Positions 1 through 64,000 of a stretch of DNA of 64,000 nucleotides are shown piece after piece. Each line of letters begins with the position of its first letter. The first letter of the stretch is position 1. This DNA comes from Paracoccaceae bacterium (GTDB lineage Bacteria; Pseudomonadota; Alphaproteobacteria; Rhodobacterales; Rhodobacteraceae): positions 1 through 64,000 of the forward strand of contig JADHOV010000013.1 in the NCBI GenBank assembly GCA_016778765.1. The letters are read 5' to 3'. The notes under the pieces were generated by a model. That model was not told the DNA's origin. It saw nothing but the letters and a program-made list of their open reading frames with translations, and made no database searches. The position numbers and the translations under genes are program-made.

Positions 1-2
1 AG

Positions 3-143
3 GCGCTAGTTGATATGGTTATACGCGAGCGGGGCACTGAGGCGCAAAAACACATTGCTGCGGTAGAACGGCAAAATCACATCTTAAAAGAGTATTGGCA
101 AGAAGATCTTGCCACCAACAAAGGAGAATCAAACTATGAATAA
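3..143 (+). CDS. C-terminal end of an unidentified protein (5' truncated)
   Basis: An open frame enters from the left edge and ends at TAA 141-143, giving 46 residues that begin ALVDMVIRERGTEAQKH and end GESNYE. It is charged and probably helical. The pattern of an acidic/basic helix with a His could be the last helices of a GntR-family FCD ligand domain, but that is a guess from a short tail. Its last 8 bases overlap the start of the downstream binding-protein gene, whose AAGGAG ribosome site lies inside this frame. The overlap suggests co-transcription with the transporter, so this may be the operon's regulator or an enzyme for the transported compound. Confidence 0.5.
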   Translation, partial: ALVDMVIRERGTEAQKHIAAVERQNHILKEYWQEDLATNKGESNYE

Positions 144-969
144 ATTTTTCAAGACCGCTATCAGTGGCCTAGCGCTGGCCGCTATGTCCGTGGGAACTGT
201 CAGTGCTCAGTGCACCAACGATGTTTGGAACAAGGTAATGTCGAGCGGCAAAATCGTAATTGGTGTTAAAGCGGATTACAAACCTTGGGGTTTTCGTGAT
301 GATAGCGGAAATCTTGTTGGCATGGAGATTGATATGGCCATGGATGTCGCCGCCAAAATGGGCGTTGAGGCCGAATTGGTTCCCGTACAATCATCTAATC
401 GCATGCAGTTCCTAGAACAGGGCAAAATCGACATGATGATCGCGACCATGTCGGACCGTGCAGATCGCCGCAAGATCGTTGGTATTCCGGGGCCAAACTA
501 CTACACCTCTGGTACGAATATCATGTCTCCTAAGGCGCTTGGATTTACCTCTTGGGAAGACCTACGCGGCAAAAAGGTTTGCGGCAAGCAGGGTGCTTTT
601 TATAATCAGATTACGGAAGAGCGTTATGGCGTTGAAATCATGGCATTCACTGGTAATGCTGAAGCAAAGCAAGCTCTAAGAGATCGGAAATGCGTCGCAT
701 GGGTTTACGACGACAGCTCTATCGGCTCTGACCTGAGCTCTGGCAACTGGGACGAGTTTGAAATGCCATTGGCGTCAGAAGATGACAACCCTTGGGGTCT
801 TGGCGTGCCGCTTGCTGAAGCCAGCTGTGTTTTTGGTAATTTTATGTCCGGCATGCAATATAACTGGCATCGCGAAGGCACGCTGATAGCATTGGAAAAA
901 AAGTGGGGCATCAAACCCACGGCTTTCCTGCAGATGCAGAACGAGCGTAACAGCGATTGGATTAAATAA
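136..969 (+). CDS. amino-acid-type ABC transporter substrate-binding protein
   Basis: This is a periplasmic solute receptor of the polar amino-acid family (SBP family 3), 277 residues. The start is ATG 136, preceded by AAGGAG at 121-126. A typical signal peptide follows (MNKFFKTAISGLALAAM, cleavage probably after VSAQ). The mature protein has family 3 landmarks: KIVIGVKADYKPWGF, the GMEIDMAMDVAAKMG segment, a DMMIATMSDRADRRKIV stretch in the usual place of the ligand-binding hinge, and DLRGKKVCGKQG. Four cysteines could form disulfides in the periplasm. Two permeases and an ATPase follow in the same direction, so this is a complete importer. The ligand cannot be told from sequence; an amino acid or related small polar compound is the family expectation. 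Confidence 0.88.
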   Translation: MNKFFKTAISGLALAAMSVGTVSAQCTNDVWNKVMSSGKIVIGVKADYKPWGFRDDSGNLVGMEIDMAMDVAAKMGVEAELVPVQSSNRMQFLEQGKIDMMIATMSDRADRRKIVGIPGPNYYTSGTNIMSPKALGFTSWEDLRGKKVCGKQGAFYNQITEERYGVEIMAFTGNAEAKQALRDRKCVAWVYDDSSIGSDLSSGNWDEFEMPLASEDDNPWGLGVPLAEASCVFGNFMSGMQYNWHREGTLIALEKKWGIKPTAFLQMQNERNSDWIK

Positions 970-1033
970 TTCACTCAAGCAACCTGACGCTCCTCCGCTT
1001 TTGTTGTGGGGGGGCGCTTCGGAATTGAATTTC

Positions 1034-1780
1034 ATGGAAGAATACTTTCGGCAACTAGCGGATACAGCACCACGTTGGAACTTCATATGGATGTATGAGG
1101 ATCGCCAGCAGGGAAAAATATTGTCTGGTCTATGGATGACGATCAAGCTGAGCGTCATGTGCCTAATTTTCTCTGTTTTTATTGGAGTTGTAGGAGCATG
1201 GATGCAGGGGGCGCCATCGCGCCTTGTGCGAGCAATTGTTCAAGGATACATCCAATTTTTTCGCAATACTCCGCCCATGGTCCAACTTTTGTTCTTTTAT
1301 TTTGCTCTGGGCCAGTTCACCCCTGTTGTTGTAGGAGCGGATGGATGGACAGTAGAGCCGATTATTTCAAATGTTGGCTGGGCAATTGTTTCACTGTCGA
1401 TGTTTGCAGGAGCCTTCAATGTAGAGATCTTTCGGGCTGGGATTGAGGCAGTGCCCGAAAGTACTGTCGAAGCGGCCGAATCCTTGGGCTTCTCTCGTCT
1501 TCAAATCTACAGTTACGTTTTGTTACCGCTTGCCTTCCGCGTTAGTCTGCCAGCGCTTAACAACAATTTAGTCAACTTGGTCAAAACCACGACCCAAGCC
1601 TTTGCAATTGCTGTGCCAGAGCTCCTCTATCACTCTGTTACAATCTGGAACGATTATCCATCCGCTCAATATCCGACGATGTTGTTAGTGTTTGTGGCAT
1701 ATGTGGGATTGGTTGCCATACTGGTATTTGGTATGTCTCGATGGGAGCGATCCTTAAAGATTCCAGGATACGGCCTATGA
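1034..1780 (+). CDS. amino-acid-type ABC transporter permease (HisM/GlnP family), first subunit
   Basis: An inner-membrane permease of about 248 residues. I place the start at ATG 1034 (MEEYFRQLADTAPRWNF), because the longer reading adds only 11 residues from a TTG codon. The protein has several hydrophobic segments (SVMCLIFSVFIGVVGAW, PMVQLLFFYFALGQF, TMLLVFVAYVGLVAIL). It has the EAA loop that contacts the ATPase, EAAESLGFSRLQIYSYVLLP, at about residues 148-167, and a RNTPPMVQ segment typical of this family. It shares an ATGA overlap with the next permease gene, which points to translational coupling and a heterodimeric channel. Confidence 0.88.
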   Translation: MEEYFRQLADTAPRWNFIWMYEDRQQGKILSGLWMTIKLSVMCLIFSVFIGVVGAWMQGAPSRLVRAIVQGYIQFFRNTPPMVQLLFFYFALGQFTPVVVGADGWTVEPIISNVGWAIVSLSMFAGAFNVEIFRAGIEAVPESTVEAAESLGFSRLQIYSYVLLPLAFRVSLPALNNNLVNLVKTTTQAFAIAVPELLYHSVTIWNDYPSAQYPTMLLVFVAYVGLVAILVFGMSRWERSLKIPGYGL

Positions 1781-2664
1781 AGCAAATATCTGGAATAGAT
1801 ACGCCTGTAAAAGGTGGTATGGCGGTCCTAAAACCGTTTGATATCAGAGCCCATAGCCCAGACGGCTATATATTCACGCGCTGGCTCGCAACTCTACCCT
1901 TATGGACGCCTCTGCTCATACTAGCGGTAATCGGTGTCTATCCCTCTATCGTCTATGCTCAATCGGGTTTCTCTATTGATGACGCCTTTGGGGCGCTGTG
2001 GCGATGGATGCCATTTCTGCTCGTCTCGGGATTTTTGTTCAATATTTTGATATCATTCTGGACGCTGGTAATAGGAACCTGTGCGGGGGCGGCATTGGGG
2101 CTAGGGCAGATTTCAACTTGCGGTCCGTTGCGCGCGTTTTCTTGGTTTATAACACAGCTTTTTCGCAACTCTCCATGGCTGGTTATCTTATTTATTGTGC
2201 TGCTGGCACTACCATTTGAATTTACAATTTTCGGTCAAACTATCCGTGTGCCCGACTGGATGAAAGGGGTCTTCGGCTTAAGCCTGCCCGTAATGGCCAA
2301 TATCTCTGAGGTGGTGCGCGGCGCAGTTCAATCTGTTCCGACAGCGCAGTGGGAGGCAGCAGAAAGCTTAGCCTTCAGTCGAAGGCAAATCCTATGGCAG
2401 ATTATTCTTCCGCAGTGTTTCAAACGCATGCTACCACCCTGGATGAACTGGTATGCGATTTTGACCATGGCAACGCCCTTATGCAGCTTGCTGGGGATTG
2501 AAGAGATTATCACACTTAGCCGACAGGCAATGGAAGCAGAAGACAACCACCCAGAACTTCTTGTGCCCTTCTATGGCTTCGCATTATTGCTTTTCTTTGT
2601 ATATTGTTATCCGATTGCACGGCTGACCATGCGGCTAGAGCGTAAATACGCAGTAAAATTGTGA
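1777..2664 (+). CDS. amino-acid-type ABC transporter permease, second subunit
   Basis: The second inner-membrane subunit of the importer, 295 residues. The start chosen is ATG 1777, which overlaps the previous stop as ATGA; an upstream in-frame ATG at 1741 lies inside the previous gene and has no advantage. Relative to usual HisM proteins it has a longer N-terminus, with a first membrane segment near LPLWTPLLILAVIGVYPSIVYA. It then shows FRNSPWLVILFIVLLALPF and an EAA loop EAAESLAFSRRQILWQIILPQ. Some two-permease members of this family (AapQM-like) show the same longer-subunit pattern. The ATPase gene follows after a 10-base gap. Confidence 0.87.
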   Translation: MKQISGIDTPVKGGMAVLKPFDIRAHSPDGYIFTRWLATLPLWTPLLILAVIGVYPSIVYAQSGFSIDDAFGALWRWMPFLLVSGFLFNILISFWTLVIGTCAGAALGLGQISTCGPLRAFSWFITQLFRNSPWLVILFIVLLALPFEFTIFGQTIRVPDWMKGVFGLSLPVMANISEVVRGAVQSVPTAQWEAAESLAFSRRQILWQIILPQCFKRMLPPWMNWYAILTMATPLCSLLGIEEIITLSRQAMEAEDNHPELLVPFYGFALLLFFVYCYPIARLTMRLERKYAVKL

Positions 2665-2674
2665 GATTGATATT

Positions 2675-3421
2675 ATGACTTGGACCGCTGAAAAACCGAT
2701 TGTTTCTCTAAAAGACGTGCGTAAGAGCTTTGGCGCACTTGAGGTTCTTAAGGGCGTCTCGATTGACGTCATGAAAGGTGAGGTGATTTGCATTATAGGC
2801 CCGTCTGGTTCTGGTAAATCCACACTGATCCGCTGCATTAATGGGCTTAATGACATCCAGGGTGGATCAATTTTTGTTCAAGGAAAAGAGGTACATAGCT
2901 CTAATCAGGACAAGCTAGAATTACGAAAGAAGGTAGGGATGGTTTTTCAGCAATACAATCTTTTCCCTCATAAAACAGCGCTGGAAAACGTTATGATGGC
3001 CCCGCTTAAGGTGCTCAAAGAAAAAAAGACTGATGTGGAAGCTCGCGCACGCCAGCTAATAAAGAAGGTGAGGTTGGAAGGCAAAGAAGACAATTATCCG
3101 GGCGAGTTATCGGGTGGACAACAGCAACGCGTTGCCATTGCTAGGTCTCTGGCGATGAACCCGGATGTGATGCTATTTGATGAAGTGACGGCCGCGCTTG
3201 ACCCCGAAACAGTAAAAGAAGTTTTAGTCACCATTCGCGAACTGGCAGAAGACGGCATGACATGTATCCTTGTAACCCACGAAATGGGATTTGCGCGTGA
3301 GGTTGCCGATCATATTTATTTCACTGATCGTGGCGTAATTGTAGAGCACGGTTCTCCCGAAACTTTTTTTGACAACGCTCAGGATCCAAGGACGCAGGAA
3401 TTCCTTGGGCAAATTCTCTAA
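2675..3421 (+). CDS. amino-acid-type ABC transporter ATP-binding protein (GlnQ family)
   Basis: Cytoplasmic ATPase of 248 residues, full length for the GlnQ/AapP family. Visible motifs in order: Walker A GPSGSGKST, Q-loop VFQQYNLFPH, signature LSGGQQQR, Walker B VMLFDEVTAALDPE, and switch histidine LVTHEMGFA. The residue after the catalytic Glu in Walker B is Val, where most relatives have Pro (DEPTSALD); the catalytic D-E pair is kept, so activity is expected. It closes the four-gene importer begun at 136. No clear rho-independent terminator follows; the next 1.7 kb is decayed DNA. Confidence 0.92.
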   Translation: MTWTAEKPIVSLKDVRKSFGALEVLKGVSIDVMKGEVICIIGPSGSGKSTLIRCINGLNDIQGGSIFVQGKEVHSSNQDKLELRKKVGMVFQQYNLFPHKTALENVMMAPLKVLKEKKTDVEARARQLIKKVRLEGKEDNYPGELSGGQQQRVAIARSLAMNPDVMLFDEVTAALDPETVKEVLVTIRELAEDGMTCILVTHEMGFAREVADHIYFTDRGVIVEHGSPETFFDNAQDPRTQEFLGQIL

Positions 3422-3528
3422 AAATTTCCTGTAAAATAAATCTGCAACAGTTCAAGCTCTACAATCTTAAAGTTAGTTCTGCTTACTACATCAAAAATAA
3501 AAAACCGATCTAATCGTAACGGATAAAA

Positions 3529-3711
3529 TTAAATTTCTAGAGGTAATACGCGAATCCCCCCATTGGTCAGCGGGTGGCGGGCCGACGCCATTATTGATAT
3601 TACTTCTTCGTATAAGTACCCGAACGACAGACCGAGCGTGTCACGTGTGATAATCCGCCCCTCAATAATGTCGAGGTAGCCGGATCGAAGAATCCCCGTG
3701 CTGCGAGGACT
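3529..3711 (-). pseudogene. unrecognised remnant frame
   Basis: Minus-strand frame of about 60 codons ending at TAA (complement 3529-3531). It reads SPRSTGILRSGYLDIIEGR, then IITRDTLGLSFGYLYEEV and ISIMASARHPLTNGGIRVL. It has no start codon of its own and lies directly after the stop of the hydrolase remnant, in the same frame. It has protein-like composition, but I cannot assign a family. It may be the C-terminal end of another lost gene joined here by a deletion. Confidence 0.35.
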
Positions 3712-3885
3712 TTAAATATGGATAGGAATCAATAGCTCGGGCTCAATCACCCGCGCATTTGGAACCGCCTTAATCAAATTATCCGCAGATTGCTCTAGAA
3801 GAGGGAACGTTTTGTAATGGAAGGGAATAATAATTTCAAAATCAAAAAATTTTGCAGCGCCAAGCCTCTGCCGCATAAACTCAAA
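3712..3885 (-). pseudogene. C-terminal remnant of a UPF0173-type metal-dependent hydrolase
   Basis: Minus-strand frame ending at TAA (complement 3712-3714). It reads LGAAKFFDFEIIIPFHYKT, then FPLLEQSADNLIKAVPNAR and VIEPELLIPIHI. The block xxIIPFHYKTFPLLEQSA followed by an acidic proline-containing end matches the C-terminus of the metallo-beta-lactamase-fold UPF0173 hydrolases, where the His of the IPxHY motif is a metal ligand. The N-terminal three quarters of such a protein (including HxHxDH) is absent, and the frame closes upstream at 3922-3924. This is therefore a truncated remnant, not a working gene. Confidence 0.6.
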
Positions 3886-3961
3886 CAGAAACCGAACCAG
3901 AGCCTCCGTTACGATACAACCTCAGCTCTCCGAATAAATCTGACGTCAGACATGCGCGAGT

Positions 3962-4132
3962 GTAAAAACCAAGATTGGGGATTGGCGAGTTCCTTATTCT
4001 GAGGCTGCATTAAAAGAAAAATATAATAGCTTAACCGCCCGCCGTTGGAGCATCGCAAAAAGCAACGCTCTTTATACACGCATTCTAAATTTAGATCGCG
4101 CCTTGGACATGAAAGAAGTATTCACCCTTTAA
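3962..4132 (+). pseudogene. C-terminal remnant, possibly MmgE/PrpD family
   Basis: Plus-strand frame ending at TAA 4130-4132: VKTKIGDWRVPYSEAALKE, KYNSLTARRWSIAKSNALY, TRILNLDRALDMKEVFTL. The pattern of P-x-S-x-x-x-L-x-x-K-[YF] followed by a helical end with a conserved acidic turn resembles the tail of MmgE/PrpD proteins (2-methylcitrate dehydratase family). This is only a pattern match. There is no start codon and no upstream domain, so it is a fragment. Confidence 0.35.
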
Positions 4133-4380
4133 AAAAGCGTCAGCAGGCACGGTAATTTTTCGCTGCAAACATACATGTTGCACAAAACGAAATTACAAAA
4201 TGGGCTCTAAACAGCCGATCGCTGCCTCTTTCGCAAATGACTGCCAATTGAGGAAAATTAGCCTTCCAAGCAGATTAATATATTGTCTGCATCACCATAA
4301 ATTTTGACAGATATGAGCTTCCCTATTCGGTTACCTCGCTTGCCCGTTTTTATGATTTCTTTCCCTGATCCAAACTTCTT

Positions 4381-4408
4381 TTTCCCTGTTATTTAAATAA
4401 CAGGGAAA
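4381..4408. repeat. 28-bp perfect palindrome, CCCTGTT/AACAGGG core
   Basis: Perfect inverted repeat with arms TTTCCCTGTTATTT and AAATAACAGGGAAA and no spacer. The core CCCTGTT...AACAGGG recurs in the palindrome at 4500-4521. The context is a decayed region, not a promoter of an intact gene. Confidence 0.8.
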
Positions 4409-4499
4409 TGGCCCTAACTCGTTCTTTTAGTGAAGTAAATCGGAATGAAATTTTTGAAAACCGTCCTAAACAGACCAAAATTTCAACTTTTCCCAGTTA

Positions 4500-4521
4500 A
4501 ATTCCCTGTTAACAGGGAATT
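4500..4521. repeat. 22-bp perfect palindrome, CCCTGTT/AACAGGG core
   Basis: Perfect inverted repeat with arms AATTCCCTGTT and AACAGGGAATT. It shares a 7-base arm core with the palindrome 100 bp upstream. The pair may mark the remains of a mobile or interspersed element. I associate CAGGGAA-rich palindromes loosely with non-coding debris near transposases in Rhodobacteraceae, but this is memory-level inference. Confidence 0.75.
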
Positions 4522-5118
4522 CCCACCAGTGACCATTTCTCTAAAAACTGCGTCCACCACCACGCAGTCCTTTGAATTTATTGGCAAAGGCATTGAGTCT
4601 GAGAGACCAAAGTTATCAAGTGGTTTCAGAGCAATGATGCAAAGCTTTCTATCGAAAACTCCCAATTCAATGCACTATTCAGCGAGATCGCCGCAAAAGT
4701 TTCTACTGCGCCTTATAAAGTGAGATCTTGAGGCGGGCTACTGATGCACGATACTGTTTCGTTTCGAACATTCCCCACCACTCAGTCTTCAAAAAACTGC
4801 AAAAGAAAGAGGGGCGTGGGAAAGTGCCGTCTTATCCAAGGGTTAGTGGATTATGGGGTGCCTGAGATCAATGGTCATCAGCATCATGGTTTGGCTGTTG
4901 TGACTGCGTGTTGCGACGCTGAACTCCCGCTTCTTGTTCGCATCCACCTCAGATTGAGATGTCCAAGGCCTTCATAGGGCTGTTAAATCTATTTAGGCCC
5001 GAACAGCCGCGTTCAGTAATAAGGCTTCACTTTCCAAGACGCCTGATGGAGTTCAGCGCGCGACAGGAACGCTATCCTTCATCTTAACATGGCAAAGCTG
5101 GACCCACAGCACCCCTTT

Positions 5119-5919
5119 TTAAAACCCAAATGGGCCATCTCCACGCACTGGATCAATGCGGATCGACTTAAACCCCTCGGCCCATTGATGCAGCAATACG
5201 CCGCCCTCTTGTTTTAAAAATCCGATCGGGGCATGGTGATTGGTGTTAAATAGAAAACTGCTGCAAACCGAAGGCGCCGATATAACAGTGTGGCCCGCCA
5301 AGCGGGTTGATATATTTCTATGAATATGTCCGCATAATACCAAAATTTCACCCTGATATTCAGCTAGGATCTCGCTCAGTTGCTCAGTGCCGTTCTGCAA
5401 GCCGATGGAATCCATAAACGCCATTCCAGATTTAAAAGGTGGGTGATGCATCATCACAACCGCGGGGGCCTGTTTCAAATCTGCCAAACATGTCTTCAAA
5501 AACTGCAAAGAGTCTTGATCTAATTCTCCGCCCCCCTGCCCTTCGATCAAGGTATCAAGACCAATAACTTGCAAAGCGCCAAGCCTATGTTGCCAGTTCA
5601 ACTTACCGGCCTTTGGCAAATAACCTGCTCCGTCAAATGCTGCGCGAAAAGGTGCGCGGGCATCATGATTTCCAGGAATACAAAAAATTGGCAGATCCAA
5701 AGGCTTCAGAATTGATTTGAAAAGCGCATAGCTTTCTGCCGTGCCATCATCGCTGACATCGCCCGTTACAACGATGCCATCGAGCGGTCCAACTTCAAAT
5801 TGCAGCTCTGCAATGCGTAAAGCCAATCTCTTTAAAGGGCCCGAAGTTTCCAAGCGCCCGGAGACAAGGCTACCTGGTTTCACAATATGCGTATCAGAGA
5901 TTTGTAAGAATTGGGTCAT
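5119..5919 (-). CDS. GpdQ-like metallophosphoesterase (glycerophosphodiesterase candidate)
   Basis: 266 residues, calcineurin-like dinuclear metallophosphoesterase. Metal-binding motifs are all present: DTH in LQISDTHI near the N-terminus, GDVSDDGT, GNHDAR, MMHHPPF and GHIHRN. The stretch MMHHPPFKSGMAFMDSIG closely follows the pattern in GpdQ/CpdA class III enzymes, which hydrolyse glycerophosphodiesters or cyclic nucleotides. It is the last gene of a leftward operon with a Ugp-like importer and a DeoR regulator, so a glycerophosphodiester substrate is the better inference than cAMP. A 96-base gap separates it from the regulator gene. No signal peptide is visible, so hydrolysis would follow uptake. 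Confidence 0.8.
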   Translation of the reverse strand: MTQFLQISDTHIVKPGSLVSGRLETSGPLKRLALRIAELQFEVGPLDGIVVTGDVSDDGTAESYALFKSILKPLDLPIFCIPGNHDARAPFRAAFDGAGYLPKAGKLNWQHRLGALQVIGLDTLIEGQGGGELDQDSLQFLKTCLADLKQAPAVVMMHHPPFKSGMAFMDSIGLQNGTEQLSEILAEYQGEILVLCGHIHRNISTRLAGHTVISAPSVCSSFLFNTNHHAPIGFLKQEGGVLLHQWAEGFKSIRIDPVRGDGPFGF

Positions 5920-6015
5920 TTTAGCACCTCATAGGCCTCGCATCATCACTCATCTGCGCATCTTAAACACCTTAACAGAGCCTGTTAATTTTCAGGCTAG
6001 GGTAGAAATAACCCG

Positions 6016-6801
6016 CTATAAAACGGGATTACCAGCATCTGTTAGGATCAGGTTATCCTTCAAGCTTTCAAGCAAAGTCGCATAATTTCCATTTGGCAAA
6101 CGATCAAGGATAACCGTATCAACATCGGCAATATTTTCACCTGCTGCCGGTGCCAAGCGACCAAATTTCGAGTGATCAATCACAAGGATCGACCGTTGCG
6201 AGTTTGCCATAATCTGCTCACGTGCGCGCACCTCTGCGGCATGAAACTCAAGCAGCGATCCATCCTCAGCAATACCTGCCACGCCAAATATACAAAATTC
6301 GGCGCGGTAGCGGCTAAAAAACGCCAAAACATCTTCCCCTAAAATATCGCGATCCGGCAATCGCAATTCGCCCCCGGGTAAAATAATCCGATTAGTCATT
6401 TCGTCGCTCAACGCCAACGCCGCGCTTAAATTATTGGTAATAACCGTCAATCCTTTGCGGCGGCGTAACGCGCGTGCAGCGCTCAGCGGCGTCGATCCGA
6501 TCGAAATAAAAACAGTGGCCCCATCCGGGATCAGCTCTGCTGCCGCCTCGCCAATATTACGCTTTTCCGCCAGATTGGTCGAAAGTCTTTGATCAAATGG
6601 GGTGTTTGACTGCCGCGGCGATAGCTCAACGCGACCATGCCGCCGTTTCAGCAATCCCCCTTCGCATAATTTATCCACATCGCGGCGGATCGTTTGCGTC
6701 GAAACATCCAAAATTTCGGCTAAAGCGCCGACAGACAGCGCTCCACGTTCAAGAACGATGTCCTCAATTAACTTGTGCCGTTTCTTTTTTTTCGCTGACA
6801 T
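6016..6801 (-). CDS. DeoR-family transcriptional regulator
   Basis: 261 residues, full length for the DeoR/GlpR family. The N-terminal winged helix-turn-helix is clear: KLIEDIVLERGALSVGALA, then EILDVSTQTIRRDVDKLCE. The C-terminal DeoR sensor domain has the sugar-phosphate-binding pattern FISIGSTPLSAARALR, then LTVITNNLSAALAL, and the GEDVLAFFSRYRAEFCIFGVAG segment. Such proteins usually repress a sugar-phosphate operon and release on binding the phosphate ester. It lies inside the operon it probably controls, 9 bases after the TIM-barrel gene. A candidate operator is the dyad at 12001-12030, which does not resemble the E. coli GlpR site. Confidence 0.88.
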   Translation of the reverse strand: MSAKKKKRHKLIEDIVLERGALSVGALAEILDVSTQTIRRDVDKLCEGGLLKRRHGRVELSPRQSNTPFDQRLSTNLAEKRNIGEAAAELIPDGATVFISIGSTPLSAARALRRRKGLTVITNNLSAALALSDEMTNRIILPGGELRLPDRDILGEDVLAFFSRYRAEFCIFGVAGIAEDGSLLEFHAAEVRAREQIMANSQRSILVIDHSKFGRLAPAAGENIADVDTVILDRLPNGNYATLLESLKDNLILTDAGNPVL

Positions 6802-6810
6802 GAATGCTCT

Positions 6811-7629
6811 CTACATGGTTTCAATCAAACGCTCAAGGAAAGTGGCGGTTTTGGGTACACGCCCTATGTTTTTACGAACCTCAATGATTAATTTCGGTGC
6901 AGATTCACTCTTCTGCAAAGCATCCATAACGGGCTGCCAAGAAATTGCACCTTCGCCGGGAAGCCAATGACGATCAGCATACCCATCCACATCCTGTAAA
7001 TGAACATGCGCGAGCCGGTTTTCTGCAGCCGCAATAAAATCCACCACCGAGGGGGCTTTGTAATTGCAATGAGATAAATGCGCATGCCCAGTATCAACCG
7101 AAAGCTGCAGGTTTGGATGATCAATTTCACGTACAGCGCGCATCCTCATATTCGGATCCGTATCATCACAGTTTTCCAAGACCAACGTACATCCGATATC
7201 AGCGGCGCGTTGTAGAGGCACCCTTAAGATATCACCCATTGCAGCAATAACGCCGGATTGCACAAATGGATATTGCCACTGATTCAACTTCATCCAATCG
7301 TCAAACGGGCTATGAATAACCATATATTGCGCGTTCAAATGCTCGCAAATTTCAAGCGCGCTGAGAAATCGCGTTGTGATTAATTTTTGAAAAGCCGTCT
7401 CCAAATTGCCAAGGTCCAAGCCAAAAAACGGCCCATGCAAACCGCGTGGCCCTTTATGAGCTTGCAGTTTTTCTTGATAGCGGGAAATTAAACCCGATAA
7501 ATTACCTGACAATATATTTGGTGGCGTGAAGTCTTGAATCTCAATCGGCCTGTCTTGCTCACAAAGCCAGTTAAATACCGTTTCAATATTATCTAATGTA
7601 ACGGCCGCTCCGATTTTCGAAAGCGTCAT
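6811..7629 (-). CDS. sugar phosphate isomerase/epimerase-type TIM-barrel protein
   Basis: 272 residues of the AP-endonuclease-2-like xylose isomerase superfamily. Probable metal ligands appear at the usual strand ends: Glu in TLVLENCDD, Asp and His in LSVDTGHAHLSH, His in LAHVHLQDVDGYADRHWL, and Glu in PKLIIEVRK. The LPGEG turn after the DRHW segment is typical of this family. It sits between the permeases and the DeoR gene of the leftward ABC operon with gaps of only 9 bases on both sides, so it probably isomerises or epimerises the imported compound or its breakdown product. The substrate is unknown. Confidence 0.78.
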   Translation of the reverse strand: MTLSKIGAAVTLDNIETVFNWLCEQDRPIEIQDFTPPNILSGNLSGLISRYQEKLQAHKGPRGLHGPFFGLDLGNLETAFQKLITTRFLSALEICEHLNAQYMVIHSPFDDWMKLNQWQYPFVQSGVIAAMGDILRVPLQRAADIGCTLVLENCDDTDPNMRMRAVREIDHPNLQLSVDTGHAHLSHCNYKAPSVVDFIAAAENRLAHVHLQDVDGYADRHWLPGEGAISWQPVMDALQKSESAPKLIIEVRKNIGRVPKTATFLERLIETM

Positions 7630-7638
7630 GGCCTCTCC

Positions 7639-8496
7639 CTATTTAATACCTGCGCGAATAAAGCTTTGCACAAACTGCCTTTGGAAGAGCAGAAAAGCAA
7701 TAAGCAACGGGCCAGATGTCATCAATGTGGCTGCGTTAATTACGGACCATTGGATGCCCGAATCTGTAACCGCAAAGATCGACAAACCAACGGTGAGCGG
7801 GCGCGTTTCTACCGAATTGGTCACGATAAGCGGCCAAACGAAATTATTCCAATGATGGCTTACCGAAACAAGTCCGTATGCTAGATAAGTCGGTTTTGCG
7901 AGCGGTATGTAAACGCGCCAGAGCACGCCCAAAAAGGAACAACCCTCAACCCGCGCGGCTTCGTCTAATTCCTTGGGAACCGTCATGAAGGTTTGGCGCA
8001 GCAGAAAGATCCCAAAACCAGATGCGATATAAGGCAGACCAATCGCGGCAATCGTATCAATCAACCCGAAGGACCGCATCGTTTGATAATTCTGAACAAT
8101 CAAAATATCGGGCATCACCAGAAGTTGCAGCAATACCAAGGTAAACAGGACGTTTCGGCCCGGAAATGTAAAGCGCGCGAAGGCATAGGCGGCAAGTGTG
8201 CATAAGAAAAACTGCGCTGCCACAATGCCGGTTACAAGAATAACAGTGTTTAAAAAATACCGCGCAAACGGCGCCTCATTCCAGGCCTGTACAAAATTTT
8301 GCAACGTCAAAGGCGCGAATAGGCTAAACCGCGTTTCATATTCACTGGGATGGAACGCCGTCCAAACCGCATACAGCAGAGGCAAAAGCCACAAGAGAGC
8401 CAAACACCAAGCGGCAAATGTGTTTAAAGAGCGATCAAAATCAAACGGCTTGCGTTTCAAAACGGACTGGGGCGCTAGAGAGGAATTTTCGATCAT
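7639..8496 (-). CDS. carbohydrate ABC transporter permease (UgpE/MalG type)
   Basis: 285 residues with about six hydrophobic segments (for example AWCLALLWLLPLLYAVW, TVILVTGIVAAQFFLCT, LLIAFLLFQRQFVQSFI). The EAA loop reads DEAARVEGCSFLGVLWRVYIP at about residues 176-196. The start overlaps the stop of the partner permease by 4 bases, so the two are translationally coupled. With the partner at 8493-9374 it forms the channel of the leftward importer. The neighbouring phosphodiesterase and DeoR regulator make a glycerol-3-phosphate or glycerophosphodiester cargo more likely than a plain sugar. Confidence 0.88.
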   Translation of the reverse strand: MIENSSLAPQSVLKRKPFDFDRSLNTFAAWCLALLWLLPLLYAVWTAFHPSEYETRFSLFAPLTLQNFVQAWNEAPFARYFLNTVILVTGIVAAQFFLCTLAAYAFARFTFPGRNVLFTLVLLQLLVMPDILIVQNYQTMRSFGLIDTIAAIGLPYIASGFGIFLLRQTFMTVPKELDEAARVEGCSFLGVLWRVYIPLAKPTYLAYGLVSVSHHWNNFVWPLIVTNSVETRPLTVGLSIFAVTDSGIQWSVINAATLMTSGPLLIAFLLFQRQFVQSFIRAGIK

Positions 8497-9374
8497 TTAT
8501 AATGCACTTTTTTATCTAGAAAAAAGAATTGTCCGATTGCAACCGTCGTTAAGATGGCAAGCATGACCACCGTTAATGTTGCAGCATAAGCCGTGTCCCA
8601 ATAATCGAATGCCACTTCGTAGATATAAAATAGCAAGAGGCTCGAGGCATTATTTGGGCCGCCTTCCGTCATCACAAAAATATGATCCACCAAGCGAAAG
8701 GAATTGATCACAGCATTCACCGAGACGAACAGGGTTGTAGGCATCAAAAGCGGAAAGGCGACGCGCCGGAAATAATAGAACTTACCCGCCCCCTCAATCG
8801 ACGCGGCCTCGCGCAAAGAGGGTGGAATGGTTTGTAAAGCCGCCAAGTAAAAGATCATGAAAAACCCAGCCTCTTTCCAGATTGCAACAGCAATCATTGA
8901 ATAAAGCGCTGTGTCGGGCGAGCCCATCCAATTTTGCTCAGGATAGCCAAACAAGCCACGGATCTGATCGATCAAGCCAAAGCCGGGCGTGTAAAAAAAC
9001 AACCAAATATTGGCAACAGCAATCAAAGGCAGAACCGTTGGTGTGAAATAGGCCATACGTAAAAAACCGCGCCCTCGCAGCTTTTCATTGACCCAAAGCG
9101 CCATCGCCAAAGATAAGATAATTGACAGCGGAATGGTCCAAACAGCGTACCAAAAATTGTTCACCAGAACCTTCCAAAACACTTCATCGGCCATTAATGT
9201 CGTATAATTATCCCACCCGATGAAAACCGATTTTCGCCGTCCTCGCGCCGTTGAAAAAAACGAACTTATAACAGTTTGCACCGCGGGATAATGGGTAAAT
9301 GTGATCAAAAAGATCATCGCCGGGCTGAGCAGCAACCACGCATATATCCATTGATGTCGGGTAGAGTTTCGCAT
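8493..9374 (-). CDS. carbohydrate ABC transporter permease (UgpA/MalF type)
   Basis: 293 residues if started at ATG 9374 (MRNSTRHQWIYAWLLLSPAM), where the first membrane segment follows directly; a TTG 39 bases upstream would add 13 residues inside the hairpin-bearing leader and is less likely. The protein has six membrane segments, and the EAA loop reads REAASIEGAGKFYYFRRVAFP. The C-terminal FFFLDKKVHYK ending is typical of UgpA-type permeases. No strong ribosome site is visible upstream. An RNA hairpin at 9402-9423 separates this gene from the binding-protein gene. Confidence 0.87.
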   Translation of the reverse strand: MRNSTRHQWIYAWLLLSPAMIFLITFTHYPAVQTVISSFFSTARGRRKSVFIGWDNYTTLMADEVFWKVLVNNFWYAVWTIPLSIILSLAMALWVNEKLRGRGFLRMAYFTPTVLPLIAVANIWLFFYTPGFGLIDQIRGLFGYPEQNWMGSPDTALYSMIAVAIWKEAGFFMIFYLAALQTIPPSLREAASIEGAGKFYYFRRVAFPLLMPTTLFVSVNAVINSFRLVDHIFVMTEGGPNNASSLLLFYIYEVAFDYWDTAYAATLTVVMLAILTTVAIGQFFFLDKKVHYK

Positions 9375-9401
9375 TTTTATCAAGCGCTTTCGAAATGTGA
9401 A

Positions 9402-9423
9402 CCTGCCCAGCAAGCTGGGCAGG
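9402..9423 (-). promoter_or_regulatory. intercistronic RNA hairpin between binding-protein and permease genes
   Basis: Perfect inverted repeat CCTGCCCAGC / GCTGGGCAGG with a 2-base centre, lying between the binding-protein stop (9441) and the permease start (9374). No T-run follows on the transcribed strand, so it is better read as an mRNA-stabilising or processing stem than as a terminator. Equivalent hairpins occur at the same place in the two other carbohydrate ABC operons of this window. Confidence 0.7.
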
Positions 9424-9440
9424 CCTTAATGATGTGAAAC

Positions 9441-10724
9441 TTAACGATACGGTTTCAAAATTCTATCGGCTGCCGCCTGCGCTTGATCAAGCGCTTCTTG
9501 AGCGGATTTTTCACCCGCAATTGCGGAGGCCAACGCATCATTGAACGTTTGGGTTACTTTGCCATTCTCATAGGTTGATAGCTCGGCAACCGCAAATTCC
9601 AACTGATCGCGCGCAACCAATGCGGGGGGAAAATCAGCGGCATAAGCTTTCATTGCATCGGTTTCCCATGCGTCAGGGCGGGGTGCGACATAACCTGTTG
9701 CGATCGACCAAACCGCCGCTTGCTCGGGGCTTGTAATCCACTGAACAAAATCAACCGCAGCGTCTTTTTGCTCATCCGTTGAATCTTTGAACAGATAGAA
9801 GTTGCCGCCACCTGTTGGGGCGCCGCGGCGCTCTTTCGCAGGCAGCATTGCAACACCGAAATCAAACGGGGCATTATTGCGCACATTTACCAAGTTACCC
9901 GTGGTTGTCCACATCATCGCTGTTTCCCCCTCAAAAAAGGCCTTTGGCGTTGGGCCCCATTCGATAGAGCCCGGCTGCATCACACCGTGCTTTGCAGAGA
10001 GATCAACCAAATATTCCAAGGCTTCAACAACTTTGGGATCGTTGAAATTGGTTTTATTGCCGTCAGAATTGGCAAGGATTGCGCCTGCCGGTGTGGAAAG
10101 GCCTTGGAACAACCAATAGGGAAAGCCCGCTGATGGAATACGAACGCCCCATTGCGTTACGTTGCCACTTGCGTCTTTTTTGGTCAGCTTTTTGCCGAAT
10201 TCAACCATTTCATCCCAATTTGCTGGCGCGACATCTGGATTGAGACCAGCCTCTGCAAAGGCTTCCTTATTCCAATATAGAACCGGCGTTGAGCGCTGGA
10301 ACGGAATACCATAGGTTTTTCCACCGGTTTGACTATTTTCCATAAAGGAGGGGTAAAAACCATTTATCCAACTTTCTTGCTCTTCTGCAGAGACAAAATC
10401 GTCGAATGGCACAATGACATCTTCATCGATCAAGGTGAACATTTGGGTTGATAAAAGAACCGACAATTGTGGTGGTTTACCGCCCCGCGCCGCGGTTAAA
10501 GCCTTTACGCCCGCATCGCTGTAACTGCCCGCATAAATTGCCTCAATATTGACCCCAGGATTGGCGGCCACATAATCTGCGGTTAATTTTTCAATCGTAG
10601 TTGCGGCAGCGCCGCCCACGGCCACCGGAAAATAAAATTCCAGATCGACTGCGAAGGCCGAACCAACGGCCGCAAGTGATGTCAGGGATGCAACACTGGC
10701 TATCTTAAACATTTTTGGAAACAT
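9441..10724 (-). CDS. carbohydrate-type ABC transporter substrate-binding protein (UgpB-like)
   Basis: 427 residues, family 1 extracellular solute-binding protein. The signal peptide is clear: MFPKMFKIASVASLTSLAA, with cleavage likely after GSAFA and the mature protein starting VDLEFYFPV. Family features include WNKEAFAEAGLNP, the FFEGETAMMWTTTGNL segment and the C-terminal NDALASAIAGEKSAQEALD pattern. Only 3 bases separate it from the upstream ATPase gene, so the operon is ATPase first, then receptor and permeases. The receptor differs clearly from the second Ugp receptor at 14463, so the two importers probably do not bind the same ligand equally well. Confidence 0.88.
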   Translation of the reverse strand: MFPKMFKIASVASLTSLAAVGSAFAVDLEFYFPVAVGGAAATTIEKLTADYVAANPGVNIEAIYAGSYSDAGVKALTAARGGKPPQLSVLLSTQMFTLIDEDVIVPFDDFVSAEEQESWINGFYPSFMENSQTGGKTYGIPFQRSTPVLYWNKEAFAEAGLNPDVAPANWDEMVEFGKKLTKKDASGNVTQWGVRIPSAGFPYWLFQGLSTPAGAILANSDGNKTNFNDPKVVEALEYLVDLSAKHGVMQPGSIEWGPTPKAFFEGETAMMWTTTGNLVNVRNNAPFDFGVAMLPAKERRGAPTGGGNFYLFKDSTDEQKDAAVDFVQWITSPEQAAVWSIATGYVAPRPDAWETDAMKAYAADFPPALVARDQLEFAVAELSTYENGKVTQTFNDALASAIAGEKSAQEALDQAQAAADRILKPYR

Positions 10725-10727
10725 GAT

Positions 10728-11840
10728 TTACCTCTGGGTTTGAGTTTGACGTGCCGACACAGAGCCGGCGTTTTGGGATGACAAAGCCATCTCAATCTCT
10801 GAACGCATCGTGTCATCACGCCGGCCAGAGGCCGTTTCGAACACATGCAAATCGTTAATATTAAAAGCCAATTTGATTGCCATCCCGCTGGTCAAGCGGG
10901 TTTGGCCCGGCGCTCGGCAGAGCAAGCTTTCTTCACCAACTTTACATTCAACCATCGCATCTGCGCCCAAATATTCAACCCGGGCCACCTGCCCCGCTAT
11001 CACGCCATTCTCATCTGGCACCAGCGCCTCTGGGCGAATGCCAAAGGTAAAATTTTGGCTTTTCTGCAAAAATTCTGCGGGAACCACGCCCGCCAATAGG
11101 TTCGGCGAAAACGTCACCATAGGCGGCGTGCCGATAAACTTTGCCGCAAATAAAGTTGCCGGGGTTTCATACATAACGCGCGGCGAAGCAACCTGCTCAA
11201 CCTGACCTTGATTCATCAACACCACTTGATCCGCCATGGTGACCGCTTCAACTTGATCATGCGTCACGTACAGCATCGTCACTCCAAGCCGACGCTGCAA
11301 ATCACGAATTTCTTCGCGCATTTCGGCCCGCAATTTTGCATCAAGATTGGACAATGGTTCATCCATTAAGAAAATAGACTTATCGGCAACAATCGCGCGC
11401 CCCAAAGCAACACGCTGCTGTTGGCCGCCTGACAATTGGCTTGGCCTGCGGTCTAACAAATGTCCCAAACCCAGCAGCTCAGCCGCGGCCTTTAATTTTT
11501 CATCACGATCACCGCGCGACAGACCGCGCACGCGGAGCCCAAAGATAATGTTTTCTGCCACACTGAGATGCGGAAAAAGCGCATAAGATTGAAATACCAT
11601 CGCAATGTCGCGGGCCGCAGGCACTACATCCGTAACGTCTTCACCATCGATAAAAACCTGCCCAGAAGTTGGATCATCCAATCCAGAAACAATTCGCAAC
11701 GCCGTAGATTTTCCGCATCCAGACGGGCCAAGCAAAGCCGTGAATTGACCTGCCGGAACATCAAGCGAAACATTGTTTAAAGCCGTTGTGTCACCCCAGC
11801 TTTTTGAGATGTTTTTAAAGCTAACAGCCCCCCCGCTCAT
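10728..11840 (-). CDS. ABC transporter ATP-binding protein (UgpC/MalK type)
   Basis: 370 residues from ATG 11840, which has GGGGGAG six bases upstream; a GTG 15 bases further up is poorly placed. Motifs: Walker A GPSGCGKST, Q-loop VFQSYALFPH, signature LSGGQQQR, Walker B IFLMDEPLSNLDAKLR, and switch MLYVTHDQVEA. A TOBE-type regulatory domain follows (FGIRPEALVPDENG, VEYLGADAMVECKVG). The last 25 residues or so after VFETASGRRDD form an unusual polar tail rich in Ser, Gln and Thr that I do not expect in UgpC. It is the first gene of the leftward operon, with a 540-base divergent control region upstream. Confidence 0.9.
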   Translation of the reverse strand: MSGGAVSFKNISKSWGDTTALNNVSLDVPAGQFTALLGPSGCGKSTALRIVSGLDDPTSGQVFIDGEDVTDVVPAARDIAMVFQSYALFPHLSVAENIIFGLRVRGLSRGDRDEKLKAAAELLGLGHLLDRRPSQLSGGQQQRVALGRAIVADKSIFLMDEPLSNLDAKLRAEMREEIRDLQRRLGVTMLYVTHDQVEAVTMADQVVLMNQGQVEQVASPRVMYETPATLFAAKFIGTPPMVTFSPNLLAGVVPAEFLQKSQNFTFGIRPEALVPDENGVIAGQVARVEYLGADAMVECKVGEESLLCRAPGQTRLTSGMAIKLAFNINDLHVFETASGRRDDTMRSEIEMALSSQNAGSVSARQTQTQR

Positions 11841-12000
11841 ATCGATCTCCCCCACTCACGAACAGAAGCCGGCAAAGGCTGCCGGTTATTGCGCATCGCA
11901 ATTTCCGAGTCAGAACGGCGCATCTTATAGTCCAATGTAAAAATAATCTTCATCGCCTTTTCGTTGATAAACTCCACCAGACAAAAGCAGCAGAACCAAT

Positions 12001-12030
12001 GTTCAGGTCAACTGCCAGGTTGACCTGAAC
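12001..12030. promoter_or_regulatory. operator-like dyad (12-bp arms)
   Basis: Perfect inverted repeat GTTCAGGTCAAC / GTTGACCTGAAC with a 6-base centre (TGCCAG). The right half with the centre also contains the smaller palindrome CAGGTTGACCTG. It lies 161 bases upstream of the ATPase start of the leftward operon and 352 bases before the HAD gene. No T-run follows, so it is not a terminator; a transcription-factor operator is the natural reading. Confidence 0.65.
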
Positions 12031-12318
12031 ATCAAGTTTTCTGATCACACAATAAAGGAAAGAATTGAATATAAACTATGCTTCATGTGGTCTGATCGGT
12101 TTTTTAATCTCCCTTATACGGACATATGGTGTCTACACCTGAACACCCTTAGCTACCGGATGTAACGGTTGCGTGTCAGTGCAGAGCCAATGCCTCTTTT
12201 TGTGATAGAACAATGACTCACAATAAACAACAAAACAACAAAAATATTAGTTTTTCAAAAATTTTTAAGCTACAAAACTACAAAAATTTGGCGTTTTTTC
12301 TTTTTTTCTGATCAGTTT

Positions 12319-12329
12319 CAGGTAACCTG
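12319..12329. promoter_or_regulatory. CAGGT-A-ACCTG operator-like palindrome
   Basis: Short palindrome with arms CAGGT/ACCTG and a single central base, 53 bases before the ATG of the HAD gene. It shares the CAGGT...ACCTG core with the dyads at 12001-12030 and 13344-13356, so all three may bind one regulator. Confidence 0.45.
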
Positions 12330-12381
12330 GTGCGAGTCTGCTGGGTGTTCCGGCTTGAATTGATCAAAAAGTGACTTTTAA

Positions 12382-13266
12382 ATGCTATCAACCGCCACCG
12401 CCTTTCAACGTTACCAAGAAATCCGACACAAACTGCCAACCGCCCCGCAAAACAAAACTATGTTGGATATTGAAAACCTCACCGAAATCTCGGGGAAAGC
12501 CGGCGCCTTTGTCTTTGATGCTTTTGGTGTTTTGAATGTTGGTGATTGCCTTATCGAAGGGGCCGATCAACGCTTAACCCAATTGCGCCAGCAGGGCTGT
12601 GAAATACGCATTCTCACCAATGCCGCGAGTTATGATCGCACCCGTGCATTGGAAAAGTTTGATCGGCTGGGCGTAACAATAGACGACGCAGAAATTATCA
12701 CCAGCCGCGATGCCACGCTCTCTGCGTTGACGCAAAACCACTGGGGTATAATTGCCGATCCCAATGACGCATTGACCGATATCAATTTTCATCACACCCG
12801 ACTTGGGCAGAACGCTGGCGACTATGAGGCAGTGGATGGGTTTTTATTTCTATCCTCGGCCAATTGGTCGGCACAAAAACAACAGCTGCTCGAAACCTCG
12901 CTGATCACAAATGCCCGCCCTGTGCTCATCGCAAATGCGGATTTGGTGGCCCCGCGGGAAACTGGTTTCTCGCTGGAGCCAGGGTTTTATGGGCATCTTC
13001 TGTTAGATCGCGGCATCACCGATATACGATTTTTTGGAAAGCCCTTTCCGGAAGTTTACGCATTGGTGGAGAACAGCCTTCCACAGCTTAACCCAAGTGA
13101 AATTATAATGTGCGGCGATACGCTGCACACAGATATTTTGGGCGCCACGGCCAGAGGGTGGCGCAGCGTGCTTGTCACACAGGACGGGATGTTTTCCGGA
13201 CATGAGACCGATATTTTCTGCAAAGAATCTGGCATTTTTGCCAATTGGCGCGTTAAACGAATTTAA
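12382..13266 (+). CDS. HAD-superfamily subfamily IIA phosphatase
   Basis: 294 residues. HAD motifs: I is AFVFDAFGVLNVGDCL (DxFG variant; the second Asp of the usual DxD is replaced by Phe), II is IRILTNAASYDR, the cap is of the IIA type, III is near FFGKPFPEVYALV, and IV is MCGDTLHTDILGA. The first position of motif I keeps the nucleophile Asp. The replacement of the general acid Asp by Phe is unusual and may reduce or change phosphatase activity. The N-terminal FQRYQEIRHKLP segment appears conserved in relatives, which supports the first ATG even though no ribosome site is clear. It lies between two Ugp-like operons, so a role on glycerol-phosphate or a sugar phosphate is plausible. Confidence 0.75.
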   Translation: MLSTATAFQRYQEIRHKLPTAPQNKTMLDIENLTEISGKAGAFVFDAFGVLNVGDCLIEGADQRLTQLRQQGCEIRILTNAASYDRTRALEKFDRLGVTIDDAEIITSRDATLSALTQNHWGIIADPNDALTDINFHHTRLGQNAGDYEAVDGFLFLSSANWSAQKQQLLETSLITNARPVLIANADLVAPRETGFSLEPGFYGHLLLDRGITDIRFFGKPFPEVYALVENSLPQLNPSEIIMCGDTLHTDILGATARGWRSVLVTQDGMFSGHETDIFCKESGIFANWRVKRI

Positions 13267-13343
13267 CACTCCACGATTGCCGGCATGCCGACGGCACAGA
13301 TCTTGGCTTAAAATTTCAAATATACGAAAAATGGAGATGCGTT

Positions 13344-13356
13344 CAGGTTTAACCTG
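13344..13356. promoter_or_regulatory. CAGGTT-T-AACCTG operator-like palindrome
   Basis: Thirteen-base palindrome with arms CAGGTT/AACCTG, in the 103-base convergent gap between the HAD gene stop and the LysR gene stop. Its location downstream of both genes is odd for an operator; the core matches the two sites in the upstream divergent region. Confidence 0.4.
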
Positions 13357-13369
13357 GCGCTGATACCCC

Positions 13370-14287
13370 TCAATTGGCCTGATTAATGCTAAAGGGAATG
13401 AGGCTATCTCTAAAATGCTCCATAAATTCCAACGTGACCAAGGAGGGTTTTTTCAAAATTGGCCGCACCAAAGACAACCCATGCGGCAGACTGGGCGTAA
13501 AGGGGCGAAATCCAAGGCCAAGCTTTTGATACTTAACCGCATCCAATTCACTGACGATCGATACCCCAACGCCAGTGCAGACCAGCTCGCAGGCGGCGGT
13601 GAATTGACGGACCTCTATATGCGAATTAAGTGGGATTTGAGCAGCTTGAAAGCAGCGCGATAATTTCAAGAAGAAATCGCTGTCTCGTCTCGTGTGGATG
13701 ATATTTTCATTTTCAAGATCAGCGGGCCCAATCTGCGTTTTGGCTTCTAAAGCATGGCCTTTAGGAAACACACAAACCGTACGGATCTCAAGATAATGGC
13801 GGTCGACTGCCGGATGTCCGATAAATCCGTCCGTGATTCCAAAATCGTATTGCTCCCCTATCATCCATTCTAGTATACGCTCCGGGCGATCAGGCTCGAT
13901 GGTTAGGCTCACCCCCGGATGGCTCTTTAAAAACTCGGCAACCACTTGTGGCAGATGACTCGTGGCAAACCCTGGCAAGCATGCGATGCGGATATGACCG
14001 GCTTTTCGATTTGTTATATCTTGACTCAGATCTGAAATCTGCCGCATCAGCTCTAAGACCTGCTTGATATCGGGCACCAAAAGCCGCACCTCTTGCGAGG
14101 GCACCAACTGACCATCACGTTTGTCAAATAAGGGAAAATCAAACTCTTTTGCCAGATCAGCGATCAGACGGCTAGCAGCAGGTTGACTGATTCCAAGATC
14201 AGCCGCTGCAGCGGTGACCGACCCATTTGTAATAACGGCCATCAACGCCTCTAACTGGCGTATGCGCGGCGCTTTTCGCTGTGTCAT
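13370..14287 (-). CDS. LysR-family transcriptional regulator
   Basis: 305 residues from ATG 14287, which has AAGGGGAT just upstream. The N-terminal winged helix reads IRQLEALMAVITNGSVTAA, then AADLGISQPAASRLIADLA, the standard LysR DNA-binding motif. The effector domain follows with IRIACLPGFATSHLPQVVA and a hydrophobic C-terminal lobe. It is divergent from the ugpBAECQ operon, the classical arrangement for a regulator that controls the adjacent operon and itself. Canonical Ugp systems of enteric bacteria use PhoB, so a LysR switch suggests carbon-source rather than phosphate-starvation control; this is inference. Confidence 0.88.
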   Translation of the reverse strand: MTQRKAPRIRQLEALMAVITNGSVTAAAADLGISQPAASRLIADLAKEFDFPLFDKRDGQLVPSQEVRLLVPDIKQVLELMRQISDLSQDITNRKAGHIRIACLPGFATSHLPQVVAEFLKSHPGVSLTIEPDRPERILEWMIGEQYDFGITDGFIGHPAVDRHYLEIRTVCVFPKGHALEAKTQIGPADLENENIIHTRRDSDFFLKLSRCFQAAQIPLNSHIEVRQFTAACELVCTGVGVSIVSELDAVKYQKLGLGFRPFTPSLPHGLSLVRPILKKPSLVTLEFMEHFRDSLIPFSINQAN

Positions 14288-14332
14288 CGCATCCCCTTCC
14301 CTTCCCGATTCGAGATATTTATAATATAATGT

Positions 14333-14348
14333 TATACGTTTTTGTATA
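14333..14348. promoter_or_regulatory. possible LysR-regulator binding site
   Basis: Inverted repeat TATAC-N6-GTATA in the AT-rich divergent gap between the LysR gene (start 14287) and the ugpB-like gene (start 14463). It resembles the dyad style of LysR sites (ATAC-N7-GTAT), although the spacer is one base short. A second small dyad, CATCG-AAAA-CGATG at 14435-14448, sits just before the ribosome site. Confidence 0.3.
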
Positions 14349-14462
14349 TTTGGCATCTTGAATTATATTCTTTCGCTGATAAGCTCTTTCTTAGTAACGG
14401 AGACCGCGGGCAACTCGGCACGTGGCGTAACAAGCATCGAAAACGATGTACGGGAGAGTAAT

Positions 14463-15773
14463 ATGAAAAAACATTTGATCGGCGCTGTCGCCGCAACTGC
14501 TGTGCTGTCACCAATTGCAGCTATGGCCAAAACCGAGGTGCATTTCTGGCACGCGTTTACAGGGCGTTTGGGCGAATTGGTCGCCGCGCAAGTTGAGGAT
14601 TTCAACGCCAGCCAAAGCGACTATGAGGTCGTGCAAACCCACAAAGGAAACTATTCCGAAACGTTAAACGCTGGTATTGCTGCGTTCCGCGCAAAAGAGC
14701 AACCGAATATTCTGATGGTTTATGAAGTTGGCACAGCCACGATGATGGCCGCCAAAGGCGCTGTTAAGCCGGTGTACCAAGTGATGGCTGAAAGTGGTGC
14801 CTCTTTCGATCCCGATGCTTATATTGGCGCTGTCAAAGGCTATTACACAACCACCGAAGGCGATATGCTATCTTTGCCGTTCAACTCATCCACACCAGTT
14901 TTATGGGTAAACCGTGATGCGATGTCTGCAGCGGGTGTTGACCCCGACAGTGATATGTCAACTTGGGAGCAAGTGGGAGATGTTTTAGACCAGCTTAAAG
15001 CCGGAGGCGAAGATTGCCCCTTGGTAACTGCTTGGCAAAGCTGGATCCATCTTGAGAATTTCTCTGCCTATCATGACGTTCCATTTGCCACACAGGATAA
15101 TGGTTTTGCCGGCCTTGATACCGAGCTCAGCCTGAACGGACCGGCGCAAGTGGCACATCTCTCAGCGATGGGCCAATGGGCGAAAGATGGAAAATTTATC
15201 TATACGGGCCGCCGCAACGAAGGCGGTGCAAATTTCCGTTCCGGTGAATGTGCGCTGTTTACCGAAAGCTCGGCTGGCTATGCGGGCATCAGCTCGGAAG
15301 CAAAATTTGATTTTGAAGTCCGCCCGCTCCCCTATTGGAAAGCCGTCGCCGATGAGCCTCAAAACACGATTATTGGCGGTGCATCACTTTGGGTGATGGA
15401 AGGCCATAGCGCAGATGAATATAAAGGCGTTGGGGCATTCTTGAGCTTCTTGTCTACATCAGATGTGCAAGCCGCATGGCATCAAAACACTGGCTATTTG
15501 CCGATCACATCAGCAGCGGGCGATGCAACCCGCGCCTCTGGATTTTACGACAAAAACCCGGGCACTGATATCGCTGTGATCCAAATGACCGCGAAGCAAC
15601 CTACTGCAAACTCGAAAGGGTTACGGTTGGGCAGCTTTGATCAAATCCGCGGCATCATCGATGAAGAGCTGGAAGCCATCTGGTCTGGTGACAAATCAGC
15701 GCAAGAGGCGATGGACAGCGCCAAAGAGCGTGGCGACGCTCTGCTGCGCCGCTTTGAACAAGCAAACCGTTAA
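14463..15773 (+). CDS. ugpB: glycerol-3-phosphate ABC transporter substrate-binding protein
   Basis: 436 residues from ATG 14463, which follows GGGAGAG at a good distance. Signal peptide MKKHLIGAVAATAVLSPIA, cleavage after AMA; the mature protein starts KTEVHFWHAFTGRLGE, matching UgpB proteins (xxIxxWHAMxGxLG). Further UgpB-like features are YEVVQTHKGNYSETLNAGI, LPFNSSTPVLWVNRDAM and the NTGYLPITSAA segment. First gene of a complete ugpBAECQ operon. It should bind glycerol-3-phosphate or glycerophosphodiesters in the periplasm. A strong hairpin with a T-run follows before the permease genes. Confidence 0.92.
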   Translation: MKKHLIGAVAATAVLSPIAAMAKTEVHFWHAFTGRLGELVAAQVEDFNASQSDYEVVQTHKGNYSETLNAGIAAFRAKEQPNILMVYEVGTATMMAAKGAVKPVYQVMAESGASFDPDAYIGAVKGYYTTTEGDMLSLPFNSSTPVLWVNRDAMSAAGVDPDSDMSTWEQVGDVLDQLKAGGEDCPLVTAWQSWIHLENFSAYHDVPFATQDNGFAGLDTELSLNGPAQVAHLSAMGQWAKDGKFIYTGRRNEGGANFRSGECALFTESSAGYAGISSEAKFDFEVRPLPYWKAVADEPQNTIIGGASLWVMEGHSADEYKGVGAFLSFLSTSDVQAAWHQNTGYLPITSAAGDATRASGFYDKNPGTDIAVIQMTAKQPTANSKGLRLGSFDQIRGIIDEELEAIWSGDKSAQEAMDSAKERGDALLRRFEQANR

Positions 15774-15788
15774 GCGGATTGTGAAATC

Positions 15789-15824
15789 GCGGGCTCCGGC
15801 ATAGGGGCCCGCAGCATTTTTTTT
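15789..15824 (+). terminator. intercistronic terminator/attenuator hairpin between ugpB and ugpA
   Basis: Stem GCGGGCTCC / GGGGCCCGC (9 pairs, one G-U) with the loop GGCATA, followed after AGCA by eight T residues (15817-15824). This has full rho-independent terminator structure but lies inside the operon, so it probably lowers permease expression relative to the binding protein. Confidence 0.82.
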
Positions 15825-15839
15825 AAAACGAGGCGTCCC

Positions 15840-16721
15840 ATGGAAAAGCGCGTCACCTTTCGCGGTTGGCTGCTGCCGCTGGTGTTGATTGCACCGCAGG
15901 TGATGATCTCGGCGATATTTTTCTTTTACCCAGCCGGACAGGCGATTTGGCAATCGCTGTTTATCCCCGATCCGTTTGGCCTCTCTGCCCGCTTTGTTGG
16001 GCTTGGAAATTTCGAATTCCTCATCAGCGATAAATATTATCGCGCGTCTTTTATCACCACAGCAGTATTCTCTTTGTTGGTCACGCTCTGCTCGATGATC
16101 CCAGCGCTGTTTTTAGCCGTGCTGGCCGATCGTTTGATAAAGGGCTCAGGCGTGTACCGTACCCTGCTCATCTGGCCTTATGCGGTTGCACCGGCCGTTG
16201 CGGGGGTTTTATGGATGTTCATGTTTAACACGCGCGTTGGCGTTGTCTCATGGTATCTGGGGCATTTGGGCTATGATTGGAACCATGTGCTCAATGGCGG
16301 CGAAGCGATGGGCCTGGTCGTAGTGGCTTCGGCATGGGGGCGGATCAGTTATAATTTCCTATTCTTCTTTGCAGCGCTGCAATCCGTGCCGCGCTCGGTT
16401 GTTGAAGCCGCAGCGATTGACGGCGCACGGTTTTGGCGCAGATTTTTCACAGTTATATTGCCACTCTTGTCGCCAACGGCGTTTTTCTTATTGGTGGTAA
16501 ATATCGTTTATGCGTTTTTTGAAACCTTTGGTGTTATTCATACGATTACTGCAGGTGGCCCACAGCAATCCACCACCATTCTTGTATATAAAGTATTTTC
16601 CGATGGGTTTGTCGGCCAAGATCTAGGTTCATCCGCGGCCCAATCGGTGATCCTTCTCTTCGTGGTTGGGCTGCTCACGGTTATCCAATTCAAATATATT
16701 GAAAAAAGAGTGCATTACTGA
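15840..16721 (+). CDS. ugpA: glycerol-3-phosphate ABC transporter permease
   Basis: 293 residues with about six membrane segments, starting [19 protein letters not shown], the usual N-terminus of UgpA. The EAA loop reads [21 protein letters not shown]. The [20 protein letters not shown] segment and the ending [10 protein letters not shown] are typical of UgpA. Its stop and the next start share one base (TGATGG), indicating coupling with ugpE. No strong ribosome site is visible ahead of the ATG apart from GAGGCG. Confidence 0.92.
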
Positions 16722-17575
16722 TGGAACAGCGCTCTGGCATGGTTGAAAAACGCGGCATGGGCCTTTGGCTGACGCATGGTTTCATGATTACCGGCGTTTT
16801 GATTATTTTCTTTCCGATCTGGCTGGCCTTTGTTGCATCAACCGTGACGCAACCGGAGATCGTCTCGCCGCCCATGCCTCTCCTGCCCGGAAGCCACTTT
16901 TGGGACAATTATAAAACTGCCTTGGTGTCGGGGGTAAACGTGCCCGTGGCCACCATGTTGATGAACAGTTTGATTATGGCGATCGGAATTGCCGTTGGCA
17001 AAATTATCATCTCTCTGCTCAGTGCTTTTGCTATTGTTTATTTTCGCTTTCCGGGCCGCACCATTTTCTTTTGGATGATTTTCTTAACCTTGATGCTTCC
17101 CGTCGAAGTGCGCATTTTACCCACTTTTGAAGTGGTGGCCAGCTTTGGTATGCTGAACAGCTATTCCGGCCTTATCTTCCCGCTTATCGCATCGGCCACC
17201 GCAACTTTTCTATTTCGGCAATTTTTTCTTACCATTCCGGATGAGCTGGCTGAGGCTGCCCGCGTTGACGGCGCGCAACCGATGCGGTTTTTTATTGATA
17301 TCGTTCTGCCTATGAGCCGCACAAATATCGCGGCGCTCTTCGTGATCTTGTTCATCTATGGTTGGAACCAATATCTTTGGCCCCTTTTGATTACAACCGA
17401 CCCTGAGATGAACACGATCGTGATGGGTATAAAGCAAATGTTCCCCAGCGGCGATGATGTGGCCGAATGGCCCGTGATCATGGCAACATCAATTCTGGCG
17501 ATGATCCCCCCTGTTATCGTTGTTGTCTCGATGCAAAAGCTATTCGTGCGCGGCCTTGTCGATAGTGAGAAATAA
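16721..17575 (+). CDS. ugpE: glycerol-3-phosphate ABC transporter permease
   Basis: 284 residues, six membrane segments, beginning [19 protein letters not shown]. The EAA loop reads [21 protein letters not shown]. The segment [19 protein letters not shown] is strongly characteristic of UgpE. It overlaps ugpA by one base and is followed after 2 bases by ugpC, so the whole set is one transcript. Together with UgpA it forms the transmembrane channel. Confidence 0.93.
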
Positions 17576-17577
17576 AA

Positions 17578-18636
17578 ATGGCAAATGTTACGTTAAAAAA
17601 TATCAAGAAAAGTTTTGGGGCCACAGATGTTATCCATGGGATAAATGCTGAAATTAAGGATGGCGAATTTATCGTGATTGTCGGCCCATCAGGCTGTGGA
17701 AAATCAACGCTTCTACGCATGGTTGCCGGGCTTGAGACCATAACATCGGGCGATATTTTTATCGGCGATGAACGCGCGAATGACAAAGAGCCGATGGATC
17801 GCGACATTGCCATGGTGTTCCAAAATTACGCGCTGTACCCGCATATGTCCGTGCGCCAAAATATGGGCTATGGTTTAAAAATTGCAAAATTGCCCAAAAG
17901 CGAAATTGACGCCAAGGTTCAAGATGCGGCAAAGCTGTTGCAAATAGAGCCCTTATTAGAGCGCAAACCCCGCCAATTATCTGGCGGTCAACGTCAACGC
18001 GTGGCCATGGGGCGGGCCATCGTGCGCGAACCATTGGTATTTTTATTCGATGAACCCCTGTCAAATCTGGATGCCAAATTGCGCGTTCAAATGCGGCTCG
18101 AAATTCGCGAATTGCAGGAAAAATTGGGGATCACCACGCTTTATGTGACCCATGATCAAGTTGAAGCCATGACCATGGCCGACCGTATGATCGTGATGAA
18201 TGGAGGCATCGCAGAACAGATCGGTACGCCTCTAGACGTATATGAAAAGCCACAAACCCTCTTTGCAGCTCAATTTATCGGTAGCCCGGCAATGAATATC
18301 TTTGATGCCCATGTCGAAGGCGGCCAGGTGAAAATAAAAGATCTGCCTATTGGGCCCGCTCAGAGCCGCGATGGCCCTGTCAAGCTTGGGATCCGTCCTG
18401 AGCATTTGGTAAAAACATCCGATGCGGCTTTGAACGCTTCGATACAAATGTCAGAACCGCTGGGTGCGAACACGCTGCTGCATGGAAAATTAACGAGGTT
18501 CGACAATATAGCAATCACCGCCAGTTTACCCGGCGTGCATCTTTTGGAAACCAAATCCTTTCACATCGGCTTTGCCGTTGAGCCAGCCAATATCCATCTG
18601 TTCGATCCAGAGACAGGGCGCAGGTTACCAGTTTGA
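17578..18636 (+). CDS. ugpC: glycerol-3-phosphate ABC transporter ATP-binding protein
   Basis: 352 residues. Motifs: Walker A GPSGCGKST, Q-loop VFQNYALYPHMSV, signature LSGGQRQR, Walker B VFLFDEPLSNLDAKLR, switch LYVTHDQVEAMT. The TOBE-containing C-terminal domain follows (LGIRPEHLVKTSD, SEPLGANTLLHGKLTRFDN). Length and order match UgpC/MalK proteins. The stop codon shares one base with the ugpQ start. Confidence 0.93.
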   Translation: MANVTLKNIKKSFGATDVIHGINAEIKDGEFIVIVGPSGCGKSTLLRMVAGLETITSGDIFIGDERANDKEPMDRDIAMVFQNYALYPHMSVRQNMGYGLKIAKLPKSEIDAKVQDAAKLLQIEPLLERKPRQLSGGQRQRVAMGRAIVREPLVFLFDEPLSNLDAKLRVQMRLEIRELQEKLGITTLYVTHDQVEAMTMADRMIVMNGGIAEQIGTPLDVYEKPQTLFAAQFIGSPAMNIFDAHVEGGQVKIKDLPIGPAQSRDGPVKLGIRPEHLVKTSDAALNASIQMSEPLGANTLLHGKLTRFDNIAITASLPGVHLLETKSFHIGFAVEPANIHLFDPETGRRLPV

Positions 18637-19565
18637 TGCAGTATCCCGCAGTTGAAGCCTTTCGCGGAGGGCCAAACCTTATTCGCGTGGTCGGGCATCG
18701 TGGCGCGCGCGGCATTTTGCCAGAAAATTCCATGATTGGATTCGAATTTCTGATGCAAACGGGCACGCAACTATTGGAATTTGATGTGTTGATGACCTCG
18801 GATATGGTACCGGTCATCACGCATAACCATCATCTTCATGGCGCGATTTGCCGCGGCCCGGATAAAGGTTTTTTAAATGAAGAACCAAAAGTCGCCGATC
18901 TAAGCTGGGCAGAAATCCAAAAATTTGATATCGGGTGGATTGATGGTACGAGCGCCTATGGGCAGCGCTTCCCTGAAAGAGCCCAGCTGAACGATATCCG
19001 TATTCCCAGCCTTTACCAGCTTCTAGAGGCCGCAGCCCAACCGCCATTTGCCAACGCCAAATTCATGCTTGAAATCAAATCAGACCCTGATTTTGCACAG
19101 GATACCCGTTATCGCAAGGAGTTGATCGAAATCATAATAGGACTGGTCCGCGCTGCAGGGGTTTCCCAGCGCACGCTTTTGCACAGCTTCGATTGGAATC
19201 TGCTTGCCGAATGTGCGCGCCAAGCGCCCGATATTCCAATATCATTTCTCACCCAATTGTCCGAAAATACACCGCATCAGGGCGAAGATTCAGCACATTC
19301 AATGAGTCCCGATTTTTCTGGATTTGAGGATAATATCCCGAAAATGGTAGAGGCCGCAGGCGGCGCGCTTTGGTGCCCCTATATTGCTGATATAACCCCC
19401 AAAACGCTAGCGCGTGCCAAAAAGTTGGGTCTGTGCGTTGCAGCTTGGACCGCCAATGAGCCAACGGAGATCGATCAGATGATCGATCTGCATGTCGACG
19501 CGATTGTCACAGATTATCCGGGCCGGGTTCAACGCCGGCTTTCAGATCGAGGCATCACCTGGTGA
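18636..19565 (+). CDS. ugpQ: glycerophosphodiester phosphodiesterase (GDPD family)
   Basis: 309 residues from ATG 18636, overlapping the ugpC stop by one base. The TIM-barrel GDPD signature is present: VVGHRGARGILPENSMIGFEF with the catalytic His and Glu, then LEFDVLMTSDMVPVITHNH with the metal-binding Glu/Asp and the second His. The C-terminal LCVAAWTANEPTEIDQMID and VDAIVTDYPGRV blocks are typical. It hydrolyses glycerophosphodiesters to glycerol-3-phosphate and an alcohol. It has no signal peptide, so it acts in the cytoplasm after import, as in the enteric ugp operon. It is unrelated in fold to the GpdQ-like enzyme of the opposite operon. Confidence 0.93.
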   Translation: MQYPAVEAFRGGPNLIRVVGHRGARGILPENSMIGFEFLMQTGTQLLEFDVLMTSDMVPVITHNHHLHGAICRGPDKGFLNEEPKVADLSWAEIQKFDIGWIDGTSAYGQRFPERAQLNDIRIPSLYQLLEAAAQPPFANAKFMLEIKSDPDFAQDTRYRKELIEIIIGLVRAAGVSQRTLLHSFDWNLLAECARQAPDIPISFLTQLSENTPHQGEDSAHSMSPDFSGFEDNIPKMVEAAGGALWCPYIADITPKTLARAKKLGLCVAAWTANEPTEIDQMIDLHVDAIVTDYPGRVQRRLSDRGITW

Positions 19566-19969
19566 AGCCTATGGCTTAAAAATTTATGTTTCGCGAGATA
19601 CGCAATAGACATCAAGTTATGGCCACCTTTACCCTCTCCTATTCTTCAGACACTAAAGGGGGGGCCTCACCAGCTACAAGAGGCGGCGCAAGGCATAATT
19701 TATAGGCCCTACCCAATGGGAAAACTGAAGGCAAAATGAAGATTAATCCGTTGAAAGGGACCAATCTCATCCACGTTAGCTAAGCAGAAGATCAATCTGA
19801 CTACCCAGTCTCAGATACAGTGCCATAAAATTGTCAAAAATCTTCTTTACGCATTCATCTCAGCTATTACCTGCACCATGAAAGACGTGCCCTGATTCCA
19901 CCTATTTCCCAAAACAGAAAAGCCAAATTATGGCCTGCTTTTAAAAGGCAACCTGATAGAGCCGTACCA
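19566..19969 (+). other. gap between ugpQ and the broken glycosyltransferase-like gene
   Basis: About 400 bases. The first 260 show nothing recognisable. From 19829 a frame in register with the glycosyltransferase-like gene is open but has no ATG, GTG or TTG before 20018, so the true N-terminus of that gene is missing or shifted. A small stem AAGCC-TAT-GGCTT lies just after the ugpQ stop and is too weak to call a terminator. Confidence 0.5.
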
Positions 19970-20948
19970 AAATTCAATCTGGTACTGGTCGGACAAAACG
20001 GGCGGCTGGAATTTGAAGTGATCCTTTTTTTAGCCTCGCTGCGGGCCAATAGCCCAAAATTCGCAGGGCAGGTGTTTATTGCTGAACCGCGCTTTAACCA
20101 AGCCTGGACGAATAACCCAATGATCCGCTCTCAGCACACGCAAAATTTGATTGCAGAGCTTGGTGCAGAATTCATTGCCTTTGACAATAAGGTTTTCGGC
20201 GAAAGCTACCCCTACGGAAACAAAATAGAATGTTTAACAGCCATTCCCGACGACAAACCCTTTTTGTTTTTTGACAGCGATACGCTGATCTTGGATGAGC
20301 TATGCGATGTGCCCTTTGATTTTTCTCGCCCAACTGCCTCGCTGCGCCGCACGGCAACTTGGCCACAACCTTTGGGGCCAGGGCATCACTATTCGGATAT
20401 CTGGAAAGATTGTTATGACATCTGTGGCGTAGACTATCCTTCTTCGCTTGATAAACAATTTTCAGCTCAGGATTGGCGACGGTACTTATATTTTAATGCC
20501 AGCTTTTTCTTTCACGAAAACCCAACTAAATTCGGCGCGCGCTTCCTAGAGTTTGCCCAAAGGATCAAAACCAGCACGCGCCCTCGGATCACCCGACAAT
20601 CTTTAGACCCTTGGCTGGACCAAGTGGCTTTGCCCATGGTTATTCACAGCTTTGGGGGGGGGCAAACACACGCTTGCTCGGGGATGGCTGGACGCAAAAA
20701 CCAGCTGTCATTATCGCAGAATACCCCTTCTTTACGCTCGAGAGGATGACCGGGTCATCGCTAAATTGGAACAACTTGCAGACCAAAGCAACATCCGCGC
20801 GCGTCTGTCGCAGCACCCAGCTTTTCAGCGGATGATTTATCAAAAACAAGGGCGCCGTTTGCGCGGAATGATTGATCGCAGCCATCAACCAATCTGTGAG
20901 GTTGCGCTGCGTAATAAATTAAAAGCTTTGGGGTATTGGATCCGCTGA
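19970..20948 (+). pseudogene. glycosyltransferase-like protein, frameshifted at a G9 tract
   Basis: A coherent protein can be read from KFNLVLVGQNGRLEFEV through VALPMVIHSFGGG in one frame, then KHTLARGWLDAKTSCHYRR to LRNKLKALGYWIR in another. The switch falls in a run of nine G at 20654-20662; eight G would restore one frame. The sequence FLFFDSDTLILDEL holds a DxD-like motif typical of GT-A glycosyltransferases, but I do not know the family. The only start in the first frame is GTG 20018, although coding similarity seems to extend 16 codons upstream, so the N-terminus may also be damaged. It could be a pseudogene, a sequencing error in the homopolymer, or a phase-variable gene. Confidence 0.6.
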
Positions 20949-21153
20949 ACAGAAAAATCGGTTTTCGCCGGAAAGCCTTGCAAGTTCAAAGTTGGACAAA
21001 GCTCCCAAAAAGGAAATACTTTCCCAATAATGGCGAAAAAATAGGATATTATGTTCCTAATTTAGGCGAGCGGCCGCTTTAGGTAGAATAATAGCATTGT
21101 TTAAACAGCCTGACTTTCTTATCACAGCGGAGACAGATTTAGGAGTTAGATCG

Positions 21154-22449
21154 ATGACAAACGAAACAACCTACGGGTTTGATACATTACAAATACACGC
21201 GGGCGCCCGGCCTGATCCAGCCACTGGCTCTCGGCAAACACCAATCTATCAGTCGACAGCGTTTGTGTTTCGAGATGCCGATCACGCAGCCGCTTTGTTT
21301 AACCTGCAAGAAGTTGGCTATATTTACTCGCGATTGACCAATCCAACCGTGGCCGTATTGCAAGAACGCATTGCAACCCTAGAGGGCGGCGTGGGCGCGG
21401 TTTGTTGTTCATCCGGACATGCCGCACAAATTATGGCGCTGTTTCCACTGATGCAGCCTGGGCGCAATATCGTTGTTTCAACGCGGCTTTACGGCGGCTC
21501 AATCACGCAGTTCAGCCAAACAATTAAACGCTTTGGCTGGAGCGCAAAATTTGTTGATTTTGATGATCTTGACGCGGTGAAAGCTGCAATTGATGATGAC
21601 ACGCGTGCGGTGTTTTGTGAGTCAATTGCAAACCCCGGCGGTTATATCACCGACCTGCCGGCGATCAGCGCGCTGTCCGATGAAGCGGGCCTACCCTTGA
21701 TCGTCGATAACACCAGCGCTTCGGCATATCTCTGCCGCCCAATTGAACATGGCGCAACGCTTGTGGTGAATTCCACCACCAAATTCTTGACCGGCAATGG
21801 TACGGTCACGGGTGGATGTGTGGTGGATAGTGGGAAATTTGATTGGTCTGCTTCGGATAAATTTCCTTCGCTCAGCGCGCCGGAACCTGCATATCACGGG
21901 CTCAAATTTCATGAAACATTTGGGCCATTGGCCTTTACGTTTCACGGCATTGCAATCGGGCTGCGCGACCTTGGGATGACGCTTAACCCGCAATCAGCAC
22001 ATTATACGTTAATGGGCATTGAAACATTATCACTGCGCATGCAGCGACATGTTGAAAACGCCCAAAAAATTGCGGCTTGGCTTGAAACCCATGAAGCCGT
22101 TGAAGCGGTGACCTATGCTGGGCTTCCCAGTTCGCCCTACAACCACCGCGTCGCAAAAATTTGCCCCAAGGGCGCGGGCAGCTTGTTTACAGTATCTTTG
22201 AAGGGCGGCTATAAAGCCTGCCTAAAATTCGTGGATAGTCTTGAAATTTTCAGCCACGTGGCCAATTTGGGCGACAGTAGATCATTGGTGATACATTCCG
22301 CCTCTACCACGCACCGACAGCTAAGCCCCGAACAGCAAATTGCAGCAGGCGCTGGGCCGAATGTAGTTCGCCTCTCAATTGGAATCGAAGATAGTGACGA
22401 TTTGATCGCGGATCTGAAGCAAGCGCTTGAGATTGCAAAATTCGTTTAA
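21154..22449 (+). CDS. metY: O-acetylhomoserine sulfhydrylase (aminocarboxypropyltransferase)
   Basis: 431 residues from ATG 21154, preceded by TTAGGAG. PLP-dependent Cys/Met metabolism family. Diagnostic blocks: TLQIHAGARPDPATGSRQT, PIYQSTAFVFRDADHAAALF, YSRLTNPTVAVLQERIATLEGG, the SSGHAAQ turn, and the Schiff-base lysine in VNSTTKFLTGNGTVTGG. The insertion pattern and 430-residue length fit MetY rather than the shorter MetB/MetC. It makes homocysteine from O-acetylhomoserine and sulfide. A weak dyad TAGGA-N8-TCCTA at 21042-21059 lies in the 200-base leader; I saw no SAM riboswitch core there. Confidence 0.93.
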   Translation: MTNETTYGFDTLQIHAGARPDPATGSRQTPIYQSTAFVFRDADHAAALFNLQEVGYIYSRLTNPTVAVLQERIATLEGGVGAVCCSSGHAAQIMALFPLMQPGRNIVVSTRLYGGSITQFSQTIKRFGWSAKFVDFDDLDAVKAAIDDDTRAVFCESIANPGGYITDLPAISALSDEAGLPLIVDNTSASAYLCRPIEHGATLVVNSTTKFLTGNGTVTGGCVVDSGKFDWSASDKFPSLSAPEPAYHGLKFHETFGPLAFTFHGIAIGLRDLGMTLNPQSAHYTLMGIETLSLRMQRHVENAQKIAAWLETHEAVEAVTYAGLPSSPYNHRVAKICPKGAGSLFTVSLKGGYKACLKFVDSLEIFSHVANLGDSRSLVIHSASTTHRQLSPEQQIAAGAGPNVVRLSIGIEDSDDLIADLKQALEIAKFV

Positions 22450-22468
22450 ACACCTTTGGTCAAGCTGG

Positions 22469-23185
22469 CTATTCCGGCTTGGCCACTATTTCATACTGAG
22501 CAATCACCGACTGCCTGAACACAACTTCTTTTGGCACAATTCCCGCCTCTGACAAGCCGCGCTGCGCGCTCAAAAAACCGGGAGGTCCACTGCGCTCGGC
22601 GACACTATCGGTCAGGCTGATCAATTGGCCCAATTTCACATCTGCAGCCTCTGCATAATCCTGCGCTTTTACCAGCGCGTCTTTCATGGCGTTTTGTCGA
22701 GCTTGGCTTTGCCAACGAGCCTCATCCTTGGTTAGAAAAAGCAGATTTCCCAATGCCGTTACCCCAAAGTCGAGGCCGATTTGAACAATTTCTGGAAAGG
22801 CAGGAAGATGGTTGATTGTGACCTCCAGCCGCGTAGTGGCGCTATAATCCAGCAATTTAGGTGGTTGCCGATCAATATATTAAAAATTTGGTGACAGTGA
22901 TAAAACCGAGCTTGCCAGATCCTCTTTGGGCAAGCCAAAAGCTTCAAGGGCGGCGAGGATTGAGGCTGTTTTTGAACTGAGCGCGCTCATTGCTGAGGCC
23001 GGTGCATCAGCGCGGGCTTCAATTGTCCAGGTCAACTTTGCCTGGTCAGGTTTAACCTTGACCACTGCCACGCCGGTGACCGTCAGCATTCTGACAGGCT
23101 GGGTTGCGAATGCCAGCTGCGATGAAAAAATCAAACAGACCGCGAGGTAAATGATATTTCTGCATATAAAATGTTTAAAATACAT
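22469..23185 (-). pseudogene. SIMPL-domain (DUF541) protein interrupted by one in-frame TAA
   Basis: From ATG 23185 (GGAG eight bases upstream) the frame encodes a signal peptide (IIYLAVCLIFSSQLAFA) and VRMLTVTGVAVVKVKPDQA, then KLTWTIEARADAPASAMSA, the hallmark start of DUF541/SIMPL proteins. After LSLSPNF there is a TAA (complement 22880-22882), and the same frame continues YIDRQPPKLLDYSATTRLEV to QSVIAQYEIVAKPE. Only one base change separates it from an intact protein of about 238 residues; CAA (Gln) would fit. SIMPL proteins are periplasmic or membrane-linked with poorly known roles. Either a recent pseudogene or a sequencing error. Confidence 0.75.
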
Positions 23186-23352
23186 GACCGCTCCTTCATT
23201 TCCAGCAAGGGATTTACGCCACGTGACAGACACAACTATAGCGCAATTTTATGCCTGCCGCGATAGTTTTGCTTTTCCCGCACGCCATCCTAGTCTAGAA
23301 GGACGTAGTCGCGGTCCAACCGAGCCTTGCTGTAAAAGATAAACTCGAGCAA

Positions 23353-26139
23353 ATGAAACCAGACTTTGCCCTTTCCCTTTCCTTCGATGGCATCACTTTG
23401 CTGCATCGAACAAAACCCGGCTGGGATATTATTGGCACGGCAAAATTGGACTCTGCAACTTTCGAAAATGACGTCGCTGATATCCGGCGCAAAGCGTTGA
23501 GCCTTGATGCACGAGCCGATAGCGTAAAACTTGTGATACCGAACGAACAAATTAAGTTCATTAAATTGCTTCGGCCTGACGGCGCGCAATCAAACGATAT
23601 AGAGACGGTCATATTAGACCATTTACAAGGGGCAACCCCCTATCATGTCTCCGAATTGCGCTTTGATTGGATCGCCTCAAAAAATGATCTTTACGTGGCG
23701 GCTGTCGCGATTGAAACGCTGCAAGAGGCAGAAAATTTTGCCGAGGCCCATAGCTTTAAACCTTTGGGAAATGTTGCGATACCGCCCAAAGACAGTTTTA
23801 TCGGTGAAGTATTTTTTGGCACCGCGCTCGGCGGACAACAGCAAATGGAATGGTATGATCAGGAAATTGATATTTCCCCATCGCCCAGCCCAGAAGCGCT
23901 TTTGAAAATCGCCCCCAAACCACTCCCACCAGAGCCACCCATTGCGCGCAACAAAGGACATATAGAGGCGCAACAAAAGCCGGCTAGCCCCTATCCAAAA
24001 CAGCCCCGTCTTCCAACCCAGCTGACCAAACAAATCAACGAAGAAGCTGAAAATATCCCCGTCAGCCTGAATGATCTTGGCACTGCCTTCCCCCGCATTC
24101 TCTCTCAAATTGAAGGAAAGTTAGAAGGGCAAGAGCAGGCTGATAAGCCTGCAGTTTTCGATGTAAGCGCGGCTCGGGTTCCCGGGAACGCTGAGTCCCC
24201 CCCTGCTGACCCGATCTTGAAAAGACGCGGCTTTAAAAACAGAGTTACAGCCGAGAAGATCCGAAACGTTCTGCGTCAAATCAAAAAACGCCTAAGCGCA
24301 GGCGTTAGCGCGCTCATGGCCGCTTTAAAAACGCTTCTGCAAGCGGTTCTTCGCCAAAGCCAACTGGTCGGCGCAGGCGCCGCGCAATTTATAAAAACCT
24401 GTAGGCACAAGCTGCTTGTTGAAGGCATTGTACCGCTGGTACAAACACTGCGCCCTATTCTACGCAAAAACGTCCTGAAGGCGCGGGATTGGGGACTTCC
24501 TGTTGTGCTGCTTAGCGCTTCTGTGCTTCTGGCTGGGTTTACAGCAACATATTTCATTGTAACGCGAGGCGCCAATCCGAAAACTGATATTGCGTTGAAA
24601 ATGGAAACGGTAAACGCAGAGGCAGAGGCAGAGGCAGAGGCAGATAGACAAATCGACGTTTTGCGATCGATACAAGAGCTCTCGCCAGCTCCAGAAACAG
24701 AACGGCGCCGGGGTTTAACCGGGCTGGAAGGTTTTATCACAAGCGATACGCAGACAAAGGCAGAAGTGTTCAGCGAAACGCCATTGCTCGGCCTATCCGA
24801 GCTTCAATCATCTGCCGGTTTTGACCTTTCTATTGTAGAAAAGCTGCCAATGAAACGGGCGCTGTCGCGGTTAGACAGCCTGGCAATACCCAGTTCAACT
24901 GATACGCGCAATGGAACAGAACTTGAACCGGAAGCTAAAATCGTGATTCCACAAACGGCTAGGTCTTCCCAGCTTAATACGCCTGAATTCATCCCCAATG
25001 GGCCAATGACCCCCGAAGAGCTTCGGCGCGTTTATGTATCGACAGGGGTTTGGCCAATGGCCCCCAAAGCTCCATATCAAGCAAGTGCGAAAACGCTTGA
25101 AGATTTATATATCGCATCAATTGATGCAGATATTCGCGCGCATGATCCGGTTATTTTGCAAAGCCCGGATGAATTTTTGACCGATAGTACAAAAGATCTT
25201 GCAATCCCTCTTCTGAGAAAGGCGAAACCTCTAGGGCTTGCAACGGGGGATCCGGCTATCGAAATGCAGAAGCAACCTTCTGCAGAAACGCTTGTCTCGC
25301 CCAGTATGAATGCGCTGCGCGTATTGCCAGATGTGACGCTGAGACCGCCTTCAATGGCGCCGCAACCTTTGGCAGAATTGACTCCATCGATCATAACGCA
25401 AGACAGCAATAAAACGGCAATATCACAACCGGATGCAGTACCCTCGATTGATGCGTTAACGCGGCTTGACCCTCCCAGCGTGACTGGCTTTGGGAACCAA
25501 GCAAGGGACCCGATTTTTGAAAGTGCGTCTACCGAAGACGCCCAAAACCAAGGCTCAGAAACCAACCTGACCTCTGAACTCGCCTTAAAACCGCCTTCAG
25601 TTTCCTCAGAAGAAGAAGCCGTTGCCAGCGCCGATCCGCAAACACCACGCGCACCCGAGCCTGCGATAGATATGCTCGCCCAAAGCCGGCCTCTTATCCG
25701 CCCGCAAGCCCTTGTTGCAGCCTTACGTGCAAAAGAAAAAGCCTTTGAAGAGGCGCTTAACACCTCTATCCGACCTAAAATCCGGCCAGAGCTTACGGAA
25801 CTTGCTCAATCTGATACTTTGATAAGCCGTTTGTTCAGCGCCTTGGATGAAGGGGATGAAGCCAATGTCGATTCCCCCGTAGCAGACGAACCAAGCAGCG
25901 CGCGGGTAAGTGAACGCGCAACGTTGGAAAAAGGGCTCAATCTCCGAAAAGTGAATTTGCTCGGTACCTATCGGTTTGGAAACAGCCGGAAAGCCCTGAT
26001 TCTTATGCCAAATGGGTCGAAGCGGATGGTAAAAGTGGGAGACCGCTTGGATGGCGGACAGGTGGCCGCCATTGACGAAGAAGAATTGCGCTATATCAAG
26101 TCAGGTCTCAATATCATTTTATCCATGCCAAGCGGGTAA
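23353..26139 (+). CDS. large single-pass membrane protein with GspL-like N-terminus and GspC/PilP-like C-terminus
   Basis: 928 residues, function unknown. Residues 1-140 (LSLSFDGITLLHRTKPGWD, VKLVIPNEQIKFIKLLRPD, ILDHLQGATPYHVSELRFD) resemble the actin-like PilM/GspL domain of type II secretion or type IV pilus platforms. A basic stretch precedes a single membrane segment at about 378-402 (LPVVLLSASVLLAGFTATYFIV). A long Pro/Ser/Glu-rich periplasmic linker follows, with an EA repeat at about 422-431. The last 70 residues (LLGTYRFGNSRKALILMPNG, VKVGDRLDGGQVAAI, INIILSMP-like end) match the homology-region pattern of GspC/PilP. No other secretion genes are adjacent. The start is supported by position only. 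Confidence 0.7.
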   Translation: MKPDFALSLSFDGITLLHRTKPGWDIIGTAKLDSATFENDVADIRRKALSLDARADSVKLVIPNEQIKFIKLLRPDGAQSNDIETVILDHLQGATPYHVSELRFDWIASKNDLYVAAVAIETLQEAENFAEAHSFKPLGNVAIPPKDSFIGEVFFGTALGGQQQMEWYDQEIDISPSPSPEALLKIAPKPLPPEPPIARNKGHIEAQQKPASPYPKQPRLPTQLTKQINEEAENIPVSLNDLGTAFPRILSQIEGKLEGQEQADKPAVFDVSAARVPGNAESPPADPILKRRGFKNRVTAEKIRNVLRQIKKRLSAGVSALMAALKTLLQAVLRQSQLVGAGAAQFIKTCRHKLLVEGIVPLVQTLRPILRKNVLKARDWGLPVVLLSASVLLAGFTATYFIVTRGANPKTDIALKMETVNAEAEAEAEADRQIDVLRSIQELSPAPETERRRGLTGLEGFITSDTQTKAEVFSETPLLGLSELQSSAGFDLSIVEKLPMKRALSRLDSLAIPSSTDTRNGTELEPEAKIVIPQTARSSQLNTPEFIPNGPMTPEELRRVYVSTGVWPMAPKAPYQASAKTLEDLYIASIDADIRAHDPVILQSPDEFLTDSTKDLAIPLLRKAKPLGLATGDPAIEMQKQPSAETLVSPSMNALRVLPDVTLRPPSMAPQPLAELTPSIITQDSNKTAISQPDAVPSIDALTRLDPPSVTGFGNQARDPIFESASTEDAQNQGSETNLTSELALKPPSVSSEEEAVASADPQTPRAPEPAIDMLAQSRPLIRPQALVAALRAKEKAFEEALNTSIRPKIRPELTELAQSDTLISRLFSALDEGDEANVDSPVADEPSSARVSERATLEKGLNLRKVNLLGTYRFGNSRKALILMPNGSKRMVKVGDRLDGGQVAAIDEEELRYIKSGLNIILSMPSG
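24616..24644 (+). repeat. short tandem repeat GCAGAG within the 928-residue gene
   Basis: Four perfect copies of GCAGAG plus a five-base partial copy, encoding alternating Glu-Ala just after the membrane segment. The six-base unit keeps frame when copies are gained or lost, so only linker length should change. Confidence 0.9.
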
Positions 26140-26193
26140 GCTCTGGTGCTGGGCTGTATGCGTTGCGACATCCGTAAAAATACAAAAATTACG

Positions 26194-27216
26194 CTAGGCG
26201 GTGCTTTCGTCGCTTACCCCTGCTTCCGCAAACGTCGACATCCCAGAATGACAGGCCAGTGCCGCCTGAAGAATTCCAATCGCAACCGCTGCGCCTGAAC
26301 CTTCACCGAGTCGCATCCCCAAAGATAACAGCGGCTCTTTATCTAGCTGCGCCAAAACGCGTTTATGCGCTTGCTCGGCGCTTTCATGCCCCGCAACAGT
26401 ATGATCCAAAACGGACGGGCTAATTTGCTGTAAACAGGCTGCCGCGGCACAGCAAATAAAACCATCCAAAATCACCGGGATGCGCAGACAGCGCGCGCGC
26501 GCAATCGCGCCCGCCATGGCTGCCAATTCGCGCCCACCCAAACATTGTAAAGCTTTTAATCCGTCCTGCTGGGCCTCTGGGTTCATCTGCAAACCCGCGG
26601 CAATAACACGGGCTTTTTTCGCGATACCAGCCGCGTCAACACCGGTGCCCCTGCCCACCCAATCTTCCGCGCGCGCGCCATAAAGTGCATGAGCAATCGC
26701 AGCTGCGGAGGTTGTATTTCCAATGCCCATCTCACCTGTGACCAACAGATCACAATCTTTAGACACCGCGTTCCAACCTGTTTGTAACGCCAGAAGAAAC
26801 TCATCCTCTTCCATCGCAGGTCCTTGCGTGAAATCCCGTGTTGGGCGATCTAACTCTAAGCCATGCACCTGTAATTTCGCCCCAAAACAGGCGGAAAGCT
26901 GATTAATCGCGGCGCCCCCAGCTTGAAAATTAAGCACCATTTGTTCGGTAACTTCAGCTGGAAAAGCGGATATGCCTTGCGCGGTCACCCCATGATTGCC
27001 CGCAAAAATTAGCACTTCAGGTTGTGAAATAGACGCACGCGCATCCCCCCGCCAGGCGGCATACCATATGGCAAGCTCTTCCATCCGCCCCAAAGCACCA
27101 GCTGGTTTGGTCAATTGCATATTGCGTTGCTTGGCTGCAGCTTGGCTTTCAAGATCAAATGACGGCGCTTGACGCAGCAGATCAACGAATTGTGAAAGAG
27201 AAGAAAAAGTGTCCAT
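26194..27216 (-). CDS. cobT: nicotinate-nucleotide-dimethylbenzimidazole phosphoribosyltransferase
   Basis: 340 residues, full length. CobT landmarks: [17 protein letters not shown] near the N-terminus, [75 protein letters not shown], and [18 protein letters not shown], which carries the catalytic Glu. It activates dimethylbenzimidazole to alpha-ribazole phosphate for the lower ligand of cobalamin. It is divergent from cobS with about 100 bases between; no cobalamin riboswitch is visible there. Confidence 0.95.
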
Positions 27217-27315
27217 AATCAGTTTTACCTTGTTCGCAATATACTCTTTGAGCTAGTTACCCAATTGCCATTAAAGTACAAGCATTTAAGAGGCATCCAA
27301 CGAGTATTTACCGAC

Positions 27316-28080
27316 ATGACCCTGCATAAGATCACCACCTATTCTAACGATGCGAAATTGGCGCTCAGCCTGCTCAGCCGTACACCTATCTCCGTAGAGG
27401 ATGGCGCCTATCAGCGCGCGGCAAAGGCCGTGTGGGCTTACGGGCTTGTCGGAGTTGTTTGGGGCGCTTTGGTTTGGGCTGTGGGTCTATGCGCAGTGGC
27501 TTTAAATATTCCATCTGGCCTGGCTGCGCTTATCGCCTTGGGCAGTGGTCTTATTTTCACCGGCGCGTTGCATGAGGATGGTCTGGCAGATTGCGCTGAC
27601 GGCCTGTGGGGCGCCAATGAAAAACAGCGCCGCTTGGAAATTATGAAAGACAGCCAAATTGGCAGTTATGGAACGCTAGCGTTGGTTGTGTCCGTGCTCT
27701 TGCGTTGGCAGCTTATAAAAGAGCTGATGCTAGCAGAATTTGCCTTTGCGGGGCTGATTGTGACCGCCGTTCTTGCCCGCGCAGCCATGCCGCTTTTGAT
27801 GGTATATCTACCGAATGCCCGAAGCAGCGGTTTATCACATAGCGTTGGCAGGCCTCAGCCAAAACACGCCCTGATAGGGGTCGGCATAGCTGCCGTAATC
27901 GCGCTGTCCTTTGCAGGTCTGATCGGCTTGGCTGCTCTGCTCTGCGCAGGCTGCGCTGCCCTACTCTGTTCTACGATTGCCCAGCGCAAAGTCTCGGGGC
28001 AAACCGGCGATATTTTGGGAGCAACCGAACAGGTTTCAGAAATATTTGTGTTATTGGCAATCGTCGCGCTGTTACCGTAG
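27316..28080 (+). CDS. cobS: adenosylcobinamide-GDP ribazoletransferase (cobalamin synthase)
   Basis: 254 residues from ATG 27316 (MTLHKITTYSNDAKLALSLLSRTPI); an upstream alternative start adds 17 residues not typical of the family. Integral membrane enzyme with about five to six hydrophobic segments. The catalytic, acid-rich loop is GALHEDGLADCADGLWGAN, followed by RLEIMKDSQIGSYGTLALV, both diagnostic. The C-terminal QTGDILGATEQVSEIFVLL block is also conserved. It joins adenosylcobinamide-GDP with alpha-ribazole (phosphate), the product of the CobT step encoded next door. Some databases call it CobV. Confidence 0.94.
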   Translation: MTLHKITTYSNDAKLALSLLSRTPISVEDGAYQRAAKAVWAYGLVGVVWGALVWAVGLCAVALNIPSGLAALIALGSGLIFTGALHEDGLADCADGLWGANEKQRRLEIMKDSQIGSYGTLALVVSVLLRWQLIKELMLAEFAFAGLIVTAVLARAAMPLLMVYLPNARSSGLSHSVGRPQPKHALIGVGIAAVIALSFAGLIGLAALLCAGCAALLCSTIAQRKVSGQTGDILGATEQVSEIFVLLAIVALLP

Positions 28081-28122
28081 CTGCACCTCAAATGAGAGAC
28101 GCCTGACCAGACTGTCTCTGCT

Positions 28123-28632
28123 TTACGCGGCGCGAGACACCAAGACATCATCGACTTTTTTTGCCGCAGCAACCTCATCGCCATCTTCAACAGCCGCAAC
28201 TTCGCGCGTCAGGCGTTCCAGCGCCGCTTCGTAAAGCTGACGTTCCGAATAGCTCTGCTCACGCTGATCATCGTTGCGATGTAAATCTCGAACAACTTCC
28301 GCGATGGCAATCAAATCGCCAGAATTAATCTTTTGTTCATATTCCTGTGCACGCCGTGACCACATCGCGCGCTTCACTTTTGCTTTTCCTTTGAGCGTGG
28401 TCATCGCACGGCCGACCACATCAGGAGAGCTTAATGCGCGCATGCCAATCTCAATCGCCTTGTGCGTTGGAACGCGCAGAGTCATCTTGTCTTTTTCAAA
28501 AGAAACAACGAATAATTCAAGCGCTATTCCAGCGATCTCTTGCTCTTCAACCGAAACGATTTGGCCCACACCATGCGCGGGATAAACAACAAATTCATTC
28601 GGACGAAAATCATTTCGTTTTGATTTGGACAT
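28123..28632 (-). CDS. carD: CarD-family transcriptional regulator
   Basis: 169 residues. The N-terminal RNA-polymerase-interaction domain is clear: FVVYPAHGVGQIVSVEEQE, LFVVSFEKDKMTLRVPTHKA. The C-terminal helical DNA-binding part follows (RAMWSRRAQEYEQKINSGD, IAEVVRDLHRNDDQREQSYSE, RQLYEAALERLTREV). CarD proteins bind the beta subunit and stabilise open promoter complexes, notably at rRNA and housekeeping promoters. Its place beside fdxA, the S4 gene and the helicase is a familiar Rhodobacteraceae neighbourhood. It is convergent with cobS with a 42-base gap. Confidence 0.94.
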   Translation of the reverse strand: MSKSKRNDFRPNEFVVYPAHGVGQIVSVEEQEIAGIALELFVVSFEKDKMTLRVPTHKAIEIGMRALSSPDVVGRAMTTLKGKAKVKRAMWSRRAQEYEQKINSGDLIAIAEVVRDLHRNDDQREQSYSERQLYEAALERLTREVAAVEDGDEVAAAKKVDDVLVSRAA

Positions 28633-28826
28633 TCAGTTCACCTTTCTTGCGGTTCTCTTTGGCCGAGTTGATAAACAAGCCTAAAACACAAGGCTTCTTT
28701 TTAACACAATCCCACCTAAGATGATTAGATGCGGGGCATCACACCACTTTTCGCTGCTGTTTTAACTTTCGCGCGCTCTCTTAGCACAAAATCGAACTCG
28801 GCGCCAGAGAGGGGTTTTATTGCCGT

Positions 28827-29165
28827 TTATCCGCCCTCGCCGGCCGCCTCAGAAAAGTATTTTTCAAGCTTTCCGGTTTCGCCGTCGCGCTCTTCGGCGT
28901 CAGGAAGCGGGTCTTTTTTGGTTATAATCACCGGCCAGAGGATCGAGTATTTGCGGTTAAATTCGACCCATTTTTCCATATCAGGCTCTGTGTCAGGACG
29001 GATGGCATCTGCAGGGCATTCCGGCTCACAAACGCCGCAATCTATGCATTCATCAGGGTGAATAACCAACATGTTCTCCCCCTCGTAAAAACAATCCACC
29101 GGGCAAACTTCAACGCAGTCGGTATATTTGCAGCCAATGCAACTGTCGTTCACAATATAGGTCAT
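28827..29165 (-). CDS. fdxA: seven-iron ferredoxin FdxA
   Basis: 112 residues. Cluster ligands are visible: [21 protein letters not shown] near the N-terminus, then [16 protein letters not shown]. The spacing fits one [3Fe-4S] and one [4Fe-4S] cluster, as in the FdxA (Azotobacter FdI-like) family. The C-terminal half ([19 protein letters not shown]) is the typical helical extension. It carries electrons in the cytoplasm; the partner is not evident from context. It is co-oriented with the helicase and S4 genes upstream and carD downstream. Confidence 0.95.
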
Positions 29166-29221
29166 TCGTCGTCGTCCATTTCACATATCTTCCAAGCCCT
29201 TAGCTAGAGCAGTCGAAAGAA

Positions 29222-29593
29222 TCATTCAAGCCAATCATTGCGAAAATTACGAAGCGCGCGGCGTTCTCGTTTGGTGGGACGCCCTTTTCGATCCTGCCCC
29301 GGCGCTGGGTCTTGGGAATCTTGCTTTGGCGATAAATCGCGATAGAGCAACTGAGCCTCGCTAGCCGGTCCACGACGATGCCCCAAGGCTGAAACTTCAA
29401 CAACGCGCACCGTTCGGCTTTGCACAACAGTAAGGACTTGTCCGATCGAAATACTCGTTGCTGGCTTCAAAACTTTTGTAGCGTTCACCCGAACATGGCC
29501 CGCTTCAATTTGTTTGCTGCTGAGGCTGCGGGTCTTAAAAAACCGCGCAAAAAACAGCCATTTGTCCAACCGTATTCGATCCGCTTCTGACAC
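29222..29593 (-). CDS. S4-domain RNA-binding protein (HslR-like)
   Basis: 123 residues. The N-terminal S4 domain reads IRLDKWLFFARFFKTRSLSSK, then IEAGHVRVNATKVLKPATS, the normal S4 RNA-binding fold. A basic tail follows (GRPTKRERRALRNF). It resembles Hsp15/HslR, which binds stalled 50S subunits carrying peptidyl-tRNA. It starts 2 bases after the stop of the SUV3-like helicase gene, so both are co-transcribed, consistent with a shared RNA-related role. Confidence 0.88.
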   Translation of the reverse strand: MSEADRIRLDKWLFFARFFKTRSLSSKQIEAGHVRVNATKVLKPATSISIGQVLTVVQSRTVRVVEVSALGHRRGPASEAQLLYRDLSPKQDSQDPAPGQDRKGRPTKRERRALRNFRNDWLE

Positions 29594-29595
29594 AC

Positions 29596-32505
29596 TCAGC
29601 GATCCTGCGTTTTCAACCCCATCAAAGCAGCTGCAAACGGGTTATCTAGATCAATTTTCTGCGTTTTTTCTGGCTTGGCTGCAAAGGTTTTGGGGCCCTT
29701 TTTTTCGCGCGATGGTTTTTGCTTACCCTTCGATTTGCGCGCCTGCTTTTCATCACCCGCGCGGTGTATCGGTTTATGATGTCTGGGGGGGCTTTGTTTT
29801 TTGGCCACATGCCCCCAGGTGAATGTGTAGAACACTTCCAACTCGGGTGCGACGGTCTCAGCGTTTTGTGGTTGCGCGGGCGCTGATTGGCTAACTGCCT
29901 GCGCTGTCGAAGCTGCGCGCTGCTCTTCCTGGGGCTGCGCCTGAACCCGCTCTGAGCCTGAAGCAAGCGCTTCTGCAGCGCTCGGCGCGACCTTCGCGGG
30001 GTTGACGTCCAATGCTGCTTCTTGCGCCCCACCCCCAGCTCCAAACGCCTCCTTTTCTGACAAAGCGGTGGATATTTCGGGTTGATCCACCTCAGGCGTT
30101 GCACCGCCCACTGGATTTTGGGCAGCCTTGGTTTTTACGCGTTCCCCCTTCACCGCCTGATAGCCAAGACCTTTCATCAAATCGGCGAATTGCTCCAAGG
30201 TCATTCCGGTAATCGATAGCATATCTGCTTTTGCTTCAAACCCAGTCCGGCTGTTTTCGCCCCGCAGCATATCTGCCAAACGCTCGAGCATATCGATGCG
30301 AATAGCGCGGGAGCCCGCGTTGCGATAGCCACAAATCGTATCATGCCCGCTTTCCGCATGCGCATCGACGGGAACCGTCACCAAACCGGGGGGCGGCGCT
30401 TCAGAAAAAGTTTGCAACCCTTTGGAAAGCGACCATAAGACCAACCGCAGGCGGGTGGGGGCGGGTTTCAGCAGCAAGGGCATAAATACGGTAAATTGAC
30501 CGAAACGGACCCCATGTTTGCGCAATGCCCCGCGCGCATCTTGATCCAAGGATTTCACATCTTCGCCAACTTGCGCGCGCGGTAGAATACCAAATCCCTC
30601 AACCATGCGATAGGCAAAGCCCCGCGCCAAACCGGTTAGGGTTTCATCACGTTGTAAATTTATCAGCGGCTCAAATAGGCTAGCGATTTTGCGATCAATA
30701 AAATGCTGCAACCGCCGCTGTACTTTTTGCGTCACATCGGTGCCGGCCTCATCATCCACGAACACTGTGATCCGTGGTTTTAAAATATCATCTCCGGACA
30801 CCAATTTACCGATCGCCTGCGTCCCCCACATCAGGCCGCCTTGCTCAGTAAAATCAATTTCCGTGTCCGGCGCATTGTAAAATCGATCTGCGCGCAGATG
30901 AAAATGCGGCGTCAAGGCTTGTAAAGCCGCAGATTTGATGGTCTTTGCTTCTTGCCCGGTCGCGTCTTTATCCTGACGAAACTGAAACCCTTCAAGCCGA
31001 CCAACGAATTCTCCTTCGACGGTCACCTCACTATTTTCATTCACTTCGGCCAACAGGGCCTCCTTCTGTTTCAACCTGCGCAACAGCACCGAGGTTCTCC
31101 GATCCACAAATCGCTGCGTCAAACGCATATGCAACGCATCTGATAATCTATCTTCTACAGCGCGCGTCGTCTCACGCCAATGATTTTCGTCATCTACCCA
31201 ACCACTTCTTTGGCTGACATATGTCCAAGTGCGCACAAAAGCCAATCGCATTGACAATGTATCAATATCACCCTCGACGCGATCAATGCGTTTAAGATGC
31301 CCCGCAAGCCAATCATTCGGCAAATGCATATTGCCCTGTAAATGCTCGAAAACACTGCTGAGCAAGCTGACATGCTCAGCCATGCTTATCCCGCGAAAAT
31401 CAGGGATTCGACAGATATCCCAAAGCAGGCGCACATGCTCTGGATGCTGCACTTGTTGGCGAATATCTTCGCTTTGCCATAAAGCCTGCAGCGCAAGGTA
31501 ATCATCGGCCTCCCGAGCTTTTACCAAGAGATCATCTTGAGACGGTACAGACAGGCTGTGGATCAACGCATCGATCGAAGAAAAATTCAAATCAGAATTG
31601 CGCCATTGCAGTTTCGAAATCGGTGTGAAGCGATTTTCAACGATAGCAGCCGCCATCCCTTCGTCAAGCGGGGGCGCCTCGCCCGTCACCCCAAAACTGC
31701 CATCCGACATCCCGCGCCCTGCGCGGCCGGCGATTTGCCCCAATTCATTTGGCGCCAAATCCCGCATCCGGCGACCATCAAACTTCGACAAACCTGCAAA
31801 AGCCACGTGATCGATATCCAAGTTTAACCCCATGCCAATCGCATCCGTGGCCACCAGATAATCAACATCTCCGTTTTGATACAGCTCCACCTGCGCGTTT
31901 CTTGTGCGCGGGCTCAACGCCCCCATCACCACCGCTGCACCGCCTTTTTGACGCCGGATCAATTCGGCGATGGCATAAAGATTATCAACTGAAAAGCACA
32001 CAATTGCGCTGCGGGCGGGCATTCTGCTAATTTTTTTAGAGCCCGTGTAACTGAGCGTGCTCAAACGGTCCCGCCGCATAAATTGCGCCTCTGGCACCAA
32101 ATCTGAAATCACCTTTCGCATCGTGCCGGCGCCCAAAAACAGCGTTTCATGCAAGCCGCGCATGTGAATTATGCGATCCGTAAACACGTGACCTCGTTCG
32201 GGATCCGCGCAGAGCTGCACTTCATCAATCGCCACAAAATCTAACCCCATCGCTTGCGGCATGGCTTCGACGGTACAAATCCAATATTTGGTACGCGGAG
32301 GTACGATCCTCTCTTCGCCAGTGACCAGTGCCACAACCGATGGGCCGCGCAGGGCAACAATTTTATCGTAGACCTCACGCGCCAATAGTCGCAATGGCAA
32401 GCCAATAATTCCAGTTCGATGGGCGAGCATGCGTTCAATGGCATAATGGGTTTTACCGGTATTTGTGGGCCCTAGAACGGCGACCACCCGCGCAGATTGC
32501 TGCAT
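29596..32505 (-). CDS. SUV3-like superfamily 2 RNA helicase
   Basis: 969 residues. Helicase motifs: Walker A VLGPTNTGKTHYAIERM, motif II FVAIDEVQLCADPERGHVF (DEVQ type), motif III LFLGAGTMRKV, motif V VATDAIGMGLNLDIDHV, motif VI GQIAGRAGRGMSDG. This DEVQ/AGRAGRG combination is characteristic of the mitochondrial SUV3-like helicases of alphaproteobacteria. The last 180 residues or so form a low-complexity tail rich in Ala, Gln, Glu and later Lys (REKKGPKTFAAKPEKTQK), probably disordered and nucleic-acid binding. It is the probable first gene of a run with the S4 protein and fdxA. Confidence 0.9.
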   Translation of the reverse strand: MQQSARVVAVLGPTNTGKTHYAIERMLAHRTGIIGLPLRLLAREVYDKIVALRGPSVVALVTGEERIVPPRTKYWICTVEAMPQAMGLDFVAIDEVQLCADPERGHVFTDRIIHMRGLHETLFLGAGTMRKVISDLVPEAQFMRRDRLSTLSYTGSKKISRMPARSAIVCFSVDNLYAIAELIRRQKGGAAVVMGALSPRTRNAQVELYQNGDVDYLVATDAIGMGLNLDIDHVAFAGLSKFDGRRMRDLAPNELGQIAGRAGRGMSDGSFGVTGEAPPLDEGMAAAIVENRFTPISKLQWRNSDLNFSSIDALIHSLSVPSQDDLLVKAREADDYLALQALWQSEDIRQQVQHPEHVRLLWDICRIPDFRGISMAEHVSLLSSVFEHLQGNMHLPNDWLAGHLKRIDRVEGDIDTLSMRLAFVRTWTYVSQRSGWVDDENHWRETTRAVEDRLSDALHMRLTQRFVDRRTSVLLRRLKQKEALLAEVNENSEVTVEGEFVGRLEGFQFRQDKDATGQEAKTIKSAALQALTPHFHLRADRFYNAPDTEIDFTEQGGLMWGTQAIGKLVSGDDILKPRITVFVDDEAGTDVTQKVQRRLQHFIDRKIASLFEPLINLQRDETLTGLARGFAYRMVEGFGILPRAQVGEDVKSLDQDARGALRKHGVRFGQFTVFMPLLLKPAPTRLRLVLWSLSKGLQTFSEAPPPGLVTVPVDAHAESGHDTICGYRNAGSRAIRIDMLERLADMLRGENSRTGFEAKADMLSITGMTLEQFADLMKGLGYQAVKGERVKTKAAQNPVGGATPEVDQPEISTALSEKEAFGAGGGAQEAALDVNPAKVAPSAAEALASGSERVQAQPQEEQRAASTAQAVSQSAPAQPQNAETVAPELEVFYTFTWGHVAKKQSPPRHHKPIHRAGDEKQARKSKGKQKPSREKKGPKTFAAKPEKTQKIDLDNPFAAALMGLKTQDR

Positions 32506-32519
32506 CTTACCCTCTAGGA

Positions 32520-33080
32520 TTAAAGCGTCTTCTCGCCGGTCGCCGATGCAACGCGATCTCTGGCGCTTTTTACGTCTTCTAAAAACGGATGTATAGTCAG
32601 AACCTTTGAATAGGCGGTAAAGGCAAGATCAGGGCGTTCAAAATATTCAAAAATTTCGCCCAGCAGCACCAGAGACGGATAATGCATGGCATCAAGCCTT
32701 AGGGCGGCTTGCAAATCTTCTATAGCGGGGCCGAAATAGCCAAGCTGTTTATAGGCGCGGGCGCGCCCATGCCATCCTGAAGCAAACTTTGGCGCCATTT
32801 CAATCACGGCGCTAAAATGTTGCGCCGCCACATCAAACCGCTGCGCTTGAAAACTGTTTTCGCCGCGCCTGTATAGAAAATCAACGCCAGGCGAGCCGGA
32901 CAAGGACCAAAGTAACTTTATTTCTCGCTCTATCGCGGCAAATTTTTCTTCGTCGGACGTGGCCAGCTCATTGTACAGAGGCTTGATTTGATCCGATCTA
33001 TCCGCAGAGCAAAGCGTTGCCCAAACTGAAATGAAGCCTGAGGCGACTAGGCATTTGATTGTTGTTCTAAAACTCTCCAT
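32520..33080 (-). CDS. TPR-repeat periplasmic protein
   Basis: 186 residues with an N-terminal hydrophobic signal-like segment (IKCLVASGFISVWATLCSA). Three tetratricopeptide-like units follow: FLYRRGENSFQAQRFDVAAQ, GWHGRARAYKQLGYFGPAIED, and SLVLLGEIFEYFERPDLAFTAYS. TPR units mediate protein-protein contacts; no catalytic domain is seen. Its partner is not evident. It lies just upstream of the helicase gene in the same direction (14-base gap), so it may be co-transcribed with it. Confidence 0.8.
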   Translation of the reverse strand: MESFRTTIKCLVASGFISVWATLCSADRSDQIKPLYNELATSDEEKFAAIEREIKLLWSLSGSPGVDFLYRRGENSFQAQRFDVAAQHFSAVIEMAPKFASGWHGRARAYKQLGYFGPAIEDLQAALRLDAMHYPSLVLLGEIFEYFERPDLAFTAYSKVLTIHPFLEDVKSARDRVASATGEKTL

Positions 33081-33138
33081 AGGGTTAAGATAGCGGATGG
33101 ATCACTTTATTCTAGTAAAAATGGAAAAGGGAATCGTG

Positions 33139-33429
33139 ATGAGTGAAATCTTGGAACAGGCTGTCGCAGCGCTGACAAACAAAATGGGCGAGGCCTCTTT
33201 TGGTGGTTCTGCTAAATTCGATATCGACGGCGAAGGGTGCATTATGATCGACGCTGCGGGCGTGCGCGCCGGCGATGAAGAGGCAGAGGTAACGCTTCGT
33301 GCAAATACAGAGACGTTTCAAGACATTTTAGCGGGTGATTTAGATCCTGCATCTGCCTTCATGAGTGGACGTTTGACTATTGATGGTGACATGGGCGTCG
33401 CCATGCAGCTGGGCAGCGCGCTTGGGTAA
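33139..33429 (+). CDS. SCP2 sterol-binding-domain protein
   Basis: 96 residues from ATG 33139 (MSEILEQAVAALTNKMG), with AAAAGGG upstream; an earlier in-frame ATG at 33097 adds 14 unlikely residues. The pattern AKFDIDGEGCIMIDAAGVRAG, then EAEVTLRANTETFQDILAGD, LDPASAFMSGRLTIDGDMG is the single-domain SCP2 fold that binds acyl lipids. Such small SCP2 proteins are common in Rhodobacteraceae with no defined role. It is transcribed alone, divergently from the TPR gene. Confidence 0.9.
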   Translation: MSEILEQAVAALTNKMGEASFGGSAKFDIDGEGCIMIDAAGVRAGDEEAEVTLRANTETFQDILAGDLDPASAFMSGRLTIDGDMGVAMQLGSALG

Positions 33430-33524
33430 GGGGATTAAGGGGATACCAACGCGTTCAAACACTATTCGGCCAGCCCCCCTATGGTGCGCGGGGCAGTCTA
33501 AACTAAGCCATCTTTTAACACCTT

Positions 33525-34295
33525 TTAACTGAGCTTATGCACGCCTTTGGCAACGGCAGCAGCGCCAGCGCGCAGCCAATTATGCTCAGAAGCCACAAAA
33601 AACACCGTTAAGCCATATTTCTCGTGCCATTCTGCAGCTTGCTCTACAGTGCCCACAAAGCTCATATAGGCCTTATTCGCGGCGCGCGCCGCCTCGCCCA
33701 CGCTGCGCAATGCTGCTTGCAATTCTTCGCTGGTTTGATCGGTTTTACCATAGCCAACCGATAAATCAGCCGGCCCAACAAACAGACCATCAATCCCCTC
33801 GATTGAGGCAAGATCCTTTGCAACAAGAACCGCCTCTGGCTCTTCCACCTGAGCGATCACAACGGTTTCATCACGCGACTTTCGCAAAAGATCGGGCATT
33901 GATTGCGTGGCATAACCGGCCCAGCGCGTCGATCCGGCATAACCCCGACCGCGATGCCCGAACCGCGCCATACGGGCAATCGACTGCGCTTTTTCAACGC
34001 TGTCAACATGGGGCACAACAATACCAACCGCGCCATAATCTAAAGCCTGCAAAATTTCGCGCTCGCTGCCGTCACCCACCCGAATCAAAATTGGGAAATC
34101 AAGCGCTGTTGCAACGGCAATAGATTGATCCATGGCAGCCCGATCAAATGGCGCATGTTCGGCATCCAAACATAGAAAGTCTAATCCAGACTGCGCCAAA
34201 ATCTCAATCATGATGTAATGTGGTGTTTTCAGGAAGGTTCCCGCCAAAGGCACTCCCGATAACATTTTTCGCCGAAAATCCGATATGCGTGACAT
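33525..34295 (-). CDS. HpcH/HpaI-family aldolase
   Basis: 256 residues from ATG 34295 (MSRISDFRRKMLSGVPLAG); longer readings run into the neighbouring divergent region and lack family similarity. Class II pyruvate aldolase signatures: LDFLCLDAEHAPFD, the PHVDSVEKAQ segment, VIAQVEEPEAV with a metal-binding Glu, and GIDGLFVGPADLSVGYG with the metal-binding Asp. It cleaves or forms 4-hydroxy-2-oxo acids (for example 2,4-dihydroxyhept-2-enedioate); its specific substrate is unknown because no catabolic partner is adjacent. Confidence 0.88.
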   Translation of the reverse strand: MSRISDFRRKMLSGVPLAGTFLKTPHYIMIEILAQSGLDFLCLDAEHAPFDRAAMDQSIAVATALDFPILIRVGDGSEREILQALDYGAVGIVVPHVDSVEKAQSIARMARFGHRGRGYAGSTRWAGYATQSMPDLLRKSRDETVVIAQVEEPEAVLVAKDLASIEGIDGLFVGPADLSVGYGKTDQTSEELQAALRSVGEAARAANKAYMSFVGTVEQAAEWHEKYGLTVFFVASEHNWLRAGAAAVAKGVHKLS

Positions 34296-34385
34296 TGTAT
34301 ACCCCATGTGTTTGTTGCGCAGTGTACGCTGCGATCTTACAGATGCAAGGGTGGCCTCAGCCCAGCTTTGATCTATGTTTAGGCG

Positions 34386-35408
34386 ATGAGCAAACCAGCA
34401 CTTCTTCGTTTCACGGATCGTGGGATATATTGCCCCGCCGGAGAGTTTTACATTGACCCGTGGCGCCCCGTGGATCGTGCGCTTCTCACCCACGGTCATG
34501 CCGACCACGCCCGCCCTGGGCATAACAGATATCTCAGCACGGATATTGCTGCCCCTGTGATATCGCATCGCTTAAACAATCCCGTATTGGAAACCATCCG
34601 CTATGGAGAAATCAGAAAGATTAAAGATGCGCTGGTCTCGTTTCACCCCGCCGGCCATATCCCTGGCTCTGCCCAAATTCGCATTGAGGTTGCAGGTGAA
34701 ACATGGGTGGTATCCGGCGATTACAAAATCGAAAATGATGGATTAACAACACCTTTTGAGCCTTTGAAATGTAATAGCTTTATTAGCGAATGTACCTTTG
34801 GCCTTCCGGCGTTTCAATGGCAACCCCAAAATACCGTATTTGATCAGATTAACGCTTGGTGGGCAGAAACGGCCAAAGCCGGCAAATGCTGCCTTCTGGG
34901 CGCCTACGGTCTGGGCAAGGCGCAGCGGTTGCTATGCGGCTTGGATGCCACTATCGGTCCAATCTTAACGCATAGCGCAACAGAAGCCACCAATCAGATT
35001 TTGCGCGATCAGGGTTTTGATCTTCCCAAAACTCAAAAAATTATGCCAGATACGGATCGCAAAGCCCAACGCGGTGCGCTAATTTTGGCGCCTCCTTCGG
35101 TATTTGGCAGCGCCTGGGCCAAACGCTTTGGCGAAACTTCAACAGGTTTCGTCAGCGGTTGGATGGCGCTGCGCGGTATTCGGCGGCGGCGTGGTTTTGA
35201 TCGGGGCTTTGTTTTATCCGATCATGCGGACTGGCCGGCTTTAAACGCTGTTATCAAAGAAACTGGCGCAGAAAACATATATGTTACGCATGGTTACACT
35301 GATATATTCAACAACTGGTTGAACGATCAAGGCTATAATTCATCCATTGTAAAAACCGATTTTACAGGGGATGAAGCTGAGCTGCCTGAGGAAGAGAGCG
35401 CCGAATGA
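34386..35408 (+). CDS. ligase-associated DNA exonuclease (metallo-beta-lactamase/beta-CASP type)
   Basis: 340 residues. The HxHxDH metal motif is LLTHGHADHARPGHNRYLS near residue 38. Further blocks: VSFHPAGHIPGSAQIRIEV, WVVSGDYKIENDGLTTPFE, FISECTFGLPAFQW, and the C-terminal GFVLSDHADWPALNAVI and IYVTHGYTD. This matches the ligase-associated exonuclease family related to mRNA 3'-end processing factors. It overlaps the DNA ligase gene by four bases (ATGA), supporting a joint role in DNA repair. The companion Lhr-type helicase and metallophosphoesterase seen in other genomes are not adjacent here. Confidence 0.92.
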   Translation: MSKPALLRFTDRGIYCPAGEFYIDPWRPVDRALLTHGHADHARPGHNRYLSTDIAAPVISHRLNNPVLETIRYGEIRKIKDALVSFHPAGHIPGSAQIRIEVAGETWVVSGDYKIENDGLTTPFEPLKCNSFISECTFGLPAFQWQPQNTVFDQINAWWAETAKAGKCCLLGAYGLGKAQRLLCGLDATIGPILTHSATEATNQILRDQGFDLPKTQKIMPDTDRKAQRGALILAPPSVFGSAWAKRFGETSTGFVSGWMALRGIRRRRGFDRGFVLSDHADWPALNAVIKETGAENIYVTHGYTDIFNNWLNDQGYNSSIVKTDFTGDEAELPEEESAE

Positions 35409-36997
35409 AAGCCTTTGCGCAGCTGATCAAAACACTGGATGAAGCAAGTCAAACCAACGCGAAGCTTGCGGCGCTATCTGAATATATTAAAAGCGCCGCG
35501 CCTGAAGATCGCGTCTGGTGCATTGCTCTATTTTCTGGCCGCAGGCCTGCGCGCAGCGTCACCACCACCGAAATGCGTATTTGGGCGGCCGAGGCGGCCG
35601 AGTTGCCGCTATGGCTGTTGGAAAACACCTATCACATTGTGGGTGATTTGGCCGAAACCATTTCGCTTTTACTGCCGCCTGCGCAGTACAAATCAACGCG
35701 CACGCTTCAGCAATGGATCCAAGCCCTTCTCAATTTGAAAGGTCAGGACCTTGCGACACGCAAAGGCTTCATGCTTTCAGCTTGGACAGAATGCGACGGG
35801 TATGAGCGTTTCGTGTTCAATAAATTAATCACGGGCGGCTTTCGCATCGGCGTCAGTCAAAAGTTGATGACGCGCGCTTTGGCCCAAGCAACCGGGCAGG
35901 ATGCCGCCGATCTCGCTCATAAATTAATGGGTCAGTGGGATCCACAAACGACCAGTTGGGAAGATCTTATTCTTGCGCAAAACGCCCGTATCAATCTATC
36001 GCGCCCCTATCCGTTTTGCCTTGCACATGCCTTAGATACAGAGCCCACAAAACTGGGCGACATCAGCGCGTGGTCTGCCGAATGGAAATGGGATGGCATA
36101 CGCGCCCAAGTGGTGGTGCGCGAGCAAACCTGTTTCATCTGGTCGCGGGGTGAAGAGATGGTGAACAATCAGTTTCCCGAGCTGGCCCCTTTGGCCGAAC
36201 AATTACCACATGGCACCGTGATCGATGGCGAATTATTGGCTTGGGCAGATGACAAACCCCTGCCCTTTAATTATTTACAAAAACGCCTTGGGCGCAAAAC
36301 AGTGCCGTCGAGCCTGCTCAAATCTGCGCCAATACGGCTGTTAGCCTATGACCTGCTCGAGGAGAAAGGCACCGATATACGCGCGCAACCCTTCGCGCAG
36401 CGTCGCTCCGCATTGGAGGCGCTTTTGCAAACGCATAACGCGAAGGATGTGATCATCCCTTCACGCGCACTTCCAGCTAAAAGCTGGGAGGACTTGGCAG
36501 AATATCGGGCCGCCGCGCGATCTACGCTGGCGGAAGGTTTGATGATAAAATCACGCCAGAGCCCCTATATCGCCGGGCGCAAAAAGGGGCATTGGTGGAA
36601 ATGGAAGCTAGATCCGCGCACCATTGACGGCGTGATGATCTATGCTCAAGCCGGACATGGGCGGCGGGCCAACCTCTATACTGATTTCACCTTTGCTGTA
36701 TGGGATGGCCCAACGCTCGTACCCTTCACCAAAGCCTATTCGGGGCTAAGCGATGCCGAATTTCGCAAAATTACTGCCTGGGTGCGCAAAAATACGCTGC
36801 AACGATTTGGCCCCGTGCGTCAGGTCACGCCGCAGTATGTTTTTGAAATAGCCTTTGAAGGCATCCAAGAAAGCACGCGCCATAAATCAGGTATTGCACT
36901 GCGCTTTCCGCGTATGGCACGCTGGCGCAGCGATAAAAAACCAGAGGATGCAAATACCTTGGCCGACTTAAAGGAAATGCTTCATGTCCAGCCCTAA
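35405..36997 (+). CDS. ATP-dependent DNA ligase (PP_1105-type)
   Basis: 530 residues. The adenylation motif is EWKWDGIRAQVV with the nucleophile lysine near residue 229. Motif Ia/III appears as FIWSRGEEMVNNQFPEL and VIDGELLAWADDKPLPFN, motif IV as AEGLMIKSRQSPY, and motif V as KKGHWWKWKLDPRTIDGVM. An N-terminal DNA-binding domain precedes (FMLSAWTECDGYERFVFNK) and an OB domain follows. It seals nicks in DNA repair separate from the NAD-dependent replicative ligase. It is coupled to the exonuclease gene upstream, and its end overlaps the next gene by 14 bases. Confidence 0.94.
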   Translation: MKAFAQLIKTLDEASQTNAKLAALSEYIKSAAPEDRVWCIALFSGRRPARSVTTTEMRIWAAEAAELPLWLLENTYHIVGDLAETISLLLPPAQYKSTRTLQQWIQALLNLKGQDLATRKGFMLSAWTECDGYERFVFNKLITGGFRIGVSQKLMTRALAQATGQDAADLAHKLMGQWDPQTTSWEDLILAQNARINLSRPYPFCLAHALDTEPTKLGDISAWSAEWKWDGIRAQVVVREQTCFIWSRGEEMVNNQFPELAPLAEQLPHGTVIDGELLAWADDKPLPFNYLQKRLGRKTVPSSLLKSAPIRLLAYDLLEEKGTDIRAQPFAQRRSALEALLQTHNAKDVIIPSRALPAKSWEDLAEYRAAARSTLAEGLMIKSRQSPYIAGRKKGHWWKWKLDPRTIDGVMIYAQAGHGRRANLYTDFTFAVWDGPTLVPFTKAYSGLSDAEFRKITAWVRKNTLQRFGPVRQVTPQYVFEIAFEGIQESTRHKSGIALRFPRMARWRSDKKPEDANTLADLKEMLHVQP

Positions 36998-37871
36998 GCC
37001 AACCGCGCCCGCCCCGGCCTTGGCGCGCCCCCCTCACAAAAAGGCGCGGCCGGGCAGTTGCGATACGCATGTGCATCTTCTAGCCGCAGCAAACGAATTT
37101 CCGCTCTATGAGGGCCGCGCGGAAGACCCCCCGAGCGGTCATACATTTCAAGAGTGGATCAGGCTGTATCGTCGTCATCTGGAAAATTTGGGCTGCACCC
37201 GCGGGGTTATCGTGCATTCAATTTTTTACGGCACAGATAATAGCGTGACCGTAGCGGCCCTGCGCGAAATGGGCGCAGGTTTTCGTGGCATTGGCTTGCT
37301 TCCCGATCAGGCTTCAGAAGCCGATCTTGACCAATTCGTAGCCTGGAACATGGCTGGCTTGCGGCTGAATTACGTCCATGGGGGTGTTTTAAGCTGGAAA
37401 GGCGCCAAAGCAATGGCGCCGAAACTGGCCGATCGGGGTTTGCATATTCAAATGCTTATGCATGCCCATCTGCACATGAACGAATTACAAACCGACCTGC
37501 AAAACCTGCCTGTGCCTGTGTGTTTTGATCATATCGGATGGCCCGACTTAACGCTTGGAACAGGCAATGCCGGGCTTGAGGCACTGTATCAAATGTTGGA
37601 TAGCGGCAAGGTTTGGATCAAATTGTCAGGCCTCTACCGGCTGGCAAATGCCCCGTATTTTGACACGGATGAGTTTGTTTCAAGGCTCGTGCGCGCCAAT
37701 CCAGAGCGCTGCCTATGGGGATCAGATTGGCCCCATATCATGCTCAACGGCGCTGAAATGCCCGATGCGGGGTCTTTGATGGATGCGTTTTATCGCGTGG
37801 TCAGCGATGAAAAAACGCGCGATCAAATTTTGATTGAGAACCCCAAGAAACTTTACGGCTTCGCCGATTGA
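36984..37871 (+). CDS. amidohydrolase family 2 (TIM-barrel metal-dependent hydrolase)
   Basis: 295 residues. The HxH motif is CDTHVHLLAAANEFPLY; later blocks are FDHIGWPDLTLGTG, VWIKLSGLYRLANAP and LWGSDWPHIMLNGAE, all typical of the 2-pyrone-4,6-dicarboxylate lactonase and related amidohydrolase-2 proteins. Such enzymes hydrolyse lactones or decarboxylate aromatic acids; the substrate cannot be named. The start at 36984 overlaps the ligase stop by 14 bases, so it may be co-transcribed by position only; I see no functional link to DNA repair. The N-terminal 25 residues are Pro/Ala-rich and probably disordered. Confidence 0.85.
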   Translation: MSSPKPTAPAPALARPPHKKARPGSCDTHVHLLAAANEFPLYEGRAEDPPSGHTFQEWIRLYRRHLENLGCTRGVIVHSIFYGTDNSVTVAALREMGAGFRGIGLLPDQASEADLDQFVAWNMAGLRLNYVHGGVLSWKGAKAMAPKLADRGLHIQMLMHAHLHMNELQTDLQNLPVPVCFDHIGWPDLTLGTGNAGLEALYQMLDSGKVWIKLSGLYRLANAPYFDTDEFVSRLVRANPERCLWGSDWPHIMLNGAEMPDAGSLMDAFYRVVSDEKTRDQILIENPKKLYGFAD

Positions 37872-37980
37872 TCTGCTTAGCACCTTGCCAAAACTGCCAG
37901 TCCACGCGAGCGCGCAACAGGCCCTTGTAACTCAAAACCCAGCGGCTTATCTCTCTAGCTGAACAACAAAAGGTCTTTTC

Positions 37981-39804
37981 ATGTATTTTCCCATTATTGC
38001 CCCACGCGATGCAAACACATCTCATGGAGATAAAAACCTTGGCGATCTGCCGGAATGGGATTTAAGTGACCTTTACGCGGCGGAAGACGCACCGCAATTG
38101 AACAGCGACTTGCAATGGCTCGAAGGAGAATGTGCAAAATTCGCACAGGATTATCAAAATAATCTGGCCACATTAAACGCCGATCAACTGCTCAACTGTA
38201 TCCACCGAAACGAGAAAATCAGCGCCATCGCGGGGCGCATCATGTCCTTCGCGGGGCTGCGCTATTATCAAATGACCACCGATAGCAACCGCGCCAAATT
38301 TATGTCGGATGCGCAGGAAAAAATCACCAATTTCACCACGCCTTTGGTGTTTTTCACCCTCGAGATCAATCGGCTTGAAGAGGGCCATTTAGACACGCTG
38401 TTTGCGCAGAACAAGGAATTAGCCCGATATAAGCCGGTGTTTGACAAAATCCGAGCGATGAAGCCCTACCAGCTGTCTGATGAATTGGAGAATTTTCTGC
38501 ATGATCTTGGTGTCGTTGGAGATGCGTGGGAAAAACTATTTGATGAAACAATCGCAGGATTGTCTTTCGACGTGGCAGGCGAAACGCATAATATCGAGGG
38601 CACTTTAAATTTCTTAACCGATCAAAACCGAGATAACCGCCAAGCCGCAGCATATGCTTTGGCCGATGTGTTTCAAGACAACATCAAAACCTTCGCCCGC
38701 GTGCACAACACGCAAGCCAAAGAAAAAGAGATCTTAGACCGCTGGCGGGGCATGCCCAGCCCACAAACCGGTCGGCATTTATCCAACCATGTCGAACCGG
38801 AAGTGGTTGAAGCGTTGCGAAACGCTGTGGTAAGCGCCTACCCGCAACTCAGCCATCGTTATTATGAGCTCAAGCGCAAATGGCTGGGGCTGGATAAAAT
38901 GCAAGTGTGGGATCGAAACGCACCTCTTCCGCTGGAAACCGATCGTTTGGTAGATTGGCCGGAGGCCCGCGAGACGGTGATGAGCGCCTATGCAAGCTTT
39001 GATCCGCGTTTGGCGGATTTGGCTGAACCGTTTTTCACCAAAGGGTGGATAGATGCGCCGGTTAAACCCGGTAAAGCCCCCGGTGCTTTCGCGCATCCCA
39101 CCGTGACCGATGTGCATCCCTATGTGATGCTGAATTACTTGGGAAAACCGCGCGATGTGATGACTTTGGCGCATGAATTGGGGCATGGCGTTCACCAAGT
39201 TCTGGCTGCAAAGCAAGGCGAAATGCTTTCCTCTACACCTTTAACCCTTGCAGAAACGGCATCCGTGTTTGGCGAAATGCTCACCTTCAAAAAAATGTTG
39301 AAAAACGCCAAAGATCAAAATGAGCGCAAAGTATTATTAGCCGGAAAAGTGGAAGATATGATCAACACGGTCATCCGGCAAATCGCCTTTTACGATTTTG
39401 AGTGCAAATTGCATGAGGCACGAAAAGCCGGCGAACTCACGCCCGATGATATCAACGCGCTTTGGATGAGCGTTCAGGGCGAAAGCCTTGGGCCAGCCTT
39501 CGAGTTTATGGATGGCTATGAAACCTTTTGGGCCTATATCCCGCATTTCGTGCATTCGCCATTTTACGTTTACGCCTATGCATTCGGCGATGGTTTGGTC
39601 AACGCGCTATACGCCGTTTATGAAGCGGTTCCTGATGGCTTTCAGGAAAAATATTTCGATATGTTAAAGGCCGGCGGCTCCCAACATCACAAAGATCTGT
39701 TGGCCCCATTTGGTTTAGACGCTAGTGATCCAACATTTTGGCAGCAAGGATTATCGATGATCTCATCGATGATCGATGAGCTTGAAGCGATGGAAACTCC
39801 CTAA
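37981..39804 (+). CDS. pepF: oligoendopeptidase F (M3 family)
   Basis: 607 residues, full length. The zinc motif HEXXH is TLAHELGHGVHQVL at about residues 398-402, followed by the second-glutamate region LAETASVFGEML. Early family blocks include LPEWDLSDLYAAEDAPQLN and VHNTQAKEKEILDRWRGMP. It is a cytoplasmic metallopeptidase that cuts short oligopeptides. AAAAGG lies ten bases ahead of the ATG. Neighbours are unrelated, so it appears to be transcribed alone. Confidence 0.94.
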   Translation: MYFPIIAPRDANTSHGDKNLGDLPEWDLSDLYAAEDAPQLNSDLQWLEGECAKFAQDYQNNLATLNADQLLNCIHRNEKISAIAGRIMSFAGLRYYQMTTDSNRAKFMSDAQEKITNFTTPLVFFTLEINRLEEGHLDTLFAQNKELARYKPVFDKIRAMKPYQLSDELENFLHDLGVVGDAWEKLFDETIAGLSFDVAGETHNIEGTLNFLTDQNRDNRQAAAYALADVFQDNIKTFARVHNTQAKEKEILDRWRGMPSPQTGRHLSNHVEPEVVEALRNAVVSAYPQLSHRYYELKRKWLGLDKMQVWDRNAPLPLETDRLVDWPEARETVMSAYASFDPRLADLAEPFFTKGWIDAPVKPGKAPGAFAHPTVTDVHPYVMLNYLGKPRDVMTLAHELGHGVHQVLAAKQGEMLSSTPLTLAETASVFGEMLTFKKMLKNAKDQNERKVLLAGKVEDMINTVIRQIAFYDFECKLHEARKAGELTPDDINALWMSVQGESLGPAFEFMDGYETFWAYIPHFVHSPFYVYAYAFGDGLVNALYAVYEAVPDGFQEKYFDMLKAGGSQHHKDLLAPFGLDASDPTFWQQGLSMISSMIDELEAMETP

Positions 39805-39951
39805 CAAGGATATCCGATTGCGATCTAAAGCCGTTGGTCAGGCCAGCCCAAGCCCGCAGCAACAGCAACCTGCGTCAAGTCTGCTCTTGTTTTTTCAACA
39901 ACCGATCTACCTTTGCACATACGAGTTGAATGACAGATCGAAAGAGCTCAC

Positions 39952-40464
39952 ATGCGCCTATGGATTTTATTTGCAATGATGATCACCGCCAGCACTGCCA
40001 CCGCCCTTGACTTTACCTTTGAAAATATTGACGGGGGCGAGCTATCCTTATCGGATTACAAAGGGCGTCCAATTTTAGTTGTAAATACGGCCAGCAGATG
40101 TGGTTTCACTGGTCAGTTGAGCGGGCTGCAAAAGCTTCACGAAACCTACAAAGACCAAGGTCTGGTGGTTCTGGCTGTGCCCTCGAATGATTTCAACCAA
40201 GAATTGGGTAGCAACGCGGATGTTAAAGAGTTTTGCGAGCTTGGTTATAGCACCACGATGCCGATGACCGGTATCACTAAGCTAAAAGGGCCAAATGCGC
40301 ATCCGTTTTTCAAATGGGCGAAACGCTCTGCTGGCTTCACGCCGTCTTGGAATTTCAATAAATTGTTGATCGATCAAAATGGCCAGATCGTAAAGAGTTT
40401 TGGCTCAGTTGCGCGTCCCAGCGGGCGAAAGGTCACGTCTGAAATCGAAAGACTGCTCCGGTAA
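39952..40464 (+). CDS. glutathione peroxidase-family protein, exported
   Basis: 170 residues with a signal peptide (MRLWILFAMMITASTATA, mature start LDFTFENIDGG). Thioredoxin-fold peroxidase motifs: VVNTASRCGFTGQLSGLQ with the peroxidatic cysteine (Cys form, not selenocysteine), LAVPSNDFNQELGSNADV, and SWNFNKLLIDQNGQIV with the conserved Trp and Asn. It would reduce hydroperoxides in the periplasm, probably using thioredoxin-like donors, as in other Cys-type members. It sits alone between pepF and the convergent hydrolase genes. Confidence 0.92.
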   Translation: MRLWILFAMMITASTATALDFTFENIDGGELSLSDYKGRPILVVNTASRCGFTGQLSGLQKLHETYKDQGLVVLAVPSNDFNQELGSNADVKEFCELGYSTTMPMTGITKLKGPNAHPFFKWAKRSAGFTPSWNFNKLLIDQNGQIVKSFGSVARPSGRKVTSEIERLLR

Positions 40465-40541
40465 AAATAACGCTTATTTCTGCTAAGCAGGTGGCGTTGA
40501 CCTACCATTTAAGATGCAAAGATGGGTAATTGGGCCCCGTT

Positions 40542-41510
40542 TTAAAGACCTTTAGCCCAATTGATGATGATATCGGCAACGGGCTTGGTTTGGCTAGGCG
40601 ATAACACATGCCCGGCAAGCACGTGGAAGCTCTCATCATCCTCTTGGCCCAAGTGAATTTGCTGCCCTGTGCTCTGGCCGCCCCAAGCATGCATAACCTG
40701 TAAGATTTTATCAGCCTGTACCACCTGATCTTTTAAAGAATATAAAAATAAGCTGGGAATTTTTGCGCCTGCAAAATCCAATTGCATGACCCGTTTGACC
40801 AAGGCACCGACGGGCAGAACCGCCACGGATGGATAAACAAGGCTGCACGTCGCGGCATGCGCCGCATTTCGGGCGTCAAATCGGCGCGTTTTGCCCGCAA
40901 AAACCGGCAACCAATAGCGCGCCAACGGCCAAGTTAAGAACCGTTGGCGAAAATCTAGGATACCAAAATTTGGCGATACAAACACCGAGCCTGCTAGCTT
41001 GTGGGACAGCTTCGAATTTAGAGCCGCCGCCGCCGCCAAAGTGCCCCCTGTCGAGGTCGAGATAAGTAAAACCCGCTCGCCCAAGCGCTCACCAATTAAA
41101 ATCGCCTCTTGTAAATCCGCCATCCAACCCGCAACCGTCCCCTCTGCCAGGGCTTTATCTTCGCGCCCATGCCCTTGCAGGCGGGTAAAAAACAAATTGC
41201 TGCCCAAAGCGTTTGAGACCAAATCGGGTACAGGCCTAATTTCTTCAGATGCTGCCGAAAACCCGTGCAAATACACCACAGATAGCGGCGTTTTTTCTTT
41301 GGCGTCATTTGCCCAAATGATGCGTTTTTCTAGGGAGGGTTTAATATCGGAATACGCGCGCTCTGCATCTTGCAAATAATGATCGAGATCATCGCCAATC
41401 GGTTTCGGCGTCGGCAAACTTAAATCTGCGGGTTCACGGGGGCCCCAATAGACCAAACCCACCACCAAGACGCCCAGAGCACTTGTTATCAAAATGAAAA
41501 AAAGTGTCAT
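40542..41510 (-). CDS. alpha/beta hydrolase, membrane-anchored
   Basis: 322 residues. An N-terminal hydrophobic segment (TLFFILITSALGVLVVGLVYW) looks like an uncleaved anchor or signal. The hydrolase core has VVYLHGFSAASEEIRPV as the oxyanion region and VLLISTSTGGTLAAA as the nucleophile elbow. That elbow is S-T-S-T-G, so the first glycine of the usual GxSxG is Ser. The C-terminal IPSLFLYSLKDQVVQADKI carries the acidic residue, and HLGQEDDESFHVLAGH the histidine. Substrate unknown; likely an esterase or lysophospholipase-like enzyme. It directly follows (0-base gap) the other hydrolase gene, so they form a pair. Confidence 0.82.
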   Translation of the reverse strand: MTLFFILITSALGVLVVGLVYWGPREPADLSLPTPKPIGDDLDHYLQDAERAYSDIKPSLEKRIIWANDAKEKTPLSVVYLHGFSAASEEIRPVPDLVSNALGSNLFFTRLQGHGREDKALAEGTVAGWMADLQEAILIGERLGERVLLISTSTGGTLAAAAALNSKLSHKLAGSVFVSPNFGILDFRQRFLTWPLARYWLPVFAGKTRRFDARNAAHAATCSLVYPSVAVLPVGALVKRVMQLDFAGAKIPSLFLYSLKDQVVQADKILQVMHAWGGQSTGQQIHLGQEDDESFHVLAGHVLSPSQTKPVADIIINWAKGL

Positions 41511-42278
41511 TTATGGCTGCCCCATACGTTTGGTTAATTTTTCAAATAAGACGGTCAAATTCTGATCAATTACAGCCAAGCATTCGGCAGTTGAAAAGGA
41601 ATGATCTTGCCCCGCCAAAAAAGTTAATGACGCATCCGGGCTTTCAATATGATCCAGCAAATTGAGGGCGGTTTGGCGGGTTACGCTACGATCTTGTGTA
41701 CCTTGCAAGCAAATCACCGGAAACGGCAGGGACAGACTTGCCCGCATCACCAGATGGTCGCGGGCCTCTTCGATCAAATGTCGGGTGATTGGATAAGCCT
41801 CGCCATAATCAGACGGCAATAAGGTAAGACCTTTTTCCAAAACTTCGGCTTTTTGTTCAGCCGAAAAACTCGGCCACATGCTGTCTTCGGTAAAATCAGG
41901 CGCAGCTGCGATTGTCATCAAACCCGCAACACGACCTGCCAACCGCTGCGCCAAAAGCAGCGCAATCCATCCCCCCATCGAGGAGCCGACTAGCACGATA
42001 GGACCCTGCGTTTTTTCGTTAATGATAGACTCTGCATCCTGCGCCCAACTCCCAATAGATCCATCGGTAAACACGCCTGAAGACTCGCCATGACCAGAAT
42101 AATCAAAACGCAGATAAGCAAAGCCGCGCTGCTGCGCCCAACTTTCTAGGAAAAGCGCTTTTGAACCCTGCATATCGGATTTAAATCCCCCCAAAAACAC
42201 CAAATTGGGCGAGGCGCCTGCGGTTTTGTGATAGGCAAGCCGGCGCGCCTGCGGGGTGGTGTAAAAAGCGGGCATCAT
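41511..42278 (-). CDS. alpha/beta hydrolase, cytoplasmic
   Basis: 255 residues, no signal sequence. Motifs: LVFLGGFKSDMQGSKALFL, GFAYLRFDYSGHGESSG, and the nucleophile elbow VLVGSSMGGWIALLLAQ (GxSxG). The acidic residue lies in PFPVICLQGTQDRSVT and the catalytic His in LTFLAGQDHSFS, so the triad is complete. It resembles the carboxylesterase/palmitoyl-thioesterase ABHD10-like branch (RLAYHKTAGASPNLVFLGG start), but specificity is not known. Upstream gene of a two-hydrolase operon read leftward, divergent from thrS. Confidence 0.85.
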   Translation of the reverse strand: MMPAFYTTPQARRLAYHKTAGASPNLVFLGGFKSDMQGSKALFLESWAQQRGFAYLRFDYSGHGESSGVFTDGSIGSWAQDAESIINEKTQGPIVLVGSSMGGWIALLLAQRLAGRVAGLMTIAAAPDFTEDSMWPSFSAEQKAEVLEKGLTLLPSDYGEAYPITRHLIEEARDHLVMRASLSLPFPVICLQGTQDRSVTRQTALNLLDHIESPDASLTFLAGQDHSFSTAECLAVIDQNLTVLFEKLTKRMGQP

Positions 42279-42452
42279 AAATCCTTATCGTTTAAGGTTG
42301 GCTTTCGTTGTGACAGGGCATCCCCTGTTTGGTCAAGCCAGAGCTTTTAAAATTAGCAAAAGCTTGCTTGACGATGAACGCAAGACGCGCCACAACAGCC
42401 CATACCCGCAACCGGGCGCATGGTCGGCGCCAAAATGACGAGGAGGCATCTG

Positions 42453-44399
42453 ATGTCCCAAATTACGCTCACCCTTCCAGATAACAGCAAGCGTAGCTAT
42501 GCGGCCGGGATAACCGCAGCCGAAGTGGCCAATGATATTGCGACATCGCTGGGCAAAAAAGCTATTAGCGCAACGCTAGACGAAGCTCATTGGGATCTGC
42601 AATGGCCCATCGAAAACGACGCCGCAATCGCTATCAACACGATGAAAGACGTGGCACCTGCGCTGGAGTTGGTGCGCCATGATCTGGCGCATATCATGGC
42701 CCGCGCCGTGCAAGAGATTTGGCCCGACGTAAAGGTGACAATCGGCCCAGTGATTGAAAACGGTTGGTATTACGATTTTGACCGCACCGAGCCATTTACC
42801 CCAGAAGATCTTGGTTTGATCGAAAAAACTATGAAAGCCATCATCAATAAATGCGAGGCAGTTCGCACAGAAATCTGGTCGCGCGACAAAGCCGTGCAGC
42901 ATTATACCGATTCGGATGAACCCTATAAAGTTGAACTGATCGAGGCGATACCGGGTACAGAGCCTCTGCGCATATATTGGCATGGCGATTGGCAGGATCT
43001 GTGCCGTGGGCCACATTTACAACATACAGGACAAGTGCCGGCCGACGCGTTTAAGCTGATGTCGGTGGCCGGTGCTTATTGGCGCGGCGATAGCAATCGC
43101 GCCATGTTGCAGCGTATTTACGGCGTGGCGTTTTTGAATAAAGAGCAGCTAAAAGCCCACCTGCATATGCTGGAAGAAGCCGCAAAGCGCGACCATCGAA
43201 AATTAGGCCGCGAAATGGCTCTGTTTCACATGCAAGAAGAGGCCCCCGGACAAATTTTTTGGCATCCAAATGGCTGGAAAATATATACCACGATCCAAGA
43301 TTATATGCGCCGCCAACAAACACGGGACGGCTATGTCGAAGTCAATACCCCCCAAGTGGTGGATCGCAAATTATGGGAAGCCTCTGGCCATTGGGAAAAA
43401 TACCAAGAACATATGTTTATTGTTGAGGTCGATGAAGACCATGCACGCGAAAAAGCCGTCAATGCGCTAAAACCGATGAACTGCCCCTGCCACGTACAAG
43501 TGTACAATCAGGGCTTAAAGTCTTACCGCGATTTGCCATTGCGGATGGCCGAATTTGGCAGCTGCAACCGCTATGAGCCGTCTGGCGCGTTGCATGGCAT
43601 CATGCGCGTGCGCGGCTTTACCCAAGATGATGCCCATATTTTCTGCCGCGAAGATCAGATCGAATATGAAACAAAGAAATTCATCAATTTTCTTTCAAAT
43701 GTATATGAAAATTTGGGTTTTGAGAAATTCGCTATTAAATTCTCGGATCGGCCCGAGCAACGATCGGGCAGTGATGCGGTATGGGATCGCGCCGAGGCCG
43801 CTTTAAAATCGGCCACGGAAGCGGCCGGTTGTGAGTTTGAACTTAACCCAGGCGAAGGCGCATTTTATGGCCCAAAATTAGAATTCGTGCTGACCGATGC
43901 CATCGGGCGTGATTGGCAATGCGGGACTTTGCAGGTGGATTTCGTTTTACCCGAACGGCTTGATGCAAATTATATTGGTGAAGATGGGGATAAACATCGC
44001 CCCGTGATGCTGCACCGCGCTTGCTTGGGCTCTTTTGAACGCTTCATCGGTATTTTGATCGAAAACTTTGCTGGAAAGCTGCCGTTTTGGTTGGCCCCGC
44101 GGCAAGTTGTGGTGGCGGCAATCGTTTCGGATGCGGATGAATATTGCCGCGAAGTGGTTGCTTTGCTGACTCGCTTGGGAATTCGGGCCGAGCTTGACTT
44201 GCGCAATGAAAAAATCAATTATAAAGTGCGTGAGCATTCAGTGGCAAAAGTACCTGTTATTTTGGCCTGCGGAAAAAGAGAAGTTGAAAACCAAACCGTC
44301 TCAATTCGCCGTCTTGGCGAAACGCAAACAAGCGTCGCCCCGTTAGATGAGATTGCACAATCGCTGAAAACAGAGTCTGTAGCGCCTGATTTAAGATAA
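42453..44399 (+). CDS. thrS: threonyl-tRNA synthetase
   Basis: 648 residues from ATG 42453, which has an excellent GAGGAGG ribosome site nine bases upstream; an earlier in-frame start at 42420 is therefore rejected. Domain order is standard: TGS domain ([16 protein letters not shown]), editing domain with [18 protein letters not shown], then the class II catalytic core ([22 protein letters not shown] with the zinc Cys, [20 protein letters not shown] for motif 2, and motif 3 near [17 protein letters not shown]), and the anticodon-binding domain. Essential translation enzyme. The dyad that follows (44437-44460) may terminate it or serve the next operon. Confidence 0.97.
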
Positions 44400-44436
44400 C
44401 GCTTTTCCTTCGAAACGCTTAAAAACCACATAGAAA

Positions 44437-44460
44437 TTGGTTGAAAATCGTTTCAACCAA
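44437..44460 (+). promoter_or_regulatory. perfect hairpin downstream of thrS, upstream of the bufferin cluster
   Basis: Arms TTGGTTGAAA and TTTCAACCAA with the loop ATCG, 38 bases after the thrS stop. The next bases are GCCGGTCTC and not a T-run, so it is a poor rho-independent terminator. It may be a weak transcription stop, an mRNA 3'-end stabiliser or an operator for the following cluster. Confidence 0.55.
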
Positions 44461-44490
44461 GCCGGTCTCTTTGCGAAGACGAGGCCCGGT

Positions 44491-44512
44491 CTCAACACAA
44501 TGATGTGATGAG
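44491..44512. promoter_or_regulatory. operator-like dyad upstream of the DUF2282 gene
   Basis: Interrupted palindrome CTCA-n-CACA-n4-TGTG-n-TGAG, with all 16 arm positions symmetric. It lies 69 bases upstream of the DUF2282 start codon, in or near the expected promoter. A direct repeat CCGGTCTC occurs at 44462-44469 and 44486-44493, overlapping its left edge. Regulator unknown. Confidence 0.4.
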
Positions 44513-44580
44513 ACGTGATGTGCTTTTTTATTTGAACGCTGCTAATATTCGGATTGTTAACAGGTATCAGGAGTTACATT

Positions 44581-44892
44581 ATGTCAGAACATCTAAAAAC
44601 AAAAATCTTGGTCGGGGCCGTAGCCGTTGCCTTGAGCTCACCTATGGTTGCTACCGCTTCATCCCACTCTGGTGCGAAAGAAAAATGCTATGGCGTATCC
44701 CTAGCCGGCCAAAATGATTGCGCTGCAGGCGCAGGCACAACCTGCGCAGGAACCTCAACCGTGGATTATCAAGGCAATGCCTGGACATTGGTGGAGGCAG
44801 GCACCTGTTTGGAAATCGAGCTGCCAAATGATGCAGCCGATCAAGCCCGTATGGGATCTCTCACAGCCTTAGAGCGCGATCTGCCCTCTTAA
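44581..44892 (+). CDS. bufA1: DUF2282 bufferin precursor (BufA1/GigA type)
   Basis: 103 residues from ATG 44581, with CAGGAG ahead. A signal peptide ([20 protein letters not shown]) is followed by a cysteine-bearing core: [15 protein letters not shown], then [19 protein letters not shown] and [11 protein letters not shown], four cysteines in the DUF2282 pattern. In other proteobacteria such proteins are substrates of the adjacent DUF692 enzyme, are exported, and are reported to bind copper after cysteine modification (bufferins; also called GigA in gold-induced operons). Assignment rests on the pattern plus the intact gene order that follows. The C-terminal tail after LEIELP is short and acidic. 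Confidence 0.88.
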
Positions 44893-44943
44893 CGGGCTCG
44901 ACCGACTTTCCAGCAATCTCCAAAGATGAACCAAGGAACGCCG

Positions 44944-45804
44944 ATGCCGGATCTTATCGCACACTCACTTCCCACCAGCATTGGCGTCGGGTTTAAATCT
45001 CAACATTTCAACGATATTTTATCTGGCCCGCATCCCGTTGGATGGATAGAAATTCACGCTGAAAATTATTTGGGCGAAGGCGGGCGCCCAATCTCTCAAT
45101 TGCAATATTTACGGGCTGAGCTGCCAATCTCGGTGCATGCAATTGGTTTATCAATAGGGGGTGAGGCGCCGCTGGATAAGGAACATTTGGCGCGCATCAA
45201 GCATTTATGCGACTGGTTGGAACCAGCAAGTTTTTCCGAACATTTGGCATGGTCAACGCATGCAGGAAATTTTCTAAACGACCTTTTGCCGCTGCCTTAT
45301 ACCGAGAAAACCTTAAAACACGTCATCGGACATATTGATCATGTTCAAGCCACATTGGGGCGGCAGATGCTGCTTGAAAATCCATCAAGCTATTTGCTGT
45401 TTTCAGAAAGTACTTATTCAGAACCTGCCTTTTTAAATGCTGTAGTCGCGCAGACCGGATGCGGGCTTTTGTTAGACGTCAATAATATATTCATCTCATG
45501 CCACAATCTAAACATGTCAGCTGAGGCCTATCTCAATGAGCTAAATTGCGCCGCCGTTGGTGAAATTCATTTGGCGGGGCATTCGACAGATCTTTTGGAA
45601 CAGGGTGGAGATTTGTTGATCGATTCTCATGCTGCGCCAGTAGCAGATCCAGTTTGGAGACTTTATGAAAATATTTTAAGACGCACAGGGCCAAAAGCAA
45701 GCTTGATCGAATGGGATACAAATGTGCCTGAATGGTCCGTTCTAAACGGTGAGGTGATGCAAGCTGCCTGTCTTTTGGAACAGCAAATATGCAAGTATCA
45801 ATGA
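44944..45804 (+). CDS. bufB: DUF692 multinuclear non-heme iron oxidative enzyme (MNIO, BufB/GigB type)
   Basis: 286 residues from ATG 44944, which has AAGGAA upstream; an ATG 18 bases earlier has no ribosome site. TIM-barrel DUF692 landmarks: IGVGFKSQHFNDILSG, GWIEIHAENYLGEGG, LPISVHAIGLSIGGEAPLD, SFSEHLAWSTHAG, QMLLENPSSYLLF, GCGLLLDVNNIFISC and EIHLAGHSTD. These hold the His, Glu and Asp residues expected to bind two or three iron ions. MNIO enzymes modify cysteine side chains in RiPP precursors (for example to thiooxazole or oxazolone-type groups). The substrate here should be the DUF2282 product encoded 51 bases upstream. The stop overlaps the next start as ATGA. Confidence 0.93.
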   Translation: MPDLIAHSLPTSIGVGFKSQHFNDILSGPHPVGWIEIHAENYLGEGGRPISQLQYLRAELPISVHAIGLSIGGEAPLDKEHLARIKHLCDWLEPASFSEHLAWSTHAGNFLNDLLPLPYTEKTLKHVIGHIDHVQATLGRQMLLENPSSYLLFSESTYSEPAFLNAVVAQTGCGLLLDVNNIFISCHNLNMSAEAYLNELNCAAVGEIHLAGHSTDLLEQGGDLLIDSHAAPVADPVWRLYENILRRTGPKASLIEWDTNVPEWSVLNGEVMQAACLLEQQICKYQ

Positions 45805-46565
45805 CACAAAAAGAGCTTTTTACAGCTTGTTTAAACCCCGATCAGCCTTGCCCCGCGCATTTAAAATCCGGCAAACACATCCCTGCTACCAACGGGTTAA
45901 ACATCTACCGAAATAACATAGCCCATGGCTTAATCACTACTTTGGAAAGCAACTTCCCAAAAACAAGAACCATTCTTGGCCCAAAGAATTTTTATTAATT
46001 GGCGCGCTTATACGCCAGTAAAGAAAAACCAAGCTCCTCCCTTTTGTATAAATATGGCGCGGGGTTTTCGAAATTTTTACAAAAGATACCTGCCCTTTCT
46101 AAATTGGGATACCTACCTGATTTGGCCCGGCTCGAACAGCAGATCAGATTGTCTTATCATGCGCGCGACTGCGACTCATATAATTGGAAAAACCTTCTTA
46201 AGCGCCACGATGCAGATATTTTAACTGCATGCTTTCAGTTTGACGCAGCCTGTTTCATCATCCCAACATATTGGCCGCTGGGCATGATTTATCACAAAGC
46301 CCAGTCAGGCGCATCAACGCAGCACCCAAAACGACTTAGTAGCGCAAGCGCGATCCTGATTACACGACCTGAGTTTGACCCCCAGATCACGACGATTCCA
46401 GAAGAACTCATAAACTTTCTGAGCGCATTGGCGGCAGGTCATACATTTCAAACCGCATGCAATATCGGAAAAGCCAGCAGCCCAGCGTTTACGTCCAAGG
46501 CCGGTCTGCAGTTTCTTGTAAATGCAAACTCTATCCACGACATCATATTTAAGGCAGCATTATGA
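45801..46565 (+). pseudogene. bufC: DUF2063 MNIO partner protein (BufC/GigC type) with in-frame TAA
   Basis: The frame from ATG 45801 (overlapping the bufB stop as ATGA) encodes QKELFTACLNPDQPCPAHL, GLNIYRNNIAHGLITTLES, NFPKTRTILGPKNFY, the standard N-terminal DNA-binding-like domain of DUF2063, then TAA at 45996-45998. The same frame continues LARLYASKEKPSSSLLYKYG, AGFSKFLQKIPALSKLGYL, PDLARLEQQIRLSYHARD to the normal C-terminus. A single change (CAA, Gln) would restore 254 residues. The codon after the stop is TTG, so restart there could yield a separate C-terminal half. BufC proteins present the precursor to the MNIO enzyme. The end overlaps the DoxX gene as ATGA. Confidence 0.8.
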
Positions 46566-47113
46566 TCCAACTTATTCAAAATATGAATTCTTTTGCCGAT
46601 AGGCTGGCAGCCAAAATACCCAATCTGTGCTTATTGGCCAGATTTACGTTTGCGGCGGTGCTGTTGGTTTATTTTTGGGCATCAGGCCTCAGCAAACTCG
46701 GCGAGTGGCTGCTGGGGGTGTTCCACCCATCAGCCGGCGCATATATTCAAATTTTTCCCAAACAAATGGAAGCCTTTGGCTATGATCCTGGCCAGTTTGG
46801 CCTGTTCCATTACCTCGTCGTTTTGATGGGTGTTCTGGCAGAATTCCTCATTCCATTGATGATTGTAATCGGCCTTCTCACCCGCTATGCGGCGCTAGGC
46901 ATGATTTTCTTCATAGCCGTACAAACCGCAACCGATCTATTTGGTCACGGGGTGCTTGAGGATCCAACCACTTTAGGCAAATGGTTTGATCGCAGCTCGT
47001 CTTCTGTGATTATGGACCAAAGGCTGCTTTGGCTGTTTGTGTTAGTCTATCTTGTCAAACATGGAGGTGGAGTACTTTCACTTGATCAGTGGCTTACCTC
47101 ACGCAAGGTTTAA
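46562..47113 (+). CDS. DoxX-family membrane protein of the bufferin cluster
   Basis: 183 residues, four membrane segments (LCLLARFTFAAVLLVYFWA, FGLFHYLVVLMGVLAEFLI, LTRYAALGMIFFIAVQTAT, LLWLFVLVYLVKHGGGVL). DoxX motifs are KLGEWLLGVF near the first loop, GLLTRYAALGM, and the D-L-F-G-H segment. The gene overlaps bufC by four bases and completes the DUF2282-DUF692-DUF2063-DoxX order known from gig/buf operons, where the DoxX member (GigD/BufD) may supply redox or quinone coupling. The start ATG 46562 is fixed by the overlap; its stop overlaps the convergent Spx-like gene by four bases. Confidence 0.9.
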   Translation: MIQLIQNMNSFADRLAAKIPNLCLLARFTFAAVLLVYFWASGLSKLGEWLLGVFHPSAGAYIQIFPKQMEAFGYDPGQFGLFHYLVVLMGVLAEFLIPLMIVIGLLTRYAALGMIFFIAVQTATDLFGHGVLEDPTTLGKWFDRSSSSVIMDQRLLWLFVLVYLVKHGGGVLSLDQWLTSRKV

Positions 47114-47424
47114 AGCAACGCGGCTCGCGTTTTCGCGCTCCAACTGAGGTAAAGCTTCTGCTCTTGTGTCTCAATAAGGGGGCGCTTCATCACTGCGGGA
47201 TGAAGGCGCAATAAGTCGCGCGGTGGCATCGCCCGCTCATCCGACGATAAATTGCGCCATGTTGTAGATTTTTTATTGACCAAATCATCGCCAAATTCTT
47301 GCAAAGCAGCGTCTAGAATTTGGTCAGGAATCAAATCAATACGCACATCAAAAAATCTATAGCCATCCAATAACTTAACGGCTTTTCGGCAGGTATCGCA
47401 GTTTTTTAAACCGAATATTCTCAT
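47110..47424 (-). CDS. Spx/ArsC-like (YffB-type) protein
   Basis: 104 residues, thioredoxin-like fold. The N-terminal FGLKNCDTCRKAVKLLDG carries a CxxC motif, and the middle KKSTTWRNLSSDERAM and HPAVMKRPLIET blocks match the YffB branch of the ArsC/Spx family. Such proteins are small cytoplasmic thiol oxidoreductases of uncertain role; the family name arsenate reductase should not be taken literally. It is convergent with the DoxX gene with a four-base overlap at the ends. At 104 residues it is slightly shorter than most relatives. Confidence 0.88.
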   Translation of the reverse strand: MRIFGLKNCDTCRKAVKLLDGYRFFDVRIDLIPDQILDAALQEFGDDLVNKKSTTWRNLSSDERAMPPRDLLRLHPAVMKRPLIETQEQKLYLSWSAKTRAALL

Positions 47425-47554
47425 TTCAACGCCTTTTTGAGCGAAATTTTGCAGAAGTTTTCATAAATGAACAGGTTTTTCTTGATTTTTAAAGCCGCTC
47501 GGTTCCAATTTATTATGTCTTGAAGCGACACAGAAACCGTTGCCGCTTAGGAAG

Positions 47555-47591
47555 CCGCCAAAATGGCGGACCGAACACCCCTGCAGAGGGG
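47555..47591 (+). promoter_or_regulatory. 5' leader hairpins of the cold-shock gene
   Basis: Two small stems in the leader: CCGCC-AAAAT-GGCGG at 47555-47569 and CCCCT-GCAG-AGGGG at 47578-47591. They end 10 bases before the AAGGAG ribosome site (47602-47607). Structured leaders that change with temperature are known for cspA-type mRNAs; that they act here is inference. Confidence 0.45.
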
Positions 47592-47616
47592 CAAACTTTA
47601 GAAGGAGACACGGGGC

Positions 47617-47823
47617 ATGCCGAATGGTACCGTGAAATGGTTTAATACAACGAAAGGCTACGGCTTTATTGCACCTGACGATGGCGGAAAAGACGTTTTC
47701 GTTCATATTTCTGCTTTGGAGCAATCGGGCTTAACCGGATTGGCTGATAATCAAAAGATCAGCTTTGAACTGCAAGAAGGACGTGACGGACGCCAAATGG
47801 CGTCAGAGTTGAAGCCTTTATAA
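47617..47823 (+). CDS. cold-shock domain protein (CspA family)
   Basis: 68 residues, standard single cold-shock domain. RNP1 is KGYGFIAPDD and RNP2 is KDVFVHISALEQSG, both complete; the N-terminus is MPNGTVKWFNTTKGYGF. It binds single-stranded nucleic acid and acts as an RNA chaperone. The start is fixed by AAGGAG ten bases upstream. It is transcribed alone with a structured leader of up to 190 bases. A weak CCCCG...CGGG dyad downstream may serve as a shared stop with the convergent metR gene. Confidence 0.95.
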   Translation: MPNGTVKWFNTTKGYGFIAPDDGGKDVFVHISALEQSGLTGLADNQKISFELQEGRDGRQMASELKPL

Positions 47824-47854
47824 ACGAAACGCCAAGCCCCGTCCTTATGCGGGA

Positions 47855-48766
47855 TTAGGTGCTTTGAAGCCGCCGCGCTTCTTTTCCGGCCAACTCAATA
47901 AGGTCGGCGAAGAAAGGCTTTTGCAAATCGGGCGTGCGCACGGCTGCGTAAAGGCGACGGGTTAAGCCGCTTTCGGTGAGCGGCCGCGTGACATAATCCG
48001 AATTATATTGGACCTCGCGCACCACCCAATCTGGCAAAACCGCAACCCCACGATTTGACGCGACCAACAAAAGAATAACCGCTGTCAACTCTGCCTGTCG
48101 AATGGCTTTAGGTTCGACTTTGGCAGGGATTAATAATTGGCTGAACAGATCCAGGCGGCTGCGTTCAACAGGATAGGTGATCAAAGTTTGCTCGGCAAAA
48201 TCCTTCGCCTCAATAAAAGGTTTTTTTGCCAAAGGATGCGATTGTGCCGCCACAAAGACCGGCGCGTAATCAAATAAGGGAACAAATTCTATTCCCGGAA
48301 GGTCATCGGGATCGGACGACACAACAAGATCAACGTCTTCTTTTTGCAGTGCAGGCAAGGCATCAAATGCCAAGCCGGGCCGAATATCAACATCGACATC
48401 GCCCCAATTTTTCCGAAAAGACTCTAAGACCGGAAACAGCCATTCAAAACAGGCATGGCATTCAATCGCAATATGCAAGCGCCCCGCGCGCCCGCCCCGC
48501 AAGCTGGCAAATTCCGCCTGCAAGGCGTCGATCTCCGGTAAAATCTTTTCGGCAGTACGCAACAAGCGTTGGCCCGCTGCGGATAGACGCATCGGTTTTG
48601 AGCGCCGCACGAATAATTCGACCCCGGCCTGATCTTCCAAACCTTTGATCTGATGGCTTAGAGCAGATTGGGTTATATGCAACATATCCGCTGCTTTGGC
48701 CAAACCACCAGCCTCTTCAATTGCCTTTATCGTTCTTAAATGACGGAATTCAATGTGCATTTTCAT
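47855..48766 (-). CDS. metR: LysR-family regulator of methionine biosynthesis (MetR)
   Basis: 303 residues. DNA-binding domain: EFRHLRTIKAIEEAGGLAK, then AADMLHITQSALSHQIKGLE, which matches MetR closely (TQSALSHQ). The effector part contains IAIECHACFEWLFPVLESF, which fits the MetR pattern expected for homocysteine sensing, and DLVVSSDPDDLPGIEFVPLF. It is divergent from metF, and a perfect MetR consensus box lies between them. It likely activates metF in response to homocysteine and represses itself, as known for MetR. Start ATG 48766; a second ATG two codons on is equally possible. Confidence 0.93.
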   Translation of the reverse strand: MKMHIEFRHLRTIKAIEEAGGLAKAADMLHITQSALSHQIKGLEDQAGVELFVRRSKPMRLSAAGQRLLRTAEKILPEIDALQAEFASLRGGRAGRLHIAIECHACFEWLFPVLESFRKNWGDVDVDIRPGLAFDALPALQKEDVDLVVSSDPDDLPGIEFVPLFDYAPVFVAAQSHPLAKKPFIEAKDFAEQTLITYPVERSRLDLFSQLLIPAKVEPKAIRQAELTAVILLLVASNRGVAVLPDWVVREVQYNSDYVTRPLTESGLTRRLYAAVRTPDLQKPFFADLIELAGKEARRLQST

Positions 48767-48794
48767 ATAGAACTCATAATATTATTGAATTTTA

Positions 48795-48807
48795 TGAACT
48801 TGATTCA
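48795..48807. promoter_or_regulatory. MetR binding box
   Basis: TGAA-CTTGA-TTCA, an exact match to the MetR consensus TGAAN5TTCA, placed 46 bases before the metF start and 29 bases from the metR start, in the 86-base divergent gap. Confidence 0.8.
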
Positions 48808-48852
48808 AGTTTAAAGATCGTTGATTAAACTTGCAAGCAAGAAGGAACCCGT

Positions 48853-49722
48853 ATGAACACGCCTGAAATATCATTTGAATTTTTTCCTCCAGCCTCTTTG
48901 AAAGACTCGTTTCGCCTTTGGAACACGATCAACGCGCTGGAAGGGTTTCAACCAAAATTTATCTCAATCACCTATGGAACCGGGAATAAACCGCGCGCCC
49001 TGACGCAGGATCTGGTGGAAACGCTTTTAGAACATAAAGATCTGGCAGTGGCCGCGCATTTAACCTGCGTGGATATGAGCGCTGAAAGCACATTGGATTT
49101 GGTAAAGAATCTTGCGGCAAAGGGGCTGAAAGATATCGTTGCTCTGCGAGGTGATCCGGCGCCTGATCATGGCGGCGCGTTTCGCCCCCACCCGTTCGGC
49201 TTTCAAACAAGTTGCGAGATGATCGCGGCTTTAAAAAATCTGGGCGGTTTTAAAATAAGAGTTGCGGCCTATCCTCAAGGGCACCCCGAAAGCAGGAGCC
49301 AAGCCGCCGATCTTGATTGGTTGAAGCGCAAATTTGAAGCAGGCGCTGATGAGGCGATCACGCAATTCTTCTTTGAAGTCGATGACTTTCTGCGCTTTCG
49401 CGATGCCTGCGTGAAATCTGGGATCGACGCCCCTATAATTCCGGGCATTTTACCCATCGAAAACTGGACAAAAACCTGCAACTTCGCAAAGAAATGCGGC
49501 GTCAGCGTGCCATTATGGTTAAAAGAGGCCTTTGAACGCGCCACACGCGATGACCGGCATGATTTATTATCTACCGCGATCGGTACCGAGCTCTGCGATA
49601 CTTTACGCTCGGAAGGCGTTGACACGCTGCATTTTTACACGCTCAACCGCCCTGAACTCACGCGCGATATTTGCCTTGCCCTAGGCCTGACTGCAAAACC
49701 CTCTCTTAAAGCGGTTGCCTAA
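48853..49722 (+). CDS. metF: methylenetetrahydrofolate reductase
   Basis: 289 residues. Landmarks: ISFEFFPPASLKDSFRLW, FISITYGTGNKPRALT, VAAHLTCVDMSAESTLDL, GLKDIVALRGDPAPDHGG, and GADEAITQFFFEVDDF, IIPGILPIENW. The flavoprotein TIM barrel reduces 5,10-methylene-THF to 5-methyl-THF, the methyl donor for methionine synthase. AAGAAGGAA lies just ahead of the ATG. Control by MetR is indicated by the divergent gene and the box between. No metH is adjacent; cobT/cobS elsewhere in the window suggest B12 is made and a B12-dependent MetH may exist outside. Confidence 0.95.
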   Translation: MNTPEISFEFFPPASLKDSFRLWNTINALEGFQPKFISITYGTGNKPRALTQDLVETLLEHKDLAVAAHLTCVDMSAESTLDLVKNLAAKGLKDIVALRGDPAPDHGGAFRPHPFGFQTSCEMIAALKNLGGFKIRVAAYPQGHPESRSQAADLDWLKRKFEAGADEAITQFFFEVDDFLRFRDACVKSGIDAPIIPGILPIENWTKTCNFAKKCGVSVPLWLKEAFERATRDDRHDLLSTAIGTELCDTLRSEGVDTLHFYTLNRPELTRDICLALGLTAKPSLKAVA

Positions 49723-49732
49723 AGGGTAAGCT

Positions 49733-49748
49733 AGGCGTGATCACGCCT
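49733..49748. terminator. 16-bp palindrome after metF
   Basis: Perfect palindrome AGGCGTGA/TCACGCCT starting 11 bases after the metF stop. With no loop bases and no T-run it would be a weak terminator; it may equally be a protein-binding site. Confidence 0.35.
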
Positions 49749-50088
49749 GTATCCTAGGTGAGCCTTCAAAAAAGCTTTGCTATGTGATGATGCCTCTTCA
49801 TTTCCAACGCCCGCAGCCTGCAAAAGCAGGCTTTCGCTTTGGCAGGCTCCATCTGTGCCCGCTGGCCCCCTTGTTGAATGTAATAAGGGTGCATGGTCAT
49901 AAATTTGAGCCTCAAGCGCGCGCAAAGCTTACGGCAGCCCTGCACAAACCAGTCTTTCTTATATCTCTGAGCAGGGCCAGAGGCTTTCGCCGCAAGCGAT
50001 TAAAATTTGTTTTCAAAACGATTGAAGAGGTAAAAAGCAATTTGTCAATTTACAACCTTGGGCCCGGCTGAAATGGTGAGGGCACGCA
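49749..50088 (+). other. non-coding gap between metF and the nuclease gene
   Basis: About 340 bases. Open frames exist on both strands but show no recognisable protein, no conserved start signal and odd composition, so I do not call a gene. The last 50 bases carry GAGGGC ahead of the GTG start of the next gene. Confidence 0.5.
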
Positions 50089-50799
50089 GTGAAAAGGAAA
50101 TTTGGTCAATTTATGAACTGGCTGGACGTTGTAATTTATAATTACCCTCTTATCATCAGCTTGGCTCTGATCGGTTTCGGGTTCTACTTTGGTGAAAATG
50201 CGCTTTGGGGCACTGTAACCATTTCTTTATGCCTGCTTTTATATACCGATCCAGATAAAATTGTGGTCTTAGTGGTCTATGCATTTTCCTTTTTTCTCAT
50301 GCATCGGGGCTATCGAAAAATCCGTCAAGGTTTAGAAGTTGAGCCGCCATCCGCTCCGATAGCTTCTTCCACTCCTGTCACCAATTTGGCGATAGATGGG
50401 AATAACCTTTTGGGGCTAGCAAAATGGGATTTGATCACGTTGAAGCGCTTTACCGATGAATTGCGTCAAGACGGCTTCACCCTGCATCTTTTCTTTGACC
50501 ATAGCGTTTACCGCACTTTGAAAGAAAACGACTTACTACAACCTAATGAAACTGTTCCAATGGCCGTAAGCCGTTTGCTGGATGTGGACCGCCATATGCT
50601 CACCGTTTCGAAAAAAGGCCATAAGGCAGATGCGTTGCTGATCCGATTTGCCGATCGTAATGACTATATGGTGTTAAGTAATGATCGCTTTAACAAAACA
50701 AGCGAAGATTTTTTATATCAAAAAGCAGTCTCTCGTCTTGGCAGCAAAGGCTTTTTAAAACGGGTTGGTTTGCTGCAGGGTGAGCTGACAATTCTTTAA
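50089..50799 (+). CDS. membrane-anchored Zc3h12a-like (NYN/PIN) ribonuclease
   Basis: 236 residues starting at GTG 50089. Two or three hydrophobic segments occupy the first 85 residues (YPLIISLALIGFGFYFGENAL, WGTVTISLCLLLYTD, IVVLVVYAFSFFLMHRGYRK). The cytoplasmic domain then reads TNLAIDGNNLLGLAKWDLI, LHLFFDHSVYRTLK, KGHKADALLIRFADRNDYM, VLSNDRFNKTSEDFLY. The DGNN, the ADALLIRFA-D segment and SNDRF are the acidic catalytic blocks of the Zc3h12a-like NYN RNase family (PIN fold). This suggests an RNase tethered to the inner membrane. The target is unknown and there is no obvious antitoxin neighbour. Confidence 0.78.
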   Translation: MKRKFGQFMNWLDVVIYNYPLIISLALIGFGFYFGENALWGTVTISLCLLLYTDPDKIVVLVVYAFSFFLMHRGYRKIRQGLEVEPPSAPIASSTPVTNLAIDGNNLLGLAKWDLITLKRFTDELRQDGFTLHLFFDHSVYRTLKENDLLQPNETVPMAVSRLLDVDRHMLTVSKKGHKADALLIRFADRNDYMVLSNDRFNKTSEDFLYQKAVSRLGSKGFLKRVGLLQGELTIL

Positions 50800-50801
50800 A
50801 C

Positions 50802-52118
50802 CTAGATTACATGATCCGCGCGGGTTGGTTGCATTTGCTTGCGGATTTGCACAGCCTCGAGGCGGGCGTCAATATCGATATCGTCCCAACGAAGGCACGC
50901 GCCGGCGGCAATATTGGTTTTGAGATTTACATTATGCGCCAAGCCAATTGGAAGCGCACCCATCTCCAGCGATGTGCGCGCGGGCAATAATTTACCCCAA
51001 ACGGTATAACCGCCCTCGCCATCCAGCCTCTCACCGGCGCTGAGGTCACGCTTGGCCACCGCCACCACATCGGCATGAAACCCCTTGGTTCTACCCGTTG
51101 GGCTATTGAGCAGAGCCGCGGACAGGATCGAAATATTTAACTCTAATCCAATTAAATGAAAGGGCTTATACATCGCTGAATAGCGGCCCGACTCGTCTGT
51201 ATTCATGCCATATTGGCGAAAACATGCGGCGGCATATTCGGTCGGGGCTTCTAGCACAACGTAGACACCCCAGCGCAAATCTCGAAACACGGGCCTGCCA
51301 TCCCGTTCAACAGAGGACACCACTTCAACCTGCCCGCTTACCTCCAATTGCCCGCCTTCAGCCCGCGGTCGCAGCACATGCGCCAAATCATCCATACCCG
51401 CAGGTGGGAAGGCCAAGCCCTGACTGGGTGCCATCAATCCAGTGGCATTTGAAATCGCCGCCATTTCCAATGCGGATTTGGTTCCATCTAAAAAGGAATT
51501 GAACATCTTGCTGTTCATACCCGCCGCTTCTGCCTGACTGGGCGTTAACCCATAATGCTCCCACACGGTATCTGGTGTCGACATATGATAAGAGGGCAAA
51601 TATTTGGTGCCCTTGCCCGCCGCAATCACACGAAACCCGCTAGATCTGGCCCAATCCACCAATTCGCAAGTCAGCGCAGGCTGATCGCCATAGGCCATCG
51701 AATAAACAACCCCCGCCTCTTCGGCTTCTTGCGCTAAAAAACTTCCCGCAAGCACATCGGCTTCCACATTTACCATAACAATATGACGACGGTTTGCAAT
51801 CGCATGGCGCGCATGCGTGATCCCCGCAATCGGATCGCCAGTGGCTTCAACGATCACATCCAGCTCGACGCTTTGCATGATTTCAACCGCGTCCTGTGAG
51901 AAAATTGTTTGGGCGATTAACTCCTTTGACCAACCGATTGAAGCGCAAGTTGCCTTTGCTTGATCCGGGAATAGATCCGCAATTGCCACCACCTCAAGGC
52001 CCGGTGTACTGGGCACTTGCGCCAAAAACATAGAGCCAAACTTTCCCGCGCCAATAAGACCAACGCGAATAGGAGATTGGTTTTTTGCGCGGCGCAGCAA
52101 GGCCTCGTACATAAACAT
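50802..52118 (-). CDS. SAF-domain NAD(P)-dependent dehydrogenase (homoserine dehydrogenase-like)
   Basis: 438 residues from ATG 52118, which has AAGGAA upstream; a longer reading adds 10 residues. The Rossmann motif is IRVGLIGAGKFGSMFLAQV. The centre (VIVEATGDPIAGITHARHA, VMVNVEADVLAGSFLAQEA, AGVVYSMAYGDQPALTCEL) follows the NAD-binding/homoserine-dehydrogenase-like pattern. The C-terminus (VVAVAKRDLSAGERLDGEG, ARTSLEMGALPIGLAHNVN) is a SAF domain like that of sialic acid synthase or FlgA. Proteins of this two-domain type are common in Roseobacters; the reaction is not established. It is convergent with the nuclease gene, with a 2-base gap. Confidence 0.8.
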   Translation of the reverse strand: MFMYEALLRRAKNQSPIRVGLIGAGKFGSMFLAQVPSTPGLEVVAIADLFPDQAKATCASIGWSKELIAQTIFSQDAVEIMQSVELDVIVEATGDPIAGITHARHAIANRRHIVMVNVEADVLAGSFLAQEAEEAGVVYSMAYGDQPALTCELVDWARSSGFRVIAAGKGTKYLPSYHMSTPDTVWEHYGLTPSQAEAAGMNSKMFNSFLDGTKSALEMAAISNATGLMAPSQGLAFPPAGMDDLAHVLRPRAEGGQLEVSGQVEVVSSVERDGRPVFRDLRWGVYVVLEAPTEYAAACFRQYGMNTDESGRYSAMYKPFHLIGLELNISILSAALLNSPTGRTKGFHADVVAVAKRDLSAGERLDGEGGYTVWGKLLPARTSLEMGALPIGLAHNVNLKTNIAAGACLRWDDIDIDARLEAVQIRKQMQPTRADHVI

Positions 52119-52289
52119 ATGTCGTTCCTTTTTTTGACCTAGTTGCACAAACTATCGCGTCCAAGTTCCAATTTTGTCTAGCAAAAACGAAGCCCCTACG
52201 TTTTTTGAGGATGGCAGCCGCGCTGGAGGCCAAATTTACCGAAGCAGCAGAGCTTTATTATTGGCAGGCCGAAAAATCTCTCTATGAGC

Positions 52290-53174
52290 TTAAGCGATCA
52301 AAACGGCTAAAGTGATCGGGATCAGAGCTACCGAGAACAAGGTTGAGATAACCACCAATCCAGCAACCGCTTGCGCATCAGCACCGTATTTCTCTGCCAG
52401 CATATAAGATGTTACAGCGACTGGCGTTGTGACTTGCAGCACCAAAACGGCAAAGGCGATATCAGGTAGATTAAACCACCATCCAGCCGCACAAGCACAG
52501 ATCAAACATCCGGCATATTTGATAATCGCCAACCACGCCACTTTTGAAACCCGCCCCGGCGTTAGGCGGGCCACTGCCACCCCAAGCGTAATCAGCATTA
52601 ATGGAATCGCCATTTGCCCGATCAATTCAAGAGTGTTGGTCAAAAACGGCGGCGTTTCCCAACCCTGCCATAAAAACAGCGCACCTAAAAACGTGGCCGA
52701 AACCAGGGGCTCTTTTACGATTTTAAAGAATGAGCCGCCCCCGGACACGATCCAAATTCCTGCCGTGAAAGAATACATGCCCATAATTGCAAAGATCACA
52801 ACAGCATAGCCAAACCCTTCATCGCCAAAAGCGAAAAATGCCAACGGAAGGCCTACATTCCCAGTATTTCCAAAAATTAATGGCCCCAAATAGGTGCGCA
52901 GATCCAAGCCCGCCAACTTGACCAAAGCAAAACCCACCAATGTTACCAATGCGTAGGCCAGAATGCTTGCAAACACGGTGATTTGCAAAAAACCAGCGTC
53001 AATTTTCGTTTGCATCAGCGCTGTAAAAATTAAACAAGGCACACCCAAACTCATAGACAGACGGGTAACAAACTGCACCCGATACTCAAACCCTAGCTTC
53101 ACCCATAAAAACCCTATAGCCGCCAGAATGAAAACCGGCGCCACAACTTCTAAAACAGAGAAAAGAAGAGACAT
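52290..53174 (-). CDS. AEC-family auxin-efflux-carrier-like transporter
   Basis: 294 residues, about ten membrane segments. Family landmarks: LEVVAPVFILAAIGFLWVK, LGVPCLIFTALMQTKID, GPLIFGNTGNVGLPLAFFAF and the C-terminal LQVTTPVAVTSYMLAEKYG (broken-helix region). AEC members export or import organic acids and similar anions; the specific solute is unknown. It is transcribed leftward, upstream of the SAF dehydrogenase gene with a 171-base gap, so co-transcription is possible but not shown. Confidence 0.88.
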   Translation of the reverse strand: MSLLFSVLEVVAPVFILAAIGFLWVKLGFEYRVQFVTRLSMSLGVPCLIFTALMQTKIDAGFLQITVFASILAYALVTLVGFALVKLAGLDLRTYLGPLIFGNTGNVGLPLAFFAFGDEGFGYAVVIFAIMGMYSFTAGIWIVSGGGSFFKIVKEPLVSATFLGALFLWQGWETPPFLTNTLELIGQMAIPLMLITLGVAVARLTPGRVSKVAWLAIIKYAGCLICACAAGWWFNLPDIAFAVLVLQVTTPVAVTSYMLAEKYGADAQAVAGLVVISTLFSVALIPITLAVLIA

Positions 53175-53537
53175 CTCTATAAGCCTATTTTGTGAACAAA
53201 ATCCGGAAACATGCCAAATATCCCGTTGCTTGGCTTACGCAGAATATCCAAAAGTTTCAATGACCTTGCGATTTGAAAAGGTTGCGCTTGTTGAGGTTGC
53301 ATAGCCCCCTGCACACGCGTTACCCTGTTGATCGACAAAACAAGCTTTGCTCTCAGCCGCTTACCACCCAACGCGGCTGACAGTCACGGCGAAAACTGGA
53401 ACTGCAAGGCCGCGCAGAAAACAAGATTGCCAAAAGCGCTTATCAAAGACATATTCGCTTGAAATCAGCCCCTGGTCTGGGGCTGAAACGCGGGTACATG
53501 ATGATACCTTCCTTTAACCCCAGCGGGATCACGTTAC
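53175..53537. other. divergent control region ahead of the 3-hydroxyacyl-CoA-dehydrogenase-type gene
   Basis: About 360 bases without a gene. It contains a loose dyad CAGCCG...CGGCTG and a compact hairpin at 53465-53486 (separate entry). No clear promoter boxes could be fixed. No coding frame was supported. Confidence 0.5.
53465..53486. promoter_or_regulatory. compact inverted repeat upstream of the catabolic operon
   Basis: TCAGCCCC / GGGGCTGA arms with the 6-base centre TGGTCT, 52 bases before the next start codon. No T-run follows. It could be an operator or a leader hairpin. Confidence 0.4.
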
Positions 53538-54509
53538 ATGCAAAACTCTGAGCACGTCTCAACAAACCCAGAAAATATGTCGAAAACAGTAGCGATTATC
53601 GGGGCGGGGCTGATTGGCTGCGGATGGGCAATTGTATTTGCCCGGGCTGGGTGGGGCGTAAGTTTATACGATCCTCACCAGCAGGCGCGTATTGCAGCGC
53701 AAGACAGCATAGCAGCGCAACTTAATTTGCTTGAAGCCTATCATCTGTGCTCAGACACGAGCGAAATTCAATCGCATATTCACTGCGTAGCCGAGCTTCA
53801 AGCGGCCGTTCAAGGCGCTGATTATATTCAGGAATGCGGACCTGAAAATTTAGATGAAAAATGCAAGATCTTTGGAGAACTGGATAAAATCGCTTCTCCA
53901 GAGGCGATATTGGCCAGCTCAAGCTCAGGCCTGATGGCCTCACAATTTACTGCAGATCTTTCCGGACGACATCGCGCTTTGGTGGCGCATCCAGTAAATC
54001 CACCCCATCTGGTTCCACTTGTCGAAATTTCTCCTGCCGAGTGGAACGATCCGAATACTATTAAAACCGTCCATCAAATTATGATATCTATCGGCCAGAC
54101 TCCCATTACGTTGCATAAAGAAATACCAGGCTTTGTGCTCAACCGTCTTCAAGGCGCCTTGCTCAATGAAGCGTTGCGCCTCTCGCAGGCCGGGATCGCC
54201 TCAGCTGAGGATATCGATAAAACAATCCGCGATGGTTTGGGCATGCGCTGGTCCTTTATGGGGCCTTTTGAAACCATCGATTTAAACGCACCCGGCGGGT
54301 TGGCTGATTACGCGGCCCGTTACGGCGCGATGTATCGCGCGATGGCAGAGCCGCCGCTGGCTAGCCCTGACTGGAGCAAAGCGGCTATTGATAAAATAGC
54401 GCAGGAAAGACGCGCTGCGCTGGATATAAAAGATCTGAACCAGCGCCAGTATTGGCGTGATGCGCGCTTGGCCGCGCTGGCCGCGCATAAACAAAAGCAG
54501 GATCGCTAA
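53538..54509 (+). CDS. 3-hydroxyacyl-CoA-dehydrogenase-type oxidoreductase (lambda-crystallin/carnitine dehydrogenase class)
   Basis: 323 residues; ATG 53577 (MSKTVAIIGAG) is an alternative start 13 codons in and would fit the family equally well. NAD motif VAIIGAGLIGCGWAIVFAR; catalytic region LVAHPVNPPHLVPLVEIS with the active-site His, then PGFVLNRLQGALLNEALRL and GLGMRWSFMGPFETIDLNA. This pattern is that of lambda-crystallin/L-gulonate 3-dehydrogenase and of L-carnitine dehydrogenase rather than the fatty-acid FadB branch. One base separates it from a BKACE gene. BKACE enzymes cleave beta-keto acids, so this enzyme probably oxidises a beta-hydroxy acid to the beta-keto form. Carnitine is one candidate substrate. 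Confidence 0.85.
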   Translation: MQNSEHVSTNPENMSKTVAIIGAGLIGCGWAIVFARAGWGVSLYDPHQQARIAAQDSIAAQLNLLEAYHLCSDTSEIQSHIHCVAELQAAVQGADYIQECGPENLDEKCKIFGELDKIASPEAILASSSSGLMASQFTADLSGRHRALVAHPVNPPHLVPLVEISPAEWNDPNTIKTVHQIMISIGQTPITLHKEIPGFVLNRLQGALLNEALRLSQAGIASAEDIDKTIRDGLGMRWSFMGPFETIDLNAPGGLADYAARYGAMYRAMAEPPLASPDWSKAAIDKIAQERRAALDIKDLNQRQYWRDARLAALAAHKQKQDR

Positions 54510-54510
54510 A

Positions 54511-55446
54511 ATGAGCAAACCCAACCGCAATGTAATTATCACCTGCGCCGTGACCGGTGCGATCCACACCCCCAGCATGTCACCTTATCTGCCGGTAACA
54601 CCAGATGAAATCACGGCCGCTGCGATTGCAGCCGCCGAAGCGGGCGCTTCCATTTTACATCTGCATGCGCGCGATCCTGACACAGGGAAACCTAGCCAAG
54701 ACCCCCGCGTTTTTGAACAATTTCTGCCGCGGATAAAACAAGCGACAGATGCCGTCATCAATATCACCACCGGAGGCAGTCCGCATATGAGCGTGGCAGA
54801 ACGGATGCAGCCGGCCACAACCTTTCAACCAGAAGTGGCGTCCTTGAATATGGGGTCGATGAATTTTGGGCTTTATCCTATGCTGGATCGCTTTGATCAC
54901 TTCACCCATACATGGGAACGCGAAAACCTAGAAAACTCTCGCGACCTTGTCTTCAAAAACACCTTCCAAGACATCGAAACAATCCTGCGCATCGGCAATG
55001 AAAATGGTACGCGCTTTGAATTTGAATGCTACGATATTTCGCACCTGTATAATCTGGCGCATTTCGTTGATCGCGGTTTGGCCAAAACGCCTTTATTTAT
55101 TCAATCTGTTTTTGGTCTGCTTGGCGGTATTGGCGCGCATCCTGAGGACCTGATGCATATGAAGCGCACTGCGGATCGCTTATTTGGATCCGAGTATCAA
55201 TGGTCAATCCTCGGAGCCGGGCGCCATCAAATGCCATTGGCTGCCATGGGCGCTGCGCAAGGGGCAAATGTGCGTGTCGGATTAGAAGATTCCTTATGGA
55301 TCGCACCTAAAGAATTGGCAAAATCCAACGCAGATCAAGTTACCAAAATGCGGCAAATTCTCGAAGGCCTTTCTTTGAATATCGCCACTCCTGCGCAGAC
55401 CAGAGAGATGCTGGATTTAAAAGGCGCTGACCGGGTTAATTTTTGA
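54511..55446 (+). CDS. beta-keto acid cleavage enzyme (BKACE, DUF849)
   Basis: 311 residues from ATG 54511, two bases after the previous stop. BKACE landmarks: VIITCAVTGAIHTPSMSPYLP, ASILHLHARDPDTGKPSQD with the zinc-binding HLH, and INITTGGSPHMSVAERMQP. The C-terminal GRHQMPLAAMGAAQGANVRV, then GLEDSLWIAP, carries further metal and substrate residues. The reaction uses acetyl-CoA to cleave a beta-keto acid into an acetoacetate-type product and an acyl-CoA. Known substrates include 3-keto-5-aminohexanoate and dehydrocarnitine; which applies here is not shown. It is coupled with the dehydrogenase upstream. Confidence 0.92.
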   Translation: MSKPNRNVIITCAVTGAIHTPSMSPYLPVTPDEITAAAIAAAEAGASILHLHARDPDTGKPSQDPRVFEQFLPRIKQATDAVINITTGGSPHMSVAERMQPATTFQPEVASLNMGSMNFGLYPMLDRFDHFTHTWERENLENSRDLVFKNTFQDIETILRIGNENGTRFEFECYDISHLYNLAHFVDRGLAKTPLFIQSVFGLLGGIGAHPEDLMHMKRTADRLFGSEYQWSILGAGRHQMPLAAMGAAQGANVRVGLEDSLWIAPKELAKSNADQVTKMRQILEGLSLNIATPAQTREMLDLKGADRVNF

Positions 55447-55467
55447 ACCGCCACTAAGGACAAGATT

Positions 55468-56250
55468 ATGGGTTTTCAGACAAATTTATGTAAAGATTTA
55501 AAAGTCTTGGTCACGGCGGGTGGCAACGGGATTGGGCGGGTGATTGCAGAAAGTTTTGCCTCTTATGGTGCTCAAATCCATATCTGCGACGCAGATAACT
55601 CAGCCTTGAGTGACGTGAAAGCCAGCCATCCCGATTGGGGTCGCAGCCATTGCGATATCGCCCATGAAGAGCAGGTGGCGCGATTATTTAAAAAGGCGGC
55701 CACTGAAATGGGCGGCCTGGACGTTTTGGTGAACAACGCAGGCATTGCAGGCCCAACCGGCGCCATAGAAGATATTGAAAGCACCAAATGGCGCGACACC
55801 GTGGATGTAAATCTCAATGGTCAATTTTACTGCACAAAATACGCGATGCCTTTGCTGAAGCGGTCTCAGAACGCCTCAATTATCTGCATATCATCGGTTG
55901 CAGGGCGCTTGGGCTATGGCTATCGAACGCCTTATTCTGCCACCAAATGGGCCATAATTGGTTTGGTGAAAAGCTTAGCAATCGAATTGGGCCCAAGCGG
56001 AATACGCGCCAACGCGTTGTTGCCGGGCATCGTGAAGGGGCCAAGAATGCAGAAGGTGATTGCTGATCGCGCCGCCGCGCTAGAGCTTTCCTATCAAGAT
56101 ATGGAGCAAGACTACCTGCAGAAGATATCGCTTCGACGCATGGTCAGCGCGCAAGATGTTGCCGACCAAGCCATCTTTCTTGCCTCGCCTCTTGGCCGCA
56201 ACATATCCGGACAAGCGATTAGCATCTGTGGCAATGTAGAAACATTATAA
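55468..56250 (+). CDS. short-chain dehydrogenase/reductase
   Basis: 260 residues, classical SDR. Cofactor motif VLVTAGGNGIGRVIAESFA (TGxxxGIG with Ala-Gly at the start), NNAG in VLVNNAGIAGPTG, catalytic Ser in IICISSVAGRLGYG, and Tyr-Lys in TPYSATKWAIIGLVKSLA. The C-terminal ILASPLGRNISGQAISICGN is typical. AAGGAC precedes the ATG. It is the third gene of the dehydrogenase-BKACE set, so it should act on a related hydroxy or keto intermediate; the substrate is unknown. Confidence 0.92.
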   Translation: MGFQTNLCKDLKVLVTAGGNGIGRVIAESFASYGAQIHICDADNSALSDVKASHPDWGRSHCDIAHEEQVARLFKKAATEMGGLDVLVNNAGIAGPTGAIEDIESTKWRDTVDVNLNGQFYCTKYAMPLLKRSQNASIICISSVAGRLGYGYRTPYSATKWAIIGLVKSLAIELGPSGIRANALLPGIVKGPRMQKVIADRAAALELSYQDMEQDYLQKISLRRMVSAQDVADQAIFLASPLGRNISGQAISICGNVETL

Positions 56251-56447
56251 TCGCCCAATCCTGTCAAAGTGCGGCGCCTTTTTTTAGCCGGCATTGCTGT
56301 GTTTTGAAGCCCCAATTTCGGTTTAAAACGGCCTATCGGCCTGGCGCCCTGCCAAGCGCAGCTTTTTAAAAACGCTTATCGTTTTAATGATCTGAGCAGA
56401 TAGAAACGTTTTTTTTAACACAACGTCAGGGGCTGACAATGCCCGTT

Positions 56448-57575
56448 TCATTTTGTGGCAACCGGCGGGTTTCCCGGCACCGGCAAAGCTAGAAAGGCTT
56501 TGTTCGAGCGCCTATATTGAGGGGGATATGCAGCTTTCGCATTCAGGCTTTCTGCCGCCTGCCACGCCCAACGCGGGTTGTTTAACATCGCACGTCCAAG
56601 CGAAACCATATCAGCCTGCCCCGAACGCAGCACCGCCTCGGCCTGTTTTGGATCAGTGATTTGACCAACCGCCATTGTCGGCATACCGGTTATGCGCTTA
56701 ATCTCCGCGGCAAATCCGGTTTGATAGCCTGGGCCGGCATCTATCTCTTGCTCTGGCGAATTCCCCGCGCTTGACACATCGATGAAATCGCAGCCACGGG
56801 TTTTCAACTCTTCAGCAAAGATCTGCGATTCAGCGAGTGTCCAGCTTGAGCGGGCGACCCAATCGGTGGCCGAAATCCGCACGCCCAAAGCCTTATGTTT
56901 GGGCCAGATTTCGCGCACTGCCTCGAACACAGCCAAAGGAAACCGCATGCGACCTTGCAAACTTCCTCCATACTCATCCGCGCGCAGGTTGCTTAAGGGC
57001 GAAAGAAATTGATGCAACAAATACCCATGCGCGGCATGCAGTTCCGCAACATCAAACCCGATGCGGTCGGCGCGCTGCGCGGCGCTCACAAAGGCATTCT
57101 TGATTCGCAGCAGCCCAGCCTGATCCAACGCGGCAGGCGCATCCCAGCCTAGAGGCGCATACGGCACTGCTGACGGGCCATCAGTTTGCCATCCGCGCGG
57201 CTCATTTGGTGAAATGGGCTTCCCACCATTCCAGGGCAGATCCGTTGATCCTTTGCGTCCAGCATGGGCAAGCTGTATTCCCAATTTGACATTACCAAAT
57301 TTTTGACAAAAATTAACCACGCGTTTCAAGCTACTCTCCTGCGCATCCGAGCACAAGCTTAGGCATCCCGGAGTGATCCGACCCGCCATTTCCACCCCAA
57401 CCGCTTCGGTAAAGATCAGCCCCACACCAGACACCGCGAACTGCCCCAAATGCATTAAATGCCAATCCGTAGCGCATCCTGCATCCGCGCTATATTGACA
57501 CATTGGCGCCACAATGATGCGATTGCGCAGTTCAACATCTGCCAAAGAAATGGGCGAAAAAAGCCGGCTGCCCAT
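56448..57575 (-). CDS. Old Yellow Enzyme family NADH:flavin oxidoreductase (YqjM type)
   Basis: 375 residues from ATG 57575 (MGSRLFSPISLADVELRNR); a TTG nine bases upstream is less likely. FMN TIM barrel: VAPMCQYSADAGCATDWHL (YqjM-type Cys), GIQLAHAGRKGSTDLPWNG, GFDVAELHAAHGYLLHQFL, SPLSNLRADEYGG, GVRISATDW, ADMVSLGRAMLNNPRW. It reduces activated C=C bonds using NAD(P)H. It is oriented toward the SDR operon with a 197-base gap between the two stop codons, so it is not part of that operon. The natural substrate is unknown. Confidence 0.92.
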   Translation of the reverse strand: MGSRLFSPISLADVELRNRIIVAPMCQYSADAGCATDWHLMHLGQFAVSGVGLIFTEAVGVEMAGRITPGCLSLCSDAQESSLKRVVNFCQKFGNVKLGIQLAHAGRKGSTDLPWNGGKPISPNEPRGWQTDGPSAVPYAPLGWDAPAALDQAGLLRIKNAFVSAAQRADRIGFDVAELHAAHGYLLHQFLSPLSNLRADEYGGSLQGRMRFPLAVFEAVREIWPKHKALGVRISATDWVARSSWTLAESQIFAEELKTRGCDFIDVSSAGNSPEQEIDAGPGYQTGFAAEIKRITGMPTMAVGQITDPKQAEAVLRSGQADMVSLGRAMLNNPRWAWQAAESLNAKAAYPPQYRRSNKAFLALPVPGNPPVATK

Positions 57576-57857
57576 TATCAACACCCAACCAAATTACGGC
57601 GGTAAAAAGGGATGGGATTGCACCCATTTTTTATAGTCTGCGCTTTCATAACCTGCCTCGCCCTGTGATAGAGGGAAGACTATCAGAGACTATGAAACTT
57701 TATAGTGCCAAAATAACGCCTTTGCTAACAGCCCTGCAAAGGGGCGGCGAAAACCCGCTGTTGAAAAAGCCATAGCGCCCAGCGCTTTAAGGCCTTTAAA
57801 CCTAAGCCAGACAGCAACGCGTAACGCAGCGATGCGAGCAGAAAACTTAAAACAGCC

Positions 57858-58958
57858 CTAAACTGACAGGCGATGACCCGTATCGCGATCAAAATAAGAT
57901 GCCTTATTCAGATCAAAACAAAACTCCATCGACTTCCCTGCTTCGGCTGAGGTTTCCGCCTGAAGCCGCGCCGTAACTTCTTTTCCGCCAAGGCTGAGCA
58001 CGACAAATGTATCGGCCCCTGCCGGCTCGACAACGCTCACTTTGCAAGGCGCCATTGGTTTTGCCGAACCATTGCGGAATTGACCATCAGTGATGTCTTC
58101 TGGGCGCAAGCCAAGCATCACTTCGCTGGGAAGATCACGCGCTTTGGTATCTGCCAAAACCAGAGGATCTTCTCCATCACGGCGAATAATAATATCAAAA
58201 CCAGAAGATGTCTTTGACGTTGAAGCGGGCACCAAATTCATCGCAGGCGAGCCCATAAAATCTGCTACAAATAGATTTGCGGGCCGGTTGTAAATTTCTG
58301 CAGGCGTACCGATTTGCTGGATAACACCACTTTTCATAACAACAATCTTTGTCGCCAGGGTCATCGCTTCGATCTGATCATGCGTTACATAAACCATCGA
58401 GGCCCCCAAGGATTGGTGCAGCTTCTTAATCTCGGTGCGCATTTCAACGCGCAGTTTTGCATCGAGGTTTGACAAAGGCTCATCAAATAAAAACAGCTTT
58501 GGATCTCGCACCAACGCCCGCCCCATGGCCACCCTTTGGCGTTGCCCACCGGACAGTTGCCCCGGCCGCCGGTTCAACAATGGTTCAATTTGCAGCTGGC
58601 GTGACACCTCCTGCAATTTTTGTGCTTGGACCTCTTTATCAACGCCGCGCACTTTCATCCCAAACGTGATATTTTTCGCAACCGACATGGTGGGGTAGAG
58701 CGCATAAGATTGAAACACCATTGCGATATTGCGATCCTTAGGGCTGACATGGGTCATATCCTGCCCGCTAATCGTAATCCCACCATTGCTGATCGGCTCC
58801 AGCCCCGCAATGCAATTGAGCAAGGTCGATTTCCCGCATCCAGAAGGGCCAACGAGAACCAGAAAATCGCCCTCATCGATAGAAATATTGATATTTTTCA
58901 AAATTTCGATTGAGCCGAAATTCTTAGATAGATTTCTGATATCCAAAACAGGTGACAT
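57858..58958 (-). CDS. ABC transporter ATP-binding protein (MalK/UgpC type) of the glucose/mannose-type operon
   Basis: 366 residues. Motifs: Walker A GPSGCGKST, Q-loop VFQSYALYPTMSV, signature LSGGQRQR, Walker B LFLFDEPLSNLDAKLR, switch VYVTHDQIEAMT. The TOBE domain follows (LGLRPEDITDGQF, VVEPAGADTFVVLSLGGKE). Third ATPase of this class in the window, with a receptor of the glucose-binding kind in the same operon; GtsD of Pseudomonas is a functional analogue. It is the last gene of the leftward operon, 5 bases after the permease gene. Confidence 0.92.
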   Translation of the reverse strand: MSPVLDIRNLSKNFGSIEILKNINISIDEGDFLVLVGPSGCGKSTLLNCIAGLEPISNGGITISGQDMTHVSPKDRNIAMVFQSYALYPTMSVAKNITFGMKVRGVDKEVQAQKLQEVSRQLQIEPLLNRRPGQLSGGQRQRVAMGRALVRDPKLFLFDEPLSNLDAKLRVEMRTEIKKLHQSLGASMVYVTHDQIEAMTLATKIVVMKSGVIQQIGTPAEIYNRPANLFVADFMGSPAMNLVPASTSKTSSGFDIIIRRDGEDPLVLADTKARDLPSEVMLGLRPEDITDGQFRNGSAKPMAPCKVSVVEPAGADTFVVLSLGGKEVTARLQAETSAEAGKSMEFCFDLNKASYFDRDTGHRLSV

Positions 58959-58963
58959 AGTCG

Positions 58964-59857
58964 TTATCCTTTGACCGAGCCTGCGGTCAAACCGCGAATG
59001 AAGTATTTTCCAGCAACCACGTAGACAAGCAATGTAGGCAGGGCAGCAATAATCGCTGCGGCCATATCAACATTATATTCTTTAACGCCGGTGGTTGAGT
59101 TTACGATATTGTTTAGCGCAACTGTGATCGGCTGTGTGCCAGCTTGGCTGAACGACACGCCGAATAAAAAATCGTTCCAAATTTGAGTGAACTGCCAGAT
59201 CACGGTGACCACGATGATGGGCAGCGATAAGGGTAAAAAGATAGACCAAAATATGCGATAGAAGCCCGCCCCATCTACTTTCGCCGCCTTCACCAATTCT
59301 GCAGGGATTGAAACGTAATAGTTTCTGAAAAACAGCGTTGTAAAGCCGATCCCGTACACAACGTGAACGAAAATCAATCCCGGAATTGATCCTGCAAGCC
59401 CCATAAGCCCAAGCATCCGCGCCATGGGCAACAGCACCACTTGAAACGGGATGAAACAGCCAAAAAGCATCAATGAGAAAATCAGGTTGGCGCCGCGGAA
59501 TTGCCATTGCGCAACCACATATCCGTTGAGCGCACCAATCAACGTAGATAAAATCACAGCAGGCACAGCCAGTAAAACTGAATTCCAAAAATAGGGTTGA
59601 AGCCCTTCACATTGAATGCCCGTACAAGCGCTGGACCATGCCGTTTGCCAAGCCTCAAACGTAATAACTCTGGGCAAGGCGACCAACGAGCCGGTGCGAA
59701 TTTCTTCAAGGCTTTTCAACGATGTCGTGACCATCACGAACAAGGGCATCAGATAATAAACGACGAAGAGGCCTAAGAACAGATACAGCAACCATCGCAG
59801 CGCCACCGTGCCAAAAGATTGTTTTTTGGCCATATGAGGGTTGGAAAGATCAGTCAT
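58964..59857 (-). CDS. carbohydrate ABC transporter permease (GtsC/MalG type)
   Basis: 297 residues from ATG 59857 (MTDLSNPHMAKKQSFGTVALRW); it overlaps the end of the partner permease by 8 bases. Six membrane segments (ALRWLLYLFLGLFVVYYLM, MPLFVMVTTSLKSLEEIRTG at the periplasmic side, AAIIAALPTLLVYVVAGKY at the end). The EAA-loop region reads VKAAKVDGAGFYRIFWSIFLP. The segment WNDFLFGVSFSQAGTQPIT is close to glucose/mannose transporters. It forms the channel with the permease at 59850. Confidence 0.9.
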   Translation of the reverse strand: MTDLSNPHMAKKQSFGTVALRWLLYLFLGLFVVYYLMPLFVMVTTSLKSLEEIRTGSLVALPRVITFEAWQTAWSSACTGIQCEGLQPYFWNSVLLAVPAVILSTLIGALNGYVVAQWQFRGANLIFSLMLFGCFIPFQVVLLPMARMLGLMGLAGSIPGLIFVHVVYGIGFTTLFFRNYYVSIPAELVKAAKVDGAGFYRIFWSIFLPLSLPIIVVTVIWQFTQIWNDFLFGVSFSQAGTQPITVALNNIVNSTTGVKEYNVDMAAAIIAALPTLLVYVVAGKYFIRGLTAGSVKG

Positions 59858-60725
59858 TTTTCGCCCGCAATTCGGAATAGAGATAAGGAACCACAATCGT
59901 GAATACCACGGCCATCATGATCATGGCTGAACTGGCAGCTTGCCCGATATCACCGCGAGAAAACGCCATCGTATACATATAGGTCGCTGGCAGATCTGTT
60001 GCATAACCCGGCCCACCGCCGGTAAGCGCAATCACCAAATCAAAGCTTTTAATCGCCAAATGCGATAGAACGATAAAGGCTGACAAGAAGATTGGGGCCA
60101 TAGAGGGAATGATGATCGCCGAATAAATGCGCCATGTTGGAATACCATCCACTTGTGCGGCTTTAATGATCTCTTCGTCTACGGAGCGGAGGCCAGCCAG
60201 AAACAGCGCCATCACAAATCCGGAAGATTGCCACACCCCGGCAAGAACCACCGTGTAAATGGCCATGTCAGGATTAACCAACCAATCAAAGGTAAAATTT
60301 TCATACCCCCATTTCTTCACCGTTGCCTCGATACCAAGGCCAGGGTTCAAAATCCATTTCCAAGCCGTGCCCGTCACGATCATTGAAAGCGCCATAGGGT
60401 AAAGGTAAATTGTACGAATAACCCCTTCAACCCGAATTTTTTGATCCAGAAAAATGGCCAGTACCAGACCAAGAAACATAGAAATCACGATGAATAAGAT
60501 GCCAAAAACATACAGATTATTGATCGCGGTTTCCCAGCGGGGCGACTGAAACAACCTGTCATATTGGATCGTTCCCACGATATCATATTTCGGCAGAAGG
60601 CGTGATTTGGTGAATGACACCCAAGCGGTCCACCCGATAAATCCGTACACAAAAATCAAAATGGCCACGAAAGACGGCGCCATTACGAATTTGGGCATAT
60701 GGCGTTCAAGCCACTCAGTCATCAT
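59850..60725 (-). CDS. carbohydrate ABC transporter permease (GtsB/MalF type)
   Basis: 291 residues from ATG 60725, preceded by GGAGAAAT; the next ATG 3 bases on would also do. Six membrane segments, starting VMAPSFVAILIFVYGFIGW. The EAA loop is IKAAQVDGIPTWRIYSAIIIP. ALTGGGPGYATDLPATYMY precedes the last membrane segment, as in glucose/mannose permeases. A hairpin at 60744-60770 separates it from the receptor gene. It is coupled to the next permease by an 8-base overlap. Confidence 0.9.
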   Translation of the reverse strand: MMTEWLERHMPKFVMAPSFVAILIFVYGFIGWTAWVSFTKSRLLPKYDIVGTIQYDRLFQSPRWETAINNLYVFGILFIVISMFLGLVLAIFLDQKIRVEGVIRTIYLYPMALSMIVTGTAWKWILNPGLGIEATVKKWGYENFTFDWLVNPDMAIYTVVLAGVWQSSGFVMALFLAGLRSVDEEIIKAAQVDGIPTWRIYSAIIIPSMAPIFLSAFIVLSHLAIKSFDLVIALTGGGPGYATDLPATYMYTMAFSRGDIGQAASSAMIMMAVVFTIVVPYLYSELRAKND

Positions 60726-60743
60726 ATTTCTCCAGAAGAAACT

Positions 60744-60770
60744 GCCTTGCCCGAAGCTATCGGGCAAGGC
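60744..60770 (-). promoter_or_regulatory. intercistronic RNA hairpin between receptor and permease genes
   Basis: Perfect 11-base arms GCCTTGCCCGA / TCGGGCAAGGC with the loop AGCTA (plus-strand notation), between the receptor stop (60780) and the permease start (60725). No T-run follows on the transcribed strand, so mRNA stabilisation or processing is more likely than full termination. Confidence 0.75.
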
Positions 60771-60779
60771 GATTTGCAT

Positions 60780-62027
60780 TTACATGCTGTTTTGAACAGC
60801 TTGCAGCAACATCTGAACGGCGTCATCTGAGGACATGTCAGAGTTGAAATGCGATGTCACAACATCGGTAATTGCGCCAGATTGTGCTCCACGCAAGGCC
60901 ATACCGTGGGCATAGCTTGGCAATAATGATCCACCGGCGTTGCTGTCGGCCATATCTTTTGCCGATGTATGCGCGCAGCTGTCAAACTCATCCAAGGCAA
61001 CATCTGTACGGGCTGGAATTGAGCCTTTGTTCAGGTTGAAAACCTTCTGGAAGTTCTTGCCTACAATCAATTCCGCCAAAAGCAGCTGACCGGCCGTTTT
61101 GTCGTCGCCCGCAACATCAAACATTGCAAAGCTGTCTACATTATAGAGGAAGCCCTCACCAGGGGTTGAGGCGCAGAGGAAATCTTTGCCAGGCTCTTTG
61201 CCTGCTGCAAGGAATTCACCTTTGGCCCAGTCTCCCATGATTTGGAAAGCAGCTTCGCCATTCATCACCATGGCTGTTGCCAAGTTCCAGTCGCGACCAG
61301 AGAAATTCGAGTCAACAAAACCGCGCATCGTGCGCATTTGGTCGAATACGGCTTTCATTGTGTCCGAAGTTAAAGTTGCCTCATCAAGCTCCACGAACGC
61401 TTTTTGGAAGAACTCTGCTCCCCCAACGCCCAATGCGACAGCTTCAAAAACGGTTGCATCTTGCCAAGCTTGTCCACCATGCGCCAAAGGCGTGATGCCC
61501 GCGGCCTGAAGTTTTTTGGCAGCTGCGTTAAACTCGGCCCATGTGGTTGGCATAGCAATGCCATTGGCTTCCAAGATCCCGGCATTCGCCCAGATCCAAT
61601 CGATGCGATGCACGTTGACCGGCGCCGCGCACCATGTGCCTTCGCATTTCATGTGGCCCGCGATTGACGCTGGCAGAACATCGGCCCAGCCATTGGCTTG
61701 GGCAACCGATGAGATATCCGCCAAAACACCCTCTTCATACCATTCTTGAATGGCCGGGCCTTTCAACTGAACCGCCGTTGGCGCGTTGCCAGAAAGAACC
61801 CGCGCGCGCAACGCTGTCATCGCTGCATCGCCGCCGCCGCCCGCAACGGGCATATCTGTCCATGTGCCGCCTTTTGAGGCAAATTCTTCTTGCAAAACGG
61901 CAACTGACTTGGCTTCACCGCCGGATGTCCACCAATGCAAAACTTCGGCTTCCGGTCCCGCAAAGCCAGCAGTTGCAGAAATAATACTTACAGCAGCGGA
62001 TGCTGCCAGAGCAGATTTTAAGGTCAT
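60780..62027 (-). CDS. glucose/mannose-type ABC transporter substrate-binding protein
   Basis: 415 residues from ATG 62027, which has GGGAGG upstream. Signal peptide TLKSALAASAAVSIISATA, cleavage after GFA. The mature protein starts GPEAEVLHWWTSGGEAKSV. Blocks shared with characterised glucose/mannose receptors are ALRARVLSGNAPTAVQLKG, CAAPVNVHRIDWIWANAGI, AAFQIMGDWAKGEFLAAGK and FNLNKGSIPARTDV. So the ligand is probably glucose or a related hexose. Two cysteine-containing loops (KCEGTWCAAP) may form a disulfide. It is the first gene of the operon; the upstream gap carries phased TGTTRC boxes shared with the divergent two-component system. Confidence 0.9.
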   Translation of the reverse strand: MTLKSALAASAAVSIISATAGFAGPEAEVLHWWTSGGEAKSVAVLQEEFASKGGTWTDMPVAGGGGDAAMTALRARVLSGNAPTAVQLKGPAIQEWYEEGVLADISSVAQANGWADVLPASIAGHMKCEGTWCAAPVNVHRIDWIWANAGILEANGIAMPTTWAEFNAAAKKLQAAGITPLAHGGQAWQDATVFEAVALGVGGAEFFQKAFVELDEATLTSDTMKAVFDQMRTMRGFVDSNFSGRDWNLATAMVMNGEAAFQIMGDWAKGEFLAAGKEPGKDFLCASTPGEGFLYNVDSFAMFDVAGDDKTAGQLLLAELIVGKNFQKVFNLNKGSIPARTDVALDEFDSCAHTSAKDMADSNAGGSLLPSYAHGMALRGAQSGAITDVVTSHFNSDMSSDDAVQMLLQAVQNSM

Positions 62028-62136
62028 AATTTCCTCCCAAAATGTCGCCCAACGCGACGAATGCAGATGCATTGCCCGCCCCATCAAGAAGTTCAACCGC
62101 CAAGATTTGGTTTACAGCAGCCGATCGTTAGTTTTT

Positions 62137-62191
62137 TGTTTCTTTTGTTACAAACTGTTACCTTCGACTGGAATTTGTTGCACAGTGTTAC
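62137..62191. promoter_or_regulatory. phased TGTTRC direct repeats, likely response-regulator operator
   Basis: TGTTAC at 62146 and 62156, TGTTGC at 62176 and TGTTAC at 62186, all on one strand and exactly 10 bases apart with one vacant step at 62166. A weaker TGTTTC lies at 62137. Direct repeats at one helical turn are the usual binding pattern of OmpR/PhoB-type regulators, and such a regulator is encoded 54 bases downstream. The ABC operon starts 110 bases to the left. Confidence 0.65.
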
Positions 62192-62244
62192 ATCGATAAC
62201 CTCGAGAAGCACAAATAACTCTTTTAGCAAGATAAAGGCATGAA

Positions 62245-62985
62245 ATGGCAATACAACGGCTTTTGGTGGTGGATGATGATGATGATATGCGCAGCATGAT
62301 GACGCAATATCTGCGCAAATCCGGTTACATGGTAATGGCAGCGGCCACCGGCCGGGATGTCAAAGCCCATCTGGAAAAAGGCCGCGTTGATCTGGTGCTT
62401 TTAGACGTGATGCTTGGCGATGAAAACGGGGTTCAGATCTGCGCTAACCTCCGCAATACGCATGATGTGCCGATTATTCTTGTATCTGCTCTCTCTGCTG
62501 ATCACCAGCGAATGCAGGGCTATGAGGTTGGTGCCGACGATTATATCGCCAAGCCTTTCAACCCCGATTTACTGCTCGCGCGCATTCGCGCGGTACTGCG
62601 GCGCGGCCAACGCTCTGCCTCTTTGAATTATCGCCGAAACACATCGCAATATTTTTTTTCGGGTTGGCAATATGATGGAAAACGCGATGAAGTCCAATCT
62701 CCGTCAGGATTTCAAGTGGTGCTTTCGCGCCGCGAAACTGCGCTTTTAAAAGTGTTACTTGCCAACCCACATATTCCTCTGACACGCGACGAAATCTTAT
62801 CGGCAATGGATGTTACAAAAGATATTGAAAATGAACCGAGCGATGTGTCAGGGCGGGCTTTGGATGTTTTGGTCGGACGGCTTCGACAGAAAATTGAAGA
62901 CAATCCAAAAGAACCACAACTTCTAAAAACAGAACGCGGCGTTGGATATATTTTCGCAACGGATGTGGATCGCACCAGCGCATGA
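62245..62985 (+). CDS. OmpR-family response regulator
   Basis: 246 residues. Receiver domain: acidic cluster LLVVDDDDDMRSMM, phosphoacceptor Asp54 in LVLLDVMLGDENG, Ser81 in ILVSALSAD, Lys103 in DDYIAKPFNPD. The winged-helix output domain follows with VVLSRRETALLKVLLANPH, SGRALDVLVGRLRQKIEDN, TERGVGYIF, all standard. It overlaps the kinase gene as ATGA. Divergent from a glucose-type ABC operon; in Pseudomonas the GltR-2/GtrS pair controls the glucose transporter gtsABCD, so a similar role is likely here. Autoregulation is suggested by the repeats in the leader. Confidence 0.93.
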   Translation: MAIQRLLVVDDDDDMRSMMTQYLRKSGYMVMAAATGRDVKAHLEKGRVDLVLLDVMLGDENGVQICANLRNTHDVPIILVSALSADHQRMQGYEVGADDYIAKPFNPDLLLARIRAVLRRGQRSASLNYRRNTSQYFFSGWQYDGKRDEVQSPSGFQVVLSRRETALLKVLLANPHIPLTRDEILSAMDVTKDIENEPSDVSGRALDVLVGRLRQKIEDNPKEPQLLKTERGVGYIFATDVDRTSA

Positions 62986-64000
62986 GGATGTGGCCGCGAA
63001 AATTTAATTCCCTGCGTATTACAGGAATTGTTTTGATTATGCTCGCCGCTACAATCGGGGCTGGATCGGTTTGGATTTGGATGCACAGCCATGCCGCTTG
63101 GCAAAGCCATTTGCAGCGGGCCTTCAACAGCGGCCTTAGGCTGTCAGATATTCTTCGAGAACAGGCAAGCCCACCCTCTGATCTGGGGATAACCCAACTC
63201 AAACCAAATGATATTTTGATTGCAAATAAAGGAAAATTTGGGCTTTTGACCGATCAATCCGCAACGCCTTACGTCACGGTATTTTCGCTGAAAGTCAGCG
63301 GTCCGAAGCTGCGAACCCAAGAAACTTTATCGCTGGCAATTGTATCCTCAGATCTGCAATATCCAGTAAGAGAAATCGCCAAAACGAAAGACGGATCCGC
63401 GGCAGTTGCGCTTGGCGATGTGACCCGCTTATTGGCCTCATACTGCTCGGACCCGATCCTTTTTGCGCGTTATCAAGACGGGTATTGGTATAAAATCGAC
63501 GGGTCGAAGGTTTGGGGCTGTGACGCCGCCCCAACAGACCGACGCCCGCATGCGGTGCTTTTGGCCTTGCTCGGGCTAGGGTTTTTGATTTTGCGCCTGC
63601 AAGATGTGGCTGCCAATTTTAGCGCCTATGCCGCGCGGCTCGGCGCGCAAAGGCGCAGCGATATAAATGAAACCTCGCCGGTGGAAGGCCCCCTTGAGCT
63701 GCTGGAAATCGCGAACCAGGTGGAAGCCTATCGAGAACGAGAACGAGACGCGCTGGAAAAGCGCGCGATGGTTCTTTCAGCCGTGAGCCATGATCTGGGC
63801 ACACCGGCCACTCGGGCCCGGCTTCGAATCGCACTTATTGAAGATGAAGAGCTACGACAAAAGCTTGAGCGGGATATCGATCAAATGACGCATATGATCG
63901 ACAGCATATTAAATTATACGCGCTCAGAGCTAAGCGCAGAGCGGCCAAGACGGCTGTCTTTACGCGCCTTGATATCGGCCATCGTGGATGATTATCAAGA
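62982..64000 (+). CDS. sensor histidine kinase (3' truncated by the window edge)
   Basis: At least 339 residues; the gene continues past the window. The start ATG 62982 overlaps the regulator stop. A first membrane segment (LRITGIVLIMLAATIGAGS) and a second one (AVLLALLGLGFLILRLQDV) enclose a periplasmic sensor region of about 160 residues with a Cys pair (YCSDPILFA and VWGCDAAP). A HAMP-like stretch follows, then the H-box MVLSAVSHDLGTPATRARLRI with His270. The ATP-binding domain lies outside. As partner of the OmpR-type regulator, it should sense a signal linked to hexose uptake; the ligand is unknown. Confidence 0.92.
   Translation, partial: MRMWPRKFNSLRITGIVLIMLAATIGAGSVWIWMHSHAAWQSHLQRAFNSGLRLSDILREQASPPSDLGITQLKPNDILIANKGKFGLLTDQSATPYVTVFSLKVSGPKLRTQETLSLAIVSSDLQYPVREIAKTKDGSAAVALGDVTRLLASYCSDPILFARYQDGYWYKIDGSKVWGCDAAPTDRRPHAVLLALLGLGFLILRLQDVAANFSAYAARLGAQRRSDINETSPVEGPLELLEIANQVEAYRERERDALEKRAMVLSAVSHDLGTPATRARLRIALIEDEELRQKLERDIDQMTHMIDSILNYTRSELSAERPRRLSLRALISAIVDDYQ

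Follow-up and report, generated by a model that had tools for sequence, protein, structure and literature searches.

In this study, we show that a four-gene bufferin cluster of the Buf1 (DUF2282) kind occupies positions 44581-47113 of the plus strand of the window, the whole 64,000-nucleotide stretch of DNA from a marine Paracoccaceae bacterium analysed here, and that its partner gene, bufC, carries a premature in-frame stop codon. The explanation that best accounts for the locus, to which we assign a probability of roughly 0.68, is that it belongs to a Rhodobacterales lineage that is losing the cluster under relaxed selection; we infer that the relaxed selection is that for copper buffering. 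The window holds a damaged member of a common, well-described cluster type (PMC12452194). It is a bufferin cluster in design, and we do not assign it as a functional bufferin pathway because it lacks one of the parts that define such a pathway: no intact DUF2063-RRE partner (PME type 1, about 250-260 aa) was found when this genome was searched for one.

Gene content and relation to known clusters

The genes follow one another in the order bufA-bufB-bufC-doxX, flanked upstream by thrS (42420-44399) and beyond doxX by an ArsC-family gene on the minus strand (47110-47424). The precursor gene bufA (44581..44892, +) encodes 103 aa and matches the DUF2282 profile PF10048 in Pfam (E 5.6e-24; 84.3 bits in a profile search, cut-off 22.4). 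On reading, its N-terminus is a signal-like stretch, and translation confirms the four cysteines that the first-pass annotation had placed in the contexts KEKC, NDC, TTC, and GTC; the protein ends in a 12-residue C-terminal tail. Since its match to the BufA2 model NF050166 (21.3 bits) falls far under the curated cut-off of 60, we take BufA to be of the Buf1 kind. The open gene bufB (44926..45804, +) encodes an MNIO (DUF692) enzyme of 292 aa that matches PF05114 (E 3.2e-100) and exceeds the cut-off of the NCBIfam equivalog model NF050167 MNIO_BufB (367 bits against 310); it aligns with the MNIO structure 3BWW (E 2.9e-38), and the conserved His/Glu/Asp motifs are present in the alignment. The interrupted bufC (45801..46565, +), which was identified by Pfam and by an intact homolog in the same-species genome G001, belongs to the DUF2063-RRE partners (PME type 1); an alternative in-frame ATG at 45789 gives the 258-aa numbering used here. 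Lastly, doxX (46562..47113, +) is open and encodes a DoxX-family membrane protein of 183 aa (PF07681, E 2.6e-8), which scores 30.9 bits against the HvfX-family model NF050144, under its curated cut-off of 80. ATGA overlaps join bufB to bufC (45801-45804) and bufC to doxX (46562-46565). A scan for promoters returned sites no commoner than in shuffled sequences.

These findings bear out the proposal of the first-pass annotation that a bufferin-type cluster in the order DUF2282-DUF692-DUF2063-DoxX lies here, with the last three genes overlapping. The profile searches that it had suggested as a check recovered DUF2282, DUF692, and DoxX; the DUF2063 gene, which it had read as one open gene, is split by a TAA into fragments of 69 aa and 188 aa.

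The locus resembles the bufABC-doxX clusters of Pseudomonadota with a Buf1 precursor in its precursor family, MNIO_BufB enzyme, gene order, tight packing, and DoxX protein. It differs from them in the premature stop in bufC, in having no local sigma factor/NrsF genes, and in the C-terminal GSLxxLxRDLP tail of its precursor, a feature seen across Rhodobacterales. When BufA was read alongside about 70 Rhodobacterales homologs, a conserved tail, roughly GSLxxLxRDLPA, was found after the last cysteine (44820-44889 in the window; loci L011-L083), and its RDLP part is retained even when there are insertions in the preceding stretch. The oxazolin cluster hvfABCX of Haemophilus influenzae likewise combines an MNIO enzyme with a DUF2063-RRE partner and a DoxX-like protein; in contrast to the window, its precursor has EGKCG repeats, and its partner is intact and has been shown to be required.

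Interruption of bufC and its predicted consequence

The in-frame TAA at 45996-45998 (+) truncates bufC at codon 70 of 258, counted from 45789, which places the stop within the DUF2063 domain and upstream of the entire RRE domain. The upstream piece of 69 aa matches DUF2063 in Pfam with 40 bits over the first 54 of 83 profile positions, and the downstream piece of 188 aa has no Pfam match. When the gene is read through, the profile crosses the stop (66.4 bits, with one TAA inside), and because the profile is filled in this way we regard bufC as a single gene interrupted by a stop rather than as two genes. In G001, a complete same-species genome of one 3.7-Mb contig, bufC is intact at 258 aa and identical to that of the window at 771 of 777 positions. 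The codon at the stop site is serine there and in the two other genomes of the genus, G002 and G003, and one base separates the TAA from the intact G001 codon. The stop is known from one assembly. Searches of the window's genome for a second DUF2063, DUF2282, or MNIO gene found one of each only, and thus no extra partner, precursor, or enzyme that could rescue the pathway.

To place the stop in the protein, we used an AlphaFold2 model built on a 31-sequence BufC alignment headed by the G001 protein. The model is confident (pLDDT 94), and its fold matches TglI of the TglHI complex and NGO1945, the first solved DUF2063 structure, and more weakly MbnC and RRE domains; a comparison with the PDB by sequence had given nothing useful, and the fold comparison succeeded instead. 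The stop falls within the helix formed by residues 65-78, and the truncated protein therefore loses the whole RRE domain along with some of the DUF2063 fold.

It has been reported that HvfB, the nearest enzyme to BufB that has been studied, yields no product without its partner HvfC and that the active iron state forms only when HvfC is present (PMC13419390). Moreover, among 4072 genomes with DUF2282, the MNIO gene is present and the PME-type-1 gene absent in only 27 (PMC12452194, Table 3). According to published work on bufferins and oxazolin, BufB and BufC of the ancestral pathway would recognize BufA via its Sec signal peptide and convert its two central cysteines to copper-binding 5-thiooxazoles, and the modified BufA would then be exported to the periplasm, where it would buffer copper. 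In this genome, by analogy with HvfBC, BufB should be inactive since the nonsense mutation leaves BufC without three quarters of its length. BufA, provided that it is expressed at all, should then be exported with its four cysteines unmodified and free of thiooxazoles. We thus infer a loss of the modification.

Lesions and constraint in the genus

The genus is represented in our collection by four genomes, namely the window's genome, G001, G002, and G003. In G002 (Rhodobacteraceae bacterium SB2, LGRT01000037, locus L010), the cluster has the same synteny with thrS upstream, and its BufB is 88% identical to that of the window, but the damage there lies in bufA, bufC, and doxX and not at the stop site of the window. 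An in-frame 15-bp deletion in SB2 bufA removes Cys3, one of the two central cysteines that bear the modification in Buf1 bufferins (PMC12452194); a 1-bp deletion lies close to the 3′ end of its bufC, and an in-frame TGA interrupts its doxX at codon 39, so that three of its four buf genes have been damaged independently. In G003, a 1-bp insertion in bufC leaves BufC four residues shorter, and bufB is open in all four genomes. Within the 64-kb region shared by the four genomes, 4 of the 16 copies of buf genes carry clear lesions, compared with about 5 of roughly 220 copies of neighboring genes, an excess (one-sided Fisher p 0.0015) that is indicative only, given that the copies are not independent and three of the four lesions are in one genome.

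Either bufC or a gene like it occurs in 280 of 395 genomes of the family, so the cluster type is common there. Of the 42 further named clusters whose sequences were read, almost all keep bufABC and doxX open and retain four cysteines in the mature BufA; the exceptions (L018, L023, and L039) are all from metagenome assemblies. Internal bufC stops had been flagged in G056 and G126 and proved to be natural gene ends when the loci were read, and many other TGA flags were set aside, as the model can overrun natural gene ends. The only real in-frame bufC stop among the flagged cases outside the genus is a TAG in the C-terminal part of the gene at L096 (G184), which is likewise from Rhodobacterales.

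Between species of the genus, dN/dS, estimated by pairwise counting, is 0.18-0.45 for bufA, 0.21-0.24 for bufB, 0.24-0.26 for bufC, and 0.14-0.17 for doxX, and it is 0.03-0.18 for most neighboring genes. In close pairs of intact clusters from other Rhodobacterales, limited to dS below 1 (distant pairs were discarded as saturated), the corresponding ranges are 0.03-0.18, 0.03-0.14, 0.10-0.16, and 0.03-0.14. The values for bufA and bufB in the genus are several times the median of those intact clusters, and that for doxX is raised only slightly. Because dN/dS exceeds that of close intact pairs elsewhere, constraint in the genus looks weaker on bufA and bufB and moderately weaker on bufC.

Some further differences among these genomes were observed. 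The window and G001 are nearly identical in bufB and bufC (dS about 0.01), with dS of 0.14 and 0.10 in the flanking bufA and doxX, respectively, a pattern as after recent exchange of the middle segment. A SIMPL-domain (DUF541) gene at 22469-23233 (-) is in two pieces in the window through an in-frame substitution and is a single 238-aa gene in G001, G002, and G003. At 20018-20749 (+), a one-base insertion shifts the frame of a gene that encodes 243 aa in the window and 321 aa in G001 and G003, and a Mem_trans membrane-transport gene at 52290-53174 (-) is intact in the window and split in G001.

Alternative readings and meaning

One alternative is that the stop arose from an error of sequencing, of the consensus, or of strain mixing in a fragmented assembly and that the real cluster is intact and working. 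The assembly consists of 87 contigs and 2.74 Mb, compared with 3.7 Mb for the same-species genome, and the window's genome is therefore probably metagenome-assembled or partial; a single base lies between the stop and the intact codon, and two more genes in the window are interrupted relative to G001. However, random errors would raise the share of nonsynonymous changes, and among 49 genes the private changes of the window's genome (237 synonymous, 92 nonsynonymous) have a lower nonsynonymous share than those of G001 (172 to 95). The TAA in bufC is the sole private internal nonsense change in the same 49 genes, and the sister isolate SB2 carries lesions of its own in this cluster. An assembly error at the stop thus appears possible but is not favored, and we judge it rather unlikely.

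If the stop is real, the cluster might still function through a split BufC, with the 69-aa piece complemented by a C-terminal piece whose translation restarts at the TTG adjacent to the stop (45999), or through low-level read-through. The 188 codons directly after the stop are indeed open and in the same frame, but the cut falls mid-helix in the N-terminal domain of the model, no ribosome-binding site is evident by eye for a restart at this TTG, and none of the other clusters read has a BufC split at this place, which makes such function very improbable. It seems a shade less probable again that BufA is modified here by a BufB that lacks a full partner, or whose partner is split and arises from a restart after the stop; if true, this would be an exception to the rule that MNIOs of the DUF2063 type depend on their partner. 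We give the least credence to BufA acting unmodified as a plain periplasmic thiol peptide with bufB as a leftover. Its open frame and four cysteines would allow such a role, and Antoine et al. noted that rare partnerless precursors may have modification-free activities (PMC12452194), but SB2 bufA itself lacks Cys3, and dN/dS of bufA is raised in the genus.

Loss of the cluster under relaxed selection remains our preferred reading. For this genome, the earlier suggestion of an exported metal-binding protein with modified cysteines is unsupported, because the partner gene is interrupted with no second copy, the sister genomes carry lesions, and HvfB is reported to yield no product without HvfC. 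Some members of the species may still have a working pathway, since BufA, BufB, and DoxX are open here and the G001 cluster is intact. A bufferin cluster that is recognized by its domains need not be functional, and a single stop codon, which is easily overlooked, shifts the prediction from a modified to an unmodified product. The genus, whose four genomes range from an intact cluster through single to multiple damage, offers a small natural experiment that bears on when marine bacteria can dispense with copper buffering by bufferins. With the cluster of the window as a knock-out of the partner made by nature, it also bears on whether an MNIO enzyme depends on its partner in vivo.
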